Shown piece by piece: positions 1 through 64,000 of a stretch of DNA of 64,000 bases. A model generated the notes under the pieces. The model had not been told where the DNA came from. It worked only from the letters and a program-made list of their open reading frames with translations, and did no database searches. Numbering within the stretch: position 1 is the stretch's first letter; the number at the start of each line of letters is the position of its first letter. A program made the position numbers and the translations under genes. The DNA is taken from assembly GCF_002356295.1 (NCBI RefSeq), contig NZ_AP018042.1, positions 4,000,361-4,064,360 on the forward strand. Reading direction: 5' to 3'. The DNA comes from Labilibaculum antarcticum. GTDB lineage: Bacteria; Bacteroidota; Bacteroidia; Bacteroidales; Marinifilaceae.

Positions 1-420
1 CAAGCAATTTTCGTCCAGCAAAGTTTTAACAAGACAAGAGAACAAGTTTGGAATGCCATTACAGATTTGACGCAAATGCAACAATGGTTCTTCGAAAACA
101 TTCCCGATTTTATTCCCGAAGTTGGTTTCGAAACCAGGTTTAATGTAGATGCAGGAGAAAGACAATTTATGCACCTATGGAAAATTACAGAAGTTGTTCC
201 TTTAGAAAAAATTGTTTACGATTGGAGATATGAAAATATAAGTGGGGTTGGTACCCTTAGTTTTAAATTGTTGCAGGAGGGAGAACAAATTCTTCTTCGT
301 TTAACAAACAAAGGAATGGATTCATTCCCAAAGGATATACCTGAATTTTCTAGAGAGTCATGCAAAGGTGGCTGGCAATATTTTATTAACCAGAGATTAA
401 ACGAGTTTATAGAGAGCTAA
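1..420 (+). CDS. SRPBCC/AHSA1-like protein, 5' end cut by window edge
   Basis: The reading frame is open from base 1, so the start lies outside the window and about 139 codons remain. The visible residues begin in the first beta strand and helix of an SRPBCC fold (QSFNKTREQVWNAITD) and continue through the Trp-rich segment WKITEVVPLEKIVYDWRYE to a C-terminal helix, GGWQYFINQRLNEFIES. This resembles the AHSA1/START-like family of small hydrophobic-ligand-binding proteins. No catalytic residues can be assigned and the ligand is unknown. The stop codon overlaps the next gene's start, so the two are probably co-transcribed. Confidence 0.75.
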   Translation, partial: QAIFVQQSFNKTREQVWNAITDLTQMQQWFFENIPDFIPEVGFETRFNVDAGERQFMHLWKITEVVPLEKIVYDWRYENISGVGTLSFKLLQEGEQILLRLTNKGMDSFPKDIPEFSRESCKGGWQYFINQRLNEFIES

Positions 421-875
421 TGATAGATATTAAACGAACAAACTCCGATAGTAAAGATTTTATTGATCTTGTTAGATTACTTGATGCAGATTTGGTAATT
501 CGCGATGGAGAAGATTATGCTTTTTATTCTCAATTCAATAAATTAGATCAAATTAAGTATGTGGTTTTGGCTTATGACGATAAAGAACCAGTGGGTTGCG
601 GTGCCATAAAGGAATATGAGCCAAAGGTTATGGAAATAAAGCGAATGTTTGTATTGCCAGAGTGCAGAGGAAAGGGAGTTGCATCAAAAGTTTTACAGGA
701 ATTGGAAAAATGGGCCAATGAACTGTCTTTTGAAAAATGTATTTTAGAAACAGGAGTGAAACAACCCGAGGCAATTGGACTCTACAAAAAAAACAACTAC
801 CATTTTATTCCTAACTACGGACAATATACTGGCGTGAAGGAAAGTGTTTGTTTTGATAAAAAAATTACGAGCTAA
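420..875 (+). CDS. GNAT family N-acetyltransferase
   Basis: A 151-residue single-domain protein of normal GNAT length. The acetyl-CoA-binding motif A is clear around residues 73-90: EIKRMFVLPECRGKGVASKVL, with the pyrophosphate-binding R-G-K-G-V-A loop. The C-terminal part has the usual GLYKKNNYHFIPNYGQY segment (beta 6/7, with a Tyr that often serves as general acid). The substrate cannot be read from the sequence. The ATG overlaps the previous gene's TAA by one base (TAATG), pointing to translational coupling with the SRPBCC gene. No clear terminator follows before the repeat array. Confidence 0.88.
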   Translation: MIDIKRTNSDSKDFIDLVRLLDADLVIRDGEDYAFYSQFNKLDQIKYVVLAYDDKEPVGCGAIKEYEPKVMEIKRMFVLPECRGKGVASKVLQELEKWANELSFEKCILETGVKQPEAIGLYKKNNYHFIPNYGQYTGVKESVCFDKKITS

Positions 876-896
876 TAAAATTAGACCTGTTGATCT

Positions 897-1110
897 GAAA
901 CAAATCGGATTTCGACCCGGATTTTAATCTACACACTAATAGTAACTACAATCACTAATCGATGAAAAAAAAATATCTGTGTGTTTTAATGCCTCAAAAA
1001 AAGGCATATATAGAGCAAACAATAGTACGAGGATCTTAAGTAATTACAAAATAATGGTTCTCTGTGGATAGAATAATTTATTGGTGATTGTTGTCGTGCA
1101 TTTATTAAAC
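897..1110 (+). repeat. Divergent first unit of the leader-like array
   Basis: This stretch has the same layout as the array that follows but little sequence identity with it. An imperfect hairpin near 902-924 (AAATCGG ... CCGGATTT) is followed by an ACTAAT-rich linker of about 38 nt. Then comes ATGAAAAAAAAA opening a 25-codon ORF at 962-1039 (MKKKYLCVLMPQKKAYIEQT plus five residues). Its length up to the next hairpin, about 214 bp, equals the array period. It may be an older, diverged copy. Whether the mini-ORF is translated is unknown. Confidence 0.5.
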
Positions 1111-2128
1111 AGAAAAAGCTTGGATCCCCACCCAAGCTTTTCTACTAACCACTAATTTACTAACCTAAATCTTTAATCTATGAAAAAAAACGGTTACCAG
1201 CCGTTTACATTACAAATATACGGCATTGTTTAGTTAAGTGCATTTAAAGGATGTTAAAGTATGCTAAAAGTTAAGGATTGATCCGGTTGATGTTATATCT
1301 GTAAATTATTACAAAGTATACAACACAGAAAAAGCTTGGATCCCCACCCAAGCTTTTCTACTAACCACTATTTACTAACCTAAATCTTTAATCTATGAAA
1401 AAACTTTTATTCTTTGTTCTACATTACAAACATACGGCATTGTTTAGTTAAGTGCATTTAACGGATGTTAAAGTATGCTAAAAGTCAAGGATTGATCCGG
1501 TTGATGTCATATCTGTAAATTATTACAAAGTATACAACACAGAAAAAGCTTGGATCCCCACCCAAGCTTTTCTACTAACCACTATTTACTAACCTAAATC
1601 TTTAATCTATGAAAAAAACGGTAACCAGCCGTCTACAGTACAAACATACGGCATTGTTTAGTTAAGTGCATTTAACGGATGTTAAAGTATGCTAAAAGTC
1701 AAGGATTGATTCGGTTGATGTCATATCTGTAAATTATTACAAAGTATACAACACAGAAAAAGCTTGGATCCCCACCCAAGCTTTTCTACTAACCACTATT
1801 TACTAACCTAAATCTTTAATCTATGAAAAAAACGGTAACCAGCCGTCTACAGTACAAACATACGGCATTGTTTAGTTAAGTGCATTTAACGGATGTTAAA
1901 GTATGCTAAAAGTCAAGGACTGATTCGGTTGATGTCATATCTGTAAATTATTGCAAAGTATACAACACAGAAAAAGCTTGGATCCCCACCCAAGCTTTTC
2001 TACTAACCACTATTTACTAACCTAAATCTTTAATCTATGAAAAAACTTTTATTCTTTGTTCTACATTACAAACATACGGCATTGTTTAGTTAAGTGCATT
2101 TAAAGGATGTTAAAGTATGCTAAAAGTG
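1111..2128 (+). repeat. Tandem array of five ~214-bp leader-like units
   Basis: Five head-to-tail units begin at 1111, 1327, 1541, 1755 and 1969 (periods 216, 214, 214, 214). Each opens with a hairpin, AAAAGCTTGG - ATCCCCAC - CCAAGCTTTT. Next is the leader CTACTAACCACTA...TTTACTAACCTAAATC, then an ATG (1180, 1395, 1609, 1823, 2037) with a short ORF, then about 110 bp of AT-rich spacer. ORFs 2 and 5 read MKKLLFFVLHYKHTALFS. ORFs 3 and 4 read MKKTVTSRLQYKHTALFS. ORF 1 is shifted by one extra A and reads MKKNGYQPFTLQIYGIV. Units therefore carry one of two alternative 5' ORF segments in a shared frame. The ORF starts resemble the first codons of SusC/TonB-dependent receptors, but this is an inference. 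No gene longer than this lies in the array. Confidence 0.9.
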
Positions 2129-2169
2129 TTATATTTTTGGTGCCTATAGATTTTATAAAATAAATAGTA

Positions 2170-2299
2170 AAAAAAAACCTAGGTCCCCACCCAGGCTTTT
2201 TTTAATCTAATCAATAACCTAAATCTAAAATCTATGAAAAACCTTTTTAATTTCGTTTCATGTTATGAATATACAAAAACCTTTGACGAAATGTTATAA
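2170..2299 (+). repeat. Divergent last unit of the leader-like array
   Basis: The hairpin A-run-CCTAGG - TCCCCAC - CCAGG-CTTTTTTT (2170-2203) keeps the TCCCCAC loop of the main units. Its stem differs on both sides, so pairing is retained through compensating changes. A leader TCTAATCAATAACCTAAATC leads to ATGAAAAACC at 2234 and a 21-codon ORF ending at 2299. The remaining sequence up to the ABC gene (2300-2486) shows no further repeat. This copy links the array to a broader, structure-conserved family rather than to a purely recent duplication. Confidence 0.6.
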
Positions 2300-2486
2300 T
2301 TAAATGTTAAAAATCCTTAATGCAATTAATTATTTAAGTTTTATCGAAGATACTTAAGGTCATATTCGAAAAATTCAGATCAGATTATTTTGTGGAATTT
2401 ATGCTTCATAAGATAGAACTTTTCCATTGCTCGAGGAATTTATCTAAATTAGACCATTAGCAAAAAATAAAATTCTATAATTGCCC

Positions 2487-5400
2487 ATGAATGAGTCAGT
2501 ACTAAATGCTGTAATGCAACTTTTCGCGATTATTGTTGATGAGCAACAGATTGGTTTTGAGGGCGTTGCCCGTAATGTCGTTTCTAAGTACTTAGAGAAG
2601 AGATTTAATAAAGAATGGCTTCATAAATATCTGGATAATTTCGACCGTTATTTAAGTGAATCCCATTACATTAAAGGAAATAAGGATACAATTAAAAATA
2701 AGCACAAGCAGGTTGCGGATGTTTGCTCAAAATTGGTTGAGGAGGTGGAGCAGGAACAGAAAGTATGGATAATGCTCCAATTGCTTGAATTTATTGATGA
2801 TTCAGAATTTACGGGTCCTGCAGAAATCGATTTTGTAAAGACCGTTTCGAAAGCATTTAAAGTCCCAAAAGATGAATTTGAATACAGTCTTCAGTTTATT
2901 TTGGGAACCGAATATACAATCCCTTTTAATCCGTATTTATTGATTATTGATGCTAATGAATCCTTTGAACATGAGGTCGTAAAGCATATTCTTAGGCCAA
3001 GATTGCGAGGTCGTTTATTTATCCTTCATTTGGAGAGTACCAATACTTTCCTGATGAAATATTTTGGAGAGTACAATCTTTTTCTAAACGGGCACAACAT
3101 TAAATTGGATCGTGCCTACATCTTGCCGTACGGATCAGTGATTCGAAGTCATAGAATTGACCCAATATATTATTCCCAGATTGTGTCGGTATTTATTGAA
3201 AGGAAAAATCATTCGGATATTCGTTTTGTAGCTAAAAATATTGAATTCAAGTTCCCGGGTTCTAATAATGGCGTTTTTCCAGTTAATTTTCATGTCGAGT
3301 CGGGACAACTGATTGGAATTATGGGCGGTAGCGGGACTGGTAAATCGACCTTGCTAAATGTTCTAAATGGGAATTTGCCTCTTAATCAGGGCGATATTTT
3401 TATTAATGGATATAATCTCCATAAAGATAAAGAAGAACTTGAGGGAGTTATCGGTTACGTTCCTCAGGATGATTTACTGGTTGAGGAATTAACCGTATAT
3501 CAGAATTTGTATTTTAATGCCAAGCTTTGTTTCGATAATTTAGATGATGAAACAATTGAGAATATCATAGATGATACCATTGAAAATTTTGATTTGGTTG
3601 AAGCAAGAGATTTAAAGGTTGGAGATCCGATTAATAAAGTATTGAGTGGCGGACAAAGAAAGCGTTTAAATATCGCACTGGAATTGATGCGGGAACCTTC
3701 AGTTTTGTTTGTGGATGAGCCCACCTCGGGATTATCAAGTATGGATTCGGAGAAAGTGATGTTGTTGCTGAAAAGGCAGGTTTTAAAGGGGAAATTGGTG
3801 ATGTGTAACATTCATCAGCCATCATCAGATATTTTTAAGCTATTGGACAAGTTGATCATTATGGATCAGGGTGGGAAAGTAATCTATTTTGGAAATCCGA
3901 TTGATGCAGTCGTTTATTTTAAAACGCAGAGTCTATATGTTAAAGCTGATGAAAGCGAATGCTTGACTTGTGGTAATGTGAATTCGGAGCAGATTCTTAG
4001 AATCGTGGAAAGCCGAATGATGAATGAATACGGTAAACAAATTCGTAAAAGGAAAAGAGGTTCCGATGAATGGTATGAACTGTACAAAGAGAATATTGAA
4101 TCGAAAAATCCGGTTAAGGAACCAAAGCGGAAAAGATTGATTCCAATAAATCATTTCAGTATTCCTAAACGAGCGGAGCAGTTGAAAATATATTTAGCGC
4201 GTGATGTAAAGGCTAAAATTAGTAATAAACAATACATTCTTATTACACTGCTGGAGGCTCCTATCTTAGCCGTGATATTGGGATATTTCACCAAATATAT
4301 CAGTGGCTCGGATGGCGATGCAAATGCTTATGTATTTTCGAATAATGAGAATATCCCCTCCTTTATTTTTATGGCAGTTGTGGTTTCTCTTTTCTTAGGC
4401 TTAATTATTTCGGCAGAAGAAATCCTTCACGATCGGAGAATTATGAAGAGGGAGTCGTTTTTGAATTTAAGCCGGTTTAGCTACTTAAACTCTAAGGTGA
4501 TCGTTATGCTGGTAATATCAGCAATTCAAACATTACTGTTTGTGTTAATCGCTAATACTATTCTTGAAATTAAAGGATTGACTTTAGAATATTGGTTGGT
4601 TTTATACACAGCATCAGCCTGCGCGAACATGATTGGTTTAAATTTGTCGGCAGCTTTGAATACTGTCGTGGCGGTTTATGTATCCATTCCTTTTATTTTG
4701 GTGCCACAACTATTGTTTTCTGGGGTAATCGTTAATTTTACCAAACTACATCCGGCCATAACCTCCCAAAAACATGTTCCGTTTGTAGGCGATTTAATGA
4801 CTTCGCGTTGGGCTTATGAGGCTTTGATCGTTGAACAGTTCAGAAATAATGATTTTGAAACTCAATTTTTTGAGCTTGAACAAAAAATGAGTGAGGCTTC
4901 TTTTCGCTCATCATTCTATATTCCGGAAATAAAGCAACGGTACCAAAATTGGTTGCGAACGGGGGATGATAAACAACTCATACTATTACAGAATGAATTC
5001 CAAAAAATAACCGATTTGTACTCATTGCCTGAGGGGCTGGAGTTTACCAAAAACGGTTTGACCAACTCTTCGGTAGAACTGCTTCAATGGATTGAGAAAA
5101 TAAAACAAAATGGATGGCTGGATTATAAAAAGGAATCAGATAAAAGAGATCAAGTTTATACAAACTTGTTGGCACAATACGGAGGTAAAAAGGAATTGTT
5201 TGATTACAAACAAAAACACCATAATGAGGCAATTGAACAGATTGTTTTGAATCGTAGAGAGGCAAATAAGATTGTTGCATTTAAAGGTGAATTGATTCAG
5301 TTAAAAGATCCTATATTTCAAATTCCACAAGACAAATTGGGCCGAGCTCAATTATTTGCATCGCAGAAACGAATAGGAAATTACCTTATTGATACTTTTT

Positions 5401-5555
5401 GGTTCAATGTTGTTATTGTATGGTTAACCAGCTTGTTTTTTTACGGTACACTTTATTTCGATGTATTAAGACGATTTATACTTATGATCGAAATATTATG
5501 GATCAAATTACTCCCTGAAGGTCACATTCGAATTAAGAGGAAGCGTCAATCGTAG
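2487..5555 (+). CDS. Large ABCG-like ABC transporter (ATPase fused to ABC-2 permease)
   Basis: About 1022 residues. The first 140 residues are helical and acidic and could be a TerB-like domain (weak). Residues ~220-480 form an ABC ATPase: Walker A GGSGTGKST (~280-288), signature LSGGQRKR (~386), Walker B VLFVDEP (~408) and H-loop NIHQPSSD, which is the ABCG/White-type arrangement. A CLTCGN pair follows near 490. The C-terminal half has ABC-2 membrane segments around 580-770, a long soluble insertion, and a final helix near the end. A single polypeptide with NBD before TMD suggests a homodimeric exporter; the substrate is unknown. ATG 2487 is chosen over the in-frame TTG two codons upstream. 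Confidence 0.85.
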   Translation: MNESVLNAVMQLFAIIVDEQQIGFEGVARNVVSKYLEKRFNKEWLHKYLDNFDRYLSESHYIKGNKDTIKNKHKQVADVCSKLVEEVEQEQKVWIMLQLLEFIDDSEFTGPAEIDFVKTVSKAFKVPKDEFEYSLQFILGTEYTIPFNPYLLIIDANESFEHEVVKHILRPRLRGRLFILHLESTNTFLMKYFGEYNLFLNGHNIKLDRAYILPYGSVIRSHRIDPIYYSQIVSVFIERKNHSDIRFVAKNIEFKFPGSNNGVFPVNFHVESGQLIGIMGGSGTGKSTLLNVLNGNLPLNQGDIFINGYNLHKDKEELEGVIGYVPQDDLLVEELTVYQNLYFNAKLCFDNLDDETIENIIDDTIENFDLVEARDLKVGDPINKVLSGGQRKRLNIALELMREPSVLFVDEPTSGLSSMDSEKVMLLLKRQVLKGKLVMCNIHQPSSDIFKLLDKLIIMDQGGKVIYFGNPIDAVVYFKTQSLYVKADESECLTCGNVNSEQILRIVESRMMNEYGKQIRKRKRGSDEWYELYKENIESKNPVKEPKRKRLIPINHFSIPKRAEQLKIYLARDVKAKISNKQYILITLLEAPILAVILGYFTKYISGSDGDANAYVFSNNENIPSFIFMAVVVSLFLGLIISAEEILHDRRIMKRESFLNLSRFSYLNSKVIVMLVISAIQTLLFVLIANTILEIKGLTLEYWLVLYTASACANMIGLNLSAALNTVVAVYVSIPFILVPQLLFSGVIVNFTKLHPAITSQKHVPFVGDLMTSRWAYEALIVEQFRNNDFETQFFELEQKMSEASFRSSFYIPEIKQRYQNWLRTGDDKQLILLQNEFQKITDLYSLPEGLEFTKNGLTNSSVELLQWIEKIKQNGWLDYKKESDKRDQVYTNLLAQYGGKKELFDYKQKHHNEAIEQIVLNRREANKIVAFKGELIQLKDPIFQIPQDKLGRAQLFASQKRIGNYLIDTFWFNVVIVWLTSLFFYGTLYFDVLRRFILMIEILWIKLLPEGHIRIKRKRQS

Positions 5556-5605
5556 TATTTTGAGTTTCGTTTTGGAGTGATATATCTTATTTTAAAATTG
5601 TCATG

Positions 5606-5654
5606 AATCCCGTGCTATTTAAGATTTACTGGTCTTAAACAGAACGGGATTTTT
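5606..5654 (+). terminator. Intrinsic terminator after the ABC transporter gene
   Basis: AATCCCGT pairs with ACGGGATT, enclosing an inner TTTAAGA/TCTTAAA stem, followed by TTTTT. It lies about 50 bp after the stop codon at 5555. Confidence 0.7.
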
Positions 5655-5746
5655 GAATACAGGATGTCGCTGTAGTGTAATGAATTATTGTTTTTGTAGT
5701 AGTTTGTGTTTGTAATAATGTATTTCGGTATTCTATCTTTGTCTTG

Positions 5747-5887
5747 ATGAATATGAAAAGAATAACACAAATACAAATCATGTCCATTCATGATGGATCA
5801 GGAATGGAGACAACCATTTTTACTAAAGGTTGTAATATGCGTTGTGCTTGGTTTCATAATCTGGAGACTTGGGAGGCAAGTCTTTAA
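5747..5887 (+). pseudogene. Relic of a glycyl-radical-enzyme activase (radical SAM), 46 codons
   Basis: A short ORF reads ITQIQIMSIHDGSGMETTIF followed by TKGCNMRCAWFHNLETW, then a stop. This closely follows the N-terminus of pyruvate formate-lyase-type activating enzymes, whose normal form is SIHDGPGIRTTVFLKGC..RC.WCHNPE. The family has about 250-300 residues and binds its 4Fe-4S/SAM cluster with CxxxCxxC. Here the third cysteine position is Phe (RCAWFHN), and the frame ends straight after the motif, with no continuation seen in the next 170 bp. The piece is therefore probably a decayed 5' remnant. A functional micro-protein is possible but unsupported. Confidence 0.75.
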
Positions 5888-6057
5888 ATTTCAATTAATT
5901 AATAATCGTATAACTTCGTGAGATTAACTCAATTTTCTGCGTATTAATCTTGAATTAAAAGGAATTTAACTGCTCATCATTTAATTTGTAAAAGATTCAG
6001 GTATTGAATTTTTTATCCTGATAAAGAGAAAATAAAAAGTACTTAAACCTAAATATA

Positions 6058-7488
6058 ATGAAGAAACTAAGTTATTTTTTGCTGATACTCGTTATTGCAA
6101 CAGTAGCCTGCCAACCAAAGGTAGAGAAGAAAAAAGAAGTGAAGATTAGTTCCGTTGCTCAAGAAGTAAAGGACGAGTTTGTGAGATCTTGGGATGCTTA
6201 TAAAAAATATGCATGGGGACATGATGTGTTGCTTCCATTGTCAAAATCACATCAGGATTGGTACAAAGAATCATTACACATTTCACCAATTGATGCTTAC
6301 AGCACCATGAAAGTAATGGGATTGGATGAGCAGGCCAAAGAGATTGAGAATTATTTGATTGACAGCATTAGCTGGGATAAGGATTTGTTTGTGAAAACTT
6401 TCGAAGTAAACATCCGAATTATGGGAGGCCTATTGGCGATGTATGAATACAATCCTGATCCTAGAATCTTGGAAAAGGCAGAAGATTTTGGAAAAAGAAT
6501 GTTGAAGGCTTTTGATTCTCCAACGGGAATACCATATTATTGGGTGAATTTGAAAACAGGTGCAACAAAAGGAGCTAAAATTAATTTAGCCGAAGCCGCT
6601 TCCTATATGTTCGAATTGGGAATCCTGAGTTATTACACAGGAAATCAAGTTTATTATCAGACAGCAAAAAAGGCTAATCTTGCTATTTGGGAACGCAGAT
6701 CTGATTTAAATTTAGTTGGAGATTTGATTAATGTTGAAACTGGTGAATGGTTGAACGATGACTCGCACATTTGCGCAGGTGCCGATTCTTATTACGAGTA
6801 TTTATATAAAAGCATGTCGTTATTTGGCGATAAGGATTCCCAGAAAATGTGGGACGAAAGTATTGCTGCAATCAACTTGCATGTGGCTGAAGAAACAGAC
6901 TCAACACTTTGGTATGGTCGTGTAAATATGAATACAGGTGTTCGTGATTGTATTGATACGAACAGTGGCAGACAATTCTCGAGTATTGTGACTTTGTACG
7001 ATGCATTTTTCCCATCAATACTGGCTTTAGATGGAGATGTAAGAAGAGCTGAGAAAACGCAGGATACATGGAACGGTTTATGGAATAAATATGGTTTGGA
7101 ACCAATGATTTATGACTATAAGCAAGGCGAGCCAACTTATCCGGTTTACGACTTAAATCCAGAAATTATTGAATCGGCGTATTACTTGTATCACATTACA
7201 GGTAAGCAGAAGTATTACGATCGGGTTGATACCTACTGGTCTGACATCAAAAAATATTGCAGAACAGATATTGCATTTTCTTCAATTGAAGATGTAAGAA
7301 CTATGGAAAAGAAAGATTACATGCCAACTTTCTTTTTTGCTGAAACTATGAAGTATTTGTATCTGACTTTTACCGAAGAAACAGGAGAATTCAATCTGGA
7401 TGATTATGTCTTTAATACCGAGGCTCATCCGTTTGCGAAAAAATCATTCGATCCTGAAAAGGTGAAGGTGAATCTTGGATTGGAATAA
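6058..7488 (+). CDS. GH47 family alpha-mannosidase, exported lipoprotein
   Basis: 476 residues with a signal peptide ending in a lipobox-like ATVAC at Cys18, so probably membrane-anchored outside the cytoplasm. The body matches class I alpha-1,2-mannosidases (GH47, (alpha/alpha)7 barrel): SWDAYKKYAWGHDVLLPLS near the start, FEVNIRIMGGLL, GADSYYEYLYK, NPEIIESAYYLYHITG and the terminal FNTEAHPF. By comparison with human ER mannosidase I (from memory), these hold the equivalents of catalytic Glu330, Asp463 and Glu599 and the Ca-binding Thr688, all present. GH47 enzymes trim alpha-1,2-linked mannose. The family is mostly eukaryotic, with scattered bacterial members. An AraC regulator follows, and a GH92 mannosidase lies 7 kb away. 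Confidence 0.88.
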   Translation: MKKLSYFLLILVIATVACQPKVEKKKEVKISSVAQEVKDEFVRSWDAYKKYAWGHDVLLPLSKSHQDWYKESLHISPIDAYSTMKVMGLDEQAKEIENYLIDSISWDKDLFVKTFEVNIRIMGGLLAMYEYNPDPRILEKAEDFGKRMLKAFDSPTGIPYYWVNLKTGATKGAKINLAEAASYMFELGILSYYTGNQVYYQTAKKANLAIWERRSDLNLVGDLINVETGEWLNDDSHICAGADSYYEYLYKSMSLFGDKDSQKMWDESIAAINLHVAEETDSTLWYGRVNMNTGVRDCIDTNSGRQFSSIVTLYDAFFPSILALDGDVRRAEKTQDTWNGLWNKYGLEPMIYDYKQGEPTYPVYDLNPEIIESAYYLYHITGKQKYYDRVDTYWSDIKKYCRTDIAFSSIEDVRTMEKKDYMPTFFFAETMKYLYLTFTEETGEFNLDDYVFNTEAHPFAKKSFDPEKVKVNLGLE

Positions 7489-7510
7489 ACTTGAAAATTA
7501 TATATTACCT

Positions 7511-7540
7511 GGGGGCTGTTTTACAAATTCAGCCCCTTTT
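7511..7540 (+). terminator. Terminator after the GH47 gene
   Basis: GGGGCTG/CAGCCCC stem with loop TTTTACAAATT, followed by TTTT. It separates the mannosidase from the regulator downstream. Confidence 0.8.
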
Positions 7541-7593
7541 ATTTTTTGAATATAAACTCTATTTTGCAAGTGAATAAATCACATAACTTCATC

Positions 7594-8427
7594 ATGCAAT
7601 TTAATCTGGAATCATTTCTTGCCAACACGAAAGATGTTTTTCATTTGTCGCGAATTACTTTGCGCTCAAAGAGTGACATTCAGATGCATACCCATGACTA
7701 TGCCGAGATTTTTTGGATTGAAGAAGGGGAAGGTTTCCATTTAATAAATGGAGATAAAATCAAAATTTCGCCGGGTTATTTATGCACTGTTCGAGCAACA
7801 GATAAGCATACTTTTATTGCAAAAACGGCGAAGCAAGGCATAACAATTTCCAATCTGGCATTTCATCAGGATACTTTGGAATATCTTAAAAACAGATATT
7901 TTTTAAATACGAATCTTTATTTTTGGAGTGAAAGTCAGCTCCCTTTTAGCATGCGAATGGATGAGGAAGGCTTGAAGTTACTTCGTAATAAGGCAAACCA
8001 GGTAATTACTCAATCGAAGAATAATATTCATCTGGATCAGTTTTTACTGTTCATTTTTGAGATTATCACTCCAATAGGGGGGAATGAGAATTCGCTTATT
8101 CCTTATTGGATGCAGGCTTCTCTGGAAAAATACAACTCCCCATTGTATTTCAAACAGGGAGTTGAAGGCTTTTTATCTTTGACGAATAGATCCTTGGATC
8201 ATTGCAATCGTATTCTTAAAAAAGGTACTGGTAAAACATTAACAGAGACTTTAAATTTGGCCAAAATAACCTATGCCGCCAGATTGTTAATCATGACTGA
8301 TGCATCCATTAAGGCAATCGTTTCGGATTGTGGATTCAACAATATGGGCTACTTTTATCGGGTCTTTAAATCGCAATTCAATATGTCTCCAAAGGATTAC
8401 CGTGTCTCCAATAAGAAGATTATTTAA
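7594..8427 (+). CDS. AraC family transcriptional regulator with cupin sensor domain
   Basis: 277 residues from ATG 7594; an in-frame TTG at 7546 would add 16 residues but lies right behind the terminator. The N-terminal half is a cupin-like ligand pocket (QMHTHDYAEIFWIEEGEG, residues ~30-50). The C-terminal ~100 residues hold two helix-turn-helix motifs; the second reads IKAIVSDCGFNNMGYFYRVF and is followed by NMSPKDYR, the usual AraC signature. The gene follows the GH47 mannosidase, so a sugar inducer such as mannose or a mannoside is a reasonable inference. It converges with the peroxiredoxin gene with one base between the stop codons. Confidence 0.85.
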   Translation: MQFNLESFLANTKDVFHLSRITLRSKSDIQMHTHDYAEIFWIEEGEGFHLINGDKIKISPGYLCTVRATDKHTFIAKTAKQGITISNLAFHQDTLEYLKNRYFLNTNLYFWSESQLPFSMRMDEEGLKLLRNKANQVITQSKNNIHLDQFLLFIFEIITPIGGNENSLIPYWMQASLEKYNSPLYFKQGVEGFLSLTNRSLDHCNRILKKGTGKTLTETLNLAKITYAARLLIMTDASIKAIVSDCGFNNMGYFYRVFKSQFNMSPKDYRVSNKKII

Positions 8428-8428
8428 T

Positions 8429-9010
8429 TTATAAATGCTTTAATATCTCCTCAGCATTCGATCGGTTTTTATAATCCGGATCATATTGCACATATTTTAC
8501 GATACCGTCTTTTCCAATTACATATGTCGCTGGCACCGGAAGTGTTTGATCATCATTTCCATTAGAAACAGTAAGATCGATGCCGTATTCTTTGTATTTC
8601 TCAACCATTTTTGGAGGTAAAACAAAGTCAACACCGTATTCTTTCATAATTTTATAATCCACATCGTGAAGAATGGAGTATTCAGCTTTTGTTTTATTTA
8701 TCGTTTTTTCAACACTCACAGGAATTTCCGGTGAAATAGCTACCAGTCTTGCTCCTGCTTTTTTAAAGTCTTCAATATGATCTTGTAAATGAGATAGGTG
8801 CTTGTTACACAAAGGACACCATTGTCCGCGGTAGAATACAAGGATTAATTGCTCGTTTTTTAAAATATCACTACTTTTTATTGTTTTCCCGTTTTGATCC
8901 ATTGCTTTAAACATGGGGGCCTTTTGGCCTATCAAAATACTGCTTTCTTCCTTTTGACCATAGCTTGTAAAGCTGATCAGTAATATTGCTGTTATCAGTA
9001 AATTCTTCAT
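8429..9010 (-). CDS. Exported peroxiredoxin-like protein (AhpC/TSA family)
   Basis: 193 residues. An N-terminal signal peptide (MKNLLITAILLISFTSYG) predicts export. The thioredoxin-like fold carries YRGQWCPLCNKHL (around residues 59-71), the YRG.WCP.C motif of AhpC/TSA peroxiredoxin-like proteins in which the two cysteines form a CxxC pair. Later elements are PVSVEKT and LPVPATYVIGKDG, typical of the family's cis-Pro region. It probably reduces peroxides or disulfides in the periplasm. The unusually short gap to the convergent araC gene leaves no room for a separate terminator. Confidence 0.85.
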   Translation of the reverse strand: MKNLLITAILLISFTSYGQKEESSILIGQKAPMFKAMDQNGKTIKSSDILKNEQLILVFYRGQWCPLCNKHLSHLQDHIEDFKKAGARLVAISPEIPVSVEKTINKTKAEYSILHDVDYKIMKEYGVDFVLPPKMVEKYKEYGIDLTVSNGNDDQTLPVPATYVIGKDGIVKYVQYDPDYKNRSNAEEILKHL

Positions 9011-9136
9011 GATTTATTAATTGATTAAATAATAAAATACAAATTAGTCTTTTATTTCGCAATAATCAATGATGATCTTGATAATACGGGAGTTAATGAT
9101 TTGTTAATTGCTTGCAGTAGAGGCAATATTCATGGT

Positions 9137-9265
9137 ACACATACCCATTTCACTTGCGTGGATGTCTGTTTTAGAGACACACACACCCCTCTCATTTGGG
9201 TAGATGCTCATTTTGGTGACATACATAGCCTTCCTAATTCAGAGGGTGCTCCCTGTGTGTCGTCT
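9137..9265. repeat. Degenerate ~42-bp direct repeats
   Basis: Copy A (9137-9178) and copy B (9179-9220) are adjacent and align without gaps at 30 of 42 positions; both contain ACACA.ACCC, GATG and TTTT. A weaker third copy follows at about 9221-9264. They fill the gap upstream of the minus-strand peroxiredoxin gene. The 65-codon ORF that can be read across them is His/Thr-rich because of the repeat and is not believed to be a gene. The rest of 9011-9339 shows nothing else. Confidence 0.6.
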
Positions 9266-9339
9266 GAATATACTATAAAAAGGGCGTATTTGTTATAACT
9301 ACCTGTTAAATGTATTTTTTAGTTTTACAATAGAGGGAA

Positions 9340-9369
9340 TAAAAAAATCCCTTGCGCAAACAAGGGATT
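9340..9369 (-). terminator. Terminator of the OsmC gene
   Basis: On the minus strand AATCCCTTG pairs with CAAGGGATT around the loop TTTGCG and runs into TTTTTTT. It lies just beyond the stop codon of the OsmC gene. Confidence 0.8.
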
Positions 9370-9391
9370 AGATTACTGAATTCGTTTCAGC

Positions 9392-9805
9392 TTATGCTTT
9401 TTGAAATTTTTCAATTTTGTATGTTGTGTTCACGCCAGCTTGGTGAAATAAAATACCTACAGGACAGGTTTTTAAAGTTTGTTGCAAGCACTTGTCGATT
9501 TTTTCATCACTTACTTCAGAGTCAATTCTTAATTCAATCTCAACGTCGGTAAAGGTTGGAGCTTCATCTTTCTGAGATCCGGTAGCATCTACTTCAAGAG
9601 CCGTAAATTCAATCCTCATTTTTTTTGCAACCATATTGAAAATTGTATGCACGCATCCTGAGTAACTCATTAAAAGTAATTCAAATGCACTTGCTCCGGT
9701 ATTTGTTCCTTCTTTTTCTTTCGGAATATCTGTAATTATTTCGTGTCCTCGATTATCGGTTATTGTAGAGGCAAAACCTTCTGTCCAAGTTGTAGTTGCT
9801 TTCAT
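9392..9805 (-). CDS. OsmC family protein
   Basis: 137 residues, the usual size for the OsmC/Ohr superfamily. The two characteristic cysteines are present: SYSGCVHTIF about residue 51 and KTCPVGILFHQAG about residue 113. The ELLLMSYSGC helix is the conserved dimer-interface element. Members reduce organic hydroperoxides or handle reactive small molecules; this one is closer to the broad OsmC-like group than to true Ohr, and its substrate is not known. It lies in the same direction as the peroxiredoxin but is separated from it by a terminator and repeats. Confidence 0.88.
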   Translation of the reverse strand: MKATTTWTEGFASTITDNRGHEIITDIPKEKEGTNTGASAFELLLMSYSGCVHTIFNMVAKKMRIEFTALEVDATGSQKDEAPTFTDVEIELRIDSEVSDEKIDKCLQQTLKTCPVGILFHQAGVNTTYKIEKFQKA

Positions 9806-10069
9806 ATTGTATTTTTTATTTTAAATTTCAGTTTGTAAATATATATAATTATCCAGATGTGTAGCTATTATTTCATTTGTTTAACAGCATATCAGAAATG
9901 TTTTCAGGTAAGTTGCTGGTAGTATGACAAATTGGCTGGTTTCCATGCGATTGTTCAGACATTTTTTCTGTTTGTTGACCCAATTGTCGATTTGGCAAAT
10001 ATTTTGATTGATTCGTTTCGAATAGCAATTAGTTATTTTGCAATAAATGAAGTTGTAAAAATCAAAAAT

Positions 10070-12661
10070 ATGAACTACAATAATTTCACAATTAAATCGC
10101 AACAGGCAGTTGAAAAAGCATTTCAAATTGCTTCAGGAAAACAACAGCAGGCAGTTGATACAGGACATCTTTTAAAGGGAGTTCTGGTTGAGGGAGAGAA
10201 TATTACCAATTTTCTTTTGAAGAAGTTAGGGGTTAACGTACAAAACTTTACATTGGTGGTCGATCAGATCATTGAAAGCTATCCAAAAGTAACAGGAGGG
10301 GAACCTTATTTATCAAGAGAGGCTTCGGGCGCTTTGCAATCAGCAACTGATATCTCGAAGAAAATGGGCGATCAATTTGTTTCTCTTGAGCATATATTGT
10401 TGGGACTCTTAAAAGGGAAGGATCAAATTTCAAACCTGCTTAAGGACAATCAAATTAATGAGAAAGATCTTACTGCGGCTATCAATGAATTACGAAAAGG
10501 AGCAAAGGTTGATTCTCAAACGGCAGAGGATACATTTAATTCTTTACGAAGATTTGCCATTGATTTAAATGAACGGGCCCGAAACGGGAAATTAGATCCT
10601 GTAATTGGGCGCGATGAGGAAATCCGGAGAATCCTGCAGATTTTATCGCGAAGAACGAAAAATAACCCGATTCTAATTGGAGAACCTGGTGTTGGGAAAA
10701 CTGCAATAGCCGAAGGATTGGCTCATCGTATTGTTAAGGGCGATGTCCCGGATAATTTGAAAAACAAACAGGTTTTTTCCCTGGATATGGGTGCATTGAT
10801 TGCAGGAGCAAAATACAAAGGTGAATTCGAGGAGCGTTTAAAATCAGTAGTGAAAGAAGTTGAGCAATCGGATGGCAATATTGTGTTGTTCATTGATGAA
10901 ATTCATACTTTAATTGGTGCAGGAAAAGGCGAAGGTGCCATGGATGCTGCCAATATTTTAAAACCAGCATTGGCTCGTGGAGATTTGCGGGCAATTGGGG
11001 CTACTACTTTAGATGAATATCAGAAATACTTCGAAAAGGATAAAGCTTTAGAGAGGCGTTTTCAAAAGGTAATGGTGAATGAACCCGATACTTTAAGTGC
11101 AATATCCATTCTTCGTGGATTGAAAGAGAGGTACGAGAATCATCATAAAGTACAGATTAAGGATGAGGCTATTATTGCTGCTGTTGAGTTATCTCAAAGA
11201 TATATTTCAGATCGGTTTTTACCGGATAAGGCCATTGATTTGATTGATGAGGCTGCAGCGAAATTACGTTTGGAAATGAATTCATTGCCCGAAGAGTTGG
11301 ATGAGATTGAAAGACGTATCAAGCAGCTGGAAATTGAGCGGATGGCAATTCAGAGGGAAGGTGATAAAAAGAAGTTAGAAGATTTATCGCGGGAAATTGC
11401 CGAGTTGAATGATGAACGAAATCGTCTTCGGTCAAAATGGGAAGCTGAACGCGAAGTAATTGATGGCATTCAAAAGAATAAGGAGGAATTGGAAAATCTG
11501 AAGTACGAGGCCGAAAAAGCAGAGCGTGAAGGTGATTATGCCAGGGTTGCAGAAATACGTTATGGCAGAGTTCAGGAGGTTGAAAAAGATATTGAGCGTT
11601 TGAATGAACAACTGAAAGTCAATCAGAATTCAGATGCCATGATTAAAGAGGAGGTTGGAAGTGAAGATATTGCTTATGTAGTATCTCGCTGGACTGGAAT
11701 TCCTGTAAACAGAATGCTGAAGAGTGAAAGACAAAAATTGCTTGGCTTGGAAACAGAACTTCATAAACGAGTGGTAGGACAAGAGGAAGCAATTTCGGCT
11801 GTTGCCGATGCTGTTCGAAGAAGTAGAGCGGGTTTGCAGGATGTGAAAAGGCCAATTGGTTCATTCATCTTTTTGGGAACAACGGGAGTAGGGAAAACAG
11901 AATTGGCAAAAGCATTGGCCGAATTTTTGTTTGATAATGAAAACTACATGACTCGAATTGACATGTCGGAATATCAGGAACGTCACTCAGTTTCAAGATT
12001 GATTGGGGCTCCTCCGGGATATGTTGGGTATGATGAAGGTGGACAATTAACCGAAGCTGTTCGTAGAAAGCCATATTCTGTTGTTTTATTGGATGAGATT
12101 GAAAAAGCACATCCTGATGTTTTCAATATTCTTTTGCAAGTATTGGATGACGGACGACTTACGGATAACAAAGGACGAGTTGTTGATTTCAAGAATACGA
12201 TTATCATCATGACTTCAAATGTAGGTTCTTACCTGATTCAGGAAAAAATTGCGAACATGAACTCAAAAAATAGGGGGGAATTAATATGGGAAGCCCGAAA
12301 TGAAGTTCTCGATTTGTTGAAAAAGACCATTCGTCCTGAATTTTTAAATCGAATTGATGAAACCATTGTATTTACTCCTTTAGATAGGGAAGAGGTGAAG
12401 CAAATTGTTCGCTTGCAATTCGAAATGGTAAAGAGCATGCTCTTAAAAAATGAGATTAGTATTGAATTGAGCGAAAAGGCAGTCAATTATCTTGGAAATG
12501 CAGGCTTTGATCCCCAGTTCGGTGCCCGTCCAATTAAAAGGGTACTGCAAAGGGAGGTTCTTAATGAACTTTCAAAACAAATTTTGTCGGAAAGCATTGC
12601 TCCTAATCAGAAGATTTTAATTGATGCCGAGGACGGTGAATTAGTTTTTCGAAATTTGTAA
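10070..12661 (+). CDS. clpB: ATP-dependent disaggregase ClpB
   Basis: 863 residues from ATG 10070 (MNYNNFTIKSQQAVEKAFQI), the normal ClpB N-terminus; the frame is open upstream but that extension does not resemble ClpB. An N-domain with two Clp repeats (~1-145) precedes AAA-1 with Walker A GEPGVGKT (204-211) and Walker B VLFIDEIHT. Next comes the coiled-coil M-domain (~400-520, rich in Glu/Lys/Arg heptads), then AAA-2 with Walker A GTTGVGKT (603-610), a YVGYDEGG pore loop and VLLDEIEKAHPDVF. The C-terminal D2-small domain has FGARPIKR. It resolubilises aggregated proteins together with DnaK in the cytoplasm. Confidence 0.98.
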   Translation: MNYNNFTIKSQQAVEKAFQIASGKQQQAVDTGHLLKGVLVEGENITNFLLKKLGVNVQNFTLVVDQIIESYPKVTGGEPYLSREASGALQSATDISKKMGDQFVSLEHILLGLLKGKDQISNLLKDNQINEKDLTAAINELRKGAKVDSQTAEDTFNSLRRFAIDLNERARNGKLDPVIGRDEEIRRILQILSRRTKNNPILIGEPGVGKTAIAEGLAHRIVKGDVPDNLKNKQVFSLDMGALIAGAKYKGEFEERLKSVVKEVEQSDGNIVLFIDEIHTLIGAGKGEGAMDAANILKPALARGDLRAIGATTLDEYQKYFEKDKALERRFQKVMVNEPDTLSAISILRGLKERYENHHKVQIKDEAIIAAVELSQRYISDRFLPDKAIDLIDEAAAKLRLEMNSLPEELDEIERRIKQLEIERMAIQREGDKKKLEDLSREIAELNDERNRLRSKWEAEREVIDGIQKNKEELENLKYEAEKAEREGDYARVAEIRYGRVQEVEKDIERLNEQLKVNQNSDAMIKEEVGSEDIAYVVSRWTGIPVNRMLKSERQKLLGLETELHKRVVGQEEAISAVADAVRRSRAGLQDVKRPIGSFIFLGTTGVGKTELAKALAEFLFDNENYMTRIDMSEYQERHSVSRLIGAPPGYVGYDEGGQLTEAVRRKPYSVVLLDEIEKAHPDVFNILLQVLDDGRLTDNKGRVVDFKNTIIIMTSNVGSYLIQEKIANMNSKNRGELIWEARNEVLDLLKKTIRPEFLNRIDETIVFTPLDREEVKQIVRLQFEMVKSMLLKNEISIELSEKAVNYLGNAGFDPQFGARPIKRVLQREVLNELSKQILSESIAPNQKILIDAEDGELVFRNL

Positions 12662-12682
12662 TATGAGTTAAATGTAAATACA

Positions 12683-12716
12683 AATCCTGCTTGCATTGCG
12701 AGCAGGATTTTTTTGT
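12683..12716 (+). terminator. Terminator after clpB
   Basis: AATCCTGCT/AGCAGGATT stem with loop TGCATTGCG, followed by seven T. Confidence 0.85.
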
Positions 12717-12909
12717 TGCTTAACTCAAAATTCGACAAGTACATTACTGATTCTATTTTGATATTGATCTTTAAATTTGCTATTTCAAACCATTGCGGAG
12801 ATTTTTTATCGCTTTTCATGCGCAATTTTTATAAATTGAAATTTAATTCAATTTCTTTGCTAATTGATAAGTTTTGACAACTAGTATTCTAACTCTAAAA
12901 TAGGACCAA

Positions 12910-14343
12910 ATGTCTTCGATCGAATTAAAAGCCAAATGGCTTGAAAACTACAAAACAGCACCAGCTCAATTAGAGAAAATGGGTGAAATTAATGGCTTAA
13001 TTAGTGCTTTTAATGCCAATGTTGATGCAGTAATTAAGGTGAATGGTGAAGGAATTCAAAAACTAATTGCAGAGAATAATCTGAATACAGATTTGATTAT
13101 TTGTGAAGGTGAGACAAGCATTCGTTCCAACGAAGATGCGATACGTGGTTTTCTGAATTGCTTTAAAAATGGAATTGCCGAAGAATGGCTGATTGAAGAT
13201 GAGGAAGTTTTTGAATGGCTAAACAAAAATGTTGGTTACGACAAAATGCAGATGGGAGGCCAGGGTGGTATTGTTGCAAACGTAATGGCTGTTTGTGGTG
13301 TGAATTCGGTTTATGTGCATTGTGCTTCTGCTCCAAAAGATCAGGCGAAATTGTTTTTAGATTTGCCTAATTTATTAACAAACGATGAAAACGGCGAAAT
13401 TAAGCAGGCATCTAAGGTAAATCGCTCTTGTGATTTAGCGCTGATTCATTGGATTATCGAATTTGATAAAGGCGATTCTATAACTTTAAATGGTGAAACC
13501 TTTGTATGTCCGAAGGCGAATCGTTTTATTGCTACTTACGATCCATTAAATTTTAAATTGCATATCGACGAGAATTTTGCGAATAAAATGTCGCAAAACG
13601 ATATCAATCCAGAATATATTATTCTTTCCGGTTATCAAATGCTTCACGAAACTCTTCATGATGGCACCAAAGGAACTGAACGAATCGATTTTTCAAAAGC
13701 AATGATTGCTAAATGGAGAGAATCTTGTCCTGAAAGCTTACTGCATTTAGAAGTTGCTTCTACTCAGGATAAAGTAATTCGTAAATATTTAATTGACAGT
13801 TTGGTTGAAAATGTTGATAGCTTAGGTTTTAACGAACGGGAATTAATTGATATTTTAGAAGTGATAGGTGAGGACGAATTGGCACAGAAATGTGAAGAAA
13901 ATACCAATAGTTCGAATCTGTTTGAAGGAATGCTGAAGATTTATGAATATACCAAGTGCTCCAGAATGCAACTTCATATGTTTGGTTTGTACCTTACTCT
14001 TCAGGAAAAAGGATTTAAAGTTTCGGCTACTCAAAATAGAGATGGAATGCAGTTGGCTGCAACTGTTGCCGCGGCTAAAGCGGGTACAGGCGCAATTGAT
14101 CAAAAAGAGGTTTTGCTATGGGCAAAAGGTCAGACGGTTTCAGAAGTTGGCTTAAAGGAATTAGCGGATCTGAAGAATATGGTAACCAATCTTTTGGGAG
14201 AAAATCAGCTTTTAGAAACAGGAATTTTTAGCAATGAAAAATTCGAAATTATTGCTGTTCCAACCATCTTAATTGATAAACCAGTTACTCTTGTTGGTAT
14301 GGGAGATACAATCTCTTCTGTTTCACTGGTTGGGGCTCGTTAG
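12910..14343 (+). CDS. ADP-dependent sugar kinase (ADP-glucokinase/phosphofructokinase family)
   Basis: 477 residues, matching the ADP-specific kinase family (ribokinase fold, Pfam ADP_PFK_GK). Visible marks are ISAFNANVDAVIKV at the N-terminus (sugar-binding Asn/Asp region), QMGGQGGIVANVMAVCG near 115-130 and, close to the C-terminus, VTLVGMGDTISSVS, in which the Asp of GxGD is the catalytic base. The family phosphorylates glucose or fructose-6-phosphate with ADP as donor. It is best known from Thermococcales, with scattered bacterial and animal members. Glucokinase and phosphofructokinase activity cannot be told apart by eye. The gene stands alone, with terminators on both sides. Confidence 0.85.
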   Translation: MSSIELKAKWLENYKTAPAQLEKMGEINGLISAFNANVDAVIKVNGEGIQKLIAENNLNTDLIICEGETSIRSNEDAIRGFLNCFKNGIAEEWLIEDEEVFEWLNKNVGYDKMQMGGQGGIVANVMAVCGVNSVYVHCASAPKDQAKLFLDLPNLLTNDENGEIKQASKVNRSCDLALIHWIIEFDKGDSITLNGETFVCPKANRFIATYDPLNFKLHIDENFANKMSQNDINPEYIILSGYQMLHETLHDGTKGTERIDFSKAMIAKWRESCPESLLHLEVASTQDKVIRKYLIDSLVENVDSLGFNERELIDILEVIGEDELAQKCEENTNSSNLFEGMLKIYEYTKCSRMQLHMFGLYLTLQEKGFKVSATQNRDGMQLAATVAAAKAGTGAIDQKEVLLWAKGQTVSEVGLKELADLKNMVTNLLGENQLLETGIFSNEKFEIIAVPTILIDKPVTLVGMGDTISSVSLVGAR

Positions 14344-14362
14344 AGAAGAAATAAATAAGAAT

Positions 14363-14409
14363 AAAAAGGGAGGTAACAAAATCATCAGATTTTATTACCT
14401 CCCTTTTTT
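14363..14409 (+). terminator. Terminator after the ADP-dependent kinase gene
   Basis: A very long stem, AAAAAGGGAGGTAA against TTACCTCCCTTTTTT, with an inner AAAATC/GATTTT. It can work on either strand. Confidence 0.85.
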
Positions 14410-14416
14410 ATGACAT

Positions 14417-14449
14417 AGAAAAGCCCCGATATGGTACATTCGGGGCTTA
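14417..14449 (-). terminator. Terminator of the GH92 gene
   Basis: On the minus strand AAGCCCCGA pairs with TCGGGGCTT (loop ATGTACCATA) and continues TTTTC. The stretch between it and the GH92 stop codon (14450-14530) is rich in CTAA/TTAG. Confidence 0.75.
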
Positions 14450-14530
14450 CTAATGAACTACTTGTGTGGAAATAGTCCAACTAACTCTAATCTAAATCAC
14501 TAACTAACTAATCTTTATTCTGTTTTAATA

Positions 14531-16813
14531 TTAAAATGAGTCGGTATTACTCATCGAATAGGGAACAAATTTTGGATTGGTTCCCCATGTTTTATTTGGT
14601 CTTGGACCCATCTCTAATACTAGTTTTGCTCCGTCAATAATTTCCGAATGCCTAAAATAGGGTCCTTTTAATTCTTTACCATTCAAACTTGCCGATTGAA
14701 TGTATTTATTTTTTGCCGAGCAGTTATTGGCTAGTATTTGCATTTGATTTCCATTGCCTAAATCAATTGTAATCTCGCTAAATATCGGACTGCCAATATT
14801 GTATTCCGGAACACCGGGGGTCACCGGATAAAATCCCATGGCCGAAAAAACATAGAATGCTGACAGACCACCACCATCTTCATCACCACAAATTCCGAAA
14901 GGAGAGTTGGTGAACCAAACTTCCATAAGGGAACGAATTCTTTTTTGAGTTTTCCAGGGAGCTCCCGAATAGTTATACAAATAGGGAATGTGTAGACTTG
15001 GTTCATTTCCCATTACAAATTGACCTGTTAAACCAGTTGCATCCGGGAAAATATCCCAGTAATCCCACTTCGGAATGCCGAATGGTTCTACAAATAGTTG
15101 ATCAAGCTTAGCGTTGAAAGGTTTATTTCCACCCATTAAATGTATAAGCCCGGCAATATCATGCTGAATATCCCAAGTGTAGGTCCATGAATTGTTTTCG
15201 GCAAAATAGGCTCGCCCACCTAAACCACCGGACAATTTTGGATCGAATGGTCGAATCCATTCTCCATCAGATGATTTTGGTGCCATAAAACCAATTTCAG
15301 GATCATAATGGTTCTTGTAATTATTCGACTTTTTTGAGAAAAGCTGATAATCATCTTCCTTGTTTAATTCTTTTGCCAACCTAGCAATGCACCAATCGTC
15401 GTAGCTATGTCCTAGTGTTAAGGCCACTGCTTGTCTCTTTTCCCAATGGTGAACTTCCTTTACCCATTCTTTTTCTCCTGGCTTTAAGGCTGGGAAAAAG
15501 CCATTGTCATGATAAAATGAATCAAGTTCTGTTGCCGGACCATTCTTCCATGGCAACATGGTAGCTTCCAATTCATTCTTTTTTAGGCCTTCAAAGGCTT
15601 TCTCGATGTTAAATCCTCGTATTCCCTTAAAATATGCATCGGCAATTATAGAAGAAGCATGATTTCCATTCATGCACGTGTGATCGCCGGTAAATAAAGG
15701 AAAGGATGGCATCCAGCCACTTTGCTCATACATTGTAACGTAAGAGTTGATTTTTTTCGCTTGATTTTCTGGATCAATCAAGCACATTAATGGGTGGGTA
15801 GCTCTGTAAGTATCCCAAACCCAATCATCAACAAAAAAATCTATGCCATTATCGGTATGTATTTGTTGGTCGTAATTACTAAAGTATTTGCCGTTTTCCG
15901 AAATGTTAACCATTCTTTCGTAGCAACGGTAAAGTGCTGTGTAGAAAACTGTTTTTTGATCTTCACTTCCACCTTTCACAAGTATTTTACTCAGTGCCTT
16001 ATTCCATATCTGTTTATGAGATTCTTTATATCGATCGAAATCCCAATCAGGCATTTCGCTTTTTAAGTGTTTTTCAGCTTCTTCTGTCGAAATATACGAA
16101 ATAGCAACTTTAAGATTCAAAGCATTCGTAGTATCAGTAAAGCTTAAAAACACTCCGTTTTTATCTCCCGAAATATAATTGTTCTTGTAGTGTAAACCAT
16201 TTGAGTCGAAAGTGCCGTAATCAGATGTATTTTGATCGAATTTCGCAGCGAAATAAACTTTTACAGGATGTTCAAGATCCAGACCATCAACGGCAGAAAT
16301 CATATCAAATCCTGTAAGCATATTATTTTTTGCGGAGATTTTAAATTCACCATTATTTCTGCATTGTAAATATAAATTGGCTGGAGCATTGTTCGAGAAA
16401 ATGAATTTTGAATAGGAAACATGCTGGCTTGCAGTCAATTCCATTTTAATATCAGATTCTTCCAATAAAACAGAGTAGTAGTAAGGACTTGCTGTCTCCT
16501 GATCATGATCGTAGGCCGATTCCCAGTCTTTCGGTTGATTTGATGTTGGATTCTGCGAAATCATAAATTTCCCGATTATTCCCTTTCGGTGAGAAACAAT
16601 TGAGAACGGAAAGTGGGTGATTTTTTCACTCTGGTAACCGTTTGGCTCTTTGGATATGCGCATCATGCTGTTCGGAAGATGCACTAATGGAATTGTTGGT
16701 TCAAGCATATGACCAATGCCTCCAATATTTGGATTCACATAATCGACAATATTCTTTTGCGCAAATAGAGTAAAAGAAAAAAGTAAAGAGAGTAGTAAGA
16801 TTAGTTTCTTCAT
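14531..16813 (-). CDS. GH92 family exo-alpha-mannosidase
   Basis: 760 residues with a signal peptide (MKKLILLLSLLFSFTLFA), so exported. The N-terminal beta-sandwich starts NIVDYVNPNIGGIGHMLEPT, a variant of the GH92 opening VNPFIGTGGHGH. The (alpha/alpha)6 catalytic domain holds DWVWDTYRATHPLMCLIDP, GDHTCMNGNHASSIIADAY, the general-acid region MGNEPSLHIPYLYNYSGAP, and GDEDGGGLSAFYVFSAMGFYPVTPG with the acidic residues expected for Ca binding and the catalytic base. GH92 enzymes are Ca-dependent exo-mannosidases that remove alpha-1,2/1,3/1,4/1,6 mannose; the linkage cannot be decided here. No SusC/SusD pair is adjacent. It would work downstream of the GH47 enzyme on high-mannose glycans (inference). 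Confidence 0.93.
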   Translation of the reverse strand: MKKLILLLSLLFSFTLFAQKNIVDYVNPNIGGIGHMLEPTIPLVHLPNSMMRISKEPNGYQSEKITHFPFSIVSHRKGIIGKFMISQNPTSNQPKDWESAYDHDQETASPYYYSVLLEESDIKMELTASQHVSYSKFIFSNNAPANLYLQCRNNGEFKISAKNNMLTGFDMISAVDGLDLEHPVKVYFAAKFDQNTSDYGTFDSNGLHYKNNYISGDKNGVFLSFTDTTNALNLKVAISYISTEEAEKHLKSEMPDWDFDRYKESHKQIWNKALSKILVKGGSEDQKTVFYTALYRCYERMVNISENGKYFSNYDQQIHTDNGIDFFVDDWVWDTYRATHPLMCLIDPENQAKKINSYVTMYEQSGWMPSFPLFTGDHTCMNGNHASSIIADAYFKGIRGFNIEKAFEGLKKNELEATMLPWKNGPATELDSFYHDNGFFPALKPGEKEWVKEVHHWEKRQAVALTLGHSYDDWCIARLAKELNKEDDYQLFSKKSNNYKNHYDPEIGFMAPKSSDGEWIRPFDPKLSGGLGGRAYFAENNSWTYTWDIQHDIAGLIHLMGGNKPFNAKLDQLFVEPFGIPKWDYWDIFPDATGLTGQFVMGNEPSLHIPYLYNYSGAPWKTQKRIRSLMEVWFTNSPFGICGDEDGGGLSAFYVFSAMGFYPVTPGVPEYNIGSPIFSEITIDLGNGNQMQILANNCSAKNKYIQSASLNGKELKGPYFRHSEIIDGAKLVLEMGPRPNKTWGTNPKFVPYSMSNTDSF

Positions 16814-17605
16814 TTAAATAATGTTCTGAGTAAGATATTAAGTGTGAAAATAAGGTCAGGCAATTAATTTTAATTTAATTGTAGATTAACTCAGTAAATT
16901 AAATTATTAATCAGTATTTGCTGTTAGGTTTAATTGGTAGTTCGTGAGGGAGTTGTGTTTGTTTTTTTTCGTGATAGAGTTTTTCTAAACCGGCTGTTTT
17001 TTTGTTTATCACTGCTACGTAAAGGCAATTTCTATTGAATTAGCTTTCATCCATTACCACTCATCACAAAGTTTATGAGTGGTAGAAAGTGCTATAAATA
17101 CTCTATTTGGGTGTTTTTTATTAAGAATTGATGAAAATTATGAGTCAATAAGTTAAATATTCCTGAAAACGTTTGCGTAAGCCAATTATTTACACTTATA
17201 TTGTGAATCCTTTGTGAGAAAAACGAAAAATACCATTTGTGATCACATCGAATTACATTTATTTTGCTCACCATTTATTTGGTGAGATCTTACTAACCAC
17301 TAACTAATCACTAGCAATCAGATTCTGCTTATTCTAAATAAGCAGGATCTTTTTTTATCCCTTTTTTTCAAATTACCTTTACTTCTGGATTCACTATTTT
17401 TGGGATGATAGTCCTTTTGGGAGATGGAATGTTAATGTGATCCAATTAAAATTTGAATTTTAGGAAAAAAATAATTAATAAACAGAATTTAAAGATCTAT
17501 AAATAATTAGGTTCTTTTCATGATAAAGTAAAAGATTGATTTGTAATCGCTTTCAGCAGGTGTTTTATAACACTTAAGGATTAGGTTAAAAATAAGCCAA
17601 AGTGC
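16814..17605. other. Gene-free AT-rich stretch between GH92 and the cit operon
   Basis: No convincing gene is seen in about 790 bp. It contains a TACCACTCAT/ATGAGTGGTA hairpin (17055-17084), a CTCACCA/TGGTGAG hairpin (17266-17285), the sequence ACTAACCACTAACTAATCAC (17291-17310) that resembles the leader of the 1.1-2.1 kb array, and an orphan terminator listed separately. A GAAAACGTTTGCG sequence (17165-17177) resembles a LacI-family half operator, but nothing links it to a gene. Confidence 0.5.
17320..17357 (+). terminator. Orphan intrinsic terminator
   Basis: AGATTCTGCTTATT pairs with AATAAGCAGGATCT (one G-T pair) and is followed by seven or more T. No plus-strand gene precedes it after the ADP-kinase terminator 3 kb upstream, so it may end a small RNA. 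Confidence 0.65.
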
Positions 17606-17636
17606 TTTGAATTGTATCGAAAGACATTAAAATTTG
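17606..17636 (+). promoter_or_regulatory. Probable promoter of the citrate lyase operon
   Basis: TTTG (17606-17609), a 19-nt spacer and AAAATTTG (17629-17636). This is one mismatch from the Bacteroidota -7 consensus TAnnTTTG. The predicted transcription start is about 45 nt before citD. Confidence 0.45.
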
Positions 17637-17688
17637 CAGAAGCAAATATTACTTATCACACAAGATAAATTAACAAATACTACTAACA

Positions 17689-17976
17689 ATGACACCCAAG
17701 TTTAAAGCGCAAGCCGGAACTTTTGAATCAAGCGACATTATGATTCTAATTGAGCCTCTTGAAAAAGATTCTGGTCGCAAAGTTGATATTTCTTCAACTG
17801 TAATGCTGCAGTTCGAAAAAGATATTAAAAAGACTATAGACCAAGTGCTTGACAAACTTCAAATTCAAGACTTACACCTTATTGCTAAGGATAAAGGAGC
17901 ACTAACACAAACGATTGAAGCTCGAGTTGAAACGGCAGTAAAACGATCTTTAGGTATTCAGGAGGGGACAATGTAA
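17689..17976 (+). CDS. citD: Citrate lyase acyl carrier protein (gamma subunit)
   Basis: 95 residues, normal for CitD. The N-terminal AGTFESSD matches AGTLESGD of the enterobacterial protein, and Ser14 falls exactly at the residue that carries the 2'-(5''-phosphoribosyl)-3'-dephospho-CoA arm. Further conserved elements are VMLQFEKDIKKTI and KDKGALTQTIEARVETAVKRS. It shuttles the acetyl and citryl groups between CitF and CitE. It is the first gene of the operon, and its TAA overlaps the citE ATG by one base. Confidence 0.95.
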   Translation: MTPKFKAQAGTFESSDIMILIEPLEKDSGRKVDISSTVMLQFEKDIKKTIDQVLDKLQIQDLHLIAKDKGALTQTIEARVETAVKRSLGIQEGTM

Positions 17977-18872
17977 TGGCAAAGAAAAAAAGACGATCAA
18001 TGTTGTACATTCCGGGCAATAATCCGGCAATGATTCAACAAGCAGGTGTTTATGGTTGTGATGCTGTTCTTCTTGATCTGGAAGATGCTGTAGCATTAAA
18101 TCAAAAAGATGCAGCAAGAATTTTGGTTCGTAACATGCTTCAAACGGTTAATTTTTATGAGACCGAAGTATGTGTACGTGTAAATAATTTTCATACTCCT
18201 TTTGGATTAGCCGATTTGGAAGAGATTGTACCTTTGCAACCCGATAATATTCGTTTCCCAAAAACGGAAACTGTCGCGGATGTTAAGGAATTTATGAAAG
18301 AAGTGCGACGTATTGAAAAGGACTATGGAATAAAGAATCCGACAATGAGCATTCATGTTATGATTGAAACAGCTAAGGGGGTTGCGAATGTTTACGATAT
18401 CGCTGCTTCTGATTCAAGAATTGATGCGATAACTATTGGTGGTCAGGATTTAACGGCTGATATGGGGATTATTAAAACTCCTGATGGAGTTGGAATTGAC
18501 TATGCCCGTAAAAGAATCGTAATGGCAGGCAAAGCGAATGGTTTGGATGTTTTAGATACTATTTTTGCTGATGTAAACGATGATGAAGGCTTGCGTGAGG
18601 AAACTGAATACATTAAAAAAATTGGTTTCGCCGGTAAAGCTTTAATCAATCCACGACAAGTGGATATTGTTCATGAGGTGTTTAATCCAACTGAAAATGA
18701 GGTTCGTAAAGCGTACCGTGTTTATTCAGAGTTTATTAAAAATAAAAAGGCCGGTATTGGCGTTTTTGCAATTGATGGAAAAATGATAGATGCTCCTGTT
18801 GTTCAGAGAGCAATTACAGTTTTGGAATATGCCAAAATAGATTTGAAAGAAATTGAAAAAAATGCTGGTTAG
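17976..18872 (+). CDS. citE: Citrate lyase beta subunit (citryl-ACP lyase)
   Basis: 298 residues in the HpcH/HpaI aldolase TIM-barrel family. RSMLYIPGNNPAMIQQA at the start, DAVLLDLEDAVALNQKD (acidic metal-binding turn), VCVRVNNF with the substrate-binding Arg, MIETAKGV with the metal-binding Glu, and ITIGGQDLTADMG are all as in CitE. It cleaves citryl-ACP to acetyl-ACP and oxaloacetate. Translationally coupled to citD through the TAATG overlap. Confidence 0.95.
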   Translation: MAKKKRRSMLYIPGNNPAMIQQAGVYGCDAVLLDLEDAVALNQKDAARILVRNMLQTVNFYETEVCVRVNNFHTPFGLADLEEIVPLQPDNIRFPKTETVADVKEFMKEVRRIEKDYGIKNPTMSIHVMIETAKGVANVYDIAASDSRIDAITIGGQDLTADMGIIKTPDGVGIDYARKRIVMAGKANGLDVLDTIFADVNDDEGLREETEYIKKIGFAGKALINPRQVDIVHEVFNPTENEVRKAYRVYSEFIKNKKAGIGVFAIDGKMIDAPVVQRAITVLEYAKIDLKEIEKNAG

Positions 18873-18902
18873 TTTTTAAGCTTGGATTTAAAACGTAGAC
18901 AA

Positions 18903-20462
18903 ATGAAAAATGCAATAGGAGTTGAAATTCCTGAATATATAGAAGGTCTTGGGAAACTTGAACCTTTCCAGGGAGTTTGGAGTAGTATCATAGAAGATGA
19001 AGTTCCGGTAACGAATATTTCCCGAACCTTAAAGGCTAAGAAACCACACGCTTCAAAACTTTGTAAAAATTTAGAGGAGGCTATTAAAAAATGCAAACCA
19101 TTTGATGGAATGACTCTTACTTGTCATCACCATTTAAGAGGTGGGGATGGTGTGCTGATGCAAACCATAAAAATTCTCGATGAGATGGGAATCAAGGATA
19201 TTACTTTGGCTTCTTCTTCATTAACATCTGCTCATGACGGTCTGGTTTCTTATCTGGAAAAAGGGATGATTACCCGAATTTTCACTTCGGGTATTAGAGG
19301 TGCTTTAGGAGATGCAATCTCAGTTGGGAAATTGAAATACCCAGCAGTAATTCATTCACATGGTGGACGTGTTCGTGATTTTTTAACAGGCAGAATTAAG
19401 CCTGATTTATCTGTTTTAGCTGCTTCTGCCGCTGATGAAGAAGGTAATGCTACTGGTGCTCATGGTCCGTCGGCATTTGGATCAATGGGATATGCAGATA
19501 TTGATGCTCGATATTCCAGAAACGTAATTATCGTTACTGATAATTTGGTGGATTATCCTTGTATTCCGTCCACTATTCGTCAGCATTTTATCGACTATGT
19601 GGTAAAAGTAGATAGTATTGGTGATGCAACAAAAATTGCTTCAGGCACAACACGTATTACCAATTCACCTATGGATTTGCGCATTGCCCGAATCGCAGCA
19701 ACTGTAATTGAACATTCAGGTTTGTTTAAAAATGGAATGTCATTTCAGGTAGGTGCTGGTGGAGCTTCTCTTGCAGTTGCCAAATTTCTTCGCGAAGATA
19801 TGAAGCGCAAGGAAATTATCGGTAGTTTCATGATTGGTGGGGTAACTTCTTATGGGGTTGATATGTTGAACGAAGGATTGTTTCACTCTATTTTTGATGT
19901 TCAATCTTTTGATGCCGCAGTAAGTACTTCTGTGTTAAATAATCCAAATCATATTGAAATTTCGTGTGATCAATATGCGAATCCGAATAACTGTGGATCC
20001 ATGACGAATAAATTGGATGTTGTGGTTTTAGGTGCACTGGAAGTGGATGTTGATTTTAATGTAAATGTGATTACTGGTGCTTCAGGCGAAATTCGTGGTG
20101 CATCGGGAGGTCATTCCGATACTGCTTCGGGAGCAAACTTAACAGTTGTTGTTTGTCCAGCTTTTCGTGGCAGGTTGCCAATTGTAAAAGATCGTGTTCA
20201 TACTGTAGTAACTCCTGGCGAAAGTGTAGATGTAATTGTTACGGAAAGGGGTGTTTGTGTTAATCCATCGAAACCAAATCTTGCAGCGGCTCTTAAAAAG
20301 GCTGGCCTAAAAGTTGTAGATATTCGTGATCTGAAAGAGGAAGTGGAATGTATGACGGGTGTACCTGCCGAAAAACAATTAGGCGATAAAATCGTTGCTT
20401 TAGTTGAGTATCGCGACGGAACAATTATTGACGTAATTTATAATGTAGAAAATCTCTCATAA
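18903..20462 (+). CDS. citF: Citrate lyase alpha subunit (citrate:acetyl-ACP transferase)
   Basis: 519 residues from ATG 18903, close to the ~510 of other CitF proteins; an in-frame TTG at 18882 would add seven unneeded residues. The sequence follows the CitF coenzyme-A-transferase family throughout: LTCHHHLRGGDGVLMQT, SHGGRVRDFLTG, HGPSAFGSMGYADIDARYS, FQVGAGGASLAVAKFL, VITGASGEIRGASGGHSDTA and VVTPGESVDVIVTERG. It exchanges the acetyl group on CitD for citrate. It forms the lyase complex with CitD and CitE in the cytoplasm. Confidence 0.96.
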   Translation: MKNAIGVEIPEYIEGLGKLEPFQGVWSSIIEDEVPVTNISRTLKAKKPHASKLCKNLEEAIKKCKPFDGMTLTCHHHLRGGDGVLMQTIKILDEMGIKDITLASSSLTSAHDGLVSYLEKGMITRIFTSGIRGALGDAISVGKLKYPAVIHSHGGRVRDFLTGRIKPDLSVLAASAADEEGNATGAHGPSAFGSMGYADIDARYSRNVIIVTDNLVDYPCIPSTIRQHFIDYVVKVDSIGDATKIASGTTRITNSPMDLRIARIAATVIEHSGLFKNGMSFQVGAGGASLAVAKFLREDMKRKEIIGSFMIGGVTSYGVDMLNEGLFHSIFDVQSFDAAVSTSVLNNPNHIEISCDQYANPNNCGSMTNKLDVVVLGALEVDVDFNVNVITGASGEIRGASGGHSDTASGANLTVVVCPAFRGRLPIVKDRVHTVVTPGESVDVIVTERGVCVNPSKPNLAAALKKAGLKVVDIRDLKEEVECMTGVPAEKQLGDKIVALVEYRDGTIIDVIYNVENLS

Positions 20463-20491
20463 CTAGAGGCTACCATACGATACAAATACTG

Positions 20492-20524
20492 TACACCCTA
20501 ATTGTTTTTTACTTTTAGGGTGTA
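20492..20524 (+). promoter_or_regulatory. Hairpin between citF and citXG
   Basis: A perfect ten-pair stem TACACCCTAA/TTAGGGTGTA with a T-rich loop, followed by TTTATAAA and no strong T-run. It may stabilise the citDEF message or lower expression of the maturation genes that follow. Confidence 0.6.
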
Positions 20525-20547
20525 TTTATAAATAGGAATAGACACAA

Positions 20548-21960
20548 ATGGAGAATGTCATAAAAGAAATTTTAGAGGCTAAAGAGATGCGATCGAAGGA
20601 GAGACTGAAGATTTCTGAGGTTAAAAATATTTCCGTAAGTCTAAGCATAAACATTCCTGGCGCTCCAAAATCAGATGATCAGTTTAAGTTGTTCTTCGCC
20701 GAGTGCTTATCTGATTTAAAGCGATTTTTACTTTCTTACAGAATTATTATTGATGAGAAGAGGGAGATTTTTCAATCTGATGCGGCAGGAGATTTTTATC
20801 TGGTGCCTGTATATGGTAAAGAAATCTCTGCAAAAGAAATAAAAGAGATTACAGAGCTTTTTGAAATGGAACATTCTTTGGGCAGACTATTGGATGTTGA
20901 TATTACTGATGGTCAAGGGAATCCTGTTTCGTCGGGAAAAGCTAAAAATTGCTATTTCTGTGAAGAGCATCCGGCAGTGTATTGCATGAGAAAGCAAACT
21001 CATGATTATTCAAAAATGAGAAATGTTATTAAAAATGATATAAGTGGCTTTTTGCAGGAAAGAAGGAAAAGCAGAGTTTGTAAGGATTTGGCGGTATTTG
21101 CTCTAAAAGCACTTTTGCACGAAGTTTCTCTTTCTCCAAAACCAGGTTTAGTCGATCGATTTTCGAACGGATCGCATTCCGATATGGATTTTGCTACGTT
21201 TTTAAATTCCAGTGCCGTACTTTCAGTTTATTTTAGAGAGATAGCCGAGTTTGGCTTTTCTTTTTCTTCAGTCCATATAAAAGATGCATTGCCAAAATTA
21301 CGTCAATTTGGTTTGCAAATGGAAGAGGATATGTTTAGGGAAACCAATGGAGTGAACACACACAAAGGGGCAATATTTTTATTGGGGTTTTCATTATTTG
21401 TAAGTGCCAATCAAATTAAAAACTATAATTTTTCCTATCTCTCATTTGTTAATCAGATAAAGGAATTAAATGGTAGTTTGGTTGAAAATGAATTGGGAAA
21501 GAAACTTTACAGCAGTATAAAAACCCATGGAGAAGAGTGTTTTGAGAAATATGGAGCGAAAGGAAGAGGTATCCGAGGGGAAATTCAATCCGGCTTGCCT
21601 TGTGTTTTTAATTACGCGATTCCGGTTTTAAGTTCTCATTTCGATCTAATGGAAACAGAAACTGATGAAGTTATTCAGGCAGGACTTACCCAAACTCTGT
21701 TGATATTAATTGCAAACAATAAGGATAGTAATATTTTGTATCGCAAAGGAGAAAAGGTTCTCGATGAATTAATGGAGATTTCTCAGCAGTCTTTTAAAGT
21801 TTTTGGAACTAATACTTTTGATTCAAAGTACAAGGAGTTAATAGAGTATTGCGATGTAAATCAGATATCACCAGGAGGCTCTGCTGATTTGTTGGCAGTT
21901 ACTTATTTTATATATCTGGTAAATAAAAAATATAATTCGGGAATATTTAATACAATTTAA
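20548..21960 (+). CDS. citXG: CitXG fusion: apo-citrate lyase prosthetic-group transferase and triphosphoribosyl-dephospho-CoA synthase
   Basis: 470 residues. The first ~170 are CitX-like, with SINIPGAPKSDDQ, MEHSLGRLLDVDITDGQGNP and a Cys-rich NCYFCEEHPAVYCMRKQTHD. The remaining ~290 are CitG-like, with ALLHEVSLSPKPGLVDRFSNGSH, MEEDMFRETNGVNTHKGAIF and RGEIQSGLPCVFNYAIP. CitG makes 2'-(5''-triphosphoribosyl)-3'-dephospho-CoA from ATP and dephospho-CoA; CitX transfers it to Ser14 of CitD. Such fusions are known, for example in Haemophilus. It follows citF after an 85-bp gap holding a hairpin. Confidence 0.93.
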   Translation: MENVIKEILEAKEMRSKERLKISEVKNISVSLSINIPGAPKSDDQFKLFFAECLSDLKRFLLSYRIIIDEKREIFQSDAAGDFYLVPVYGKEISAKEIKEITELFEMEHSLGRLLDVDITDGQGNPVSSGKAKNCYFCEEHPAVYCMRKQTHDYSKMRNVIKNDISGFLQERRKSRVCKDLAVFALKALLHEVSLSPKPGLVDRFSNGSHSDMDFATFLNSSAVLSVYFREIAEFGFSFSSVHIKDALPKLRQFGLQMEEDMFRETNGVNTHKGAIFLLGFSLFVSANQIKNYNFSYLSFVNQIKELNGSLVENELGKKLYSSIKTHGEECFEKYGAKGRGIRGEIQSGLPCVFNYAIPVLSSHFDLMETETDEVIQAGLTQTLLILIANNKDSNILYRKGEKVLDELMEISQQSFKVFGTNTFDSKYKELIEYCDVNQISPGGSADLLAVTYFIYLVNKKYNSGIFNTI

Positions 21961-22117
21961 ATCGAATAATAAAACAACATTTATCATGCTTTAACGGATA
22001 ATTAACCCCTTTCATAACATATGAAATTAGCGATGTATTTTCTGTAAAATGCATATTATTGAATGTTGAAATAAAGAAAACAATCACACACAGCAATACT
22101 AAAATTAACAAATACGG

Positions 22118-23191
22118 ATGGGCGTTGAGAATACAGATTATAGGGAAGGTTCTTTAGACTTGCAAAATCCCTTTGATGTAAAACTAGTTTCTGAATTTTT
22201 AGAGGAATTGGGTTTTGAGTTCGATCCTACAGATGTCGATTATACAATGATTTTGTTTAATTTGAATCAGGAGGTTATTGGAACTGGGTCATATAAAGGA
22301 AGAGTGCTTAAGTATGTCGCTGTTTGTCCTAAATTTAGAGAGGGAGCGGCTTTTGCGCAAATAGTTACACATTTAATAGAATTGGTGATTCTTGAGCATA
22401 AACATATTTTTGTTTATACGAAGCCTCATAATTTAGAAGTTTTTAAAGGCTTAGGATTTACAGAAATTGCAACAGCAGAACCATTGTTCTCCGTCTTGGA
22501 ATTTGGTTATGAGAATATCAAAACCTATCAGGATTATTTGCGATCAATAAAACAAGATATAACCATTGGTGGCATCGCAGCCATAGTTGTAAATTGCAAT
22601 CCCTTTACTAAAGGACACAAATACTTAATAGAAAAGGCTTGTGCTGAGAATCGGGTTGTCTACTTATTTATTGTAGAGGAGGATCGTTCTTCTTTTACAT
22701 TTGATATTAGATGGAGATTGATTAAAGAAGAATTGGGGCAGATTAAAAATCTGGTAATGGTGAAAGGGGGAGACTATGTCGTTTCGGGAACGATTTTCCC
22801 TTGTTATTTTTTGAAAGACGAGAAAAAATGTGACATTGCTGCCAAACAAGCTGAATTGGACGTAATTACCTTTTTACATTACATTGTTCCAATTTTAAAA
22901 ATCAATAGAAGATACGTTGGAACCGAAATGTATTCGCCGGTTACTGCTGCATACAACGAAGCCATGATTAAATATTTGCCAACTAATGGGGTTGAGCTTC
23001 TTGAGATTCCAAGAATTACACAAGGTAGTGCGGATAATTATATTTCGGCTTCGAAAATTAGAAAAGCCATTCGAGAAGATCGGCTGAATGATGTATTAGA
23101 TTGTTTACCCGATTCAACAAAGAATTATTTGTTATCGGAGGAGTCGGCTGAAATAAGAGAAAAGATAAGGAACACTGTTTGCAGACATTAA
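22118..23191 (+). CDS. citC: [Citrate (pro-3S)-lyase] ligase
   Basis: 357 residues, the standard length. The first ~130 residues form a GNAT-like domain. The C-terminal part is a nucleotidyltransferase-type domain with AAIVVNCNPFTKGHKYLIEK (the H-x-G-H-like ATP-binding segment) and ISASKIRKAI (ISxSxxR). It uses ATP and acetate to acetylate the CitD prosthetic group, turning the complex on. It is the last gene of the operon, whereas citC leads the operon in enterobacteria. A strong terminator follows. Confidence 0.94.
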   Translation: MGVENTDYREGSLDLQNPFDVKLVSEFLEELGFEFDPTDVDYTMILFNLNQEVIGTGSYKGRVLKYVAVCPKFREGAAFAQIVTHLIELVILEHKHIFVYTKPHNLEVFKGLGFTEIATAEPLFSVLEFGYENIKTYQDYLRSIKQDITIGGIAAIVVNCNPFTKGHKYLIEKACAENRVVYLFIVEEDRSSFTFDIRWRLIKEELGQIKNLVMVKGGDYVVSGTIFPCYFLKDEKKCDIAAKQAELDVITFLHYIVPILKINRRYVGTEMYSPVTAAYNEAMIKYLPTNGVELLEIPRITQGSADNYISASKIRKAIREDRLNDVLDCLPDSTKNYLLSEESAEIREKIRNTVCRH

Positions 23192-23199
23192 ATTGAACG

Positions 23200-23228
23200 G
23201 GCCGGATGATCATCCGGCCTTTTTTTTA
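23200..23228 (+). terminator. Terminator of the cit operon
   Basis: The perfect palindrome GGCCGGATGATCATCCGGCC (20 bp) is followed by eight T. Confidence 0.9.
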
Positions 23229-23239
23229 TTATGCCGTAA

Positions 23240-23557
23240 TTACAAGCCAAGTCGCTTTCTAATAATTGAAAGTGTAGTTGGCTTTGAATTGTAGGTGTAT
23301 TTTGCAAATATCAGATAAAAAAGCAGAAGTATATTGAACAGGTAGTTGAAGTACAATGGAATATGGTAGTTTTTAGTGGCTACGTCATCTATGAAAATAT
23401 AACATAGAGTTAATACTTCACCCCAAAACCAAAGCCATAAAAACAGTTCATTAAGATCATCTGTTTTTTTTGTTTTAAATGTATGGATTACTTGTGGTAG
23501 AGCACAAATTGCGAATAGAATGCTTCCAATCCATCCAATAATTTCGTTTGCCTGCAT
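23240..23557 (-). CDS. Small PQ-loop (SemiSWEET-like) membrane protein
   Basis: 105 residues with three membrane helices: ~7-24, ~39-58 and ~68-86. A PQ-loop is present in the first (ALPQVIHTFKTKKTDDLN, around residues 19-36), as in SemiSWEET half-transporters, which dimerise to make a six-helix-like sugar channel. The substrate is not known. Its terminator is shared with, or lies against, the convergent citC terminator. It is transcribed in the same direction as the phosphatase operon but has its own 57-bp upstream gap. Confidence 0.75.
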   Translation of the reverse strand: MQANEIIGWIGSILFAICALPQVIHTFKTKKTDDLNELFLWLWFWGEVLTLCYIFIDDVATKNYHIPLYFNYLFNILLLFYLIFAKYTYNSKPTTLSIIRKRLGL

Positions 23558-23614
23558 GTTGTCGTATTTTCATGCAAAAATGAACAAAACAAAGGAGAAT
23601 AGTAAAGCTTTGGC

Positions 23615-25177
23615 CTAATTTCTTTGGATTAAAAGTAGTGTGCGGTCATCATCAAATTTTGAGACATTGTAGATCCTCTTTAATTCGGACTCTACATCTT
23701 TGGGCTTGAAAATTTCATTTTCCTTATTATTGTCAAGAATGTAAAACATTGCTTCATCACCAATCATTTCACCAGTTTTGTCGTTAACAGCTTCTGTATA
23801 TCCATCGGTATAAAGAAATAGTTTATCTCCTTTGTTAAACTCTTGAATTAAACTCCTGTATTTGCACTCTTTAACGACACCCAATAAGGTTCCAACAATA
23901 TTTAATTGAGAAATGGCTTTTTCAGTACTATCAAAGTAAAATGGTCGAAGTGCTCCTGCCGAAGCAATGCTGATTTTATTGGAAGATGAACAAAGAGAGA
24001 TAATGCTTAGAGTTGTGAATACTTCAGTAAGCTGAATGTCTTTAAAAAGATACTCATTGATAATCTCGAGGAATTTACCGGGCGATTCTACAAAATCTAA
24101 CTCTTGTCGGTTAATGAAAAAATTAATGGTACTTCGGATGTAGGCAATATATGCAGGAACAAAGAACCATGCGTCCCATTTTTTTCCCATTACGTCACCC
24201 ACTATTAGTATTTTTCTATTCTGATCTACATCAAAAATTTCGTAATAATCACCTCCAGGTAATTTGTCGTATGGTTGATGCAGAATTTGAATACTATAGT
24301 CGCGTATCTTATCCTGAAATTCATTTTCAAAACGAATTGGGGATCTTTTTGCGGCTGAGTTTAGTGCGTTTAAATACTTGCTTTTTAAATCGTGTTCTCT
24401 CTGAACATTAGAGTTTATTTGATGGATGATGAGTTTAGTATTCAGTTTTTTGAATAGAAATCCACTTATTCGAGATTGTAATAATTTATCCATTTTATCC
24501 ATATCATCGGCATCGGATACAAGGATATTGATAGGTATATGATTTGAAACAATTTCAGTGATCTTATCTAAAATGGAAATAGCCCAATCTGCCTTATCAT
24601 CAATAATAATGCCCCAAGTATTGGTGTCTTGAAGCGCCATAAAAAAATCAGAGTCAGTGTAAACAACTCTTATGTTTGTTTTGAGATGTTTTCGAGGAAG
24701 AGGAAAAGGTTTAATTCTATTTGCACAATAAATTAGATTCCCTTTTTCAAAGCTGATATCATCTTTTCTGGCACCGTCAAGAATATCTTTTCGTAGGTAT
24801 GCCTTTTTTAAATGAGATTTTATCTTCGATATAAAGACCTTTTGTTTTATCGGTTTGGTAATGAAGTCATCCGCACCGTCATTGAGATTTTTAATCCATG
24901 TTTCTTCCTCGTTATTGCCAGACAGGAAGATGAAGGGGGTGTGCTGGTATTCAGGTGTTTGTCTTAGTCTTTTAACCAGCTCGTTGCCATCCATTAATGG
25001 CATGTATAAATCCGATATTATAAGGTCAAAGTGCTGGTTCTTAGCTTTGTCAATGGCCTCTTTCCCGTTTTTTGCAAGAGCTGTTTGATAACCCAAGCCT
25101 TTTAGAGTAAACTCAATAAACTTTAGGATAACTATGTCATCATCAACAACTAGTATGTTTGGCGATACTTTTGCCAT
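23615..25177 (-). CDS. Response regulator with SpoIIE/PP2C phosphatase output domain
   Basis: 520 residues. Residues 1-125 are a receiver domain: acidic pocket VDDD (11-14), phospho-acceptor Asp56 in LIISDLYMP, then LSG and TKP. Residues ~165-265 look like a second, degenerate receiver lacking the Asp. From ~300 to the end is a PP2C-type serine phosphatase (SpoIIE/RsbU type), with LPGGDYYEIFDVDQNRKILIVGDVMG and LFLYTDGYTEAVND holding the metal-binding Asps. Such proteins dephosphorylate anti-sigma-factor antagonists; the STAS protein encoded just upstream is the obvious substrate. Confidence 0.9.
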   Translation of the reverse strand: MAKVSPNILVVDDDIVILKFIEFTLKGLGYQTALAKNGKEAIDKAKNQHFDLIISDLYMPLMDGNELVKRLRQTPEYQHTPFIFLSGNNEEETWIKNLNDGADDFITKPIKQKVFISKIKSHLKKAYLRKDILDGARKDDISFEKGNLIYCANRIKPFPLPRKHLKTNIRVVYTDSDFFMALQDTNTWGIIIDDKADWAISILDKITEIVSNHIPINILVSDADDMDKMDKLLQSRISGFLFKKLNTKLIIHQINSNVQREHDLKSKYLNALNSAAKRSPIRFENEFQDKIRDYSIQILHQPYDKLPGGDYYEIFDVDQNRKILIVGDVMGKKWDAWFFVPAYIAYIRSTINFFINRQELDFVESPGKFLEIINEYLFKDIQLTEVFTTLSIISLCSSSNKISIASAGALRPFYFDSTEKAISQLNIVGTLLGVVKECKYRSLIQEFNKGDKLFLYTDGYTEAVNDKTGEMIGDEAMFYILDNNKENEIFKPKDVESELKRIYNVSKFDDDRTLLLIQRN

Positions 25178-25186
25178 ATCAGTATT

Positions 25187-25537
25187 TTATTCGACTGATG
25201 AAAAGCTGTTAATACATGCAGTTTGGTCCTGTAAAATATCAAAAATAGAATCCAATTGCATTAATTCGATAAGTTCCATTACATCTTTATTGATATTGCA
25301 AAGTTTAATAAAACTTTTATGTTCTTTTGATGTTTTAAGTGCTGATAAAAGTGCTCCAAATCCAGAACTATCAATGAAACTTATTTCTTCAAAATCAACA
25401 ATTAATCGGGATTTAGGTTGAGATAAGAATTCATTCATCTTCTCTTTAGCAATATTTGCGTTTAAAGCATACAAACGATTGGTTTCTCCCAATTTCATTA
25501 TTGTTATAGAGTTTACCTGTTTGGTTTCAATATTCAT
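25187..25537 (-). CDS. STAS domain anti-anti-sigma factor-like protein
   Basis: 116 residues, a single STAS domain. The phosphorylation loop reads EEISFIDSSGFGALLSALKT (residues ~51-70), with the DSSG motif whose Ser is phosphorylated in SpoIIAA/RsbV. It is nine bases upstream of the PP2C response regulator, which probably dephosphorylates it. No RsbW/SpoIIAB-like kinase is encoded in the window. Confidence 0.88.
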   Translation of the reverse strand: MNIETKQVNSITIMKLGETNRLYALNANIAKEKMNEFLSQPKSRLIVDFEEISFIDSSGFGALLSALKTSKEHKSFIKLCNINKDVMELIELMQLDSIFDILQDQTACINSFSSVE

Positions 25538-25561
25538 AGCAGTAAAATATGGTTGTTGTGA

Positions 25562-26017
25562 TTAAAGTTGTCCTAAAGTTTCTTCTAATTCAGTTTTAGC
25601 GATAGGACATTGTTTTAAAAATTCCTCAACTAATTCAGGAATATGTTTTAGTTCAATGTCATTAATGGTTTCATTTTTGACATTTTTCCAGTTTTTTTCA
25701 TCTTGGGGACTAAATTCAATGCCTTTCTCTTTTTTTAGTTGTAATTCAAATTTAAGATTTCCTTTTGAAAATTGTTCTATTTGCTCTAAACAATCGCCTG
25801 AATTTTCCATTCCCATTGTTCGAACTGATGATTTTGCCTTGTGTGCAATAGCACCTAATTCTTGCCAATTTTGAGTTTCAAAACTACTTGATATTTCTTC
25901 TTCAAATTCAGGGATTTGTTCTAAAAAGATATCAATCATTTCTCCGATGATGTTATTGTCATTTCCCGACATCTCCTTTAAATAGGACAAATCAGTAATC
26001 TTTTTACCTTGAGTCAT
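25562..26017 (-). CDS. HPt (histidine phosphotransfer) domain protein
   Basis: 151 residues, all-helical. His59 in LGAIAHKAKSSVRTMGM is the phospho-accepting residue of the Hpt fold. A variable Lys/Glu-rich insertion (~90-120) follows and then a final helix. It is the first gene of a three-gene operon (24 bp and 9 bp gaps) ahead of the STAS protein and the receiver-phosphatase, so it probably delivers phosphate to, or drains it from, Asp56 of that receiver. Confidence 0.82.
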   Translation of the reverse strand: MTQGKKITDLSYLKEMSGNDNNIIGEMIDIFLEQIPEFEEEISSSFETQNWQELGAIAHKAKSSVRTMGMENSGDCLEQIEQFSKGNLKFELQLKKEKGIEFSPQDEKNWKNVKNETINDIELKHIPELVEEFLKQCPIAKTELEETLGQL

Positions 26018-26345
26018 TTAGTTGGGATCAGCGTGTTAAATTTAACTTTTGTTTACCTGTTTTAATAAATTAAACTCTTAAATCGATATGAAAATAATAT
26101 TAAATATCGAGGAAAATCTTCATTATCATATATGCAATAATACTAATTTATTTTCAATTTACCTATTACACCTACTATTCTCTCGGTGCTTCAAATCCTT
26201 GGTTTTATTGGTTATCTATTGATTAAAACACACTAATATTGAAAATATAATCTTTATATAATAATAAGGATTAAACTCAACAAAAGTTTTTTTTTTTCGT
26301 ACCATCAGTTTTTATAGAATTTTATCTGAACACAATTATAACTTA
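26018..26345. other. Divergent intergenic region
   Basis: About 330 bp, very AT-rich, between the minus-strand HPt operon and the plus-strand PD40 gene. It must contain both promoters, but no box matching TAnnTTTG with a good upstream TTG was found. A T-run of about 13 lies near 26287-26299. Confidence 0.4.
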
Positions 26346-28061
26346 ATGTCTATGATCTGGAAGTTTACTAGCATTGTTTTTTTATTCGTTTTATTGTTAT
26401 CGGGGAACTTAACCGGGCAAGAATTATTATCTGTTAAGAAATCGGGCTTTATTGAAAATGAGTCGAGCCGAAAACAGGCTTATGCTTTTGTGAAGGAGGC
26501 GGTAGCGCTCTACGAGAAAGGAATAGGATATGCACCACATAGTTTAAATCTTTTTTTACGTGCCCACAAGTTAAACGATAATAATCCTGAGTTGAATTAT
26601 AATATTGGCGTTTGCTATTTAATTGCAGGACCAAAGGAGGAAGCGCTGAACTATTTGTTATCTGCCCAATCAGTTAATCCTGATATTAGTGCTGATATTC
26701 ATTTTTTAATTGGATTGGCATATAAGTATCAAAATAATTTCACGAAGGCTATTGTTCATTTTAAAATGAATAAAGAGCTAATTGAACAGAACAATTATAA
26801 AGAGCAAAAAGAACTTTTACCCATTAGTGATAAACACATTCAGGAGTGCAGAAATGGTAGGTTGTTACTGGGAAATAGTACAGAGATAGAGTTGCAACCT
26901 ATTGAGGGGCACGTAAATTCAGAATTTGATGAGTTTAATCCTCAATTTTTGGATACTTGTCTATTTTTTAGTTCACGACGAGGATTGGAAAATGATAATA
27001 GATCGCTGGACGATCAAAAGTTTTTTGAAAAACTTTTTAAATCTTACAAGGGAGAAAATAGGTGGAATGAAATACAGGAAGAGAAACATGATTTGGGTGA
27101 CAATGTAAATTTTACATTGTTCTCAAAATTTGATGATAAGCAGTTTGTCTTTTATAGTAGTAATTCAGGAGCAGGTGATTTGTTTTTGGCTGAAAAAGTG
27201 AAAGACAAATGGAAAATTGGGAACGCGATTAAATTTATCAACGAAAAGGATTCAAGAGAGAGTTCTGCAAGTATTCCTCAATCGGGCGATGAAATTTATT
27301 TTGTAAGTAATCGTAAAGGAGGTTTTGGCGAGTGCGATATTTATTATTGCAAAAAGGAGTCGGAAACTAAATGGTCCAAACCAATGAATATTGGTGGTGA
27401 TATTAATACAGAATATGATGAAGGAGATGTGTTTGTAAGTGCTGATGGGACAAAGCTATTTTTTAGTTCAAAAGGGCACAATACCATGGGAGGATACGAT
27501 ATATTTACATGTGACCGTCAAGAAAATGGTGTGTGGGGGAAACCGCAAAATCTAGGATATCCAATTAATAGTTCCGATAATGATATTACTTACAGTGAGG
27601 ATCGTGACGGTGTGTTTTATTTTGCTTCCGAGCGCAGTGGAGGTAAAGGAGGGTTTGATATTTATTGTCAGAAAATACCAGAACCAGTAGTTGAAGAGAT
27701 TAAAGAGGAGCCCGTAATTAATATTCCTGTTACAATACCTGTTGTAAGTGCGAAGAGTGATTCCATTGCAAAAACTCCTGAAAGACAAGAATTGATTGAA
27801 GAGGATTTTGTTTATAGAGTTCAAATTGCTGCAGCAAGAAAAGTAATGGAACCTAAAGATATTTTTAATAGATACAAAGGTGGCGAAGTTATTGATCATT
27901 TGTTTGTGGAAGGTTGGCATAGGTATACGATTGGAGAATTTTCAACTTTTAAAGAGGCGGCAAAGTATAGAGATTCTTGTGGAGTTAAGGATGCTTTTGT
28001 TGTTCTGTTTAAAGGTGGTTATAGATTAGGACTTGCAAGAAGACCTTTTGAAGGAAACTAA
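26346..28061 (+). CDS. TPR - PD40 beta-propeller - SPOR envelope protein
   Basis: 571 residues with an N-terminal signal peptide. TPR-like helices occupy ~35-140 (NPELNYNIGVCYLIAGPKEE). PD40/WD40-like blades follow at ~190-450: LFFSSRRGLEND, FVFYSSNSGAGDLFLAE, IYFVSNRKGGFGECDIYYC, LFFSSKGHNTMGGYDIFTC and FYFASERSGGKGGFDIYC. A Pro/Val/Glu linker leads to a C-terminal SPOR-like domain (DFVYRVQIAAARK ... GGYRLGLARR). Bacteroidota TPR-PD40 proteins usually end in OmpA-type peptidoglycan binding; here a SPOR domain may take over that wall-binding role. Confidence 0.8.
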   Translation: MSMIWKFTSIVFLFVLLLSGNLTGQELLSVKKSGFIENESSRKQAYAFVKEAVALYEKGIGYAPHSLNLFLRAHKLNDNNPELNYNIGVCYLIAGPKEEALNYLLSAQSVNPDISADIHFLIGLAYKYQNNFTKAIVHFKMNKELIEQNNYKEQKELLPISDKHIQECRNGRLLLGNSTEIELQPIEGHVNSEFDEFNPQFLDTCLFFSSRRGLENDNRSLDDQKFFEKLFKSYKGENRWNEIQEEKHDLGDNVNFTLFSKFDDKQFVFYSSNSGAGDLFLAEKVKDKWKIGNAIKFINEKDSRESSASIPQSGDEIYFVSNRKGGFGECDIYYCKKESETKWSKPMNIGGDINTEYDEGDVFVSADGTKLFFSSKGHNTMGGYDIFTCDRQENGVWGKPQNLGYPINSSDNDITYSEDRDGVFYFASERSGGKGGFDIYCQKIPEPVVEEIKEEPVINIPVTIPVVSAKSDSIAKTPERQELIEEDFVYRVQIAAARKVMEPKDIFNRYKGGEVIDHLFVEGWHRYTIGEFSTFKEAAKYRDSCGVKDAFVVLFKGGYRLGLARRPFEGN

Positions 28062-28213
28062 TGTATAGGTGCAAACGATATCTGAGAAAATTTTTTAAAT
28101 TTGCAAAAGCTAACGCAAACATAATTTAACAAATTTTTCTCAGGTAAATCTTCAATAAAAAAGCCATTGGGTTTTATGTTTATTTGAAGATTTTGCCCCA
28201 AATACTTAAACAA

Positions 28214-29317
28214 ATGAAAAGAACAGTATTCACTAGCTTTCATGAAGAATTAGGTGCTAAAATGGCACAATTTGCTGGGTATAATATGCCTATTGAATAT
28301 ACAGGAATTAATAATGAGCACAAATGTGTTCGTGAAAAACTAGGAGTTTTTGATGTTTCTCACATGGGAGAGTTTTGGGTAAAGGGCCCAAAGGCTTTTA
28401 GTTTTGTTCAAAAGCTTACAACCAATGATGTCGCAGCACTTTCTGATGGAAAAGTTCAGTATAGCTGTTTACCAAACGGTAAAGGCGGAATCGTTGATGA
28501 TTTATTAGTATATCAAATTGATAGCGAGGCTTATTTATTGGTTGTAAACGCTGCAAATATTGAGAAAGATTGGAATTGGTGTTGTCAAAACGCTAAGGAA
28601 ATGGGATTGGAAGTTGGAACTGAACTTTATAATGCTTCTGATGAAATTTGTCAGTTGGCAGTACAAGGCCCCTTGGCGCTAAAAGCAATGCAAAAAATTG
28701 TAGATCGCCCTATCGAAGATATGGAGTATTATACATTTCAAAAAGTGACTATTGCCGGAATCGAAAATGCAATCTTCTCAACTACTGGCTATACAGGTTC
28801 CGGAGGATGTGAAATTTACGTTTCAAACGAAGATGGAGTGAAGCTTTGGAATGCTGTGATGGAAGCAGGAAAAGAATTTGGAATTCAGGCAATTGGTTTA
28901 GCTGCTCGGGATACATTACGTTTAGAGGTAGGATTCTGTTTGTACGGAAATGATATTGATGATGATCATACTCCAATTGAAGCCGGTTTAGGCTGGATTA
29001 CTAAATTTGTGGAAGGAAATGATTTTATTGATCGTGAGTTTTTCGAAAAGCAAAAAGAAGAAAAGCCAAAGCGTAGATTAAAAGGTTTCGAATTGGTGGA
29101 TAGAGGCATTGCTCGTCATGGATATAAAATTGAAGATGCGGAAGGAAATGAAATTGGTGAAGTAACTTCAGGAACAATGGCTCCAATGATTGGAAAATCA
29201 ATTGGATTGGGCTATGTTAAGGAAGGTTTCTATAAACTTGACACAGAGATTTTTATTCGTGTTAGAAATAAGGCAATTAAAGCTAAAATCACGAAAATTC
29301 CCTTTTATAAGGCATAA
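28214..29317 (+). CDS. gcvT: Glycine cleavage system T protein (aminomethyltransferase)
   Basis: 367 residues from ATG 28214 (MKRTVFTSFHEELGAKMAQF), matching the family start; an in-frame TTG ten codons upstream is not needed. Conserved elements are FAGYNMPIEYTGI, GVFDVSHMGEFWVKGP, NDVAALSDGKVQYS, FSTTGYTGSGGCEIYV, LAARDTLRLEVGFCLYGND (with the Asp and Arg of the folate site) and EVTSGTMAPMIGKSIGLGYV. It moves the methylene group from the lipoyl H protein to tetrahydrofolate, releasing ammonia. No gcvH or gcvP is nearby. Confidence 0.97.
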   Translation: MKRTVFTSFHEELGAKMAQFAGYNMPIEYTGINNEHKCVREKLGVFDVSHMGEFWVKGPKAFSFVQKLTTNDVAALSDGKVQYSCLPNGKGGIVDDLLVYQIDSEAYLLVVNAANIEKDWNWCCQNAKEMGLEVGTELYNASDEICQLAVQGPLALKAMQKIVDRPIEDMEYYTFQKVTIAGIENAIFSTTGYTGSGGCEIYVSNEDGVKLWNAVMEAGKEFGIQAIGLAARDTLRLEVGFCLYGNDIDDDHTPIEAGLGWITKFVEGNDFIDREFFEKQKEEKPKRRLKGFELVDRGIARHGYKIEDAEGNEIGEVTSGTMAPMIGKSIGLGYVKEGFYKLDTEIFIRVRNKAIKAKITKIPFYKA

Positions 29318-29342
29318 AGAGAATTTTTTAATGATATAGAAT

Positions 29343-29374
29343 AAGCGGATGCATACTGATGTATCCGCTTTTTT
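29343..29374 (+). terminator. Terminator after gcvT
   Basis: AAGCGGATGCAT pairs with ATGTATCCGCTT, followed by TTTTT. Confidence 0.85.
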
Positions 29375-29756
29375 AGTTATTATTCCAATTATTAAAGGGG
29401 TATTTAAAACATAAATACTTATATTTGGATCGGTGTTTAAGGTAAGTTGAATTCGAAAAATTGAATTGAATTTACCTTTTTACTATATTGATTCATGAAG
29501 ATTATTCAGAATAATTCGATTATTTGGATTTGGATAAAAAACACCATTTTGTGAATGAATATTAGATAATAATTTCTGAGGGTTAAGTTTCTGTTTTTCA
29601 GATTGTAAATATTAATCTATACGAAGGGGGATAAGATGATAAGTTATTTGTTTTAAAACATACATTTTAACAGATAAAACCATCTTAAAATAAATTTTTA
29701 TTTGCAAATTTGCCTTTGGATATGGAATAATACAAAAATTTAAAACGTTTGAAAAA
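29375..29756. other. Intergenic region upstream of serC
   Basis: About 380 bp, strongly AT-rich. It presumably holds the serC promoter near 29690-29735, where TTTG-containing boxes cluster, but no unique -33/-7 pair could be chosen. No RNA structure or ORF was recognised. Confidence 0.4.
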
Positions 29757-30833
29757 ATGAAAGTACACAACTTTTCTGCAGGCCCTTCAATTCTTCCTGA
29801 TTTTACAGTTGAAAAAACAGCTGAAGCAATTAAAAATTTTGCCGGAACAACACTTTCTTTAATGGAAGTATCTCATCGTAGCAAAGAATTTGTTGCTGTA
29901 ATGGATGAAGCTATTGCCATGTTTAAGGAATTACTTAGTATACCTGAAGGATACTCAGTTTTATTTCTTGGTGGTGGTGCATCAACACAGTTCTGCATGA
30001 TTCCTTACAATTTGATGGCTAAGAAATCGGCATACCTAAATACTGGTGCTTGGGCAAATAAAGCTCAAAAAGAAGCTAAGCTTTTTGGTGAAGTAGTAGA
30101 AGTAGCATCTTCAAAAGAGACTGTTTACAACTACATTCCTAAAGGATATGTAGTTCCTGCTGATGCGGATTATTTCCACATTACTACAAATAACACCATT
30201 TATGGTACCGAGATTAAGGAAGATATGGACTGTGATATTCCATTGGTAGCTGATATGTCATCGGATATTTTCTCCCGCCCGATTGATGTGTCAAAGTATG
30301 CATTGATTTATGGTGGAGCTCAAAAGAACCTTGCACCAGCAGGTGTTACTTTTGTAATCGTTAAAAACGAAATACTGGGTAAAGTAGATCGTCAGATTCC
30401 TACAATGTTAAATTATCAAACACACATCGATGGAGAGTCAATGTTTAATACTCCTCCAGTTGTTCCCGTTTTTGCTGCTCTTCAAACTTTGAAGTGGATC
30501 AAAGAGCAAGGTGGTGTTTCTGCAATACAGAAAATGAACGAAGAAAAAGCTGCTTTGTTGTACAATGAGATTGATAGTAATCCTATGTTTAAAGGAACTG
30601 TCATTAATAAAGAAGATCGTTCATTAATGAATATCTGCTTTGTGATGAATGATGAGTACAAAGAATTAGAAAAAGATTTTTATGAATTTGCTACATCAAA
30701 AGGAATGTCTGGAATCAAAGGTCACCGTTCTGTTGGTGGTTTTCGTGCTTCTACTTACAATGCTTTGCCAAAAGCAAGTGTACAGGCATTAGTTGATTGC
30801 ATGCAAGAATTCAAAAGCACTCACGTAAAATAA
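29757..30833 (+). CDS. serC: Phosphoserine aminotransferase
   Basis: 358 residues, a class V PLP enzyme of the expected length. [51 protein letters not shown] and [27 protein letters not shown] are diagnostic; Lys190 in GGAQKN is the PLP-binding lysine. The C-terminus has [18 protein letters not shown] with the substrate-binding HR and RAS. It converts 3-phosphohydroxypyruvate and glutamate to phosphoserine. First gene of serC-serA-DUF1015. Confidence 0.97.
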
Positions 30834-30849
30834 ATATAATAGTAAATGG

Positions 30850-30877
30850 GCAGGAATGGGGAAATCCATCTCCTGCT
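30850..30877 (+). terminator. Weak terminator-like hairpin after serC
   Basis: GCAGGA...TGG pairs with CCA...TCCTGC, without a strong T-run. Read-through into serA is likely. Confidence 0.4.
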
Positions 30878-30882
30878 TATTT

Positions 30883-30947
30883 GTCATTCAGTGCACGAGG
30901 AACGACTAAAGTAATCCAAGGATTACTTCGATTTGGCTGGCAATGAC
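30883..30947. repeat. REP/MITE-like palindromic element between serC and serA
   Basis: A 65-bp imperfect palindrome with ends GTCATT ... AATGAC and a perfect core AGTAATCC-AA-GGATTACT. The arms include GCACGAGGAACGAC and GATTTGGCTGGCAATGAC. Its composition is unlike the AT-rich surroundings and it resembles the GTCATTGC.AG type of dispersed repeats common in bacterial genomes. Only one copy is visible in this window. Confidence 0.65.
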
Positions 30948-30981
30948 ATTTTATTTTTTCATAATTCAAATATCAAATAAA

Positions 30982-31905
30982 ATGACAAAAGTATTAATTG
31001 CAACCGATAAACCTTTTGCTCCTGCAGCTGTTGATAGTATCAGAACTGTTGTTGAAGGTGCTGGTTACGAATTGGTTTTGTTGGAATCTTATACTGATAA
31101 AGCAGACTTGTTAGCCGCAGTTGCCGATGTTGATGGCATGATTATTCGCAGTGATAAAGCAACTCGCGAAGTAATTGAGGCTGCTAAAAACCTAAAAGTA
31201 ATTGTTCGTGCTGGTGCAGGATACGATAATATCGATTTGGAGGCTTGTACGGAAAATGGTGTTGTTGCTATGAACACTCCAGGGCAGAATTCAAATGCTG
31301 TTGCTGAGTTGGTTTTTGGAATGATGGTATTTTTGGCAAGAAACGGTTTCAACGGAACGTCTGGTTTTGAATTACGCGGTAAAAAAATCGGTATTCATGC
31401 ATATGGTAACGTAGGTCGTTATGTAGGCGGAATTGCTAAAGGTTTTGGAATGGAAGTATATGCTTTCGATCCATTTGTAGCAAAAGAGACAATTGAAGCT
31501 GATGGCGTAAAAGTTGTTGATTCTGTTGAGGAATTATACAGCACTTGTAATTACGTTTCTCTTCACATTCCTGCAAATGATAAAACTAAAAAATCAATCA
31601 ATTTCGATTTGTTGAACAGGATGCCTAAAGGTGGTGTTCTTGTGAATACAGCTCGTAAAGAGGTGATTGACGAAGAAGGTTTGATTAAATTAATGGCTGC
31701 TCGTAAAGATTTTGCATACATTTCTGATATTGCTCCTGATTGTAAAGATGAGATTGCTGCCAAATTTGAAGGTCGATTTTTCTTTACTCCAAAGAAAATG
31801 GGTGCACAAACTGCTGAAGCAAATATCAATGCTGGTATTGCCGGAGCAAATCAAATTGTGAATTGCATCGAAAAAGGAGATGAAACTTACAGAGTAAATA
31901 AGTAA
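30982..31905 (+). CDS. serA: D-3-phosphoglycerate dehydrogenase
   Basis: 307 residues from ATG 30982 (MTKVLIATDKPFAPAAVDSI); an earlier in-frame ATG at 30943 sits inside the palindromic repeat and is rejected. Short-form 2-hydroxyacid dehydrogenase: substrate Arg/Gly in IVRAGAGYDNIDL, NAD-binding IGIHAYGNVGRYV, and HIPANDKTKKSINFDLL. The usual Glu-His dyad region reads RKEVIDEEGLIKL and KKMGAQTAEAN; the catalytic His position shows Gln, as in other Bacteroidota members (from memory). It lacks the C-terminal ACT domain, so serine feedback through ACT is absent. Confidence 0.9.
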   Translation: MTKVLIATDKPFAPAAVDSIRTVVEGAGYELVLLESYTDKADLLAAVADVDGMIIRSDKATREVIEAAKNLKVIVRAGAGYDNIDLEACTENGVVAMNTPGQNSNAVAELVFGMMVFLARNGFNGTSGFELRGKKIGIHAYGNVGRYVGGIAKGFGMEVYAFDPFVAKETIEADGVKVVDSVEELYSTCNYVSLHIPANDKTKKSINFDLLNRMPKGGVLVNTARKEVIDEEGLIKLMAARKDFAYISDIAPDCKDEIAAKFEGRFFFTPKKMGAQTAEANINAGIAGANQIVNCIEKGDETYRVNK

Positions 31906-31911
31906 TATTTG

Positions 31912-31950
31912 GAAAACAAGAGGAAAGTCATTTTCTTCTTGTTTTCTACC
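31912..31950 (+). terminator. Hairpin after serA
   Basis: GAAAACAAGA.GAAA pairs with TTTC.TCTTGTTTTC. The stem is long but T-poor at its end, so it may be a partial terminator or a message-stabilising hairpin. Confidence 0.5.
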
Positions 31951-32022
31951 TTATATATTTGAACGCAATTTGCATTCAAATAGAGTACAACAACAACAAA
32001 CACAACAAAAACATAGAACGCG

Positions 32023-33273
32023 ATGGCTATTTTAAAACCATTTAAGGGCTTGCGCCCACCAAAAGAGATTTCAAAAGATTTGGCTTGTTTGCCATATGAT
32101 GTAATGAATTCGGAAGAAGCTGCTCAAATGGCTGAAGGTAAGGATGTATCTTTGCTTCATATCACTCGTGCCGAAATCGATTGCCCGAATGGAACAGATG
32201 TTCACTCAGAAGAGGTGTATAAAAAATCTGTATCCAATTTAAAAATGTTCCAGGAGAAGGGCTGGTTGGTTCAAGATGAGGAAGCTAAGTTTTACATCTA
32301 TGCTCAAACCATGGATGGCAGAACTCAGTACGGTATTGTTGCAAATGCAGCTTGTGAAGATTACAAGAATGGTGTAATTAAGAAGCATGAATTAACTCGT
32401 CCTGATAAAGAGGAAGATCGAATGATTTTAACTCGTTATACCGAAGCTAATCTTGAGCCGGTATTTTTTTCATATAAAGCGGTTCCGGAAATTGATGCAA
32501 TTGTTGCTGATATCGTAAAGAATGAAGAGGCTGAGTATGATTTTGTAGCCGAAGACGGATTTGGTCATCACTTTTGGCCTGTAAATAATCCTGCAATCAA
32601 TAAAGAGTTGGAAGAGTTGTTTGCAACTAAAGTTCCTGCTACTTACGTTGCCGATGGTCACCACCGTACTGCTGCAGCTGCTCGTATTGGTGATGAATTT
32701 GCGGCTAAGAATCCAAATCACACAGGTGATGAGGAGTACAATTACTTTATGGCTGTGCATTTTCCAGATAATCAATTAGCAATTATCGATTACAATCGTG
32801 TAGTTAAAGATGTGAATGGAATGACTGAAGCTGAATTTTTGGCTAAGCTTGATGTGACATTTGATGTTGAGTGCATGGGTGAAGAGATTTACAAGCCTGC
32901 TAAATTGCATGAATTCTCAATGTATTTGGATAGCAAGTGGTACAAGTTAAATGCTAAGGAAGGTACTTACGATGATAAGGATCCGATTGGTGTTTTAGAT
33001 GTAACTATTTTGTCAAGTCACGTTTTGGATAACTTATTAGGTGTTGAAGACCTTCGTACCACAACCCGTGTTGAGTTTATAGGAGGTATTCGTGGATTGG
33101 GAGAGTTGAAAAAGCGTGTGGATAGTGGTAGTATGAAAGTTGCTTTTGCATTGTATGCAGTGTCTATGCAACAATTAATCGATATCGCTGATACAGGAAA
33201 TATTATGCCTCCAAAAACTACTTGGTTCGAGCCTAAACTTCGTTCAGGTTTATTAATTCACAAGTTGGATTAA
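32023..33273 (+). CDS. DUF1015 family protein linked to serine biosynthesis
   Basis: 416 residues, a full-length DUF1015 protein: FKGLRPPKEISKDLACLPYDV at the start, then HELTRPDKEEDRMILTRYTEAN, and ATYVADGHHRTAAAARI near residue 211. The last ends in DGHHR, similar to the active-site motif of ParB/SerK/SbnI-type enzymes that phosphorylate serine. The C-terminus holds DVTILSSHVLDNLLG and RVEFIGGIRGLGELKKRVD. DUF1015 often sits next to serA and serC, as here. Its biochemical function is not established to my knowledge; a role in serine or phosphoserine chemistry is an inference from context and motif. Confidence 0.88.
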   Translation: MAILKPFKGLRPPKEISKDLACLPYDVMNSEEAAQMAEGKDVSLLHITRAEIDCPNGTDVHSEEVYKKSVSNLKMFQEKGWLVQDEEAKFYIYAQTMDGRTQYGIVANAACEDYKNGVIKKHELTRPDKEEDRMILTRYTEANLEPVFFSYKAVPEIDAIVADIVKNEEAEYDFVAEDGFGHHFWPVNNPAINKELEELFATKVPATYVADGHHRTAAAARIGDEFAAKNPNHTGDEEYNYFMAVHFPDNQLAIIDYNRVVKDVNGMTEAEFLAKLDVTFDVECMGEEIYKPAKLHEFSMYLDSKWYKLNAKEGTYDDKDPIGVLDVTILSSHVLDNLLGVEDLRTTTRVEFIGGIRGLGELKKRVDSGSMKVAFALYAVSMQQLIDIADTGNIMPPKTTWFEPKLRSGLLIHKLD

Positions 33274-33296
33274 GCTTAATCTCTATAAAAAATATG

Positions 33297-33325
33297 AAGG
33301 ATGCCTAATGGCATCCTTTTTTTTT
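33297..33325 (+). terminator. Terminator of the serC-serA-DUF1015 run
   Basis: AAGGATGCC-TAAT-GGCATCCTT followed by T8. Confidence 0.9.
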
Positions 33326-33462
33326 GTGCGAAATCGTACACGTACGTGCTTAATCGAACAGATTACTTGATAGTGGTTTTGAGTTAATTCTCACACTGTT
33401 AGTGTTTTGTGTGTGGTGGCATGTGGATTGATATAATAAATTGCATATCTAATCCCCAAATT

Positions 33463-35886
33463 ATGATTCAGAATTTTTTTAAGGTCGCCTTTCGAAATAT
33501 GAGAAAATACAAAGGCTATTCCTTTATAAATATTGTTGGTTTAGCTGTTGGTTTAGCTTGTGTGTTTCTTATTTATCTGTTTGTACAGGATGAATTGAGT
33601 TACGATAAGTTTTATCCTAAATCGAATGACATTTATCGTGTAGCCTCTAAAATTAAGATGGGGGAACGAAAAATGGATGGCAATACCATTTGTGCCCCGT
33701 TTTCACCAAACGCAGTTGCCGATTTTCCTGAAGTGAGATATGCTGTAAGAATTAATTTTTGGAACAACGTGTTGTTTAGGTTTGAAGATAAACAATTTGT
33801 TGAGGATAAATTTCTTCGTACTGATTCTACTTTTTTCGATGTATTTTCGCGTCCTTTTGTATATGGTGATTCAAAAACAGCTTTAAAAGGCAAGAATAAT
33901 ATTGTATTGACTCAAAGTACATCTCAAAAATATTTTGGTGATTTGAATCCTGTTGGGAAAATATTGACTCGCGATAAAGATAATCTCTACACTATAAGTG
34001 GAGTAGTAGAGGATGTGCCTGAGAATTCTCATTTTCATTATGATTTAGTTGGCTTGTTAAATTTAAGTGCGGAGGAGGAAGATAATTGGTTTAGTGATTA
34101 TATGCAAGCTTATCTTTTGTTACAACCAGGATCGAACTATCAGGATTTAGAAGCTAAATTTCGTAATTTTTTAGTTGGCCATATGGGCCCTAAATTGATT
34201 GAAGTGTTAGGAATTGATATTAATGAGTGGGAAAAAAATGGAAATGAATTTAAGTTTTATTTGGAACCATTGGAATCAATTTATTTAAAAACTACCACAG
34301 AAAATCAGATTGAGCCGGTAAGCGATATCAAATACATTTATATATTTTCTGCAATTGCATTCTTTATTCTACTGCTTGCGTGTGTAAATTTTTTGAATCT
34401 AACTACTGCTCGCTCATATACCAGAGCTCGTGAAGTTGGAGTGAGAAAGGTATTTGGTAGTAGTAGATCTATGCTTATGATTCAATTTTATGCCGAAACT
34501 TTATTAATGGCATTATTGGCTGCTGTTATATCTTTCTTTTTGGTCGAATTGATGTTGCCTTATTTTAATGAAATAGCCAAAAAAAGTTTGATGTCATCGC
34601 TGTTGTGGAAAGGGGAGTATTTCTTATTTATGGGAGGTGTGATCGCATTTGTTGTACTATTCGCCGGAAGTTATACTGCAATTTCTTTATCGGGTTTTAG
34701 AGTATTGAGTGTATTAAAAGGTGAGGTTCAAAAAGGACGACTTGGGAAACGTATTAGAGCAGGTCTTGTGATTTTTCAATTTACGGTTGCCATTGGTATT
34801 TTAATATCTGCATTTGTAATTAAAGAGCAGGTTGATTTTATGCAGGAAAAAAAGCTGGGATTTGATAAGGATCGTGTATTAGTGGTTGATAGAGCATATG
34901 CTTTAGAAAATGAACAGAAAATATCAATTAAGGAGAAGTTAAAAGGGTATTCTGGAATTGAAGACGTTTCATTTTCAGGTATGGTTCCTGGTCGGGGAAC
35001 AAATGGCTGGTCGATGTATAAGGAAGGTGCCAGTAATGAGGACATGATCAATTTTCGATTGATGCATGTTGATGAAAATTTTATTGATTTGTTAGGATTG
35101 AATATAATTGATGGAAGAAAGTTCGATGTTGATAGATTATCAGATACTTCTGTATTTGTTGCCAATCAGGCGGCGATTGCGGCATTGGGGTATAAGGATA
35201 ATCCCGTGGGGCGTAACATTTACAAGCCTGGTTTTAATCAAAAAGGGAGAGAGGCTTTGGAGATTATCGGTGTGGTTGAAGATTTCCACTTCGAATCGAT
35301 GCGCGATAAAATACTACCCATGTTATTGGTCTCAAATCAAAATGATTTTAAACGGTATATGTTGGTGAAATTGAAACCCGAAAATGTTATGGATGGTGTT
35401 AAGGTTGTGAAAAAGTATTGGACGAAAATGACAACAGGACAACCGTTTGAATATTTCTTTTTAGATAGTGATTTTAATAACCTGTTTAAAGGTGAAGAAA
35501 GAGTTGCAAACATACTTAGTTCATTTACTATTTTGGCCTTTTTTATTGCACTTCTTGGTCTGCTGGGATTGGTTTCTTTTGAGATGCAATTGAGGATTAA
35601 AGAGATTGGAATTCGTAAAGTATTAGGCAGTTCTGAATTTAGTTTAATGGTATTATTGAGTCGAAAACTATGTTTGAATGTTATAGTCGCAAATATTGTG
35701 GCCTGGCCATTAACCTATTTTATAATGCAGCGTTGGTTATCAAACTTCGTTTATCGAATAGAGTTTCCTTGGTATTATTTTATTTTTGCTTTATTGATGT
35801 CAATTATTTTAGCTGTAGTTACAGTTAGTGGACATTCGTTAAAGATTGCAAGAGCAAATCCGATTGAATCATTAAAATACGAATAG
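33463..35886 (+). CDS. MacB/FtsX-type ABC transporter permease
   Basis: 807 residues from ATG 33463 (MIQNFFKVAFRNMRKYKGYS), the typical start of this Bacteroidota group; in-frame upstream starts add an unlikely leader. Layout: one membrane helix (~20-40), a large periplasmic MacB_PCD domain (DELSYDKFYPKSNDIYRVAS), three FtsX helices (~290-420), a further helix and second periplasmic domain, then three C-terminal helices with EMQLRIKEIGIRKVLGSS. This duplicated form normally pairs with a separate ATPase, which is not adjacent here. The substrate is unknown. Confidence 0.9.
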   Translation: MIQNFFKVAFRNMRKYKGYSFINIVGLAVGLACVFLIYLFVQDELSYDKFYPKSNDIYRVASKIKMGERKMDGNTICAPFSPNAVADFPEVRYAVRINFWNNVLFRFEDKQFVEDKFLRTDSTFFDVFSRPFVYGDSKTALKGKNNIVLTQSTSQKYFGDLNPVGKILTRDKDNLYTISGVVEDVPENSHFHYDLVGLLNLSAEEEDNWFSDYMQAYLLLQPGSNYQDLEAKFRNFLVGHMGPKLIEVLGIDINEWEKNGNEFKFYLEPLESIYLKTTTENQIEPVSDIKYIYIFSAIAFFILLLACVNFLNLTTARSYTRAREVGVRKVFGSSRSMLMIQFYAETLLMALLAAVISFFLVELMLPYFNEIAKKSLMSSLLWKGEYFLFMGGVIAFVVLFAGSYTAISLSGFRVLSVLKGEVQKGRLGKRIRAGLVIFQFTVAIGILISAFVIKEQVDFMQEKKLGFDKDRVLVVDRAYALENEQKISIKEKLKGYSGIEDVSFSGMVPGRGTNGWSMYKEGASNEDMINFRLMHVDENFIDLLGLNIIDGRKFDVDRLSDTSVFVANQAAIAALGYKDNPVGRNIYKPGFNQKGREALEIIGVVEDFHFESMRDKILPMLLVSNQNDFKRYMLVKLKPENVMDGVKVVKKYWTKMTTGQPFEYFFLDSDFNNLFKGEERVANILSSFTILAFFIALLGLLGLVSFEMQLRIKEIGIRKVLGSSEFSLMVLLSRKLCLNVIVANIVAWPLTYFIMQRWLSNFVYRIEFPWYYFIFALLMSIILAVVTVSGHSLKIARANPIESLKYE

Positions 35887-35915
35887 ATTTTTTCGATTAT
35901 AATACATGTTGAAAT

Positions 35916-35946
35916 AGCTCTCATCGCAAATGATGAGAGCTTTTTT
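35916..35946 (+). terminator. Terminator after the FtsX-type permease gene
   Basis: AGCTCTCATC/GATGAGAGCT stem followed by six T. Confidence 0.9.
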
Positions 35947-35966
35947 CATAGAGAGAATTAGATTTT

Positions 35967-36092
35967 TTAACCATTTGGTTAAAAAAAGCAGTTGATTTAT
36001 TTGTTGGCTAAAAAAAAACAAATACATTTGCATTAACCAAACGGTTAAACCGGATGGTTAATTTTTTAATGGTTGATTAACCAAATGGTTAA
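35967..36092 (+). promoter_or_regulatory. Four TTAACC-N4-GGTTAA operator palindromes
   Basis: Perfect sites lie at 35967-35982 (TTAACCATTTGGTTAA), 36033-36048 (TTAACCAAACGGTTAA) and 36077-36092 (TTAACCAAATGGTTAA). A one-mismatch site (TAAACCGGATGGTTAA) is at 36046-36061. They flank and overlap the promoter and the start of the TetR gene, as expected for autoregulation by a TetR dimer. Confidence 0.85.
36000..36030 (+). promoter_or_regulatory. Promoter of the TetR/efflux operon
   Basis: TTTG (36000-36003), a spacer of 19 nt and TACATTTG (36023-36030): a perfect match to the Bacteroidota TTTG-N19-TAnnTTTG promoter. The expected start site, about 36037, lies inside the second operator. Confidence 0.8.
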
Positions 36093-36096
36093 AAAG

Positions 36097-36711
36097 ATGA
36101 AAGAAGGAAAGAAATCTTCAGAAACTCAGGAGACAATTTTAATTGCAGCAAGGCAAATTTTTGCGCAAAAGGGTCTTGCAGGAGCTAGAATGCAGGAAAT
36201 TGCCGATAGTGCTGGTATAAATAAGGCCTTATTACATTATTATTACAGAAGTAAGGATAAATTATTTGAGCAGGTTTTTGAAGAAGCATTTAAGCAGATT
36301 GTTAGACCACTAGGCGCATTTTTAGCTGATAATTCTGAATTGTTCCAAAAGATTAGAAATATTTGCAGACTCTATCATGAAGTGCTAATTGAATATCCAT
36401 TCATTCCCAACTTTGTAATTAATGAAATAAATTCAGACCCAACAAGAATACTTAAATTGTTAGATGCTGAAGGTGTTTTGGAAGGAATGGAAAATACGGC
36501 ATTACAAATTAGCGAAGCAGTTAAATCTGGAATAATAAGATCTATTGATTCAAGAGAATTAATTCTGAATATTATCAGCTTGTCTGTTTTTCCATTTGCT
36601 GCTCGTCCTATAGCACAGGAATTGTTGTATAAAGATATTAATATGGACAAAATGTTGAATGAAAGAGCAGATTGTGTTTCAGACTTTATTATAAAATCAA
36701 TAAAAATTTAA
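36097..36711 (+). CDS. TetR/AcrR family repressor of the efflux operon
   Basis: 204 residues from ATG 36097; ATG 36085 and TTG 36073 are possible but lie within the operator at 36077-36092. The N-terminal HTH is clear: ETILIAARQIFAQKGLAGAR, MQEIADSAGINKALLHYYYR, SKDKLFEQVF. The C-terminal ~140 residues are a helical ligand-binding domain ending in FIIKSIKI. It probably binds the TTAACC palindromes and represses its own operon, being released by a compound exported by the pump. The arrangement resembles E. coli cecR (ybiH)-ybhGFSR. Confidence 0.9.
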   Translation: MKEGKKSSETQETILIAARQIFAQKGLAGARMQEIADSAGINKALLHYYYRSKDKLFEQVFEEAFKQIVRPLGAFLADNSELFQKIRNICRLYHEVLIEYPFIPNFVINEINSDPTRILKLLDAEGVLEGMENTALQISEAVKSGIIRSIDSRELILNIISLSVFPFAARPIAQELLYKDINMDKMLNERADCVSDFIIKSIKI

Positions 36712-36715
36712 AATT

Positions 36716-38014
36716 ATGAGTTTAGCGTTTAAAAAGAAGACGTGGATTTTCATGCTGATATTCTTTAGTTTGATTCAAATTAGCTCAGGACAGAAGACTG
36801 TTTTAAGCTTGAATCAAATTCAAGATGAAGTACAAAGAAATTATCCTTTGGTAAAAGGGAAAGAGCTTTTAAGTAAGCATTCAGAACTAAGTATAGAGAA
36901 TATTAAAATTGCTTATTTACCAAAATTATATGCAAATGGAAAAATGAGTTATCAATCGGATGTTACAAGCAGTCCAATATCTGGAACGAGTTCTTTTGGG
37001 GCACCAAAAGATCAATATTCTGTCAATTTAGATGTTGAACAATTAATTTACAATGGAGGCAGAACAAAATCTCAATTGAATCTTAGTAAGCTTTCGACAG
37101 AAATTGATATTCAGGATTTAGAGGTGAAAATGTTTGCTTTGAGAGAAAGAGTAAATGAAGCATTCTTTAGCATTCTTCTTTTAAGACAGAGTAGAATGGT
37201 AATAGACGAGAAAAAGAAAAGTATTACCGCAAGTTTGGAACAGGTTAAATCAGCAGTAAAAAGCGGGGTGATGGCAATGGCTAATTCAAAAGTTCTTGAA
37301 GCGGAAATTTTGCTAATCAACCAACAGGTTAATGAGCTTGAATTTGCAGAAAAATCAGCCTTTGAAACCTTAGCTGAATTAATGAATCGAGATAATGATT
37401 TTGAAATAGAAATTACAAATCTTAAGATTGATCAAAAGGATTTACTCTTGGAGGATGAGCAACTTGAAAAAAGACCGGAATATCAGTTGTATGCCGGACA
37501 AAAAACTCTGCTTGCTGAAAAAATAGAATTAGTGAAAAAAGATAGGTTGCCGGTAATTACAGGATTTGGACAGCTTGGATATGGACAACCTGGATACAAT
37601 CAGTTAAGCGATGAATTTGATTCCTATTACATGATTGGAGCAAAAGTAAGTTGGAATATTTTTGATTGGAAAGCAGGTAAAAGAAATCAACGAAAATTTG
37701 ATATTCAAAAAGAGTTGATTGAGACACAGGAGTCAAGTTTTCAAAGGAATCAGAAGGTTGAACTTAACAAAGAACACAATAATATCTCCAAATTTAAAAT
37801 TTTATTGACTCAGGATGATGCTATTGTTGAACTTCAGGAAGATGTTACAAAAAGCTCTTCTTCAAAGCTGGATAATGGAATTATTACCTCAAGTGATTAT
37901 TTGGAAGATTTGAATAAAGAAATTCAGTCCAAATTAAATCGTGAATATCATCATATTCAATTGAGTCAGTCAATTGCAGAGTACAGTCGGATTATAGGAA
38001 AAACAGAATTGTAA
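36716..38014 (+). CDS. TolC-like outer-membrane efflux protein
   Basis: 432 residues with a signal peptide (MSLAFKKKTWIFMLIFFSLI...SSGQ). Two TolC-type repeats of long helices with strand hairpins are seen: LNQIQDEVQRNYPLVKGKEL, LPKLYANGKMSYQSDV, YSVNLDVEQLIYNGGRTKSQ in the first half and LPVITGFGQLGYGQPGYN, YYMIGAKVSWNIFDWKAGKR in the second. It forms the outer-membrane tunnel of the pump. It starts four bases after the TetR stop. Confidence 0.9.
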   Translation: MSLAFKKKTWIFMLIFFSLIQISSGQKTVLSLNQIQDEVQRNYPLVKGKELLSKHSELSIENIKIAYLPKLYANGKMSYQSDVTSSPISGTSSFGAPKDQYSVNLDVEQLIYNGGRTKSQLNLSKLSTEIDIQDLEVKMFALRERVNEAFFSILLLRQSRMVIDEKKKSITASLEQVKSAVKSGVMAMANSKVLEAEILLINQQVNELEFAEKSAFETLAELMNRDNDFEIEITNLKIDQKDLLLEDEQLEKRPEYQLYAGQKTLLAEKIELVKKDRLPVITGFGQLGYGQPGYNQLSDEFDSYYMIGAKVSWNIFDWKAGKRNQRKFDIQKELIETQESSFQRNQKVELNKEHNNISKFKILLTQDDAIVELQEDVTKSSSSKLDNGIITSSDYLEDLNKEIQSKLNREYHHIQLSQSIAEYSRIIGKTEL

Positions 38015-38027
38015 TAATTATATACAG

Positions 38028-38912
38028 ATGAAACGAACACAATTATTTATAGTATTTGCACTTGCAGCGCTAGCGGGTGCTTGTGGTACAGGAGAAGAGA
38101 AATCGGATGCTTACGGAAATTTTGAGGCGGTAGATTATGTAATTTCAGCAGAGAATTCGGGTAAGATTATGGCTTTGAATCTTGAAGAAGGTGATGTGTT
38201 TTCAGAACCAACTATGGTTGGAATTATTGATACAACACAACTATTTCTAAAAAAAGAACAACTCCGAGCACAGCGAAAATCAACCGTTGCGGGAATACAG
38301 AATATTTTATCAAGAGCTGCAGTGTACAAAGAACAAAAATCAATTCTGAAAAAGGACAAAGAACGCATCGACAAAATGTTTGCCGATGGAGCTGTATCAA
38401 TAAAGGAAGTGGATGATATTACAGGAAATATACAAGTTGTAGATAAACAAATTAAATCGGTGCAAACCGAGAATGCTAAGGTTCTTGGTAATGTTGAAAA
38501 TATTGATCGGCAAATTGAATCTTTGGAAGATTTGATTGCTAAAAGCAAGATTATTGTGCCTGAAAAAGCAACTGTTTTAGAAAAGTATCGCGAGATACAT
38601 GAAGTGGTCAATAATGGAACTCCTTTGTTTAAGCTTGCCGATTTAAGTTATCTGGAATTAAGAATTTATGTTGGAGGTAATCAACTTCCAAGTGTGAAGT
38701 TGGGGCAGAAGGTGAAAGTAATTATCGATAAAACGGCGGAAGAGAATGAAACTCTTGAAGGACAAGTATCTTGGATTTCTTCTCAATCGGAATTTACACC
38801 TAAAATTATTCAGACGAAAGAAGAAAGAGTAAAATTGGTGTATGCTGTTAAAGTAAGAGTTGCAAACGATGGTCGCCTAAAAATAGGGATGCCAGGTGAA
38901 ATTAGATTCTAG
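38028..38912 (+). CDS. HlyD-family membrane fusion protein (lipoprotein)
   Basis: 294 residues. A signal peptide ends in ALAGACGTG, with a lipobox-like Cys near position 19. A short lipoyl-like half (VISAENSGKIMALNLEEGDV), a coiled-coil hairpin (~70-170) and the second lipoyl half plus beta-barrel (LADLSYLELRIYVGGNQLP, LKIGMPGEIRF) follow the periplasmic adaptor plan. It is similar in role to YbhG. It bridges the inner-membrane ABC transporter and the TolC-like channel. Confidence 0.92.
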   Translation: MKRTQLFIVFALAALAGACGTGEEKSDAYGNFEAVDYVISAENSGKIMALNLEEGDVFSEPTMVGIIDTTQLFLKKEQLRAQRKSTVAGIQNILSRAAVYKEQKSILKKDKERIDKMFADGAVSIKEVDDITGNIQVVDKQIKSVQTENAKVLGNVENIDRQIESLEDLIAKSKIIVPEKATVLEKYREIHEVVNNGTPLFKLADLSYLELRIYVGGNQLPSVKLGQKVKVIIDKTAEENETLEGQVSWISSQSEFTPKIIQTKEERVKLVYAVKVRVANDGRLKIGMPGEIRF

Positions 38913-38918
38913 AGGATT

Positions 38919-39845
38919 ATGGATGCAAATATACGCGTAGATAACCTGTTCAAAAGTTATGGAAATGTACAGGCTCTAAAAAATATCAATTTAGATATTA
39001 AATCGGGAGAGTTGTTTGGACTAATTGGTCCGGATGGTGCAGGGAAAACGACTTTGTTTCGACTGCTGGCAACTTTGTTGTTACCCAGTAAAGGTACCGC
39101 AAAACTGTGTGGGTTGGACAGTGTCTCAGATTACAAGAAGATCCGGAATTTTCTTGGTTACATGCCGGGAAAATTCTCGCTTTATCAGGATTTGAGTGTT
39201 ATTGAAAACCTGGAGTTTTTTGCTGCCGTTTTCAATACTCGAATCGAGGATAATATGGATATGATACGTGATATTTGGGTGCAGATTGAACCTTTTAAGG
39301 ATCGTTTGGCAGGAAAACTGTCGGGTGGGATGAAGCAGAAACTGGCACTTTGTTGTGCATTAATTCATCAACCTAAAATTCTATTATTGGATGAACCTAC
39401 TACAGGTGTTGATTCTGTATCGAGAAGTGAATTTTGGCAAATGTTAAAGGGGTTAAAAAACAAAGGAATCACAATCGTGGTTGCTACTCCATATATGGAT
39501 GAGGCCAATATGTGTGAACGTGTTGCTTTAATTCAGGATGGGGAGATTTTGCAGGTAAATAGTCCTGCTGAGATTGTTGAGCAATTCGAGAAAGATTTGT
39601 ATGCTGTAAGAAGCGAGGATAACTATCAAACACTACTCGACTTAAGAGAATTTAATTCGACCAACACTGTGTTTTTGTTCGGACAAAGTTTGCATTATAC
39701 CGATTTGCGAAAAGAAATTCCGAAGGATGAAATAAATAATTATCTGGAAAACAAAGGAAGATCCGGCGTAGTAATCGAAAAAATAAAACCGGTTATCGAA
39801 GATTGTTTTATGGCATTAAGCACAAAACCTGAAGAACATGAATAA
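38919..39845 (+). CDS. ABC transporter ATPase, first of a degenerate pair
   Basis: 308 residues, related to the N-terminal half of E. coli YbhF. Walker A GPDGAGKTT, Q-loop region GYMPGKFSLYQD, intact signature LSGGMKQK (134-137 LSGG) and Walker B ILLLDEPTTGVD are present. The switch (H-loop) histidine is replaced: VVATPYMDEA, with Pro191 where His stands in active ATPases. Its 3' end overlaps the next ATPase gene by eight bases. Confidence 0.93.
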   Translation: MDANIRVDNLFKSYGNVQALKNINLDIKSGELFGLIGPDGAGKTTLFRLLATLLLPSKGTAKLCGLDSVSDYKKIRNFLGYMPGKFSLYQDLSVIENLEFFAAVFNTRIEDNMDMIRDIWVQIEPFKDRLAGKLSGGMKQKLALCCALIHQPKILLLDEPTTGVDSVSRSEFWQMLKGLKNKGITIVVATPYMDEANMCERVALIQDGEILQVNSPAEIVEQFEKDLYAVRSEDNYQTLLDLREFNSTNTVFLFGQSLHYTDLRKEIPKDEINNYLENKGRSGVVIEKIKPVIEDCFMALSTKPEEHE

Positions 39846-40584
39846 GAAGGAGAAAGTGATAAGTGTTAAAAACATGTATAAGAAATTCGGCAATTTTACT
39901 GCGAATGACGATTTGTCGTTTGAAGTATCAAAAGGTGAGATTTTTGGATTTTTGGGAGCTAACGGAGCAGGTAAAACAACTGCAATAAAAATACTTTGCG
40001 GATTATCTTACCCAAGTTCAGGAGAAATAAGTGTGGCCGGTTTTGATGTTTATACCCAACGCGAATCGGTAAAAAGAAATATTGGCTATATGAGCCAGAA
40101 ATTCTCTCTTTACGAGGATTTAACGGTGTTCGAAAATATTCGCTTTTTTGGTGGAATTTACGGTTTGTCGAAAGCTGAAATTCATTCGAAAGCTGATGAA
40201 TTGCTGAATAAACTTGATTTACAGCATGCCAGAAATAAAAAAATTAGTGATTTGCCTTTGGGATGGAAGCAAAAACTGGCTTTTTCGGTTGCTATTTTTC
40301 ACGATCCGAAAATTGTATTTCTTGATGAACCAACCGGAGGTGTCGATCCTGTTACCAGAAGGCAATTTTGGGATTTAATTTACGATGCCGCACGAGCAGG
40401 AATTACCGTATTTGTAACAACCCATTATATGGATGAGGCGGAGTATTGCGACCAGGTTTCAATTATGGTTGACGGTAAAATTGAGGCACTCGATACACCT
40501 GAAATGTTGAAAAAACAGTTTAATGCTGCTGATATGGATCAAGTTTTTTTGAGTTTGGCAAGACACGCAACAAACATTGAGTAA
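39838..40584 (+). CDS. ABC transporter ATPase, second of the pair
   Basis: 248 residues, related to the C-terminal half of YbhF. Walker A GANGAGKTT, GYMSQKFSLYED, Walker B IVFLDEPTGGVDP and H-loop VTTHYMDEAE (His196) are intact. The signature is degenerate: LPLGWKQK at 139-142 instead of LSGG. Together with the first ATPase it should make a heterodimer with one complete and one defective ATP site. Confidence 0.94.
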   Translation: MNKKEKVISVKNMYKKFGNFTANDDLSFEVSKGEIFGFLGANGAGKTTAIKILCGLSYPSSGEISVAGFDVYTQRESVKRNIGYMSQKFSLYEDLTVFENIRFFGGIYGLSKAEIHSKADELLNKLDLQHARNKKISDLPLGWKQKLAFSVAIFHDPKIVFLDEPTGGVDPVTRRQFWDLIYDAARAGITVFVTTHYMDEAEYCDQVSIMVDGKIEALDTPEMLKKQFNAADMDQVFLSLARHATNIE

Positions 40585-40601
40585 GATTTAAAATAAAACA
40601 G

Positions 40602-41708
40602 ATGAATCGATTTATCGGATTTTTAAAAAAAGAGTTTTATCATATATTTAGAGATAAGCGTTCAATGCTGATTCTGTTCGGGATGCCTATTGTTCAAATC
40701 ATGCTTTTTGGTTATGTGATTAGTACCGACTTGAAAGATGTAAAAATGGCAGTTTTGGATCATTCTAAAGATGAATATTCAACAGAAATTATCAATAAAA
40801 TAACTTCTTCGGGATACTTTTCGCTAACGGAAAACCTTGAATCGGTAGAAGAGGCTGATGCGGTTTTCCGAAAAGGTGATGTGAAGTTGATTTTAGTTTT
40901 TGAACCAGATTTTGGTAAGAATCTGATCAAAAATTCAAAAGGGAATATTCAAATACTAACAGATGCTTCAGACCCAAATACAGCGAATTTGGAAGTGAAT
41001 TATTTGCAGGGAATTCTTCAGAATTACAATATTAAAATTAATAGCGGGAAGAAAAGACCATTTTCCATCCAAACAAAAACCCGAATGTATTTTAATTCGA
41101 ACCTGGAAAGTGTTTTCATGTTTATTCCCGGAATTATGGCCACAATTTTAATGTTGGTTTCGGCCATGATGACTTCAATATCCATCGCCAGAGAAAAGGA
41201 ATTGGGAACCATGGAAATATTGTTGGTGTCGCCTTTAAATCCATTGCAAATTATATTGGGTAAGGTAACTCCTTATTTGGTTTTGTCTTTTATCAATGCA
41301 TTGGTTATTGTGGGAATGGGGTATTTCATATTTGGAGTTCCGATTCTTGGTAGTTTTGCATTACTGATGGCGGAGTGTATTCTTTTCATTTTTCTTGCTT
41401 TATCCATAGGTATTTATATATCAACAGTGTCTAAAAGTCAACAGGTAGCAATGATGCTTTCAATGTTTGGGTTAATGTTGCCTACCATTATACTTTCGGG
41501 CTTTATTTTCCCTATTCGAAACATGCCAATTCCATTGCAGGTGATAAGTAATATTATTCCGCCCAAATGGTTTATTATAATATTGAAAAATATTATGCTG
41601 AAAGGTGTAGGCTTTGAATATGTATGGAAGGAAACCTTGATTTTAATTGTTATGACCATGGGTTTCATTGGACTCAGTTTAAAGAAGTTTAAAATAAGGT
41701 TAGAGTAA
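40602..41708 (+). CDS. ABC-2 type permease (YbhS/YhhJ-like)
   Basis: 368 residues. One N-terminal membrane helix (~20-40, FGMPIVQIMLFGYVIS), a periplasmic domain of about 130 residues (VKMAVLDHSKDEYSTEIINK), then five helices from ~175, with REKELGTMEILLVSPLNP, the hallmark coupling segment of this permease family. It follows the ATPases by 17 bp and pairs with the next permease. Confidence 0.94.
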   Translation: MNRFIGFLKKEFYHIFRDKRSMLILFGMPIVQIMLFGYVISTDLKDVKMAVLDHSKDEYSTEIINKITSSGYFSLTENLESVEEADAVFRKGDVKLILVFEPDFGKNLIKNSKGNIQILTDASDPNTANLEVNYLQGILQNYNIKINSGKKRPFSIQTKTRMYFNSNLESVFMFIPGIMATILMLVSAMMTSISIAREKELGTMEILLVSPLNPLQIILGKVTPYLVLSFINALVIVGMGYFIFGVPILGSFALLMAECILFIFLALSIGIYISTVSKSQQVAMMLSMFGLMLPTIILSGFIFPIRNMPIPLQVISNIIPPKWFIIILKNIMLKGVGFEYVWKETLILIVMTMGFIGLSLKKFKIRLE

Positions 41709-41720
41709 TACAAAAAAGTT

Positions 41721-42839
41721 ATGCGAATATTAAAATACTTATTGCAAAAAGAATTTCTACAGATATTTCGTAACAAGAGTATGTTACCTATCATATTTGT
41801 GATGCCAATTCTGCAACTTTGCGTTCTGTCTTTTGCGGCGACTTACGATATGAAAAACACAAATCTGTATGTCGTAGATAAAGATCTTTCAAGTCACTCC
41901 CGAGAATTGATTTCTAAGTTTAATGGATCTCCATTCTTCACAGTTAAGGAGATTGGGTTTTCGGAAAAAGAGGCAGAAAAAGAGATATTTAGAGATAATA
42001 TCGATGCGATTCTTGTCTTCAACAAAGACTTCGGGAAATCTGTTGATTTAAAAACACAGGCTTCCGTTCAGATTCTGGTAAATGCCATAAATGCTAGCTC
42101 GGCAGGTTTGTACAATGCTTATATCAATTCGGTTATACTGGATTATAATGAAGACATAAAACCAAATTTTGCAAAACTGGGACAAGACAATCAACACAAT
42201 ATTGTCAAAACAACTTATTCTCATCAGTTTAATCCTGAGATGAAATACATACCATACATGTTACCAGGCTTACTGGTTTTATTGGTTACTGTAATTAGTT
42301 TGTTTTTGTCTGCTATGAATGTAGTGCGGGAAAAAGAGATTGGAACCATCGAACAAATTAATGTGACACCTATAAAAAAGTCTCAATTTTTGATGGCTAA
42401 ATTAATTCCCTTTTTAGTGATAGGCTTTTTTGAGTTAGGGCTTGGGCTGTTAATAGCAGTATTTGCATTTAATATTCCATTATTAGGTTCTGTTTGGTTG
42501 ATTTATTTGGTAGCCTTTGTGTATCTGGCAACAATCTTGGGTTTTGGATTACTGATTTCGACACAAACTGATACACAACAGCAGGCAATGTTTATAGCTT
42601 GGTTCTTTATGGTGATTTTCTTACTGATGGGTGGACTATTTACACCGATTGAAAGTATGCCGGAATGGGGCCAAAAGCTGAATTCATTGAATCCAATTGC
42701 TTATTTTATCAAGATTATAAGAATGATCATGCTAAAAGGATCAGGCTTTTTTGATATTCTTAGAGAGTTAGCCATATTAGGTATTTTTGCTATATCAACA
42801 ATTACCATTGCAGTTCGAATGTACAGAAAGGTTTCATAA
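41721..42839 (+). CDS. ABC-2 type permease (YbhR-like)
   Basis: 372 residues with the same plan as the previous gene: helix 1 (MPILQLCVLSFAATYDM), a periplasmic domain (NTNLYVVDKDLSSHSRELIS), then five helices with REKEIGTIEQINVTPIKKSQ. It is the last gene of the six-gene efflux unit. No clear terminator follows; the next gene begins 120 bp later. Confidence 0.94.
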   Translation: MRILKYLLQKEFLQIFRNKSMLPIIFVMPILQLCVLSFAATYDMKNTNLYVVDKDLSSHSRELISKFNGSPFFTVKEIGFSEKEAEKEIFRDNIDAILVFNKDFGKSVDLKTQASVQILVNAINASSAGLYNAYINSVILDYNEDIKPNFAKLGQDNQHNIVKTTYSHQFNPEMKYIPYMLPGLLVLLVTVISLFLSAMNVVREKEIGTIEQINVTPIKKSQFLMAKLIPFLVIGFFELGLGLLIAVFAFNIPLLGSVWLIYLVAFVYLATILGFGLLISTQTDTQQQAMFIAWFFMVIFLLMGGLFTPIESMPEWGQKLNSLNPIAYFIKIIRMIMLKGSGFFDILRELAILGIFAISTITIAVRMYRKVS

Positions 42840-42959
42840 AAGATGTTTTGAGTGTTTGATTTAACAACCTAATATAGGCTTTTCTGTTCGTAGAGGACTG
42901 TTTATACTTGGATGTCCTTTACCGATGAAAATACAGTACTTATCTATTTGGAGTAGTAG

Positions 42960-44318
42960 ATGATATCTAAATTCTGTTTCTTTGCAGAATATTTAAATTC
43001 TATGTTCGCTAAACCATTTAAACCTGATCTCATGTTTATTGGATACCATAAATACAATGAGCCATTGCATCCTGAGTTTCTTAAAATTGAGAGAAAGCGG
43101 GTAGGGATTATCTTGTTTATTTTTGTGGTGAGCACCTTGGTGATACCAGTTTTGCACCAGTTGATTCCAAATTTACTGCGCGATCAATTTAATAATAGGG
43201 AATTTGTTCCGGTTGTTTTCTTTTGGTGGTTGAGCTTCTTACTATTTGAAACTTTAGCTTTTGCTCGAATGAGCTGGATGATAAAAAATGAGCGCACAGT
43301 TTCTAAACGAGTATTAATTCTCAATTTATTATTAGAGTTTGGCTTGCCTGCCATTATTTTATACAACATCGTAAAGTACGATAACTCTTTGTTGGTATTG
43401 GAGTATGACGGTCTTACTTTTTATTTTTTGTTGTTGATGTTATCAGCAATGCATCTCGATTTTAAAATATCTCTGGGGGCTGGCATATTAGCGTGTTGTG
43501 GATACTTTGGTGTTTCCTATTGGGGAATACAATTTTTGAAACCAACAGGTGATGTTGATCAAATGATCGAGATTTATTCGATGCGAAGTTTGGGCTTATT
43601 GTCGGCAGGAGTAATTGCAGGAATTGTAGCGTCAGAAATTCAAAAAAGGGTGAATAATCTGCTTAAAGCGAAAGATCATCAAAATGAAATTGAGTCTCTT
43701 CTTGGTCAACAGTTGTCAAAGGATGTTGCAAAAGAATTAATCTTGCATCGTAACGACAAGGTTGGACAGAAGGTGACTGGATCGATCATGTTTTTAGATA
43801 TTCGAAATTTCACGGTTATGGCGGATCATCAAAGCCCAGAGCAAACCATCGAGTTTCAAAATGCAATTTTTGACCCTTTAATCAGAATTATAGAAAAGAA
43901 TAATGGCATTATACATCAAATTATGGGAGATGGTTTTATGGCTTCTTTTGGTGTTGCGGTCAATAACCCAAATCATGCAAATGATGCATACTGTGCTGGT
44001 AATCAAATTGTAGAAGTTATTAATCATTGCCGAGATTCAATTGATGGTAATAAAACCCGTGTGGGAATTGGCCTTCACTGTGGTGAAGTCGTTGCTGGAA
44101 ATATTGGGAATGAAATCCGGAAACAATTTTCTCTGGCAGGCAAAAATGTGATTATTGCTTCTCGAATTGAACAGCTTAATAAGAAATTTAATTCTCAATT
44201 TTTAGTAAGTGAGTCGATTGCCAATCAATTAAATGGTCGTCATAACAAATTAATTAATCTGGGTAAGGTTAAAATCAAGGGGATTGATGATAAAATGGTG
44301 ATATTGCAGGTGGTATAG
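42960..44318 (+). CDS. Membrane-bound class III adenylate/guanylate cyclase
   Basis: 452 residues from ATG 42960; ATG 43002 is an alternative that fits better if transcription starts close by. Five or six membrane helices lie at ~45-225 (IILFIFVVSTLVIPVL, FVPVVFFWWLSFLLFETLAF, FYFLLLMLSAMHL). A short linker then leads to a class III cyclase domain (~265-450): metal-binding Asp in GSIMFLDIRNFTVM and in HQIMGDGFMASFG, and RVGIGLHCGEVVAGNIG. The substrate (ATP or GTP) cannot be told by eye. It resembles cyclases with an uncharacterised N-terminal membrane sensor. Confidence 0.88.
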   Translation: MISKFCFFAEYLNSMFAKPFKPDLMFIGYHKYNEPLHPEFLKIERKRVGIILFIFVVSTLVIPVLHQLIPNLLRDQFNNREFVPVVFFWWLSFLLFETLAFARMSWMIKNERTVSKRVLILNLLLEFGLPAIILYNIVKYDNSLLVLEYDGLTFYFLLLMLSAMHLDFKISLGAGILACCGYFGVSYWGIQFLKPTGDVDQMIEIYSMRSLGLLSAGVIAGIVASEIQKRVNNLLKAKDHQNEIESLLGQQLSKDVAKELILHRNDKVGQKVTGSIMFLDIRNFTVMADHQSPEQTIEFQNAIFDPLIRIIEKNNGIIHQIMGDGFMASFGVAVNNPNHANDAYCAGNQIVEVINHCRDSIDGNKTRVGIGLHCGEVVAGNIGNEIRKQFSLAGKNVIIASRIEQLNKKFNSQFLVSESIANQLNGRHNKLINLGKVKIKGIDDKMVILQVV

Positions 44319-44380
44319 CTCATTTTAAATGCTTTTTGGGGAATAACGGTAGATCCTTCAGATTACAAATAGTTAAATAT

Positions 44381-44412
44381 AGGCCCAAGTTTATGGGTCT
44401 CTTTTGTTTTTT
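44381..44412 (+). terminator. Terminator after the cyclase gene
   Basis: AGGCCCA-AGTTTA-TGGGTCT stem followed by a T-rich run (CTTTTGTTTTTTATTTT). Confidence 0.7.
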
Positions 44413-44701
44413 ATTTTCTTTTTGTCTTCAATTATGCTTTTCTAATTTAAATTCAGGCAAACAAAAAAAATGTTTTTACGTATCAATAATATGTTTAAGT
44501 GGTTTGTTTTGGCGACTAAATGGTTTATATTTGCGACTAATGTTTTAGTTTTTTCTTTTTATTGATTGTATCTAATTTAGAATTGTATAACGGAAAAATA
44601 TCAACATTTTTGTACCTGTAATAAAAGTAAAGAATTTACTGACTTGTTGATAGGATGAGTTGTGAAGTTGGAATAAAGCAAGTTAAATCAATTTACATCT
44701 A
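44413..44701. other. Intergenic region upstream of the serine hydrolase gene
   Basis: About 290 bp of low-complexity AT-rich DNA. GCGACTAA occurs twice in a 22-bp step (44512 and 44533) in a loose direct repeat. A 70-codon ORF crossing the terminator is Phe/Leu/Cys-rich and has no family features; it is not accepted as a gene. Confidence 0.4.
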
Positions 44702-46042
44702 ATGATTGTAAGAAGATTAGTATCAGTAATTATCATTATAGCTCTGGTTATTCTAGACCAGACATTTAGCTTCTCTACTCAAGAAGCTGCTTCTGTGCCC
44801 ATTGATAACAGGATTGAAGCCGTGTCTCATAGAATCTCAAATAAATTATCGGAATGTGTGGAAACCCAAAAGGCTGATAAGTTATTGAATCGCTTTTTAA
44901 AAAGATGGGAAGTAGCAGGAGCAACTGTTGCTGTTGTTAAAGACGGCAAATTAGTTTATGCGAAAGGATATGGTTATTCTGATGTGGATAATGAAAAGGG
45001 AGTTGAAACATCAAATTTATTTAGAATTGCAAGTGTTTCTAAGTTGATTACAGGTACTGCAATTATGAAATTGCAAGAGGAAGGGAAATTACATTTAGAT
45101 GATTTTGTTTTTGGAGAGCATGGTATTTTGAATGATACGATATATTCGAATATTAGGGATAAGCGAACAAAAAGAATTACTGTAGAACACTTGCTTCGTC
45201 ATTCCGGTGGCTTTACAAGCAAATATGGTGATCCAATGTTTTTGCCCTTGGCGATAGCGAAGAAAATGAAGGTTGAATCTCCAATTGATGCTCAAACGAT
45301 CATTGAATTTGCTTTGTCTAGAAGATTAGGCTTTACACCGGGAACCCGAGGAAGTTACTCTAACCTTGGTTACGTTATTCTCGAGAAGGTAATCTCTAAA
45401 TTGGCTGATGAACCTTACGAGACCTACGTACAGACGCACGTATTGAATCCTGCTGGTATTTTCGACATGCATTTGGGCCACAGCCTGCAAGAGGATCGCT
45501 TTCCTAATGAGGTAAATTATTATGAGCAGTCGAATGCGATTAAAATATCTGCTTTCAATGGATCGGGTAAAACGGTTTTTAAAAGTAATGGTGGAAATAA
45601 TCTGGAGGCCTTGGGTGGCGCCGGAGGTTGGGTTGCTTCAGGTGCAGAACTAATCAAATTTATGATGGCCATTGATGGTGATGATACTCTTCCGGATATT
45701 CTATCTAAAGAAAGTGTGAAATATATGACTACTCCCAATAAGTTAGGTCACAGTCCTATCGGGTGGAAAGGTACTCATGGTAATGGTACTTGGTGGAGAA
45801 CTGGTTCTTTAGCGGGAAGTTCAGCTTTGTTAAAGCATTATTCAAATGGTTTAAGTTATGTTATTATCACGAATAGCTCTACTTGGAGAGGATCGGATTT
45901 TACCAAAGATTTAAGTGTGTTAATGAGTCGATTTATAAGATCGGTGAAGGTATGGCCTGAACATGATCTTTTTAATCATTTTGAAGCTCGCCAGGAAGTA
46001 ATTGCTCTCGATAAATTACCAAGCTTCGAAGATTGGAGCTAG
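44702..46042 (+). CDS. Serine hydrolase of the beta-lactamase class C/PBP4* family
   Basis: 446 residues with a signal-anchor-like N-terminus (residues ~4-25), so probably periplasmic. The catalytic S-x-x-K is SVSK (111-114) in LFRIASVSKLITGTAIMKL, and the second motif Y-S-N is at 219-221 (GSYSNLGYVILEKV). A HGNGTWWRTGSLAGS segment near 365 takes the place of the K-T-G-like third motif. Members include esterases, D-aminopeptidases and penicillin-binding proteins; the substrate is open. Confidence 0.9.
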   Translation: MIVRRLVSVIIIIALVILDQTFSFSTQEAASVPIDNRIEAVSHRISNKLSECVETQKADKLLNRFLKRWEVAGATVAVVKDGKLVYAKGYGYSDVDNEKGVETSNLFRIASVSKLITGTAIMKLQEEGKLHLDDFVFGEHGILNDTIYSNIRDKRTKRITVEHLLRHSGGFTSKYGDPMFLPLAIAKKMKVESPIDAQTIIEFALSRRLGFTPGTRGSYSNLGYVILEKVISKLADEPYETYVQTHVLNPAGIFDMHLGHSLQEDRFPNEVNYYEQSNAIKISAFNGSGKTVFKSNGGNNLEALGGAGGWVASGAELIKFMMAIDGDDTLPDILSKESVKYMTTPNKLGHSPIGWKGTHGNGTWWRTGSLAGSSALLKHYSNGLSYVIITNSSTWRGSDFTKDLSVLMSRFIRSVKVWPEHDLFNHFEARQEVIALDKLPSFEDWS

Positions 46043-46313
46043 ACGCTTCGTTTTAATTCTATTTTCTCTTCCGTGTATTTAATTTCTGTAATCAGATAGT
46101 ATCTTTTGTATTCTTGTGTTCTCAAATTTTCAACGAGAAATTTTATGCCTCCTTTTGTTTGTCGGTTAAAACGTTTTTATCTATTTCTAAGATAAGATTA
46201 ATCGACATGCTGTGTTTATTGTATTTAAGGAATTATTTAAATGGTTTTGTGATAATTTATTACTAAAAGTCAAACTAAATAGATAAATTGTAGTAAAATG
46301 TCTTTAAATGATA
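46043..46313. other. Intergenic region upstream of buk
   Basis: About 270 bp; no ORF, repeat or hairpin with a T-run was recognised. The buk promoter lies at its right end. Confidence 0.4.
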
Positions 46314-46342
46314 TTGAATTCTAATCAAGTTTGGTATTTTTG
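46314..46342 (+). promoter_or_regulatory. Promoter of buk
   Basis: TTG (46314-46316), an 18-nt spacer and TATTTTTG (46335-46342) fit the Bacteroidota TTG/TAnnTTTG pattern. The start codon is about 48 nt beyond. Confidence 0.65.
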
Positions 46343-46390
46343 CATTCAAATTGAATAATAGATAAACACAAACACAAACATACTTAACAA

Positions 46391-47467
46391 ATGGAAACTC
46401 GTAGAATCTTAGCTATTAATCCTGGCTCCACATCTACCAAAATTGCTGTTTTTCAAGGCGATAAATCTGTCTTTTTGAAAAATATAAAGCATTCAAACGA
46501 GGAATTATCCCAGTTTGAAAAGATTTCAGATCAATTCGAATTTCGTAAGAATATCATTATGAAAGAATTGATTGATGCAGAAATTCAAATCGACTTAATA
46601 GAAGCAGTCGTTGGACGTGGAGGATTGGTGAAGCCAATTGAGTCGGGAATTTACTCGGTAAACGAACGTTTAAAGGAGGATTTAAGAATTGGAGTACTTG
46701 GAGAACATGCGAGTAACTTGGGTGGATTAATTGCCGATAATATAGCGCAGGCACTACCTAAAGCCAAAGCTTACATTGCCGATCCGGTAGTTGTAGATGA
46801 GATGATTGATGTTGCCCGAATATCAGGGCATCCTGAATTTCAAAGAGTGTCTATCTTTCACGCTTTAAATCAAAAAGCCATTGGTCGTGCATTTGCACAG
46901 GCAAATGATAAAAAATACGAGGATGTTAACGTAATTGTTGCTCACTTAGGAGGTGGAATTTCTGTTGGAGCTCATTGTAAAGGGCGCGTAGTTGATGTAA
47001 ACAATGCATTAGATGGTGAAGGACCATTTTCTCCTGAAAGATCGGGGACATTACCTGCCGGAGCTTTAGCAAAGCTTTGCTTTAGTGGCGATTATACTCT
47101 TGACGACGTTAAGAAAATGATAAAAGGAGAAGGTGGATTAGTTGCTCATTTAGGTACTAATGATGCTTACGATGTTGAGTTAAAAGCCAAAGCAGGTGAT
47201 GCTAAAGCAAAATTAATTCAGGATGCAATGTCATATCAAGTGGCAAAATCCATTGGGGCGATGTCGACTGTACTAAAGGGTAAGGTGGATGGAATACTGC
47301 TAACCGGCGGAATTGCTCATAATCCAGATTTAGTAAATTACATTAAGGAAATGGTTTCGTTTATTGCACCCGTGGCTGTTTACCCTGGTGAGGATGAAAT
47401 GAAGGCATTGGCTATGAATGGATATATGGTTCTAAGAGGAGAAATAGAACCTCGGGAATACTGTTAA
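46391..47467 (+). CDS. buk: Butyrate kinase
   Basis: 358 residues, the standard length in the acetokinase family. RRILAINPGSTSTKIAVFQ (phosphate 1 loop), VVGRGGLVKPIESGIYSVN, SGHPEFQRVSIFHALNQKA, IVAHLGGGISVGAHCKGRVV and ILLTGGIAHNPDLVNYIKE are typical of Buk rather than AckA, which is longer and starts differently. It forms butyrate and ATP from butyryl phosphate; some relatives prefer branched acyl phosphates. No phosphotransbutyrylase gene is adjacent in the window. Confidence 0.94.
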   Translation: METRRILAINPGSTSTKIAVFQGDKSVFLKNIKHSNEELSQFEKISDQFEFRKNIIMKELIDAEIQIDLIEAVVGRGGLVKPIESGIYSVNERLKEDLRIGVLGEHASNLGGLIADNIAQALPKAKAYIADPVVVDEMIDVARISGHPEFQRVSIFHALNQKAIGRAFAQANDKKYEDVNVIVAHLGGGISVGAHCKGRVVDVNNALDGEGPFSPERSGTLPAGALAKLCFSGDYTLDDVKKMIKGEGGLVAHLGTNDAYDVELKAKAGDAKAKLIQDAMSYQVAKSIGAMSTVLKGKVDGILLTGGIAHNPDLVNYIKEMVSFIAPVAVYPGEDEMKALAMNGYMVLRGEIEPREYC

Positions 47468-47484
47468 TTATACAACAGCCTAAT

Positions 47485-47521
47485 AAAGAAAGCCTTCGGT
47501 ATTATACCGAAGGCTTTCTTT
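47485..47521 (+). terminator. Terminator after buk
   Basis: AAAGAAAGCCTTCGGTA pairs with TACCGAAGGCTTTCTTT, a 17-pair near-perfect stem that can act on either strand. Confidence 0.85.
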
Positions 47522-47811
47522 GTTTTATAATTGAAGGATCACAGTTTAAAAGAAGTCTAAATTCAAATTAGCCATGTTTTACAGTAGTGTTTGTTGAATA
47601 TAAAAATAAAATATTATAAGTGTTTTCTCTCTGGGGCATTATATTTTATAGGGTGTTTAATAAATTGTGAGTATTATGTGTTGTGTATTTCCCTGTAGTG
47701 ATTGTAATATGCTGGTGTTGAGTTAGTCTATTTTAATAGAGAAAAATTTCTTTAATTTATTTATCTTCAAAGAAGAACTCTATTAATTATTAACTCTTAA
47801 AGCATTACTTT
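47522..47811. other. Intergenic region upstream of the hydrogenase operon
   Basis: About 290 bp, AT-rich. It should hold the hydrogenase promoter; no good -33/-7 pair was identified and no RNA structure was recognised. Confidence 0.4.
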
Positions 47812-48279
47812 ATGGATTTTCATGAAAAATTAGTGCAGGATTTGGTTTCAAAACATGGAAGAGACCGGGAAAATCTGCTTCCAATTTTACAGGGAGTGAT
47901 TGATCAGGAACGATATCTTTCGGAAGAAGTAATACTGAAAATTTCGAAAGAAATGAGTATTCCTGCTGCCGATGTTTACGGTACTGCAAGTTTTTATTCT
48001 TTTCTGGATATCGAACCAAGAGGGAAGTTTGTTATTCGGGTTTGTAAGACTATTACTTGCGCGATGAAAGGGAAAAATCAAATAATTCAGTCTATTGAGA
48101 GTTTTTTGAAAATTAAGGTGGGTGAAACTACTATTGATAAAAAGTTTACTATTCTTCAAACGAATTGCTTAGGATGGTGTCATAAAGCTCCGGCAATGTT
48201 AATAAACGATGACGTTTATACAGAACTGACTCCTGAATCAGTAGTAGATATTCTTCGTGAGTACAAAGAAAAAAACTAA
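47812..48279 (+). CDS. NuoE-like [2Fe-2S] subunit of the NADH-type [FeFe] hydrogenase (HydC)
   Basis: 155 residues, a thioredoxin-like ferredoxin as in NuoE/HydC/HndA. A helical N-terminus (LLPILQGVIDQERYLSEEV) precedes VYGTASFYSFLDIEPRGK. The four cluster ligands are in VCKTITCAMKG and TNCLGWCHKAPAM. It passes electrons from the flavin subunit toward the hydrogenase. First gene of a three-gene unit (gaps 47 and 49 bp). Confidence 0.92.
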   Translation: MDFHEKLVQDLVSKHGRDRENLLPILQGVIDQERYLSEEVILKISKEMSIPAADVYGTASFYSFLDIEPRGKFVIRVCKTITCAMKGKNQIIQSIESFLKIKVGETTIDKKFTILQTNCLGWCHKAPAMLINDDVYTELTPESVVDILREYKEKN

Positions 48280-48326
48280 GCATCAAAGCCTAACAAAGCA
48301 AAACTAACATCTTAATACCCTTAGGT

Positions 48327-49517
48327 ATGACAACAACTATTAAAAAACAACTGCATAGAATCGATCTGATCTTTAAGCATGAAGATGATTGTAAAGAGAT
48401 TCTTAGAAATGCATTGTCAAGATCTAACCAGGAGCTTGTCAATGAAATGGTGAATTCTGGTCTTAAAGGTAGAGGTGGTGCAGGTTTTCCAACTGGGTTA
48501 AAATGGAAACTGACTGCCGAATCGAATGAAAAGGAAAAGTATGTAATCTGTAATGCAGACGAAGGAGAACCAGGAACATTTAAGGATCGGGAAATTTTAT
48601 CAAGAGTACCGCATAAGGTTCTTTCGGGTATGGCTGTGTGTGCTAAAATTATTGGAGCTGAAAAAGGCTATATCTATTTACGAGGAGAATATAAATTCTT
48701 AGTTCCTGAATTGAAGAAAGAACTAAGAAAATTTCATGATATACTGGATGAGTTGGGATTGGATTTCCGTGTTGAAATTTTTATGGGAAGTGGAGCATAC
48801 ATTTGTGGTGAGGAAAGTGCTCTTATTGAATCGATGGAAGGTAAAAGGGGGGAACCTAGAAATAAACCTCCATTTCCGAGTGTGAGAGGCTTTAAAGGAA
48901 AACCAACAGTAGTTAATAATGTGGAAACTCTAGCTCATTCTTACACAATATTAAAATTTGGAGCCAAAAAATTTAGAGATCTTGGTGTTAAGGATTCTCG
49001 GGGTTCTAAGGTGTTTTCGGTATCCGGAGATACTCCCATACCGGGAATTTATGAGCTGGAATTGGGGATGACTGTTCAGGACTTTGTTGATGATTTTGGC
49101 GATGGCGATTGTAAAGCCGTTCAGGTTGGTGGTGCATCTGGTTTTTTGGTTCCGCGAAAGCGTTTTGGAAAAACCACGATTGGTTACGAAGGGAAATTAA
49201 CAGGTATATCGTTACCTACAGGAGGATCTATGATGATTTTTAATAGTTCTCGATCCATGTATAATGTATTGAACAATTATCTGGAATTCTTTGAAGAAGA
49301 ATCTTGTGGACAGTGTACGCCATGCCGCGTTGGTTGTCAGCAACTTTTGAAAGGAATTAAAGCAGTTAAACGTGGTGAAAAACCCGCTTCTTATCTCGAT
49401 CAACTCCTGAAATTAACTGAAACCATGAAGTTAACAGCTAAATGTGGATTGGGACAATCAGTTGCAAATTCGTTTTCTTCTATTGTCGAAAATTTCCGCG
49501 AGGAAATGATTTATTAA
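48327..49517 (+). CDS. NuoF-like NADH/FMN subunit of the [FeFe] hydrogenase (HydB), short form
   Basis: 396 residues. Flavin/NAD core: GLKGRGGAGFPTGLKWKLT, CNADEGEPGTFKDRE, FMGSGAYICGEESALIESMEGKRG and NNVETLAHS. The C-terminal [4Fe-4S] site is ESCGQCTPCRVGC (~330). It begins directly in the flavin domain and stops after the helical cluster domain. It therefore lacks both the N-terminal thioredoxin-like [2Fe-2S] domain and the C-terminal 2x[4Fe-4S] ferredoxin domain of the ~600-residue bifurcating HydB of Thermotoga. It oxidises NADH or reduces NAD+. Confidence 0.93.
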   Translation: MTTTIKKQLHRIDLIFKHEDDCKEILRNALSRSNQELVNEMVNSGLKGRGGAGFPTGLKWKLTAESNEKEKYVICNADEGEPGTFKDREILSRVPHKVLSGMAVCAKIIGAEKGYIYLRGEYKFLVPELKKELRKFHDILDELGLDFRVEIFMGSGAYICGEESALIESMEGKRGEPRNKPPFPSVRGFKGKPTVVNNVETLAHSYTILKFGAKKFRDLGVKDSRGSKVFSVSGDTPIPGIYELELGMTVQDFVDDFGDGDCKAVQVGGASGFLVPRKRFGKTTIGYEGKLTGISLPTGGSMMIFNSSRSMYNVLNNYLEFFEEESCGQCTPCRVGCQQLLKGIKAVKRGEKPASYLDQLLKLTETMKLTAKCGLGQSVANSFSSIVENFREEMIY

Positions 49518-49566
49518 TAGGGAAATAAACCAATCTGAATTTTGAACATTTTAAACTAAAATTGAT

Positions 49567-51357
49567 ATGTCAAACATGGTGAATTTAACAATTAATGGAA
49601 TAGCTGTTAGTGTTAAGGAAAATAAGACCATACTCGAGGCTGCTAAAGAACTCCATATAAAAATACCAACTCTTTGTTATCACAAAGACCTTTGCGTTGC
49701 AGGAAACTGCAGAGTTTGTATTGTGGAACAAGTGGGTAATCAAAAATTGGTTGCATCCTGTGCTACTCCTGTTTCGGAGGGAATGGAAATTAATACAAAT
49801 ACTTTAAAAGTTCGAAATTGCCGGAAACATATTATTGAACTTTTACTCACAGAACATAGAGAAGAATGTACCAAATGCTATAGAAATGGACATTGTGAGT
49901 TGCAAGCATTGTCGGCAGAATATCAAATCACAAATCAAGATTTTATTGATTTGGTTCCTGATAAGAATTATACCATTGATATGCTGTCACCAGCAATTGT
50001 AAAGGATGACAGTAAGTGTATTCGTTGTCAGCGATGTGTTCGCACATGTGCCGAAATACAAAGCGTTGGTGCTATTGCTGTAGCTCATAAAGGATCGAAG
50101 ATGAAGATTTCTACATTCTTCGACCGATCGCTTGATGAAGTTGTTTGTACCAATTGCGGCCAGTGTATTGTTCATTGTCCGACAGGTGCGCTAACCGAAA
50201 AATCCTATGTAGAAAAAGTATGGGATGCACTTTCCGATCCAGATATAAATGTTATCGTACAAACGGCTCCGGCTGTTCGTGTTGGATTAGGTGAAGAGCT
50301 CGGGTTGGGATTAGGAACCCGTGTTACTGGGAAAATGGTTTCTGCATTAAAAAGATTAGGTTTTGATTCCGTTCTGGATACTGATTTTACTGCCGATTTA
50401 ACGATCATGGAAGAAGGCACAGAATTACTTACAAGATTGAAACGAGCTTTGGTCGATGATGATGCAGATGTCGCACTTCCGATGGCTACTTCATGTTCGC
50501 CAGGATGGGTTAAATATATAGAGCATAAGTATCCGGAGTATTTGCCTAATTTGTCTACTTGTAAATCACCGCAACAGATGTTTGGTGCTTTGGCTAAAAC
50601 GTATTACGCAAAAAAAATAAATGTTGCGCCTGAAAATATCGTATCTGTTTCGATTATGCCTTGTACGGCAAAGAAGTTTGAAGCAAATCGACCCGAAATG
50701 AAAGACAGTGGGTATAAGGATGTTGATTTTGTTTTAACTACCAGAGAACTGGCTGTGATGATAAAACAGGCAGGTATCGAATTCGAAAAGTTAAACGATG
50801 AAAGTTTTGACTCGATGATGGGGATTGGATCTGGTGCCGGTGTTATTTTTGGTGCCTCAGGTGGAGTTATGGAGGCAGCTTTAAGGACAGCTTATGAGAT
50901 TGTTACAGGTCGTGAAGTTCCTTTCTCTAACCTAGAGATTACTCCTGTTCGTGGTTTGGAAGGGGTAAAAGAGGCGATAATTAAAATTGAGGGAACTGTT
51001 GAAGCATGGAGCTTTTTGGAAGGAGTTGAATTAAAATGCGCTATAACAAATGGTCTCGAGAATGCTCATCAGTTAATGGAAGCAATTAAGAAAGGTGATA
51101 AATTCTATCATTTTATTGAAATAATGGCTTGTCCAGGTGGTTGTCTGGGAGGTGGAGGTCAACCATTCCCTGTTGATAATGAAATTCGTCAACAAAGGAT
51201 GAATGCTATTTACGATGAGGATAGACATCTTCCAATTCGAAAATCTCATGAAAACCCTGAAATTATTCAGATCTACAAGGAATTTCTGGAAAATCCACTA
51301 AGTCATAAATCGCATAAACTTCTTCATACATCTTACGTGAAGAGAGAACAGTATTAG
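49567..51357 (+). CDS. hydA: [FeFe] hydrogenase catalytic subunit (HydA, M3 type)
   Basis: 596 residues. From the N-terminus: a [2Fe-2S] domain (PTLCYHKDLCVAGNCRVC ... SCATP), a His-ligated [4Fe-4S] site (HREECTKCYRNGHC), two [4Fe-4S] sites (CIRCQRCVRTC and CTNCGQCIVHC), then the H-cluster domain. Its three signatures are TSCSPGW (Cys310), MPCTAKKFE and MACPGGCLGGGGQP. The first has Ser311 where CpI has Cys299 (TSCCPGW), the residue that relays protons. The maturases HydE/F/G are not in the window. A terminator shared with kdsA follows. Confidence 0.96.
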   Translation: MSNMVNLTINGIAVSVKENKTILEAAKELHIKIPTLCYHKDLCVAGNCRVCIVEQVGNQKLVASCATPVSEGMEINTNTLKVRNCRKHIIELLLTEHREECTKCYRNGHCELQALSAEYQITNQDFIDLVPDKNYTIDMLSPAIVKDDSKCIRCQRCVRTCAEIQSVGAIAVAHKGSKMKISTFFDRSLDEVVCTNCGQCIVHCPTGALTEKSYVEKVWDALSDPDINVIVQTAPAVRVGLGEELGLGLGTRVTGKMVSALKRLGFDSVLDTDFTADLTIMEEGTELLTRLKRALVDDDADVALPMATSCSPGWVKYIEHKYPEYLPNLSTCKSPQQMFGALAKTYYAKKINVAPENIVSVSIMPCTAKKFEANRPEMKDSGYKDVDFVLTTRELAVMIKQAGIEFEKLNDESFDSMMGIGSGAGVIFGASGGVMEAALRTAYEIVTGREVPFSNLEITPVRGLEGVKEAIIKIEGTVEAWSFLEGVELKCAITNGLENAHQLMEAIKKGDKFYHFIEIMACPGGCLGGGGQPFPVDNEIRQQRMNAIYDEDRHLPIRKSHENPEIIQIYKEFLENPLSHKSHKLLHTSYVKREQY

Positions 51358-51395
51358 TGTTTATATAAAGACTAATGAGTGGTGATTAGTAAGTG

Positions 51396-51428
51396 AAAAG
51401 ATCCGGTTGTTAGCCGGATCTTTTGTTT
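51396..51428. terminator. Bidirectional terminator between hydA and kdsA
   Basis: AAAAGATCCGG/CCGGATCTTTT with loop TTGTTAG; T-runs on both strands suit two convergent genes. Confidence 0.85.
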
Positions 51429-51432
51429 GTAT

Positions 51433-52251
51433 TTAAAATTGATTGATCACTTTTCGAATGGCAACCAGTTTTGTAAGTAAATCTTCCAAATAATCTAAAT
51501 GAAGCATGTTGGCTCCATCCGATTTGGCATTGGCCGGGTCGGGATGAGTTTCGATAAAGATTCCATCCACACCAACAGCAATACCTGCTTTTGCAACCGT
51601 CTCTATTAGCTCAGGACGACCACCGGTAACTCCACTTGTTTGGTTTGGTTGCTGTAACGAATGGGTAATGTCCAAAACAACAGGACAATTATTCTCTTGC
51701 ATAGCAGGAATACCTCTGTAATCTATAATCATATCCTGATAGCCGAACATCGTTCCACGGTCAGTTAGAATTACTTGATCATTTCCTGATTCCCGCACTT
51801 TATTTACAGCAAATTTCATTGATTCGGCAGAAAGGAACTGACCTTTTTTGATATTTATCACTTTTCCTGTTTCTGCAGCGGCAATTAAAAGATCGGTTTG
51901 GCGACATAAAAAGGCAGGAATTTGCAATACATCAACATAAGCCGCAGCCATTGCCGCTTCTTCTGCCGAGTGAATATCTGTAACCGTTGGAACTCCAAAA
52001 GTATCGCTTACTTTTTTCAAGATTTTCAAAGCTTGCTCGTCACCAATACCAGCAAATGAATCTAATCTTGATCGGTTTGCTTTTCGATACGATCCCTTAA
52101 AAATGAATGGGATTTCAAGTTTATCCGTAATTTGAACAATTCGCTCAGCAATCCTCATAGCAATTTCTTCACTTTCAATAGCACAAGGGCCGGCCATAAG
52201 AAAGAAGTTACCACTATCTGTGTATTTTATATTTGGAATGTTTTTTATCAT
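51433..52251 (-). CDS. kdsA: 3-deoxy-8-phosphooctulonate (KDO8P) synthase
   Basis: 272 residues, the usual size. FFLMAGPCAIESEEIAMRIA, FIFKGSYRKANRSRLDSFAG, GVPTVTDIHSAEEA, VLQIPAFLCRQTDLL and PVVLDITHSLQQPN are the diagnostic blocks of the KDO8P/DAHP TIM barrel. It condenses PEP with arabinose-5-phosphate for lipopolysaccharide KDO. This confirms a Gram-negative envelope. It is 57 bp downstream of rarA on the same strand. Confidence 0.97.
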   Translation of the reverse strand: MIKNIPNIKYTDSGNFFLMAGPCAIESEEIAMRIAERIVQITDKLEIPFIFKGSYRKANRSRLDSFAGIGDEQALKILKKVSDTFGVPTVTDIHSAEEAAMAAAYVDVLQIPAFLCRQTDLLIAAAETGKVINIKKGQFLSAESMKFAVNKVRESGNDQVILTDRGTMFGYQDMIIDYRGIPAMQENNCPVVLDITHSLQQPNQTSGVTGGRPELIETVAKAGIAVGVDGIFIETHPDPANAKSDGANMLHLDYLEDLLTKLVAIRKVINQF

Positions 52252-52308
52252 GAGATTTTATTTTTATTTAGGGCAAAAGTAAACAAATTTTATTTTTAAT
52301 AATGGAAA

Positions 52309-53583
52309 TTAAAATCTGTTCTTCCACCAGTGTTTTAATCTTTCCCAGATTTTTATTTCCTGAGCATTTTGCTGTGGAGTGTATAGTCTCTGGTTTTTTA
52401 TTTGATCTGGAAGGTATTGCTGATCAACAAAATTTCCAGGATAATCGTGTGAGTACAAGTAGTCCTTTTTGTAACCTAAATCTTTCATTAATTTGGTTGG
52501 CGCATTTCGTAAATGAAGAGGTACAGATAAATTCCCTGTTTCTCTTACCAATGCCTGAGCTTTACCAATTGCCAAATAAGAGGCGTTACTTTTGGGTGAA
52601 GTAGCCAGATAAATAGCTGTTTCGGATAAGATAATTCGCGATTCGGGCATTCCAACCAAGTTAACCGACTGGAAACATGCGTTTGCAAGTAAAAGAGCAT
52701 TAGGATTTGCCAAACCAATATCTTCACTTGCTGATATCACCAGTCTGCGGGCTATGAATTTGGGTTGTTCTCCACCTTCAATCATTCGTGCCAGCCAGTA
52801 CACAGTCGCATCAGGATCTCCTCCTCGAATTGATTTTATTAGAGCTGAGGCAATATCAAAATGCTGTTCCCCATCTTTATCATACATCGATGGGTTTTCT
52901 TGAAGTTCTTTGGTTATCAGTTCGTTGGTGATAGTTATCGATTCTGTGTTTTGAGAATTAACAACTAATTCCAAAATATTTAACAGCTTTCGGGCATCTC
53001 CACCAGAGAATTTTAATAATGCTTCTTTCTCTTGAACATGAATCTTTTTTTGATTTAGATAGCTGTCATTTTCAATCGCAAAATCAACAAGGGCTTCTAA
53101 ATCTGCTTTTTCCTGTGCTTTTAACACATAAACCTGGCATCTTGAAAGTAAGGGCGAAATCACCTCGAAGGATGGATTTTCGGTTGTAGCTCCAATTAAA
53201 GTAATTGTGCCATTTTCCACAGCTCCTAATAATGAATCCTGCTGCGATTTACTGAATCGATGAATTTCATCAATAAACAAAATAGGATTTGGGGTCGAGA
53301 AAAACTTTTGTTTCTCGGCTTTGGCGATTACTTCGCGAACATCTTTCACACCTGAACTTACAGCAGAAAGAGTATAGAATGGTCGATTGAGTTGTTTTGC
53401 AATAATTTTGGCCAAAGTTGTTTTGCCAACTCCAGGAGGTCCCCATAAAATGAAAGAGGACACATTGCCGGATTCAATCATTTTTCGTAAAACTGCATTT
53501 TCTCCAACCAAATGTTTCTGACCCAGATAATTTTTCAGTTCTGTTGGGCGTAATCGTTCTGCTAAGGGTTGATTGGGAGTCAT
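52309..53583 (-). CDS. rarA: Replication-associated recombination protein A (RarA/MgsA)
   Basis: 424 residues. An AAA+ clamp-loader-like ATPase: QPLAERLRPTELKNYLGQKH, Walker A LWGPPGVGKTTLAKI, Walker B ILFIDEIHRFSKSQQD, sensor 1 IGATTENPSFEV. The C-terminal tetramerisation part is RGGDPDATVYWLARMIEGGEQ followed by ARRLVISASEDIGLANP. It acts at stalled replication forks and gaps. Confidence 0.96.
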   Translation of the reverse strand: MTPNQPLAERLRPTELKNYLGQKHLVGENAVLRKMIESGNVSSFILWGPPGVGKTTLAKIIAKQLNRPFYTLSAVSSGVKDVREVIAKAEKQKFFSTPNPILFIDEIHRFSKSQQDSLLGAVENGTITLIGATTENPSFEVISPLLSRCQVYVLKAQEKADLEALVDFAIENDSYLNQKKIHVQEKEALLKFSGGDARKLLNILELVVNSQNTESITITNELITKELQENPSMYDKDGEQHFDIASALIKSIRGGDPDATVYWLARMIEGGEQPKFIARRLVISASEDIGLANPNALLLANACFQSVNLVGMPESRIILSETAIYLATSPKSNASYLAIGKAQALVRETGNLSVPLHLRNAPTKLMKDLGYKKDYLYSHDYPGNFVDQQYLPDQIKNQRLYTPQQNAQEIKIWERLKHWWKNRF

Positions 53584-53767
53584 GTTTGTTGTATTCTATT
53601 TGTAATTATCTTAGAAAATGTTTAAAATTTATCTTTTCGTTTTTTACATGAAGAAATAAAGCAAAACTGTGTTACATTTCATTTGAATAGAACCACTATT
53701 CGCATAAAGTTTGCCTTATCGCACTTCATTTTTTATCGACAACAAATTTAAACAGTTTCTTAGTCTT

Positions 53768-55750
53768 CTAGTCTTTATTGCAATATCTTTTAATTACGTT
53801 GTAAGCATCAAGCAAGCCCAATTCACCTGCCTTGCTTAAATCTTCGTAAGCCAAATCTGTCTGATCAAGAAATAAATAGATTAAACCTCGGTTATAATAG
53901 GCCTCGGTGAAATTAGGATCCAATTGAATCACCCAATCGTAATCGGCAATAGCCTTCTTGAATTGTTTCGATTTAGCGTACGCATTACCTCGATTATATA
54001 TGGAAAATAGAAAGGATGGATTAAGTTGTATTGCTTTTGTATAATCAGCAATAGCACTACTGTAATCTACAATTATCTCATTTTCCTTTTCATTTTTCTT
54101 TTGTTTCGGTCTAAGATTAAGTAATGCTTCTCCTGTTTCACCAAAGGATTGAATATAATCTGTCATAGCCGCAGATGCATTAGCACGATTGAAATAGGCA
54201 AAACTAAAATTGCTGTTTTTTTCAATGGCAAGACTAAAATCCTCAATTGCATCATTATATTTTTTATCTAATAAATAGTAAACTCCTCTGTGGAAGTATC
54301 CATTTGGATTGTTTTTTTCAATTTGAGAATTGGCATTCGCAATTTGTTTGTCGATTACTTTTTTGGGATATCTAAAATGCCTGTTATCGATTGTAAATGC
54401 AGGATTGTAATTTTGCTGTTGATTGTATTTCATGATTGCCTGATCGTAATATTGAACCTTACCGGCTCTCAAGGTATCTAGGTCTAAATGAGTGATGTGA
54501 AAATTATTCTCTAATTGAATAGTAACATATTTATCTTGAACACGACCTTTAATAATGTCCTCGGTAAATGATTCCCGGGAATTTAAGTCAATTAATTTTT
54601 GGAAATTCTCGGTTGTGTCAACAAAGGCAGACATAGCACCTTCGCTTTTCATTTTTTTATAGCGTTCGATAATCAACAAAGCCTGATTTCTATCTTGTAT
54701 AGAACCTTCAATGTTATTCAATTGACGTTTTGCTGAGGATCTTGCTAAGTACGCTTTTGCAAAATCAGGATAAATTTTAATTGCAGTTGTGTAATCAGCA
54801 ATAGCACCTTGTAAATTGCCAATGTCCATTTTAACAAAACCTCTGTTAAAATAGATAAGCATGTTATCAGGATTCATTTCTAAAACGTTATTAAAATCCT
54901 CTATGGCCGAGTCGTAATCGCCAATTTCTGATTTTAGTAAAGCTCTGTTGTAATAGCAATGCGCATTATTTGGATCTAATTCCAGTACTTTATTATAATC
55001 TTCAAGAGCACCTTTAGGGTTTTTAAATTCATAATTAGCAATACCTCTACTCATTAAAACCCGAGTGTTTTCAGGTGAAATTTTAAGAGCCCGGTCGTAA
55101 TCTTTAATTGCTTCTTCGTATTCTTTTTTCTTGAATTTTAAATAACCTCTGTTTCCAAATGCATCTGCCGAAAATTCGTTTAGCTGAACGGCTTTATTGC
55201 AATCCTGAATGGCGCCATCAATATCTCCCAAATTGTCACGAACAATTGATCTGTTAAGATAAGCACCCATTAATTCAGGATCTATTTGTATGGCTTTTGA
55301 GTAATTGGCATCGGCTTCCTTAAATTTATTAAGAGCAGCTAAACTATTCGCTTTACTGAAAAAGATATCTGCATTGTTCGGTTTAAATTCCAGAGCTTTT
55401 TCAAAATCCTGCAGAGCTCCGTTGAAATTTTTTAATTGATATTTTGCGATGCCTCGATAGAGATAAGCAAACGTGTAATTTGGATTTAATTCCAGGGCTT
55501 TTGTGTAATCAACAATAGCTCCGTTGAAATCTTCAAGTTGTGATTTTGCAAGTCCTCTGAAAAAAAAAGGCTCAGGAAGATATGGTTTCACCCTAATAAT
55601 ATCATTGAACTTTGTGATTGCTTCGGTATAATCATCAAAATAGATTGCACTTCTACCTTTATCAAAAATATTTTCGGTATTTAATTGTGCGCTAAGTTCG
55701 AAAGAGGTGAAGCTAAACAGGAAGAGAATAAAAAGAATTATTCGGGGCAT
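53768..55750 (-). CDS. Exported multi-TPR protein
   Basis: 660 residues with a signal peptide (MPRIILFILFLFSFTSFELS). Ten consecutive TPRs of the A-[IV]-x-D-[FY] type fill residues ~30-370, for example FNGAIVDYTKALELNPNYTF and YEEAIKDYDRALKISPENTR. A non-repeat spacer (~370-490, with FVDTTENFQKLIDLNSRESF) follows, and then three to four more TPRs to the end. It is probably a periplasmic or outer-membrane scaffold. No partner is suggested by neighbours, since both adjacent gaps exceed 150 bp. Confidence 0.9.
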   Translation of the reverse strand: MPRIILFILFLFSFTSFELSAQLNTENIFDKGRSAIYFDDYTEAITKFNDIIRVKPYLPEPFFFRGLAKSQLEDFNGAIVDYTKALELNPNYTFAYLYRGIAKYQLKNFNGALQDFEKALEFKPNNADIFFSKANSLAALNKFKEADANYSKAIQIDPELMGAYLNRSIVRDNLGDIDGAIQDCNKAVQLNEFSADAFGNRGYLKFKKKEYEEAIKDYDRALKISPENTRVLMSRGIANYEFKNPKGALEDYNKVLELDPNNAHCYYNRALLKSEIGDYDSAIEDFNNVLEMNPDNMLIYFNRGFVKMDIGNLQGAIADYTTAIKIYPDFAKAYLARSSAKRQLNNIEGSIQDRNQALLIIERYKKMKSEGAMSAFVDTTENFQKLIDLNSRESFTEDIIKGRVQDKYVTIQLENNFHITHLDLDTLRAGKVQYYDQAIMKYNQQQNYNPAFTIDNRHFRYPKKVIDKQIANANSQIEKNNPNGYFHRGVYYLLDKKYNDAIEDFSLAIEKNSNFSFAYFNRANASAAMTDYIQSFGETGEALLNLRPKQKKNEKENEIIVDYSSAIADYTKAIQLNPSFLFSIYNRGNAYAKSKQFKKAIADYDWVIQLDPNFTEAYYNRGLIYLFLDQTDLAYEDLSKAGELGLLDAYNVIKRYCNKD

Positions 55751-55908
55751 TGTATAATTTTTAAAGGGTTAAAATCGTTCGGATAACAAATTTAATAAAT
55801 AATATACTCCTTCTTTAAAATATTCACTTTATATAACAAAAAACACACCAAATGATTTTCATTTTTTCCTAAAAAGACTTAAATTAAGGTGAGATCTTAA
55901 TCAAATTT

Positions 55909-55922
55909 AGGAGGTGGAGATG
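55909..55922 (+). promoter_or_regulatory. Shine-Dalgarno sequence of the cytidylate-kinase-like gene
   Basis: AGGAGG (55909-55914), five bases, then ATG at 55920. The other genes of the window have A-rich leaders without such a motif. It decides ATG 55920 over the in-frame GTG 55914, which overlaps the motif. Confidence 0.7.
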
Positions 55923-56630
55923 AACAATATTCTGTTAAAGTACATGGAGAACCGGTTTCAACCCAAAATAATTGATCCTAAAAAAGGTTTTTTTGGTGAG
56001 GGACCAGTAATCACTATCTCTCGTGAGTGTGGTTGTACGGCGATTAATGTTGCCAATATGATGGCCGAAAAGCTCACTGCAAAAACGGGTAATAGATGGA
56101 CTTGCATAACCAAGGAGATTCTTGAATACTCAGCGAAAGAATTGAATTTAGCACCAGGAAAAATTGAATATGTATTTAATTCCATGGAGAAAACAACTTG
56201 GGATGAAATTCTCGGAGCATTTTCAAATAAATATTATCAAAGTGATCGGAAAATAAAGAAGACCATTGCCGACGTAGTGAGAGGTTTTGCCTGCAGAGGG
56301 AATTGTATTATTATTGGTAGAGGAGGAGTTGTTCTTACTCAGGGTATTCAACGATCGTTTCATATAAAGTTGCAGGCTCCACTTGAATGGAGAGCTGCAC
56401 AGTTGCAAGAAATATATCAATCGAGTATGAAAGATATGCTGTCTTATGCAAATGAAATTGATAAGAAAAGAGAAATTCTACGAAATTATTTTAATAAGAA
56501 ACCTCTTCTCGACACCACTTTTGATGTTGTTTATAATGCGAAGAATTTATCAGACGAGATGATCGCTGAGGCTAGTATTAATTTAATAGAAATGAAAGGA
56601 GTACTTGGCAAACAAATTGTAATGGGCTAA
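55920..56630 (+). CDS. Cytidylate kinase-like family protein
   Basis: 236 residues from ATG 55920. A P-loop NTPase of the cytidylate kinase-like group: ITISRECGCTAINVANMMAE replaces a classical GxxGxGK(S/T) loop. RGNCIIIGRGGVVLTQ (NMP-binding region) and HIKLQAPLEWRAAQLQE follow; the last segment lies near KKREILRNYFNKK (lid, basic). The nucleotide specificity is uncertain because the P-loop is unusual (GCTAIN, with no Lys-Ser). It is not the canonical cmk gene, which is shorter and begins IAIDGPSGSGKST. Confidence 0.75.
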   Translation: MNNILLKYMENRFQPKIIDPKKGFFGEGPVITISRECGCTAINVANMMAEKLTAKTGNRWTCITKEILEYSAKELNLAPGKIEYVFNSMEKTTWDEILGAFSNKYYQSDRKIKKTIADVVRGFACRGNCIIIGRGGVVLTQGIQRSFHIKLQAPLEWRAAQLQEIYQSSMKDMLSYANEIDKKREILRNYFNKKPLLDTTFDVVYNAKNLSDEMIAEASINLIEMKGVLGKQIVMG

Positions 56631-56653
56631 TTTCATAAAGATTTTTAATATTG

Positions 56654-56688
56654 GGGGAAATTAACTTTGGTTAATTTCTCCTTTTTTT
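56654..56688 (+). terminator. Terminator after the cytidylate-kinase-like gene
   Basis: GGGGAAATTAAC/GTTAATTTCTCC stem with loop TTTG, followed by seven T. Confidence 0.85.
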
Positions 56689-56771
56689 GTTTTAGATTTT
56701 TTAATTTATGCATTGTACATCTTGTTTTGACCTTATTTCATCGAAAAAATGAATGAAAATAGGCTGTTGAC

Positions 56772-56801
56772 TTGCTTGTGAATCTGTTTTTATTACTTTT
56801 G
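56772..56801 (+). promoter_or_regulatory. Promoter of the C1 peptidase gene
   Basis: TTG (56772-56774), 19 nt and TACTTTTG (56794-56801), a full match to the Bacteroidota consensus. The in-frame TTG at 56772 is therefore the -33 box, not a start codon. Confidence 0.75.
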
Positions 56802-56837
56802 CAACCGTTTGAAATGAGAATAATAAAGCAAAATATG

Positions 56838-58055
56838 ATGAAAATTAAATTTCTTAGCGTATTGCTTTTAGCGACTAGCATGTTACTGTCTACCGCAGTT
56901 AAAGCAGAGAAAAAAGAAAAAAAAGAGGAGAAGAAAGAAGGTTATGTTTTTACTGATGTTAAAAGATTACCTGCTACTTCTGTAAAAAATCAGCACAGAT
57001 CTGGTACTTGTTGGTCTTTTGCGGGTTTATCATTTATCGAATCAGAAATGATTAGAATGGGAAAACCAGAAACTGATTTGTCGGAAATGTTTGTGGTTTA
57101 CAACTGCTATTCAGATAAATCTGTGAAGCATGTAAGATTAAATGGAAAGTTTAACTTCGGTGGCGGAGGCGCATTTCACGATGTAACTTACGTGATGAAA
57201 AATTATGGGATTGTTCCTGAAACTGTTTATAAAGGCTTAAATTATGGTGAAGAAGGACACACACATGGGGAGCTGGATGCTGTTTTGAACGATTATGTTG
57301 AGGCGGTTATTAAGAATAAAAACAAAAAACTCACAACTGTTTGGCACAAAGGCTTTGATGGTATATTAGACGCTTATTTAGGCGATCTCCCAACCAAGTT
57401 TGATTACGAAGGAAAGGAATATACTCCAAAATCATTTGCGAGCGATTTTGTTGGTGTAAATCCTGATGATTACATCGAAATTTCATCTTATACTCACCAT
57501 CCTTTTTACGAAAAATTCATTATTGAGGTACCGGATAACTGGTTGTGGGATGAAGTGTATAATGTACCAATGAACGAAATGATGGAAATCATGGAAGGTG
57601 CAATTATGAATGGCTACACAATTGGTTGGGCTTCGGATGTAAGCGAAAAAGGTTTTGCATACAAAAAAGGAGTTGCTATTGTTCCAGAAGTTGATACAAA
57701 GAACATGTCAGATTCTGAAATTTCGAAATGGGAGAATCTTTCGAAAAAAGAAAAAGATGGTAAATTATTTGAATTTGATGAGCCTGGGACTGAAAAAGTT
57801 ATTACTCAGGAAATGCGTCAGAAAGCATTCGATAATTACAACACTACAGATGATCATGGAATGCATATTGTTGGAATCTCAAAAGATCAAAAAGACAACA
57901 AATATTTCATCGTGAAAAATTCATGGGGAACTGATAATAATCCTTACGATGGGTATTTTTATGCTTCTTATCCGTTTGTTGCATACAAAACAATGTCTTT
58001 CATGATTCATAAAGATGCATTGTCTAAAGAAATGAAAAAGAAATTAGGCTTGTAA
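56838..58055 (+). CDS. Exported C1-family cysteine peptidase (PepC/bleomycin hydrolase-like)
   Basis: 405 residues from ATG 56838 (ATG 56835 is equivalent). A signal peptide (MKIKFLSVLLLATSML...KA) is followed by a Lys/Glu-rich linker and then a C1B-type papain fold. Active-site Gln and Cys58 are in KNQHRSGTCWSFAG, the catalytic His in DDHGMHIVGI, and the Asn in IVKNSWGTDNNPYDGY. PepC relatives are usually cytoplasmic hexamers; this one is exported, as is common in Bacteroidota. It probably trims peptides in the periplasm or outside. Confidence 0.93.
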   Translation: MKIKFLSVLLLATSMLLSTAVKAEKKEKKEEKKEGYVFTDVKRLPATSVKNQHRSGTCWSFAGLSFIESEMIRMGKPETDLSEMFVVYNCYSDKSVKHVRLNGKFNFGGGGAFHDVTYVMKNYGIVPETVYKGLNYGEEGHTHGELDAVLNDYVEAVIKNKNKKLTTVWHKGFDGILDAYLGDLPTKFDYEGKEYTPKSFASDFVGVNPDDYIEISSYTHHPFYEKFIIEVPDNWLWDEVYNVPMNEMMEIMEGAIMNGYTIGWASDVSEKGFAYKKGVAIVPEVDTKNMSDSEISKWENLSKKEKDGKLFEFDEPGTEKVITQEMRQKAFDNYNTTDDHGMHIVGISKDQKDNKYFIVKNSWGTDNNPYDGYFYASYPFVAYKTMSFMIHKDALSKEMKKKLGL

Positions 58056-58078
58056 TTGCCTAGTAATTATAATATTTG

Positions 58079-58112
58079 AACCCCGGCCAATTGGTCGGGG
58101 TTTTTGTTTTTT
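58079..58112 (+). terminator. Terminator after the peptidase gene
   Basis: AACCCCGGCC-AATT-GGTCGGGGTT followed by TTTTGTTTTTTT. Confidence 0.9.
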
Positions 58113-58242
58113 TACCTTTTTAGCTTATTTGTTTTATATGAATGCTAATATTCTTTATATTAGTAGCTGTTTATTACTGATAAGTGAAATAAAAATCCTC
58201 GTTTTAAGGGATTGATAATAAAATGAATATAAATATTTAACT

Positions 58243-58827
58243 ATGAAAAAGATTTTTTTAGTTGCAGTAATCTGTATGTTTTCAAGCGCTTTATTCGCAC
58301 AATTGTCTTCGCCTATAAATTTTGGTTTACACGCAGGATTGGTGAGTACAAAAACTGATGCTGATACAGGAAGTTTTGCAGATGTTAAGGAAAAAGCGGA
58401 TAACGGAATGATGATTGGTGCTTTTCTTCGAGTTAATTTAAACAAATGGTATTTACAGCCTGAGTTGAATTATGTATCTAGAAAATCGCAATTGGAAGTT
58501 CTAGGAGAATCGTATGATATTAAAACGAAAAGTTTAGATATACCTATTTTATTGGGGTATAAAATTGTAAAATTACCTGCTTTCAAGTTACGTGCATTTG
58601 CTGGTCCTGTTGCATCCTTTAAAATTGACGATAGTTTTAAATCTACTCTTGGTGAGGTTGATGAAGATTTTAATGGTGCTGTTTGGAATGCAAAAGTAGG
58701 TGCTGGTGTTGATGTTTGGAAATTGACATTAGATGTTGATTATGAGTTTGGTTTATCGGATGTTTCTTCGGAATTCTTAAAAAAGAATAAAATGGTAAAT
58801 GTAACCTTAGGATTTAAAATCTTCTAG
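58243..58827 (+). CDS. Small outer-membrane beta-barrel protein (porin-like, OMP_b-brl)
   Basis: 194 residues with a signal peptide (MKKIFLVAVICMFSSALFA). The rest alternates hydrophobic and polar residues as membrane strands: INFGLHAGLVSTK, GMMIGAFLRVNLNKWYLQPE, IPILLGYKIV, LRAFAGPVASFKI, WNAKVGAGVDVWKLTLDVDY and the terminal strand VNVTLGFKIF ending in Phe, as required for BamA recognition. Probably eight strands. Function unknown. Confidence 0.88.
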   Translation: MKKIFLVAVICMFSSALFAQLSSPINFGLHAGLVSTKTDADTGSFADVKEKADNGMMIGAFLRVNLNKWYLQPELNYVSRKSQLEVLGESYDIKTKSLDIPILLGYKIVKLPAFKLRAFAGPVASFKIDDSFKSTLGEVDEDFNGAVWNAKVGAGVDVWKLTLDVDYEFGLSDVSSEFLKKNKMVNVTLGFKIF

Positions 58828-58850
58828 ATTGCATTTATTTATGATATATA

Positions 58851-58881
58851 AAACTGCTGGTTTCGATCAGCGGTTTTTTTT
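58851..58881 (+). terminator. Terminator after the beta-barrel gene
   Basis: AAACTGCTG/CAGCGGTTT stem (one G-T pair) with loop GTTTCGAT, followed by T8. Confidence 0.85.
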
Positions 58882-58950
58882 ACGCGGAATATTTTTTGTA
58901 ATTGTCTATATTTGTAGTTCTTCTAATTCTAGTATAAACTAATATTGATC

Positions 58951-60123
58951 ATGTCACTTAGCCCGGCAAAAAAGGTGGAACTTTTAAAAACTCTTGATTT
59001 CCTTGCGGAACTGGATGCTTCAACTTGCCATTTTTTAGCGGGTATTGTTGATGAGGTAGACGTTGCGAAAGGAGAGACCATATTTTCAAAGGGAGATATA
59101 GGTGGAGCCGTTTTTATAATTGTAAATGGTTGTGTTCAGATTCATGATGAAGGACATATTTTTATTGAGCTTCAGGAAGGGAAGAGTTTTGGCGAATATG
59201 CATTAACAAATACAGAAACCCGAACAGCTTCGGCAAGTGCGAAAAGTAATTCGATTCTTCTTCGATGTACCGATGATCATATTAAACAGCTTGAAGATGA
59301 ATTCGATATTCAAATAATTGATACCATTCTTCTTCCCCTCCAAAATATTCGAAAAAGGATGGTGCTGAAAGATATTCTGGAGGAAGAATTGACGCAGCAG
59401 AAACGGACTGTAGAAAAGCAGCGGAAAGAATTGGAGAGTTTGAATGCAACTAAAGACAAATTTTTCTCGATTATTGCTCACGATTTGAAAAATCCGTTTG
59501 CTTCATTAATCGGAGCGTCTGATTTATTGGTTGATAATGCAGATGAATTATCTAAGGAACAAATAAAAACTTTTTCAGGAATCATCAACCAATCTGCACG
59601 ACAAGCCTATAGTTTATTAGAGAATCTGTTAACATGGTCGAGAATGCAGACAGGTTCGATGGCCTTGAAGCCAAAAGAAATTGATTTGTGGGATTTGGTT
59701 AACGAGGTGGTCATATTACACACTGGAAGTGCAGAAAATAAAGAAATAAATTTGGAAGCTGTTGTCGATGAGGATTTAAAGATTGTTGCAGATCCAAACA
59801 TGATTAATACCGTAGTTCGAAATTTGGTATCGAATGCCATTAAATTTACTCCAATTGGCGGGAATATTACTGTTTCATCTCATATCACAGAAACGAATGT
59901 TGAGATTTGGGTTACAGATACTGGTGTAGGGATCGATCCTGATGGACAGAAGAAGTTATTTCGCATTGACGAACAATTGATTAAATCAGGAACCGAGAAT
60001 GAAAGCGGAACTGGTCTTGGTTTAATTTTGTGCAAAGAGTTTATCGAAATGCACAATGGATTGATTTGGGTAGAGAGTGAATTGGGAAAAGGTAGTTCTT
60101 TTCGATTTTCAATTCCATTATAG
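58951..60123 (+). CDS. Histidine kinase with N-terminal cyclic-nucleotide-binding domain
   Basis: 390 residues from ATG 58951 (TTG 58945 is two codons upstream). Residues ~15-125 form a cNMP-binding domain (FSKGDIGGAVFIIVNGCVQI, FGEYALTNTETRTASASAKS), the latter matching the phosphate-binding cassette region. After a coiled coil comes the kinase: H-box with His177 in FFSIIAHDLKNPFASLIG, N-box NLVSNAIKFTPIGGN, G1 VTDTGVGIDPDG, G2 GTGLGLILCKEFIE. No membrane helix, so cytoplasmic. It has no receiver gene of its own directly next to it. A membrane cyclase at 42.96 kb could supply the ligand. Confidence 0.93.
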   Translation: MSLSPAKKVELLKTLDFLAELDASTCHFLAGIVDEVDVAKGETIFSKGDIGGAVFIIVNGCVQIHDEGHIFIELQEGKSFGEYALTNTETRTASASAKSNSILLRCTDDHIKQLEDEFDIQIIDTILLPLQNIRKRMVLKDILEEELTQQKRTVEKQRKELESLNATKDKFFSIIAHDLKNPFASLIGASDLLVDNADELSKEQIKTFSGIINQSARQAYSLLENLLTWSRMQTGSMALKPKEIDLWDLVNEVVILHTGSAENKEINLEAVVDEDLKIVADPNMINTVVRNLVSNAIKFTPIGGNITVSSHITETNVEIWVTDTGVGIDPDGQKKLFRIDEQLIKSGTENESGTGLGLILCKEFIEMHNGLIWVESELGKGSSFRFSIPL

Positions 60124-60236
60124 TCTCGTTTATAATAACCTCTTAAAACATTTCACGTAACATCTTTTGGGATGCCTGATTTAAGCTGTATTATTCTATT
60201 TTAGGACTTTCTTATTCTCTCATTTAATATTTTTGC

Positions 60237-62642
60237 ATGAGGTATTTAAACTACATCATTTTCTCTTTACTTTTATTCATATCGATAAATGGATATTCGA
60301 TTGAACGAAAGAAAATTCTTGTTTTGCATTCTTATCATCAGGGATTAAAATGGACTGATAATGTCAATCGTGGTATTCAAGAGGTGATGGATTCTTTGGG
60401 CAATAAGTTTGAATTGGACTACGAGTATCTAGACACCAAAAGGAATCCCTCAGCTGAGTATCTGAATAAAATAATAGAATTATACGATTTAAAATTACAG
60501 CGAGAGAAGCACGATGCGATTATAGTTTGCGACAATAATGCTTTGTCTTTTGTGAAAGATCACGGCGGTAAGTACTTCAAAAACACGCCAATAGTATTTT
60601 GCGGGATTAATCATTATCGGGATGGTCTAATTGAAGGGATGACCAATATTACAGGAGTGGCTGAGGAGGTTGATTGGGATGGAGCAATTGATCTGATTTT
60701 AAAGACTCGGCCAAAAACAAAGCATCTGGTTGTAATTAACGATGGCAAGACTACTACAGCAAAGTTGAATAAGCTTATAATGCTCGATTTGGAAAAAAAA
60801 TACAAATCGAAACTTCAGTTTGTGTATTTTGAAGATCAGACTGTTCATGAGGTTGAGGAAAATATTAAAAATATTAAAGGAGATACATGTATATTGCTGT
60901 TGACATTTAATAAAGATAAAAATGGCAAATTCATAAGTTATCAGGATGATTTAGATTTATTTGTTCCGCAAAGTAAAGTGCCAGTATTCATTACCTGGAA
61001 TTTTTATACTAGTGATGGCGTTTTAGGAGGGAAAGTTGTTAGCGGGCGTCTTCATGGAAAAATGGCTGCCACAATGATTGATAAGATTGTATCAGGAACA
61101 CCTGCTGATTCAATTCCTATTTATCGAAAACCATTAGACAGGTATGTTGTTAATTTTAATGAACTAAAGCGTTTTGGAATTGATAAAGATGTGTTGCCTG
61201 ATGATGCATTACTTGTAAATGCACCTCAATCCTTTTATAGTGAGAATAAAGAATGGATTCAGGTGATAGGAGGAATTACATTTTGTGCGGCTCTTATTAT
61301 TTTGGTGTTATCAAGAGCTATATTGAGACGAATTAGAGCAGAAAGGGCGTTGATTATTGAACAAAACCGTTTGAAAATATCAGTAAAACATGAGCGATTA
61401 ATAGGTTTAATTGGGCGCTTATTAAATGCATCCGACGATTTTAAGAATGTATTGGATGATGTTTTAAAGTTGATGACTGAAGAGCTAAATGTTGCAAGGA
61501 TTAGTTTGTTTTCATTAATGGATTCAACCAATACTGGGATTATAATCAAAAGTCGGATTTCTTTAAAAGGGAAAAATATAAAAGATGTTAATCAGTTTTA
61601 TTTTTCAGAAATCGATGAAATTATCTCGAGGGTTAAGATGAATAAAAGTATTGTTTCCCATGATTTATCAAATTTGACTGAGAAAGAACAGGAATATTAC
61701 AGAAAACGAAATATTGGTGCTGTTGTTTTGCTTCCTGTAATGGTCGAAAATCAGGTGGCTGGCTTAATGGGGTTTGCTCAAAATAAAACACATGTCTGGA
61801 CTAGAGATGAGATAAGTATCTTCTTTTCAACCGTAAATATGATAGCCAATGCCTGGGAACGAAATTCTTTAATGAATGATCGGATTGAGGCAGAACAAAA
61901 GAATGTTGAGGCTTTAAGAATGCTCGAGGAATCGTCTCGCATGGCTTCAATTGGTGTGATGGCTGCAGGAATTACACATGAAATAAATCAGCCGTTAAAC
62001 GCGATTAAAATAACTGCGGATAGTGTGTTGTTTTGGCAAAAACGAAACCCGGGACAGCTTCCTGAAATGTTTACAAGAAAAATTCAGACAATTTCCGAAG
62101 GAACATCCAGAATAGATTCTATTATTAAACACATGCGCACCTTTTGGGAGAAGCCACACGTTTCTGAGGAAGAGACTGTTGATATGGTTGAGGGGGTGAA
62201 CCGATCTTTATCCATGGTAAAAAGACAGGTGTATGATCATAGCATCGAATTAATAGAGAATCTTCCGAAAAATTCCATACACGTGTATGCAAATTACATA
62301 CAATTTGAGCAGATTGTTGTGAACTTGATTGTTAATTCAATTTATTCTTTAGACAAAGTTCACAAGGAGAATAAAAGAATTAAATTGAATCTTTATCAAG
62401 ACTCTAAGCATGGTGTTTTGGAGATTCATGATAATGGCACAGGTATAGAATCAAGCATTCGCGAGAAAATATATGATCCTTTATTTACAACCAAAGGAAA
62501 TGAAAGTGGGAGTGGATTGGGGATGGCTATTGTGAAAACATTTATTGATAGATTTCAGGGCGAAATATCGGATTACAATAATGAAGATGGAGGAGCAAGC
62601 TTTATTTTGCGTTTTAAATTGAAGAATCCGGAGGCTAATTAA
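60237..62642 (+). CDS. Sensor histidine kinase with periplasmic ABC-substrate-binding-like domain and GAF domain
   Basis: 801 residues. A signal anchor (MRYLNYIIFSLLLFISINGY) precedes a ~330-residue periplasmic domain resembling ABC sugar/other substrate-binding proteins (ILVLHSYHQGLKWTDNVNRG, IVCDNNALSFVKDHGGKYF, IVFCGINHYRDGLIEGM). A membrane helix (~342-360), a GAF domain (~390-550) and the kinase follow: His581 in ASIGVMAAGITHEINQPLNA, N-box QIVVNLIVNSIYSLDK, G1 DNGTGIESS, G2 SGSGLGMAIVKTFID. The ligand is unknown. The partner is the NtrC-type gene 17 bases downstream. Confidence 0.93.
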   Translation: MRYLNYIIFSLLLFISINGYSIERKKILVLHSYHQGLKWTDNVNRGIQEVMDSLGNKFELDYEYLDTKRNPSAEYLNKIIELYDLKLQREKHDAIIVCDNNALSFVKDHGGKYFKNTPIVFCGINHYRDGLIEGMTNITGVAEEVDWDGAIDLILKTRPKTKHLVVINDGKTTTAKLNKLIMLDLEKKYKSKLQFVYFEDQTVHEVEENIKNIKGDTCILLLTFNKDKNGKFISYQDDLDLFVPQSKVPVFITWNFYTSDGVLGGKVVSGRLHGKMAATMIDKIVSGTPADSIPIYRKPLDRYVVNFNELKRFGIDKDVLPDDALLVNAPQSFYSENKEWIQVIGGITFCAALIILVLSRAILRRIRAERALIIEQNRLKISVKHERLIGLIGRLLNASDDFKNVLDDVLKLMTEELNVARISLFSLMDSTNTGIIIKSRISLKGKNIKDVNQFYFSEIDEIISRVKMNKSIVSHDLSNLTEKEQEYYRKRNIGAVVLLPVMVENQVAGLMGFAQNKTHVWTRDEISIFFSTVNMIANAWERNSLMNDRIEAEQKNVEALRMLEESSRMASIGVMAAGITHEINQPLNAIKITADSVLFWQKRNPGQLPEMFTRKIQTISEGTSRIDSIIKHMRTFWEKPHVSEEETVDMVEGVNRSLSMVKRQVYDHSIELIENLPKNSIHVYANYIQFEQIVVNLIVNSIYSLDKVHKENKRIKLNLYQDSKHGVLEIHDNGTGIESSIREKIYDPLFTTKGNESGSGLGMAIVKTFIDRFQGEISDYNNEDGGASFILRFKLKNPEAN

Positions 62643-62659
62643 ATCAGAAAATAAAAAAA

Positions 62660-64000
62660 ATGAAAATTCTTATTGTTGATGATGATATTTCGAGTGGGGC
62701 TGCTGTTGCTGAGTTTATTGAAGAGCAGTTGGCCTATTCCATTCATCTTTGCCATAATGGGGAAGAAGCCTATAATGCATTGAAGAATGAAGATTTCCAA
62801 ATGGTTATTTCAGATTTGAGAATGCCTGGACTTTCGGGACTTGATTTACTGAAAAAAATTAAGCTATTACCCAACGGTCCCGAAATTGAGGTTGTGATTA
62901 TGACTGGTTTTGGGGATATGGAAAGTTCCATCGAAGCCCTGCGTGGTGGCGCATATGATTATCTGCTAAAACCTGTTAATATCGAAGAATTAGCTATTTT
63001 AATTGAGAGGGTAGCTGAGAAAATTCAATTGAAAGAGGAAAACAAAGATCTGAAAGAAAATATTAAGCAAACAGTTTCTCATGGCAAGAAAGAAGCAGAG
63101 CGAATTCAATATTACGAAACTACTATTCGTGAGATTACGAGTGTAGGGAAAATTGGTGTGTTTTCGGATGTTATGCGTGGTGTTGTTCGCATGGCAGAAC
63201 AGTTTCATGAAGATCGTTCGGTACCCGTTTTAATTGAGGGGGAAACAGGAACAGGAAAAGAGGTTGTCGCACGTTTGGTTCACTTCGGAAAATCTAGTGA
63301 TGTTACGAAACCATTTATTTCGATAAATTGTTCTGCTATTTCTCCAACACTTTTTGAAAGTGAATTATTTGGATATGACGAAGGTGCATTTACAGGAGCC
63401 AGTAAAGAGGGAAAACCCGGTAAATTAGAGTTGGCACAGGGAGGAACTTTGTTTTTGGATGAAATTGGAGAGATGCCATTGGATATGCAACCTAAATTGT
63501 TGCGTGTACTGCAACAGCGAGAAATGTATCGGGTAGGGGGAAGTAAACCCATTGAATTAGATGTTAGGGTGATTTTTGCAACCAATAGGAATTTGAAGGA
63601 AATGGTGGCCGAAAAGACATTTAGAAGCGATTTGTACTATCGCCTAAATACGGGTCGTTTGTATATTCCGCCTTTGCGGGAAAGAAAGGAAGCTATCTTG
63701 TCCTTTTCTCAAATATTTTTAGATCAGTATTCGAAAAAACGGAATCGAAAGTTTAGATTTATAAGTAAGGATGCAAAAAAAATATTACAGGATTATGAAT
63801 GGCCGGGGAATATTCGGGAATTGAAAAATACCATTGAAAGGGCAACCCTTCTTTTTAACGATTTAGAATTAAAAACAGAGCACTTGAGATTTTTGCACGC
63901 GGATGATAATGAGTTTGAATCGGGAGAGCAGCCAATTGTTTTGGGACGCGTTGTTTTACCTGATGACGAATTACGAATTGAGCAATTGGAGCTGGAAATT
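62660..64000 (+). CDS. NtrC-family sigma-54-dependent response regulator, 3' end cut by window edge
   Basis: 447 codons are visible from ATG 62660; the frame is still open at base 64000. Residues 1-120 are a receiver domain with Asp52 (MVISDLRMPG), acidic pocket VDDD and Lys of LLKPVN. The AAA+ domain follows (~180-410): Walker A EGETGTGKEVVARLVH, the sigma-54 contact loop ESELFGYDEGAFTGASKEG, Walker B GGTLFLDEIGEMP and the sensor/arginine region RSDLYYRLNTGRLYIPPLRE. The C-terminal Fis-type HTH would lie outside. It is paired with the sensor kinase immediately upstream and probably activates sigma-54 promoters. Confidence 0.95.
   Translation, partial: MKILIVDDDISSGAAVAEFIEEQLAYSIHLCHNGEEAYNALKNEDFQMVISDLRMPGLSGLDLLKKIKLLPNGPEIEVVIMTGFGDMESSIEALRGGAYDYLLKPVNIEELAILIERVAEKIQLKEENKDLKENIKQTVSHGKKEAERIQYYETTIREITSVGKIGVFSDVMRGVVRMAEQFHEDRSVPVLIEGETGTGKEVVARLVHFGKSSDVTKPFISINCSAISPTLFESELFGYDEGAFTGASKEGKPGKLELAQGGTLFLDEIGEMPLDMQPKLLRVLQQREMYRVGGSKPIELDVRVIFATNRNLKEMVAEKTFRSDLYYRLNTGRLYIPPLRERKEAILSFSQIFLDQYSKKRNRKFRFISKDAKKILQDYEWPGNIRELKNTIERATLLFNDLELKTEHLRFLHADDNEFESGEQPIVLGRVVLPDDELRIEQLELEI

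Follow-up and report, generated by a model that had tools for sequence, protein, structure and literature searches.

A tandem array of probable minus-strand small-RNA genes with cores complementary to susC translation starts in Labilibaculum antarcticum

The window analysed here, a stretch of 64,000 nucleotides from Labilibaculum antarcticum (contig NZ_AP018042.1, positions 4,000,361 to 4,064,360), harbours a tandem array that most likely consists of small-RNA (sRNA) genes on the minus strand, whose shared core pairs with the mRNA starts of SusC-type TonB receptors and would thereby block translation. Each of the five principal units, U1 to U5, combines a TTAAC-repeat motif and a promoter box of the Bacteroidota -7 type with a variable 5' segment, after which come a single-stranded core and an intrinsic terminator. 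According to the proposed mechanism, the core would anneal to the translation start region of the receptor mRNAs and hinder initiation; the cell could in this way turn down many glycan importers at once, and the tandem copies would provide dose under one shared control signal.

Tandem Repeats Finder places the repeat at 1109-2127, with a period of 214, 4.8 copies and 94% matches. The hairpins recur at spacings of 216/214/214/214, followed by a step of 201 to a diverged copy. An earlier sequence-only reading of this DNA had described five near-identical units with these periods and a diverged unit on each side; both descriptions hold, the end units U0 and U6 being located at ~900-976 and ~2166-2246, respectively (Table 1). 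Its observation of two alternative 5' segments, one in U2 and U5 and the other in U3 and U4, is likewise confirmed by unit-to-unit comparison: U3 and U4 differ at 2/214 positions, U2 and U5 show one difference in the 161 positions compared, and where U2 departs from U3, at 13 positions, all but one lie within or adjoin the variable segment. As had also been recognized, the loop TCCCCAC is retained in U6 despite alterations in both stem arms, and a terminator-like stem is still formed there. The mini-ORFs of the earlier description are readable on the plus strand and YKHTALFS ends units 2-5, but unit 1 differs in frame and lacks YKHTALFS. The end units deviate from the canonical design. A TAnnTTTG box was looked for in U6 and not found; orthologous end units of other genomes of the genus Labilibaculum display TATATTTA at this place. 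U0 groups with end units that look intact elsewhere (TACTTTTG box, strong stem) and is thus regarded as a decayed member of the GNAT-end lineage.

Table 1. Features of the array in window coordinates. All units lie on the minus strand; the transcription starts of the predicted sRNAs are presumed from promoter spacing.
Feature	Position	Strand	Remarks
Flanking gene, presumably a GNAT-type acetyltransferase (by inspection)	420..875	+	syntenic marker, outside the system; adjoins the array in 6 other genomes
U0 (adjoins GNAT gene)	900..976	-	without TAnnTTTG box; weak hairpin 919-906 only
U1 predicted sRNA	1113..1208	-	type B segment with hairpin 1206-1188; core ~1188-1153; terminator 1142-1113
U1 -7 promoter box TATATTTG	1213..1220	-	upstream motif 1272-1221
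U2 predicted sRNA	1329..1422	-	type A segment; core ~1403-1368; terminator 1358-1329
U2 -7 promoter box TATGTTTG	1427..1434	-	upstream motif 1486-1435
U3 predicted sRNA	1543..1636	-	type B segment with hairpin 1634-1616; core ~1617-1582; terminator 1572-1543
U3 -7 promoter box TATGTTTG	1641..1648	-	upstream motif 1700-1649
U4 predicted sRNA	1757..1850	-	type B segment with small hairpin 1848-1830; core ~1831-1796; terminator 1786-1757
U4 -7 promoter box TATGTTTG	1855..1862	-	upstream motif 1914-1863
U5 predicted sRNA, ~94 nt	1971..2064	-	type A segment; antisense core ~2045-2010; terminator 2000-1971; putative start
U5 -7 promoter box TATGTTTG	2069..2076	-	
U5, the 52 bases that precede the -7 box, including the conserved TTAAC-repeat motif	2077..2128	-	49.4 bits, against at most -4.9 at 556 control sites
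U6 (adjoins ABC gene)	2166..2246	-	core + terminator 2203-2170; 81.1 bits
Flanking gene, presumably a large ABC transporter (by inspection)	2481..5555	+	syntenic marker, outside the system; adjoins the array in 11 other genomes

Three independent signs place the small-RNA gene on the minus strand: the promoter, the T-run terminators and the complementarity of the core to susC starts. Between 860 and 2480 there are 10 terminator-like sites, against 0.6 expected from shuffles, every one of them on this strand, and TAnnTTTG occurs there once in each of the units U1-U5 (2076, 1862, 1648, 1434, 1220), whereas the plus strand has a single site in 861-2480. Folding energy cannot decide the strand, as either strand can form the hairpin and the plus strand, too, is more stable than its shuffles (z -3.8 and -4.6). 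A scan for sigma-70 type promoters, which is uninformative for this phylum, returned 1 site versus 8.7 expected. The array had originally been read as plus-strand units of hairpin, leader and mini-ORF, that is, on the wrong strand; the missing downstream gene is to be expected if the units are minus-strand genes.

The promoter was surveyed in 109 model matches from 42 sources, of which 104 were kept after removal of 4 without an anchor and 1 with a short flank; one of the units of L. antarcticum is counted twice among the 104 owing to overlapping loci. TAnnTTTG, the canonical sigma-ABfr promoter, is present within 100 nt upstream in 83 of these units and lies 25-30 nt before the CAT in 73. It accompanies 5/7 units of the window and 10/16 units of the genome, and is lacking in the other six of the 16, U6 among them, and in U0. 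Upstream of the promoter, 39 non-redundant units share a conserved stretch of 37 nt in which TTAA(C) recurs at intervals and at which a regulator of the array would presumably act. A profile of this motif was derived from other genomes, with 23 non-redundant units; it gives 27-52 bits at the ten L. antarcticum units with a TAnnTTTG box and no more than -4.9 at 556 control TAnnTTTG sites. When the window and 20 further stretches were scanned freely, 7 places exceeded 12 bits: U1-U5, one place upstream of another sRNA unit (C1:5158747) and one that is unexplained. On the minus strand at L151:9659 a 15.7-bit match to the upstream motif is accompanied by neither a TAnnTTTG box nor a known unit. 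Common descent of the units contributes to the conservation of the motif, but these very units have diverged in their terminators and 5' segments.

The core, TTTTTTCATAGATT..AGATTTAGGTTAG, was matched against the starts of the 32 genes of this genome that score above the SusC family cut-off, each start being read mechanically as the most upstream ATG, so that some may be wrong. Duplexes with the core of U5 have a median energy of -17.1 kcal/mol at these starts versus -10.2 at 308 mechanically chosen control genes (p 4e-13). The separation persists against the 88 controls starting MK or MR (p 1.4e-9), and none of 100 dinucleotide shuffles of the core matched the difference between SusC genes and controls. 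The energy dips at the start codon alone (-16.6 vs -8.8 to -11.2 elsewhere), and the duplex covers this codon in 30/32 susC starts. Energies of -15 or lower are found at 22 of the 32 SusC genes and at 25 of the 308 controls; these values come from a duplex program that ignores the folding of either RNA, and some of the core is sequestered in the structures predicted for the sRNAs. The pairing is imperfect, as an exact complement of the whole core was found at none of the susC starts. Exact antisense targets were accordingly rejected as a candidate: the pattern ACCTAAAN{0,20}ATGAAAA has 35 matches, against 11 for a reversed control, and 12 of the 35 are the sRNA units themselves, the sole bearers of the full leader. 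The leaders had been said to resemble the 5' ends of SusC/TonB-receptor genes. This link is real and takes the form of antisense complementarity: the leader looks like the beginning of susC because the minus-strand core is antisense to it.

The terminator bears the marks of a selected RNA structure, as the retained loop of U6 had been taken to indicate. Across 92 distinct rows, 96.8% of the cells of the stem are paired and changes on both sides occur at 12/12 pairs, a result reached in 0/500 shuffles, in an alignment that was fitted to the model and thereby favours pairing. A different hairpin, CGGCTGGTTACCG, forms the terminator of a single-copy unit at C1:4981429-4981506 (L020). It is also found in the type B 5' segments (window 1848-1830, 1634-1616 and 1206-1188), in 11/104 units altogether; in type B units it is followed by a U-run and could represent an early terminator or a 5' cap, perhaps of chimaeric origin.

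Homologous units were sought elsewhere with a covariance model, R1, built from an alignment of 16 units from L. antarcticum. Six of these belong to the window and five to a second locus, and these eleven came from the sequence-only reading, from DNA similarity or from a position beside such matches; others were taken from a list of matches to the FopS family of Bacteroides sRNAs, so that agreement between R1 and FopS is partly circular. In L. antarcticum the model finds 16 matches at E <1e-4, the next one lying at 0.08. Among 40 relatives, this genome included, 28 match at 0.01; within the family 50/56 genomes match at 0.001, 23 of them with four or more copies. Class-wide, 13/295 genomes match at E 0.001 under stricter filters. 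The exact core pattern occurs in 29 stretches, all from Marinifilum, Labilibaculum, Ancylomarina or Marinifilaceae. Weak R1 matches lie on the opposite strand of two susC starts (C1:2798724-2798792 and C1:3415524-3415571), where the model recognizes the target region itself.

Several other loci were encountered. The second locus, C1:1986348-1989330 (L003, L005), contains five further units on the plus strand, arranged in two clusters around a MarR-like gene; three of them are spaced by ~300 bp, and the -7 box of B2 and B3 has TTTA, not TTTG. Beside it lies a repeat-rich, partly palindromic stretch (L003:1860-2360). Two diverged units stand in tandem at C1:2047458-2047740 (L002). L195, L199, L202 and L203, which belong to other families of the class, each show a single RNA with a terminator and a core resembling TTTTTCATA(G/A)TTTAGGTT, with no TAnnTTTG at the same place; they are perhaps further sRNA families.

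Synteny of the array extends over 12 genomes from five genera, which have 3-7 units each at this place, some arrays being broken by contig ends; the ABC gene borders it in 11 other genomes and the GNAT gene in 6 of those 11. In a tree of the units, which leaves out a fragment at a contig end (G008_L073_1), the end units group by position across species, whereas many of the internal ones cluster with others from their own species or lineage: the former are orthologous, the latter homogenized. The earlier idea of a recombination scar of a receptor locus was rejected on this synteny and on the intact, multi-copy state of the arrays in the 12 genomes.

Regulatory RNAs had also been among the explanations initially put forward. 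This suggestion is supported by the antisense match to susC, the preserved pairing and the homologues; its plus-strand reading is not. A bank of leader peptides or mini-genes, in which hairpin, leader and a ATGAAAAAA mini-ORF are translated from the plus strand, had been considered too and is the least credible of the alternatives. It is true that ATGAAAAAA after a CTAA-rich leader resembles a gene start and that several antisense ORFs look like signal peptides, e.g. MKKLLFFVLHYKHTALFS. Nonetheless, the ORFs have no constant frame with respect to the promoter block (the gap modulo 3 divides 74 units into 34/26/14), their lengths scatter from 3 to 36 aa over 104 units, and their sequence is that of promoter and antisense core, the constant C-terminal part coinciding with the minus-strand promoter region; the plus strand, moreover, offers no terminator-like site and one TAnnTTTG against five. 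It is also very unlikely that the units are remnant repeats or selfish palindromes of the MITE or REP type, with a terminator and a susC-like leader by chance. Dispersed and tandem copies, a palindromic hairpin and a variable copy number would suit such elements, but stem sequences differ between loci with pairing kept, core and upstream motif are conserved whereas the stems and the segment between core and motif vary, end units from different species correspond as orthologues at a single syntenic place, and the antisense match to susC starts would be left to coincidence. Improbable, although less so, is a target-addressed bank in which the variable 5' segments act as second seeds steering the copies to different susC genes. 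Four genomes from two genera (L. antarcticum, G001, G003 and G017) contain both type A and type B, and one case is striking: the type A unit (U5/U2) reaches -35.3 on the susC start L096, a value attained by 0/60 segment shuffles. On the other side, for 10/15 entries tested at p 0.05 the segments alone did not favour SusC starts over controls, those of type B were worse (p 1 and 1), and the minimum energy beats all shuffled segments in 1/11 units tested. A role of the variable segments as target selectors is not supported in general.

A closer contest concerns true orthology with the FopS sRNAs, that is, vertical descent from an RF04319 ancestor with weak scores due to divergence alone, which has only slightly less than an even chance of being correct. 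The units can be aligned over their full length with the RF04319 consensus, the core being near-identical over 30 nt; they are multi-copy and address the same type of target, and the six better-scoring ones of the window rank 2, 3, 4, 8, 9 and 15 among the 27 RF04319 matches of the whole genome at E <=10. However, they score 24.4-29.5 bits against a gathering cut-off of 56; the best score in the genome is 29.6 bits, with 0 matches above the cut-off. Sub-threshold FopS matches are weak on their own, as they occur in 8/14 control genomes as well. More generally, no match above any Rfam gathering cut-off was found at the loci scanned. What the two have in common is precisely what the target dictates, and convergence would therefore look the same as descent. 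Loci above the FopS cut-off, which were found in 7/247 genomes, presumably Bacteroidaceae and kin, carry the TAnnTTTG box 12 nt before the CAT in 18 of 20 cases (the exceptions are L211, without the box, and L221, without an anchor and with its match near a contig end). As the box lies mostly 25-30 nt before the CAT in the array family, its units should possess ~13-18 further 5' nucleotides, the exact starts being estimated. The absence of a detectable RRM_1 gene also speaks against orthology: RbpB-type RRM_1 domains were searched for and found neither in L. antarcticum nor in the 8 further genomes of the genus. Across the family, R1 matches number 4-18 in the 14 genomes that lack RRM_1 and 0-3 in the 10 that have it; outside the family, 7 genomes are without both, as judged with an R1 model that is biased to its own kind. 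This contrast may reflect a single evolutionary event. Hfq, also searched for, was found in 0/25 genomes.

The reading preferred here, tandem minus-strand sRNA genes directed at susC starts, would have several implications. Regulation of glycan importers by FopS has so far been described for gut Bacteroidaceae and is tied to RbpB; a FopS-like layer is now encountered in marine Marinifilaceae, in tandem arrays and in genomes without a detectable RRM_1 or Hfq gene. If the interpretation is right, the circuit does not need RbpB, whose place another factor might take, the arrays offer a natural experiment on how sRNA dose and concerted evolution work, and the TTAAC-repeat motif provides a handle for finding the regulator of the sRNAs. 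A more far-reaching model is speculative and, taken as a whole, rather unlikely: SusC would be under post-transcriptional control independent of RbpB and Hfq, exerted by tandem, co-regulated, 5'-extended FopS-like sRNAs; unequal recombination would amplify and homogenize the units, with copy number acting as repressor dose; and two old 5' modules, one of them a hairpin followed by a U-run, would be kept side by side in the arrays, giving copies different stability or targets.

Groups of near-identical sRNAs are known from other bacteria. The LhrC copies of Listeria stand in tandem. The array units share with LhrC, OmrA/OmrB and the Neisseria siblings the presence of several near-identical sRNAs, and differ from them in sequence, phylum and targets; all of these are named as multicopy sRNAs in PMC11697453. 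Among Bacteroides RNAs, BTnc231 (RF04180) reaches 20-25 bits at the array units against a threshold of 80.4, and rteR (RF04181) 30.5 bits against 72 at unit 2047b, the second of the tandem pair of L002. GibS likewise aims a 5' seed at translation starts; unlike the array units it is driven from PM2, a non-canonical promoter whose boxes lie at -10 and -30, and it has other validated targets; it is set apart here on its description in PMC7366714. In the open-access literature searched, no paper on tandem sRNA arrays of this kind was found.

The closest known system is FopS (RF04319), which comprises 14 copies in Bacteroides thetaiotaomicron that repress SusC translation, are bound and antagonized by the RRM protein RbpB, and share partial sequence with GibS (PMC11697453). 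Like FopS, the array units are multi-copy, possess a near-identical core, an intrinsic terminator and a TAnnTTTG promoter, and are complementary to susC translation starts. Unlike FopS, they fall below the RF04319 cut-off (24-30 vs 56 bits), and their promoter lies mostly 25-30 rather than 12 nt before the CAT, which would entail a longer variable 5' end. From promoter to T-run, U1-U5 are predicted at ~94-96 nt with an estimated start; FopS RNAs measure ~65-70 nt. They are also preceded by the 37-nt upstream motif and organized in tandem, a word that is absent from the main text of PMC11697453, and no RRM_1 gene equivalent to RbpB was found in the genome of the array. The array units would thus work like FopS and yet, by score and by RbpB, are not formal members of that family; what is new with respect to FopS is the lack of a detectable RbpB, the 5' extension, the tandem arrays and the shared 37-nt upstream motif.
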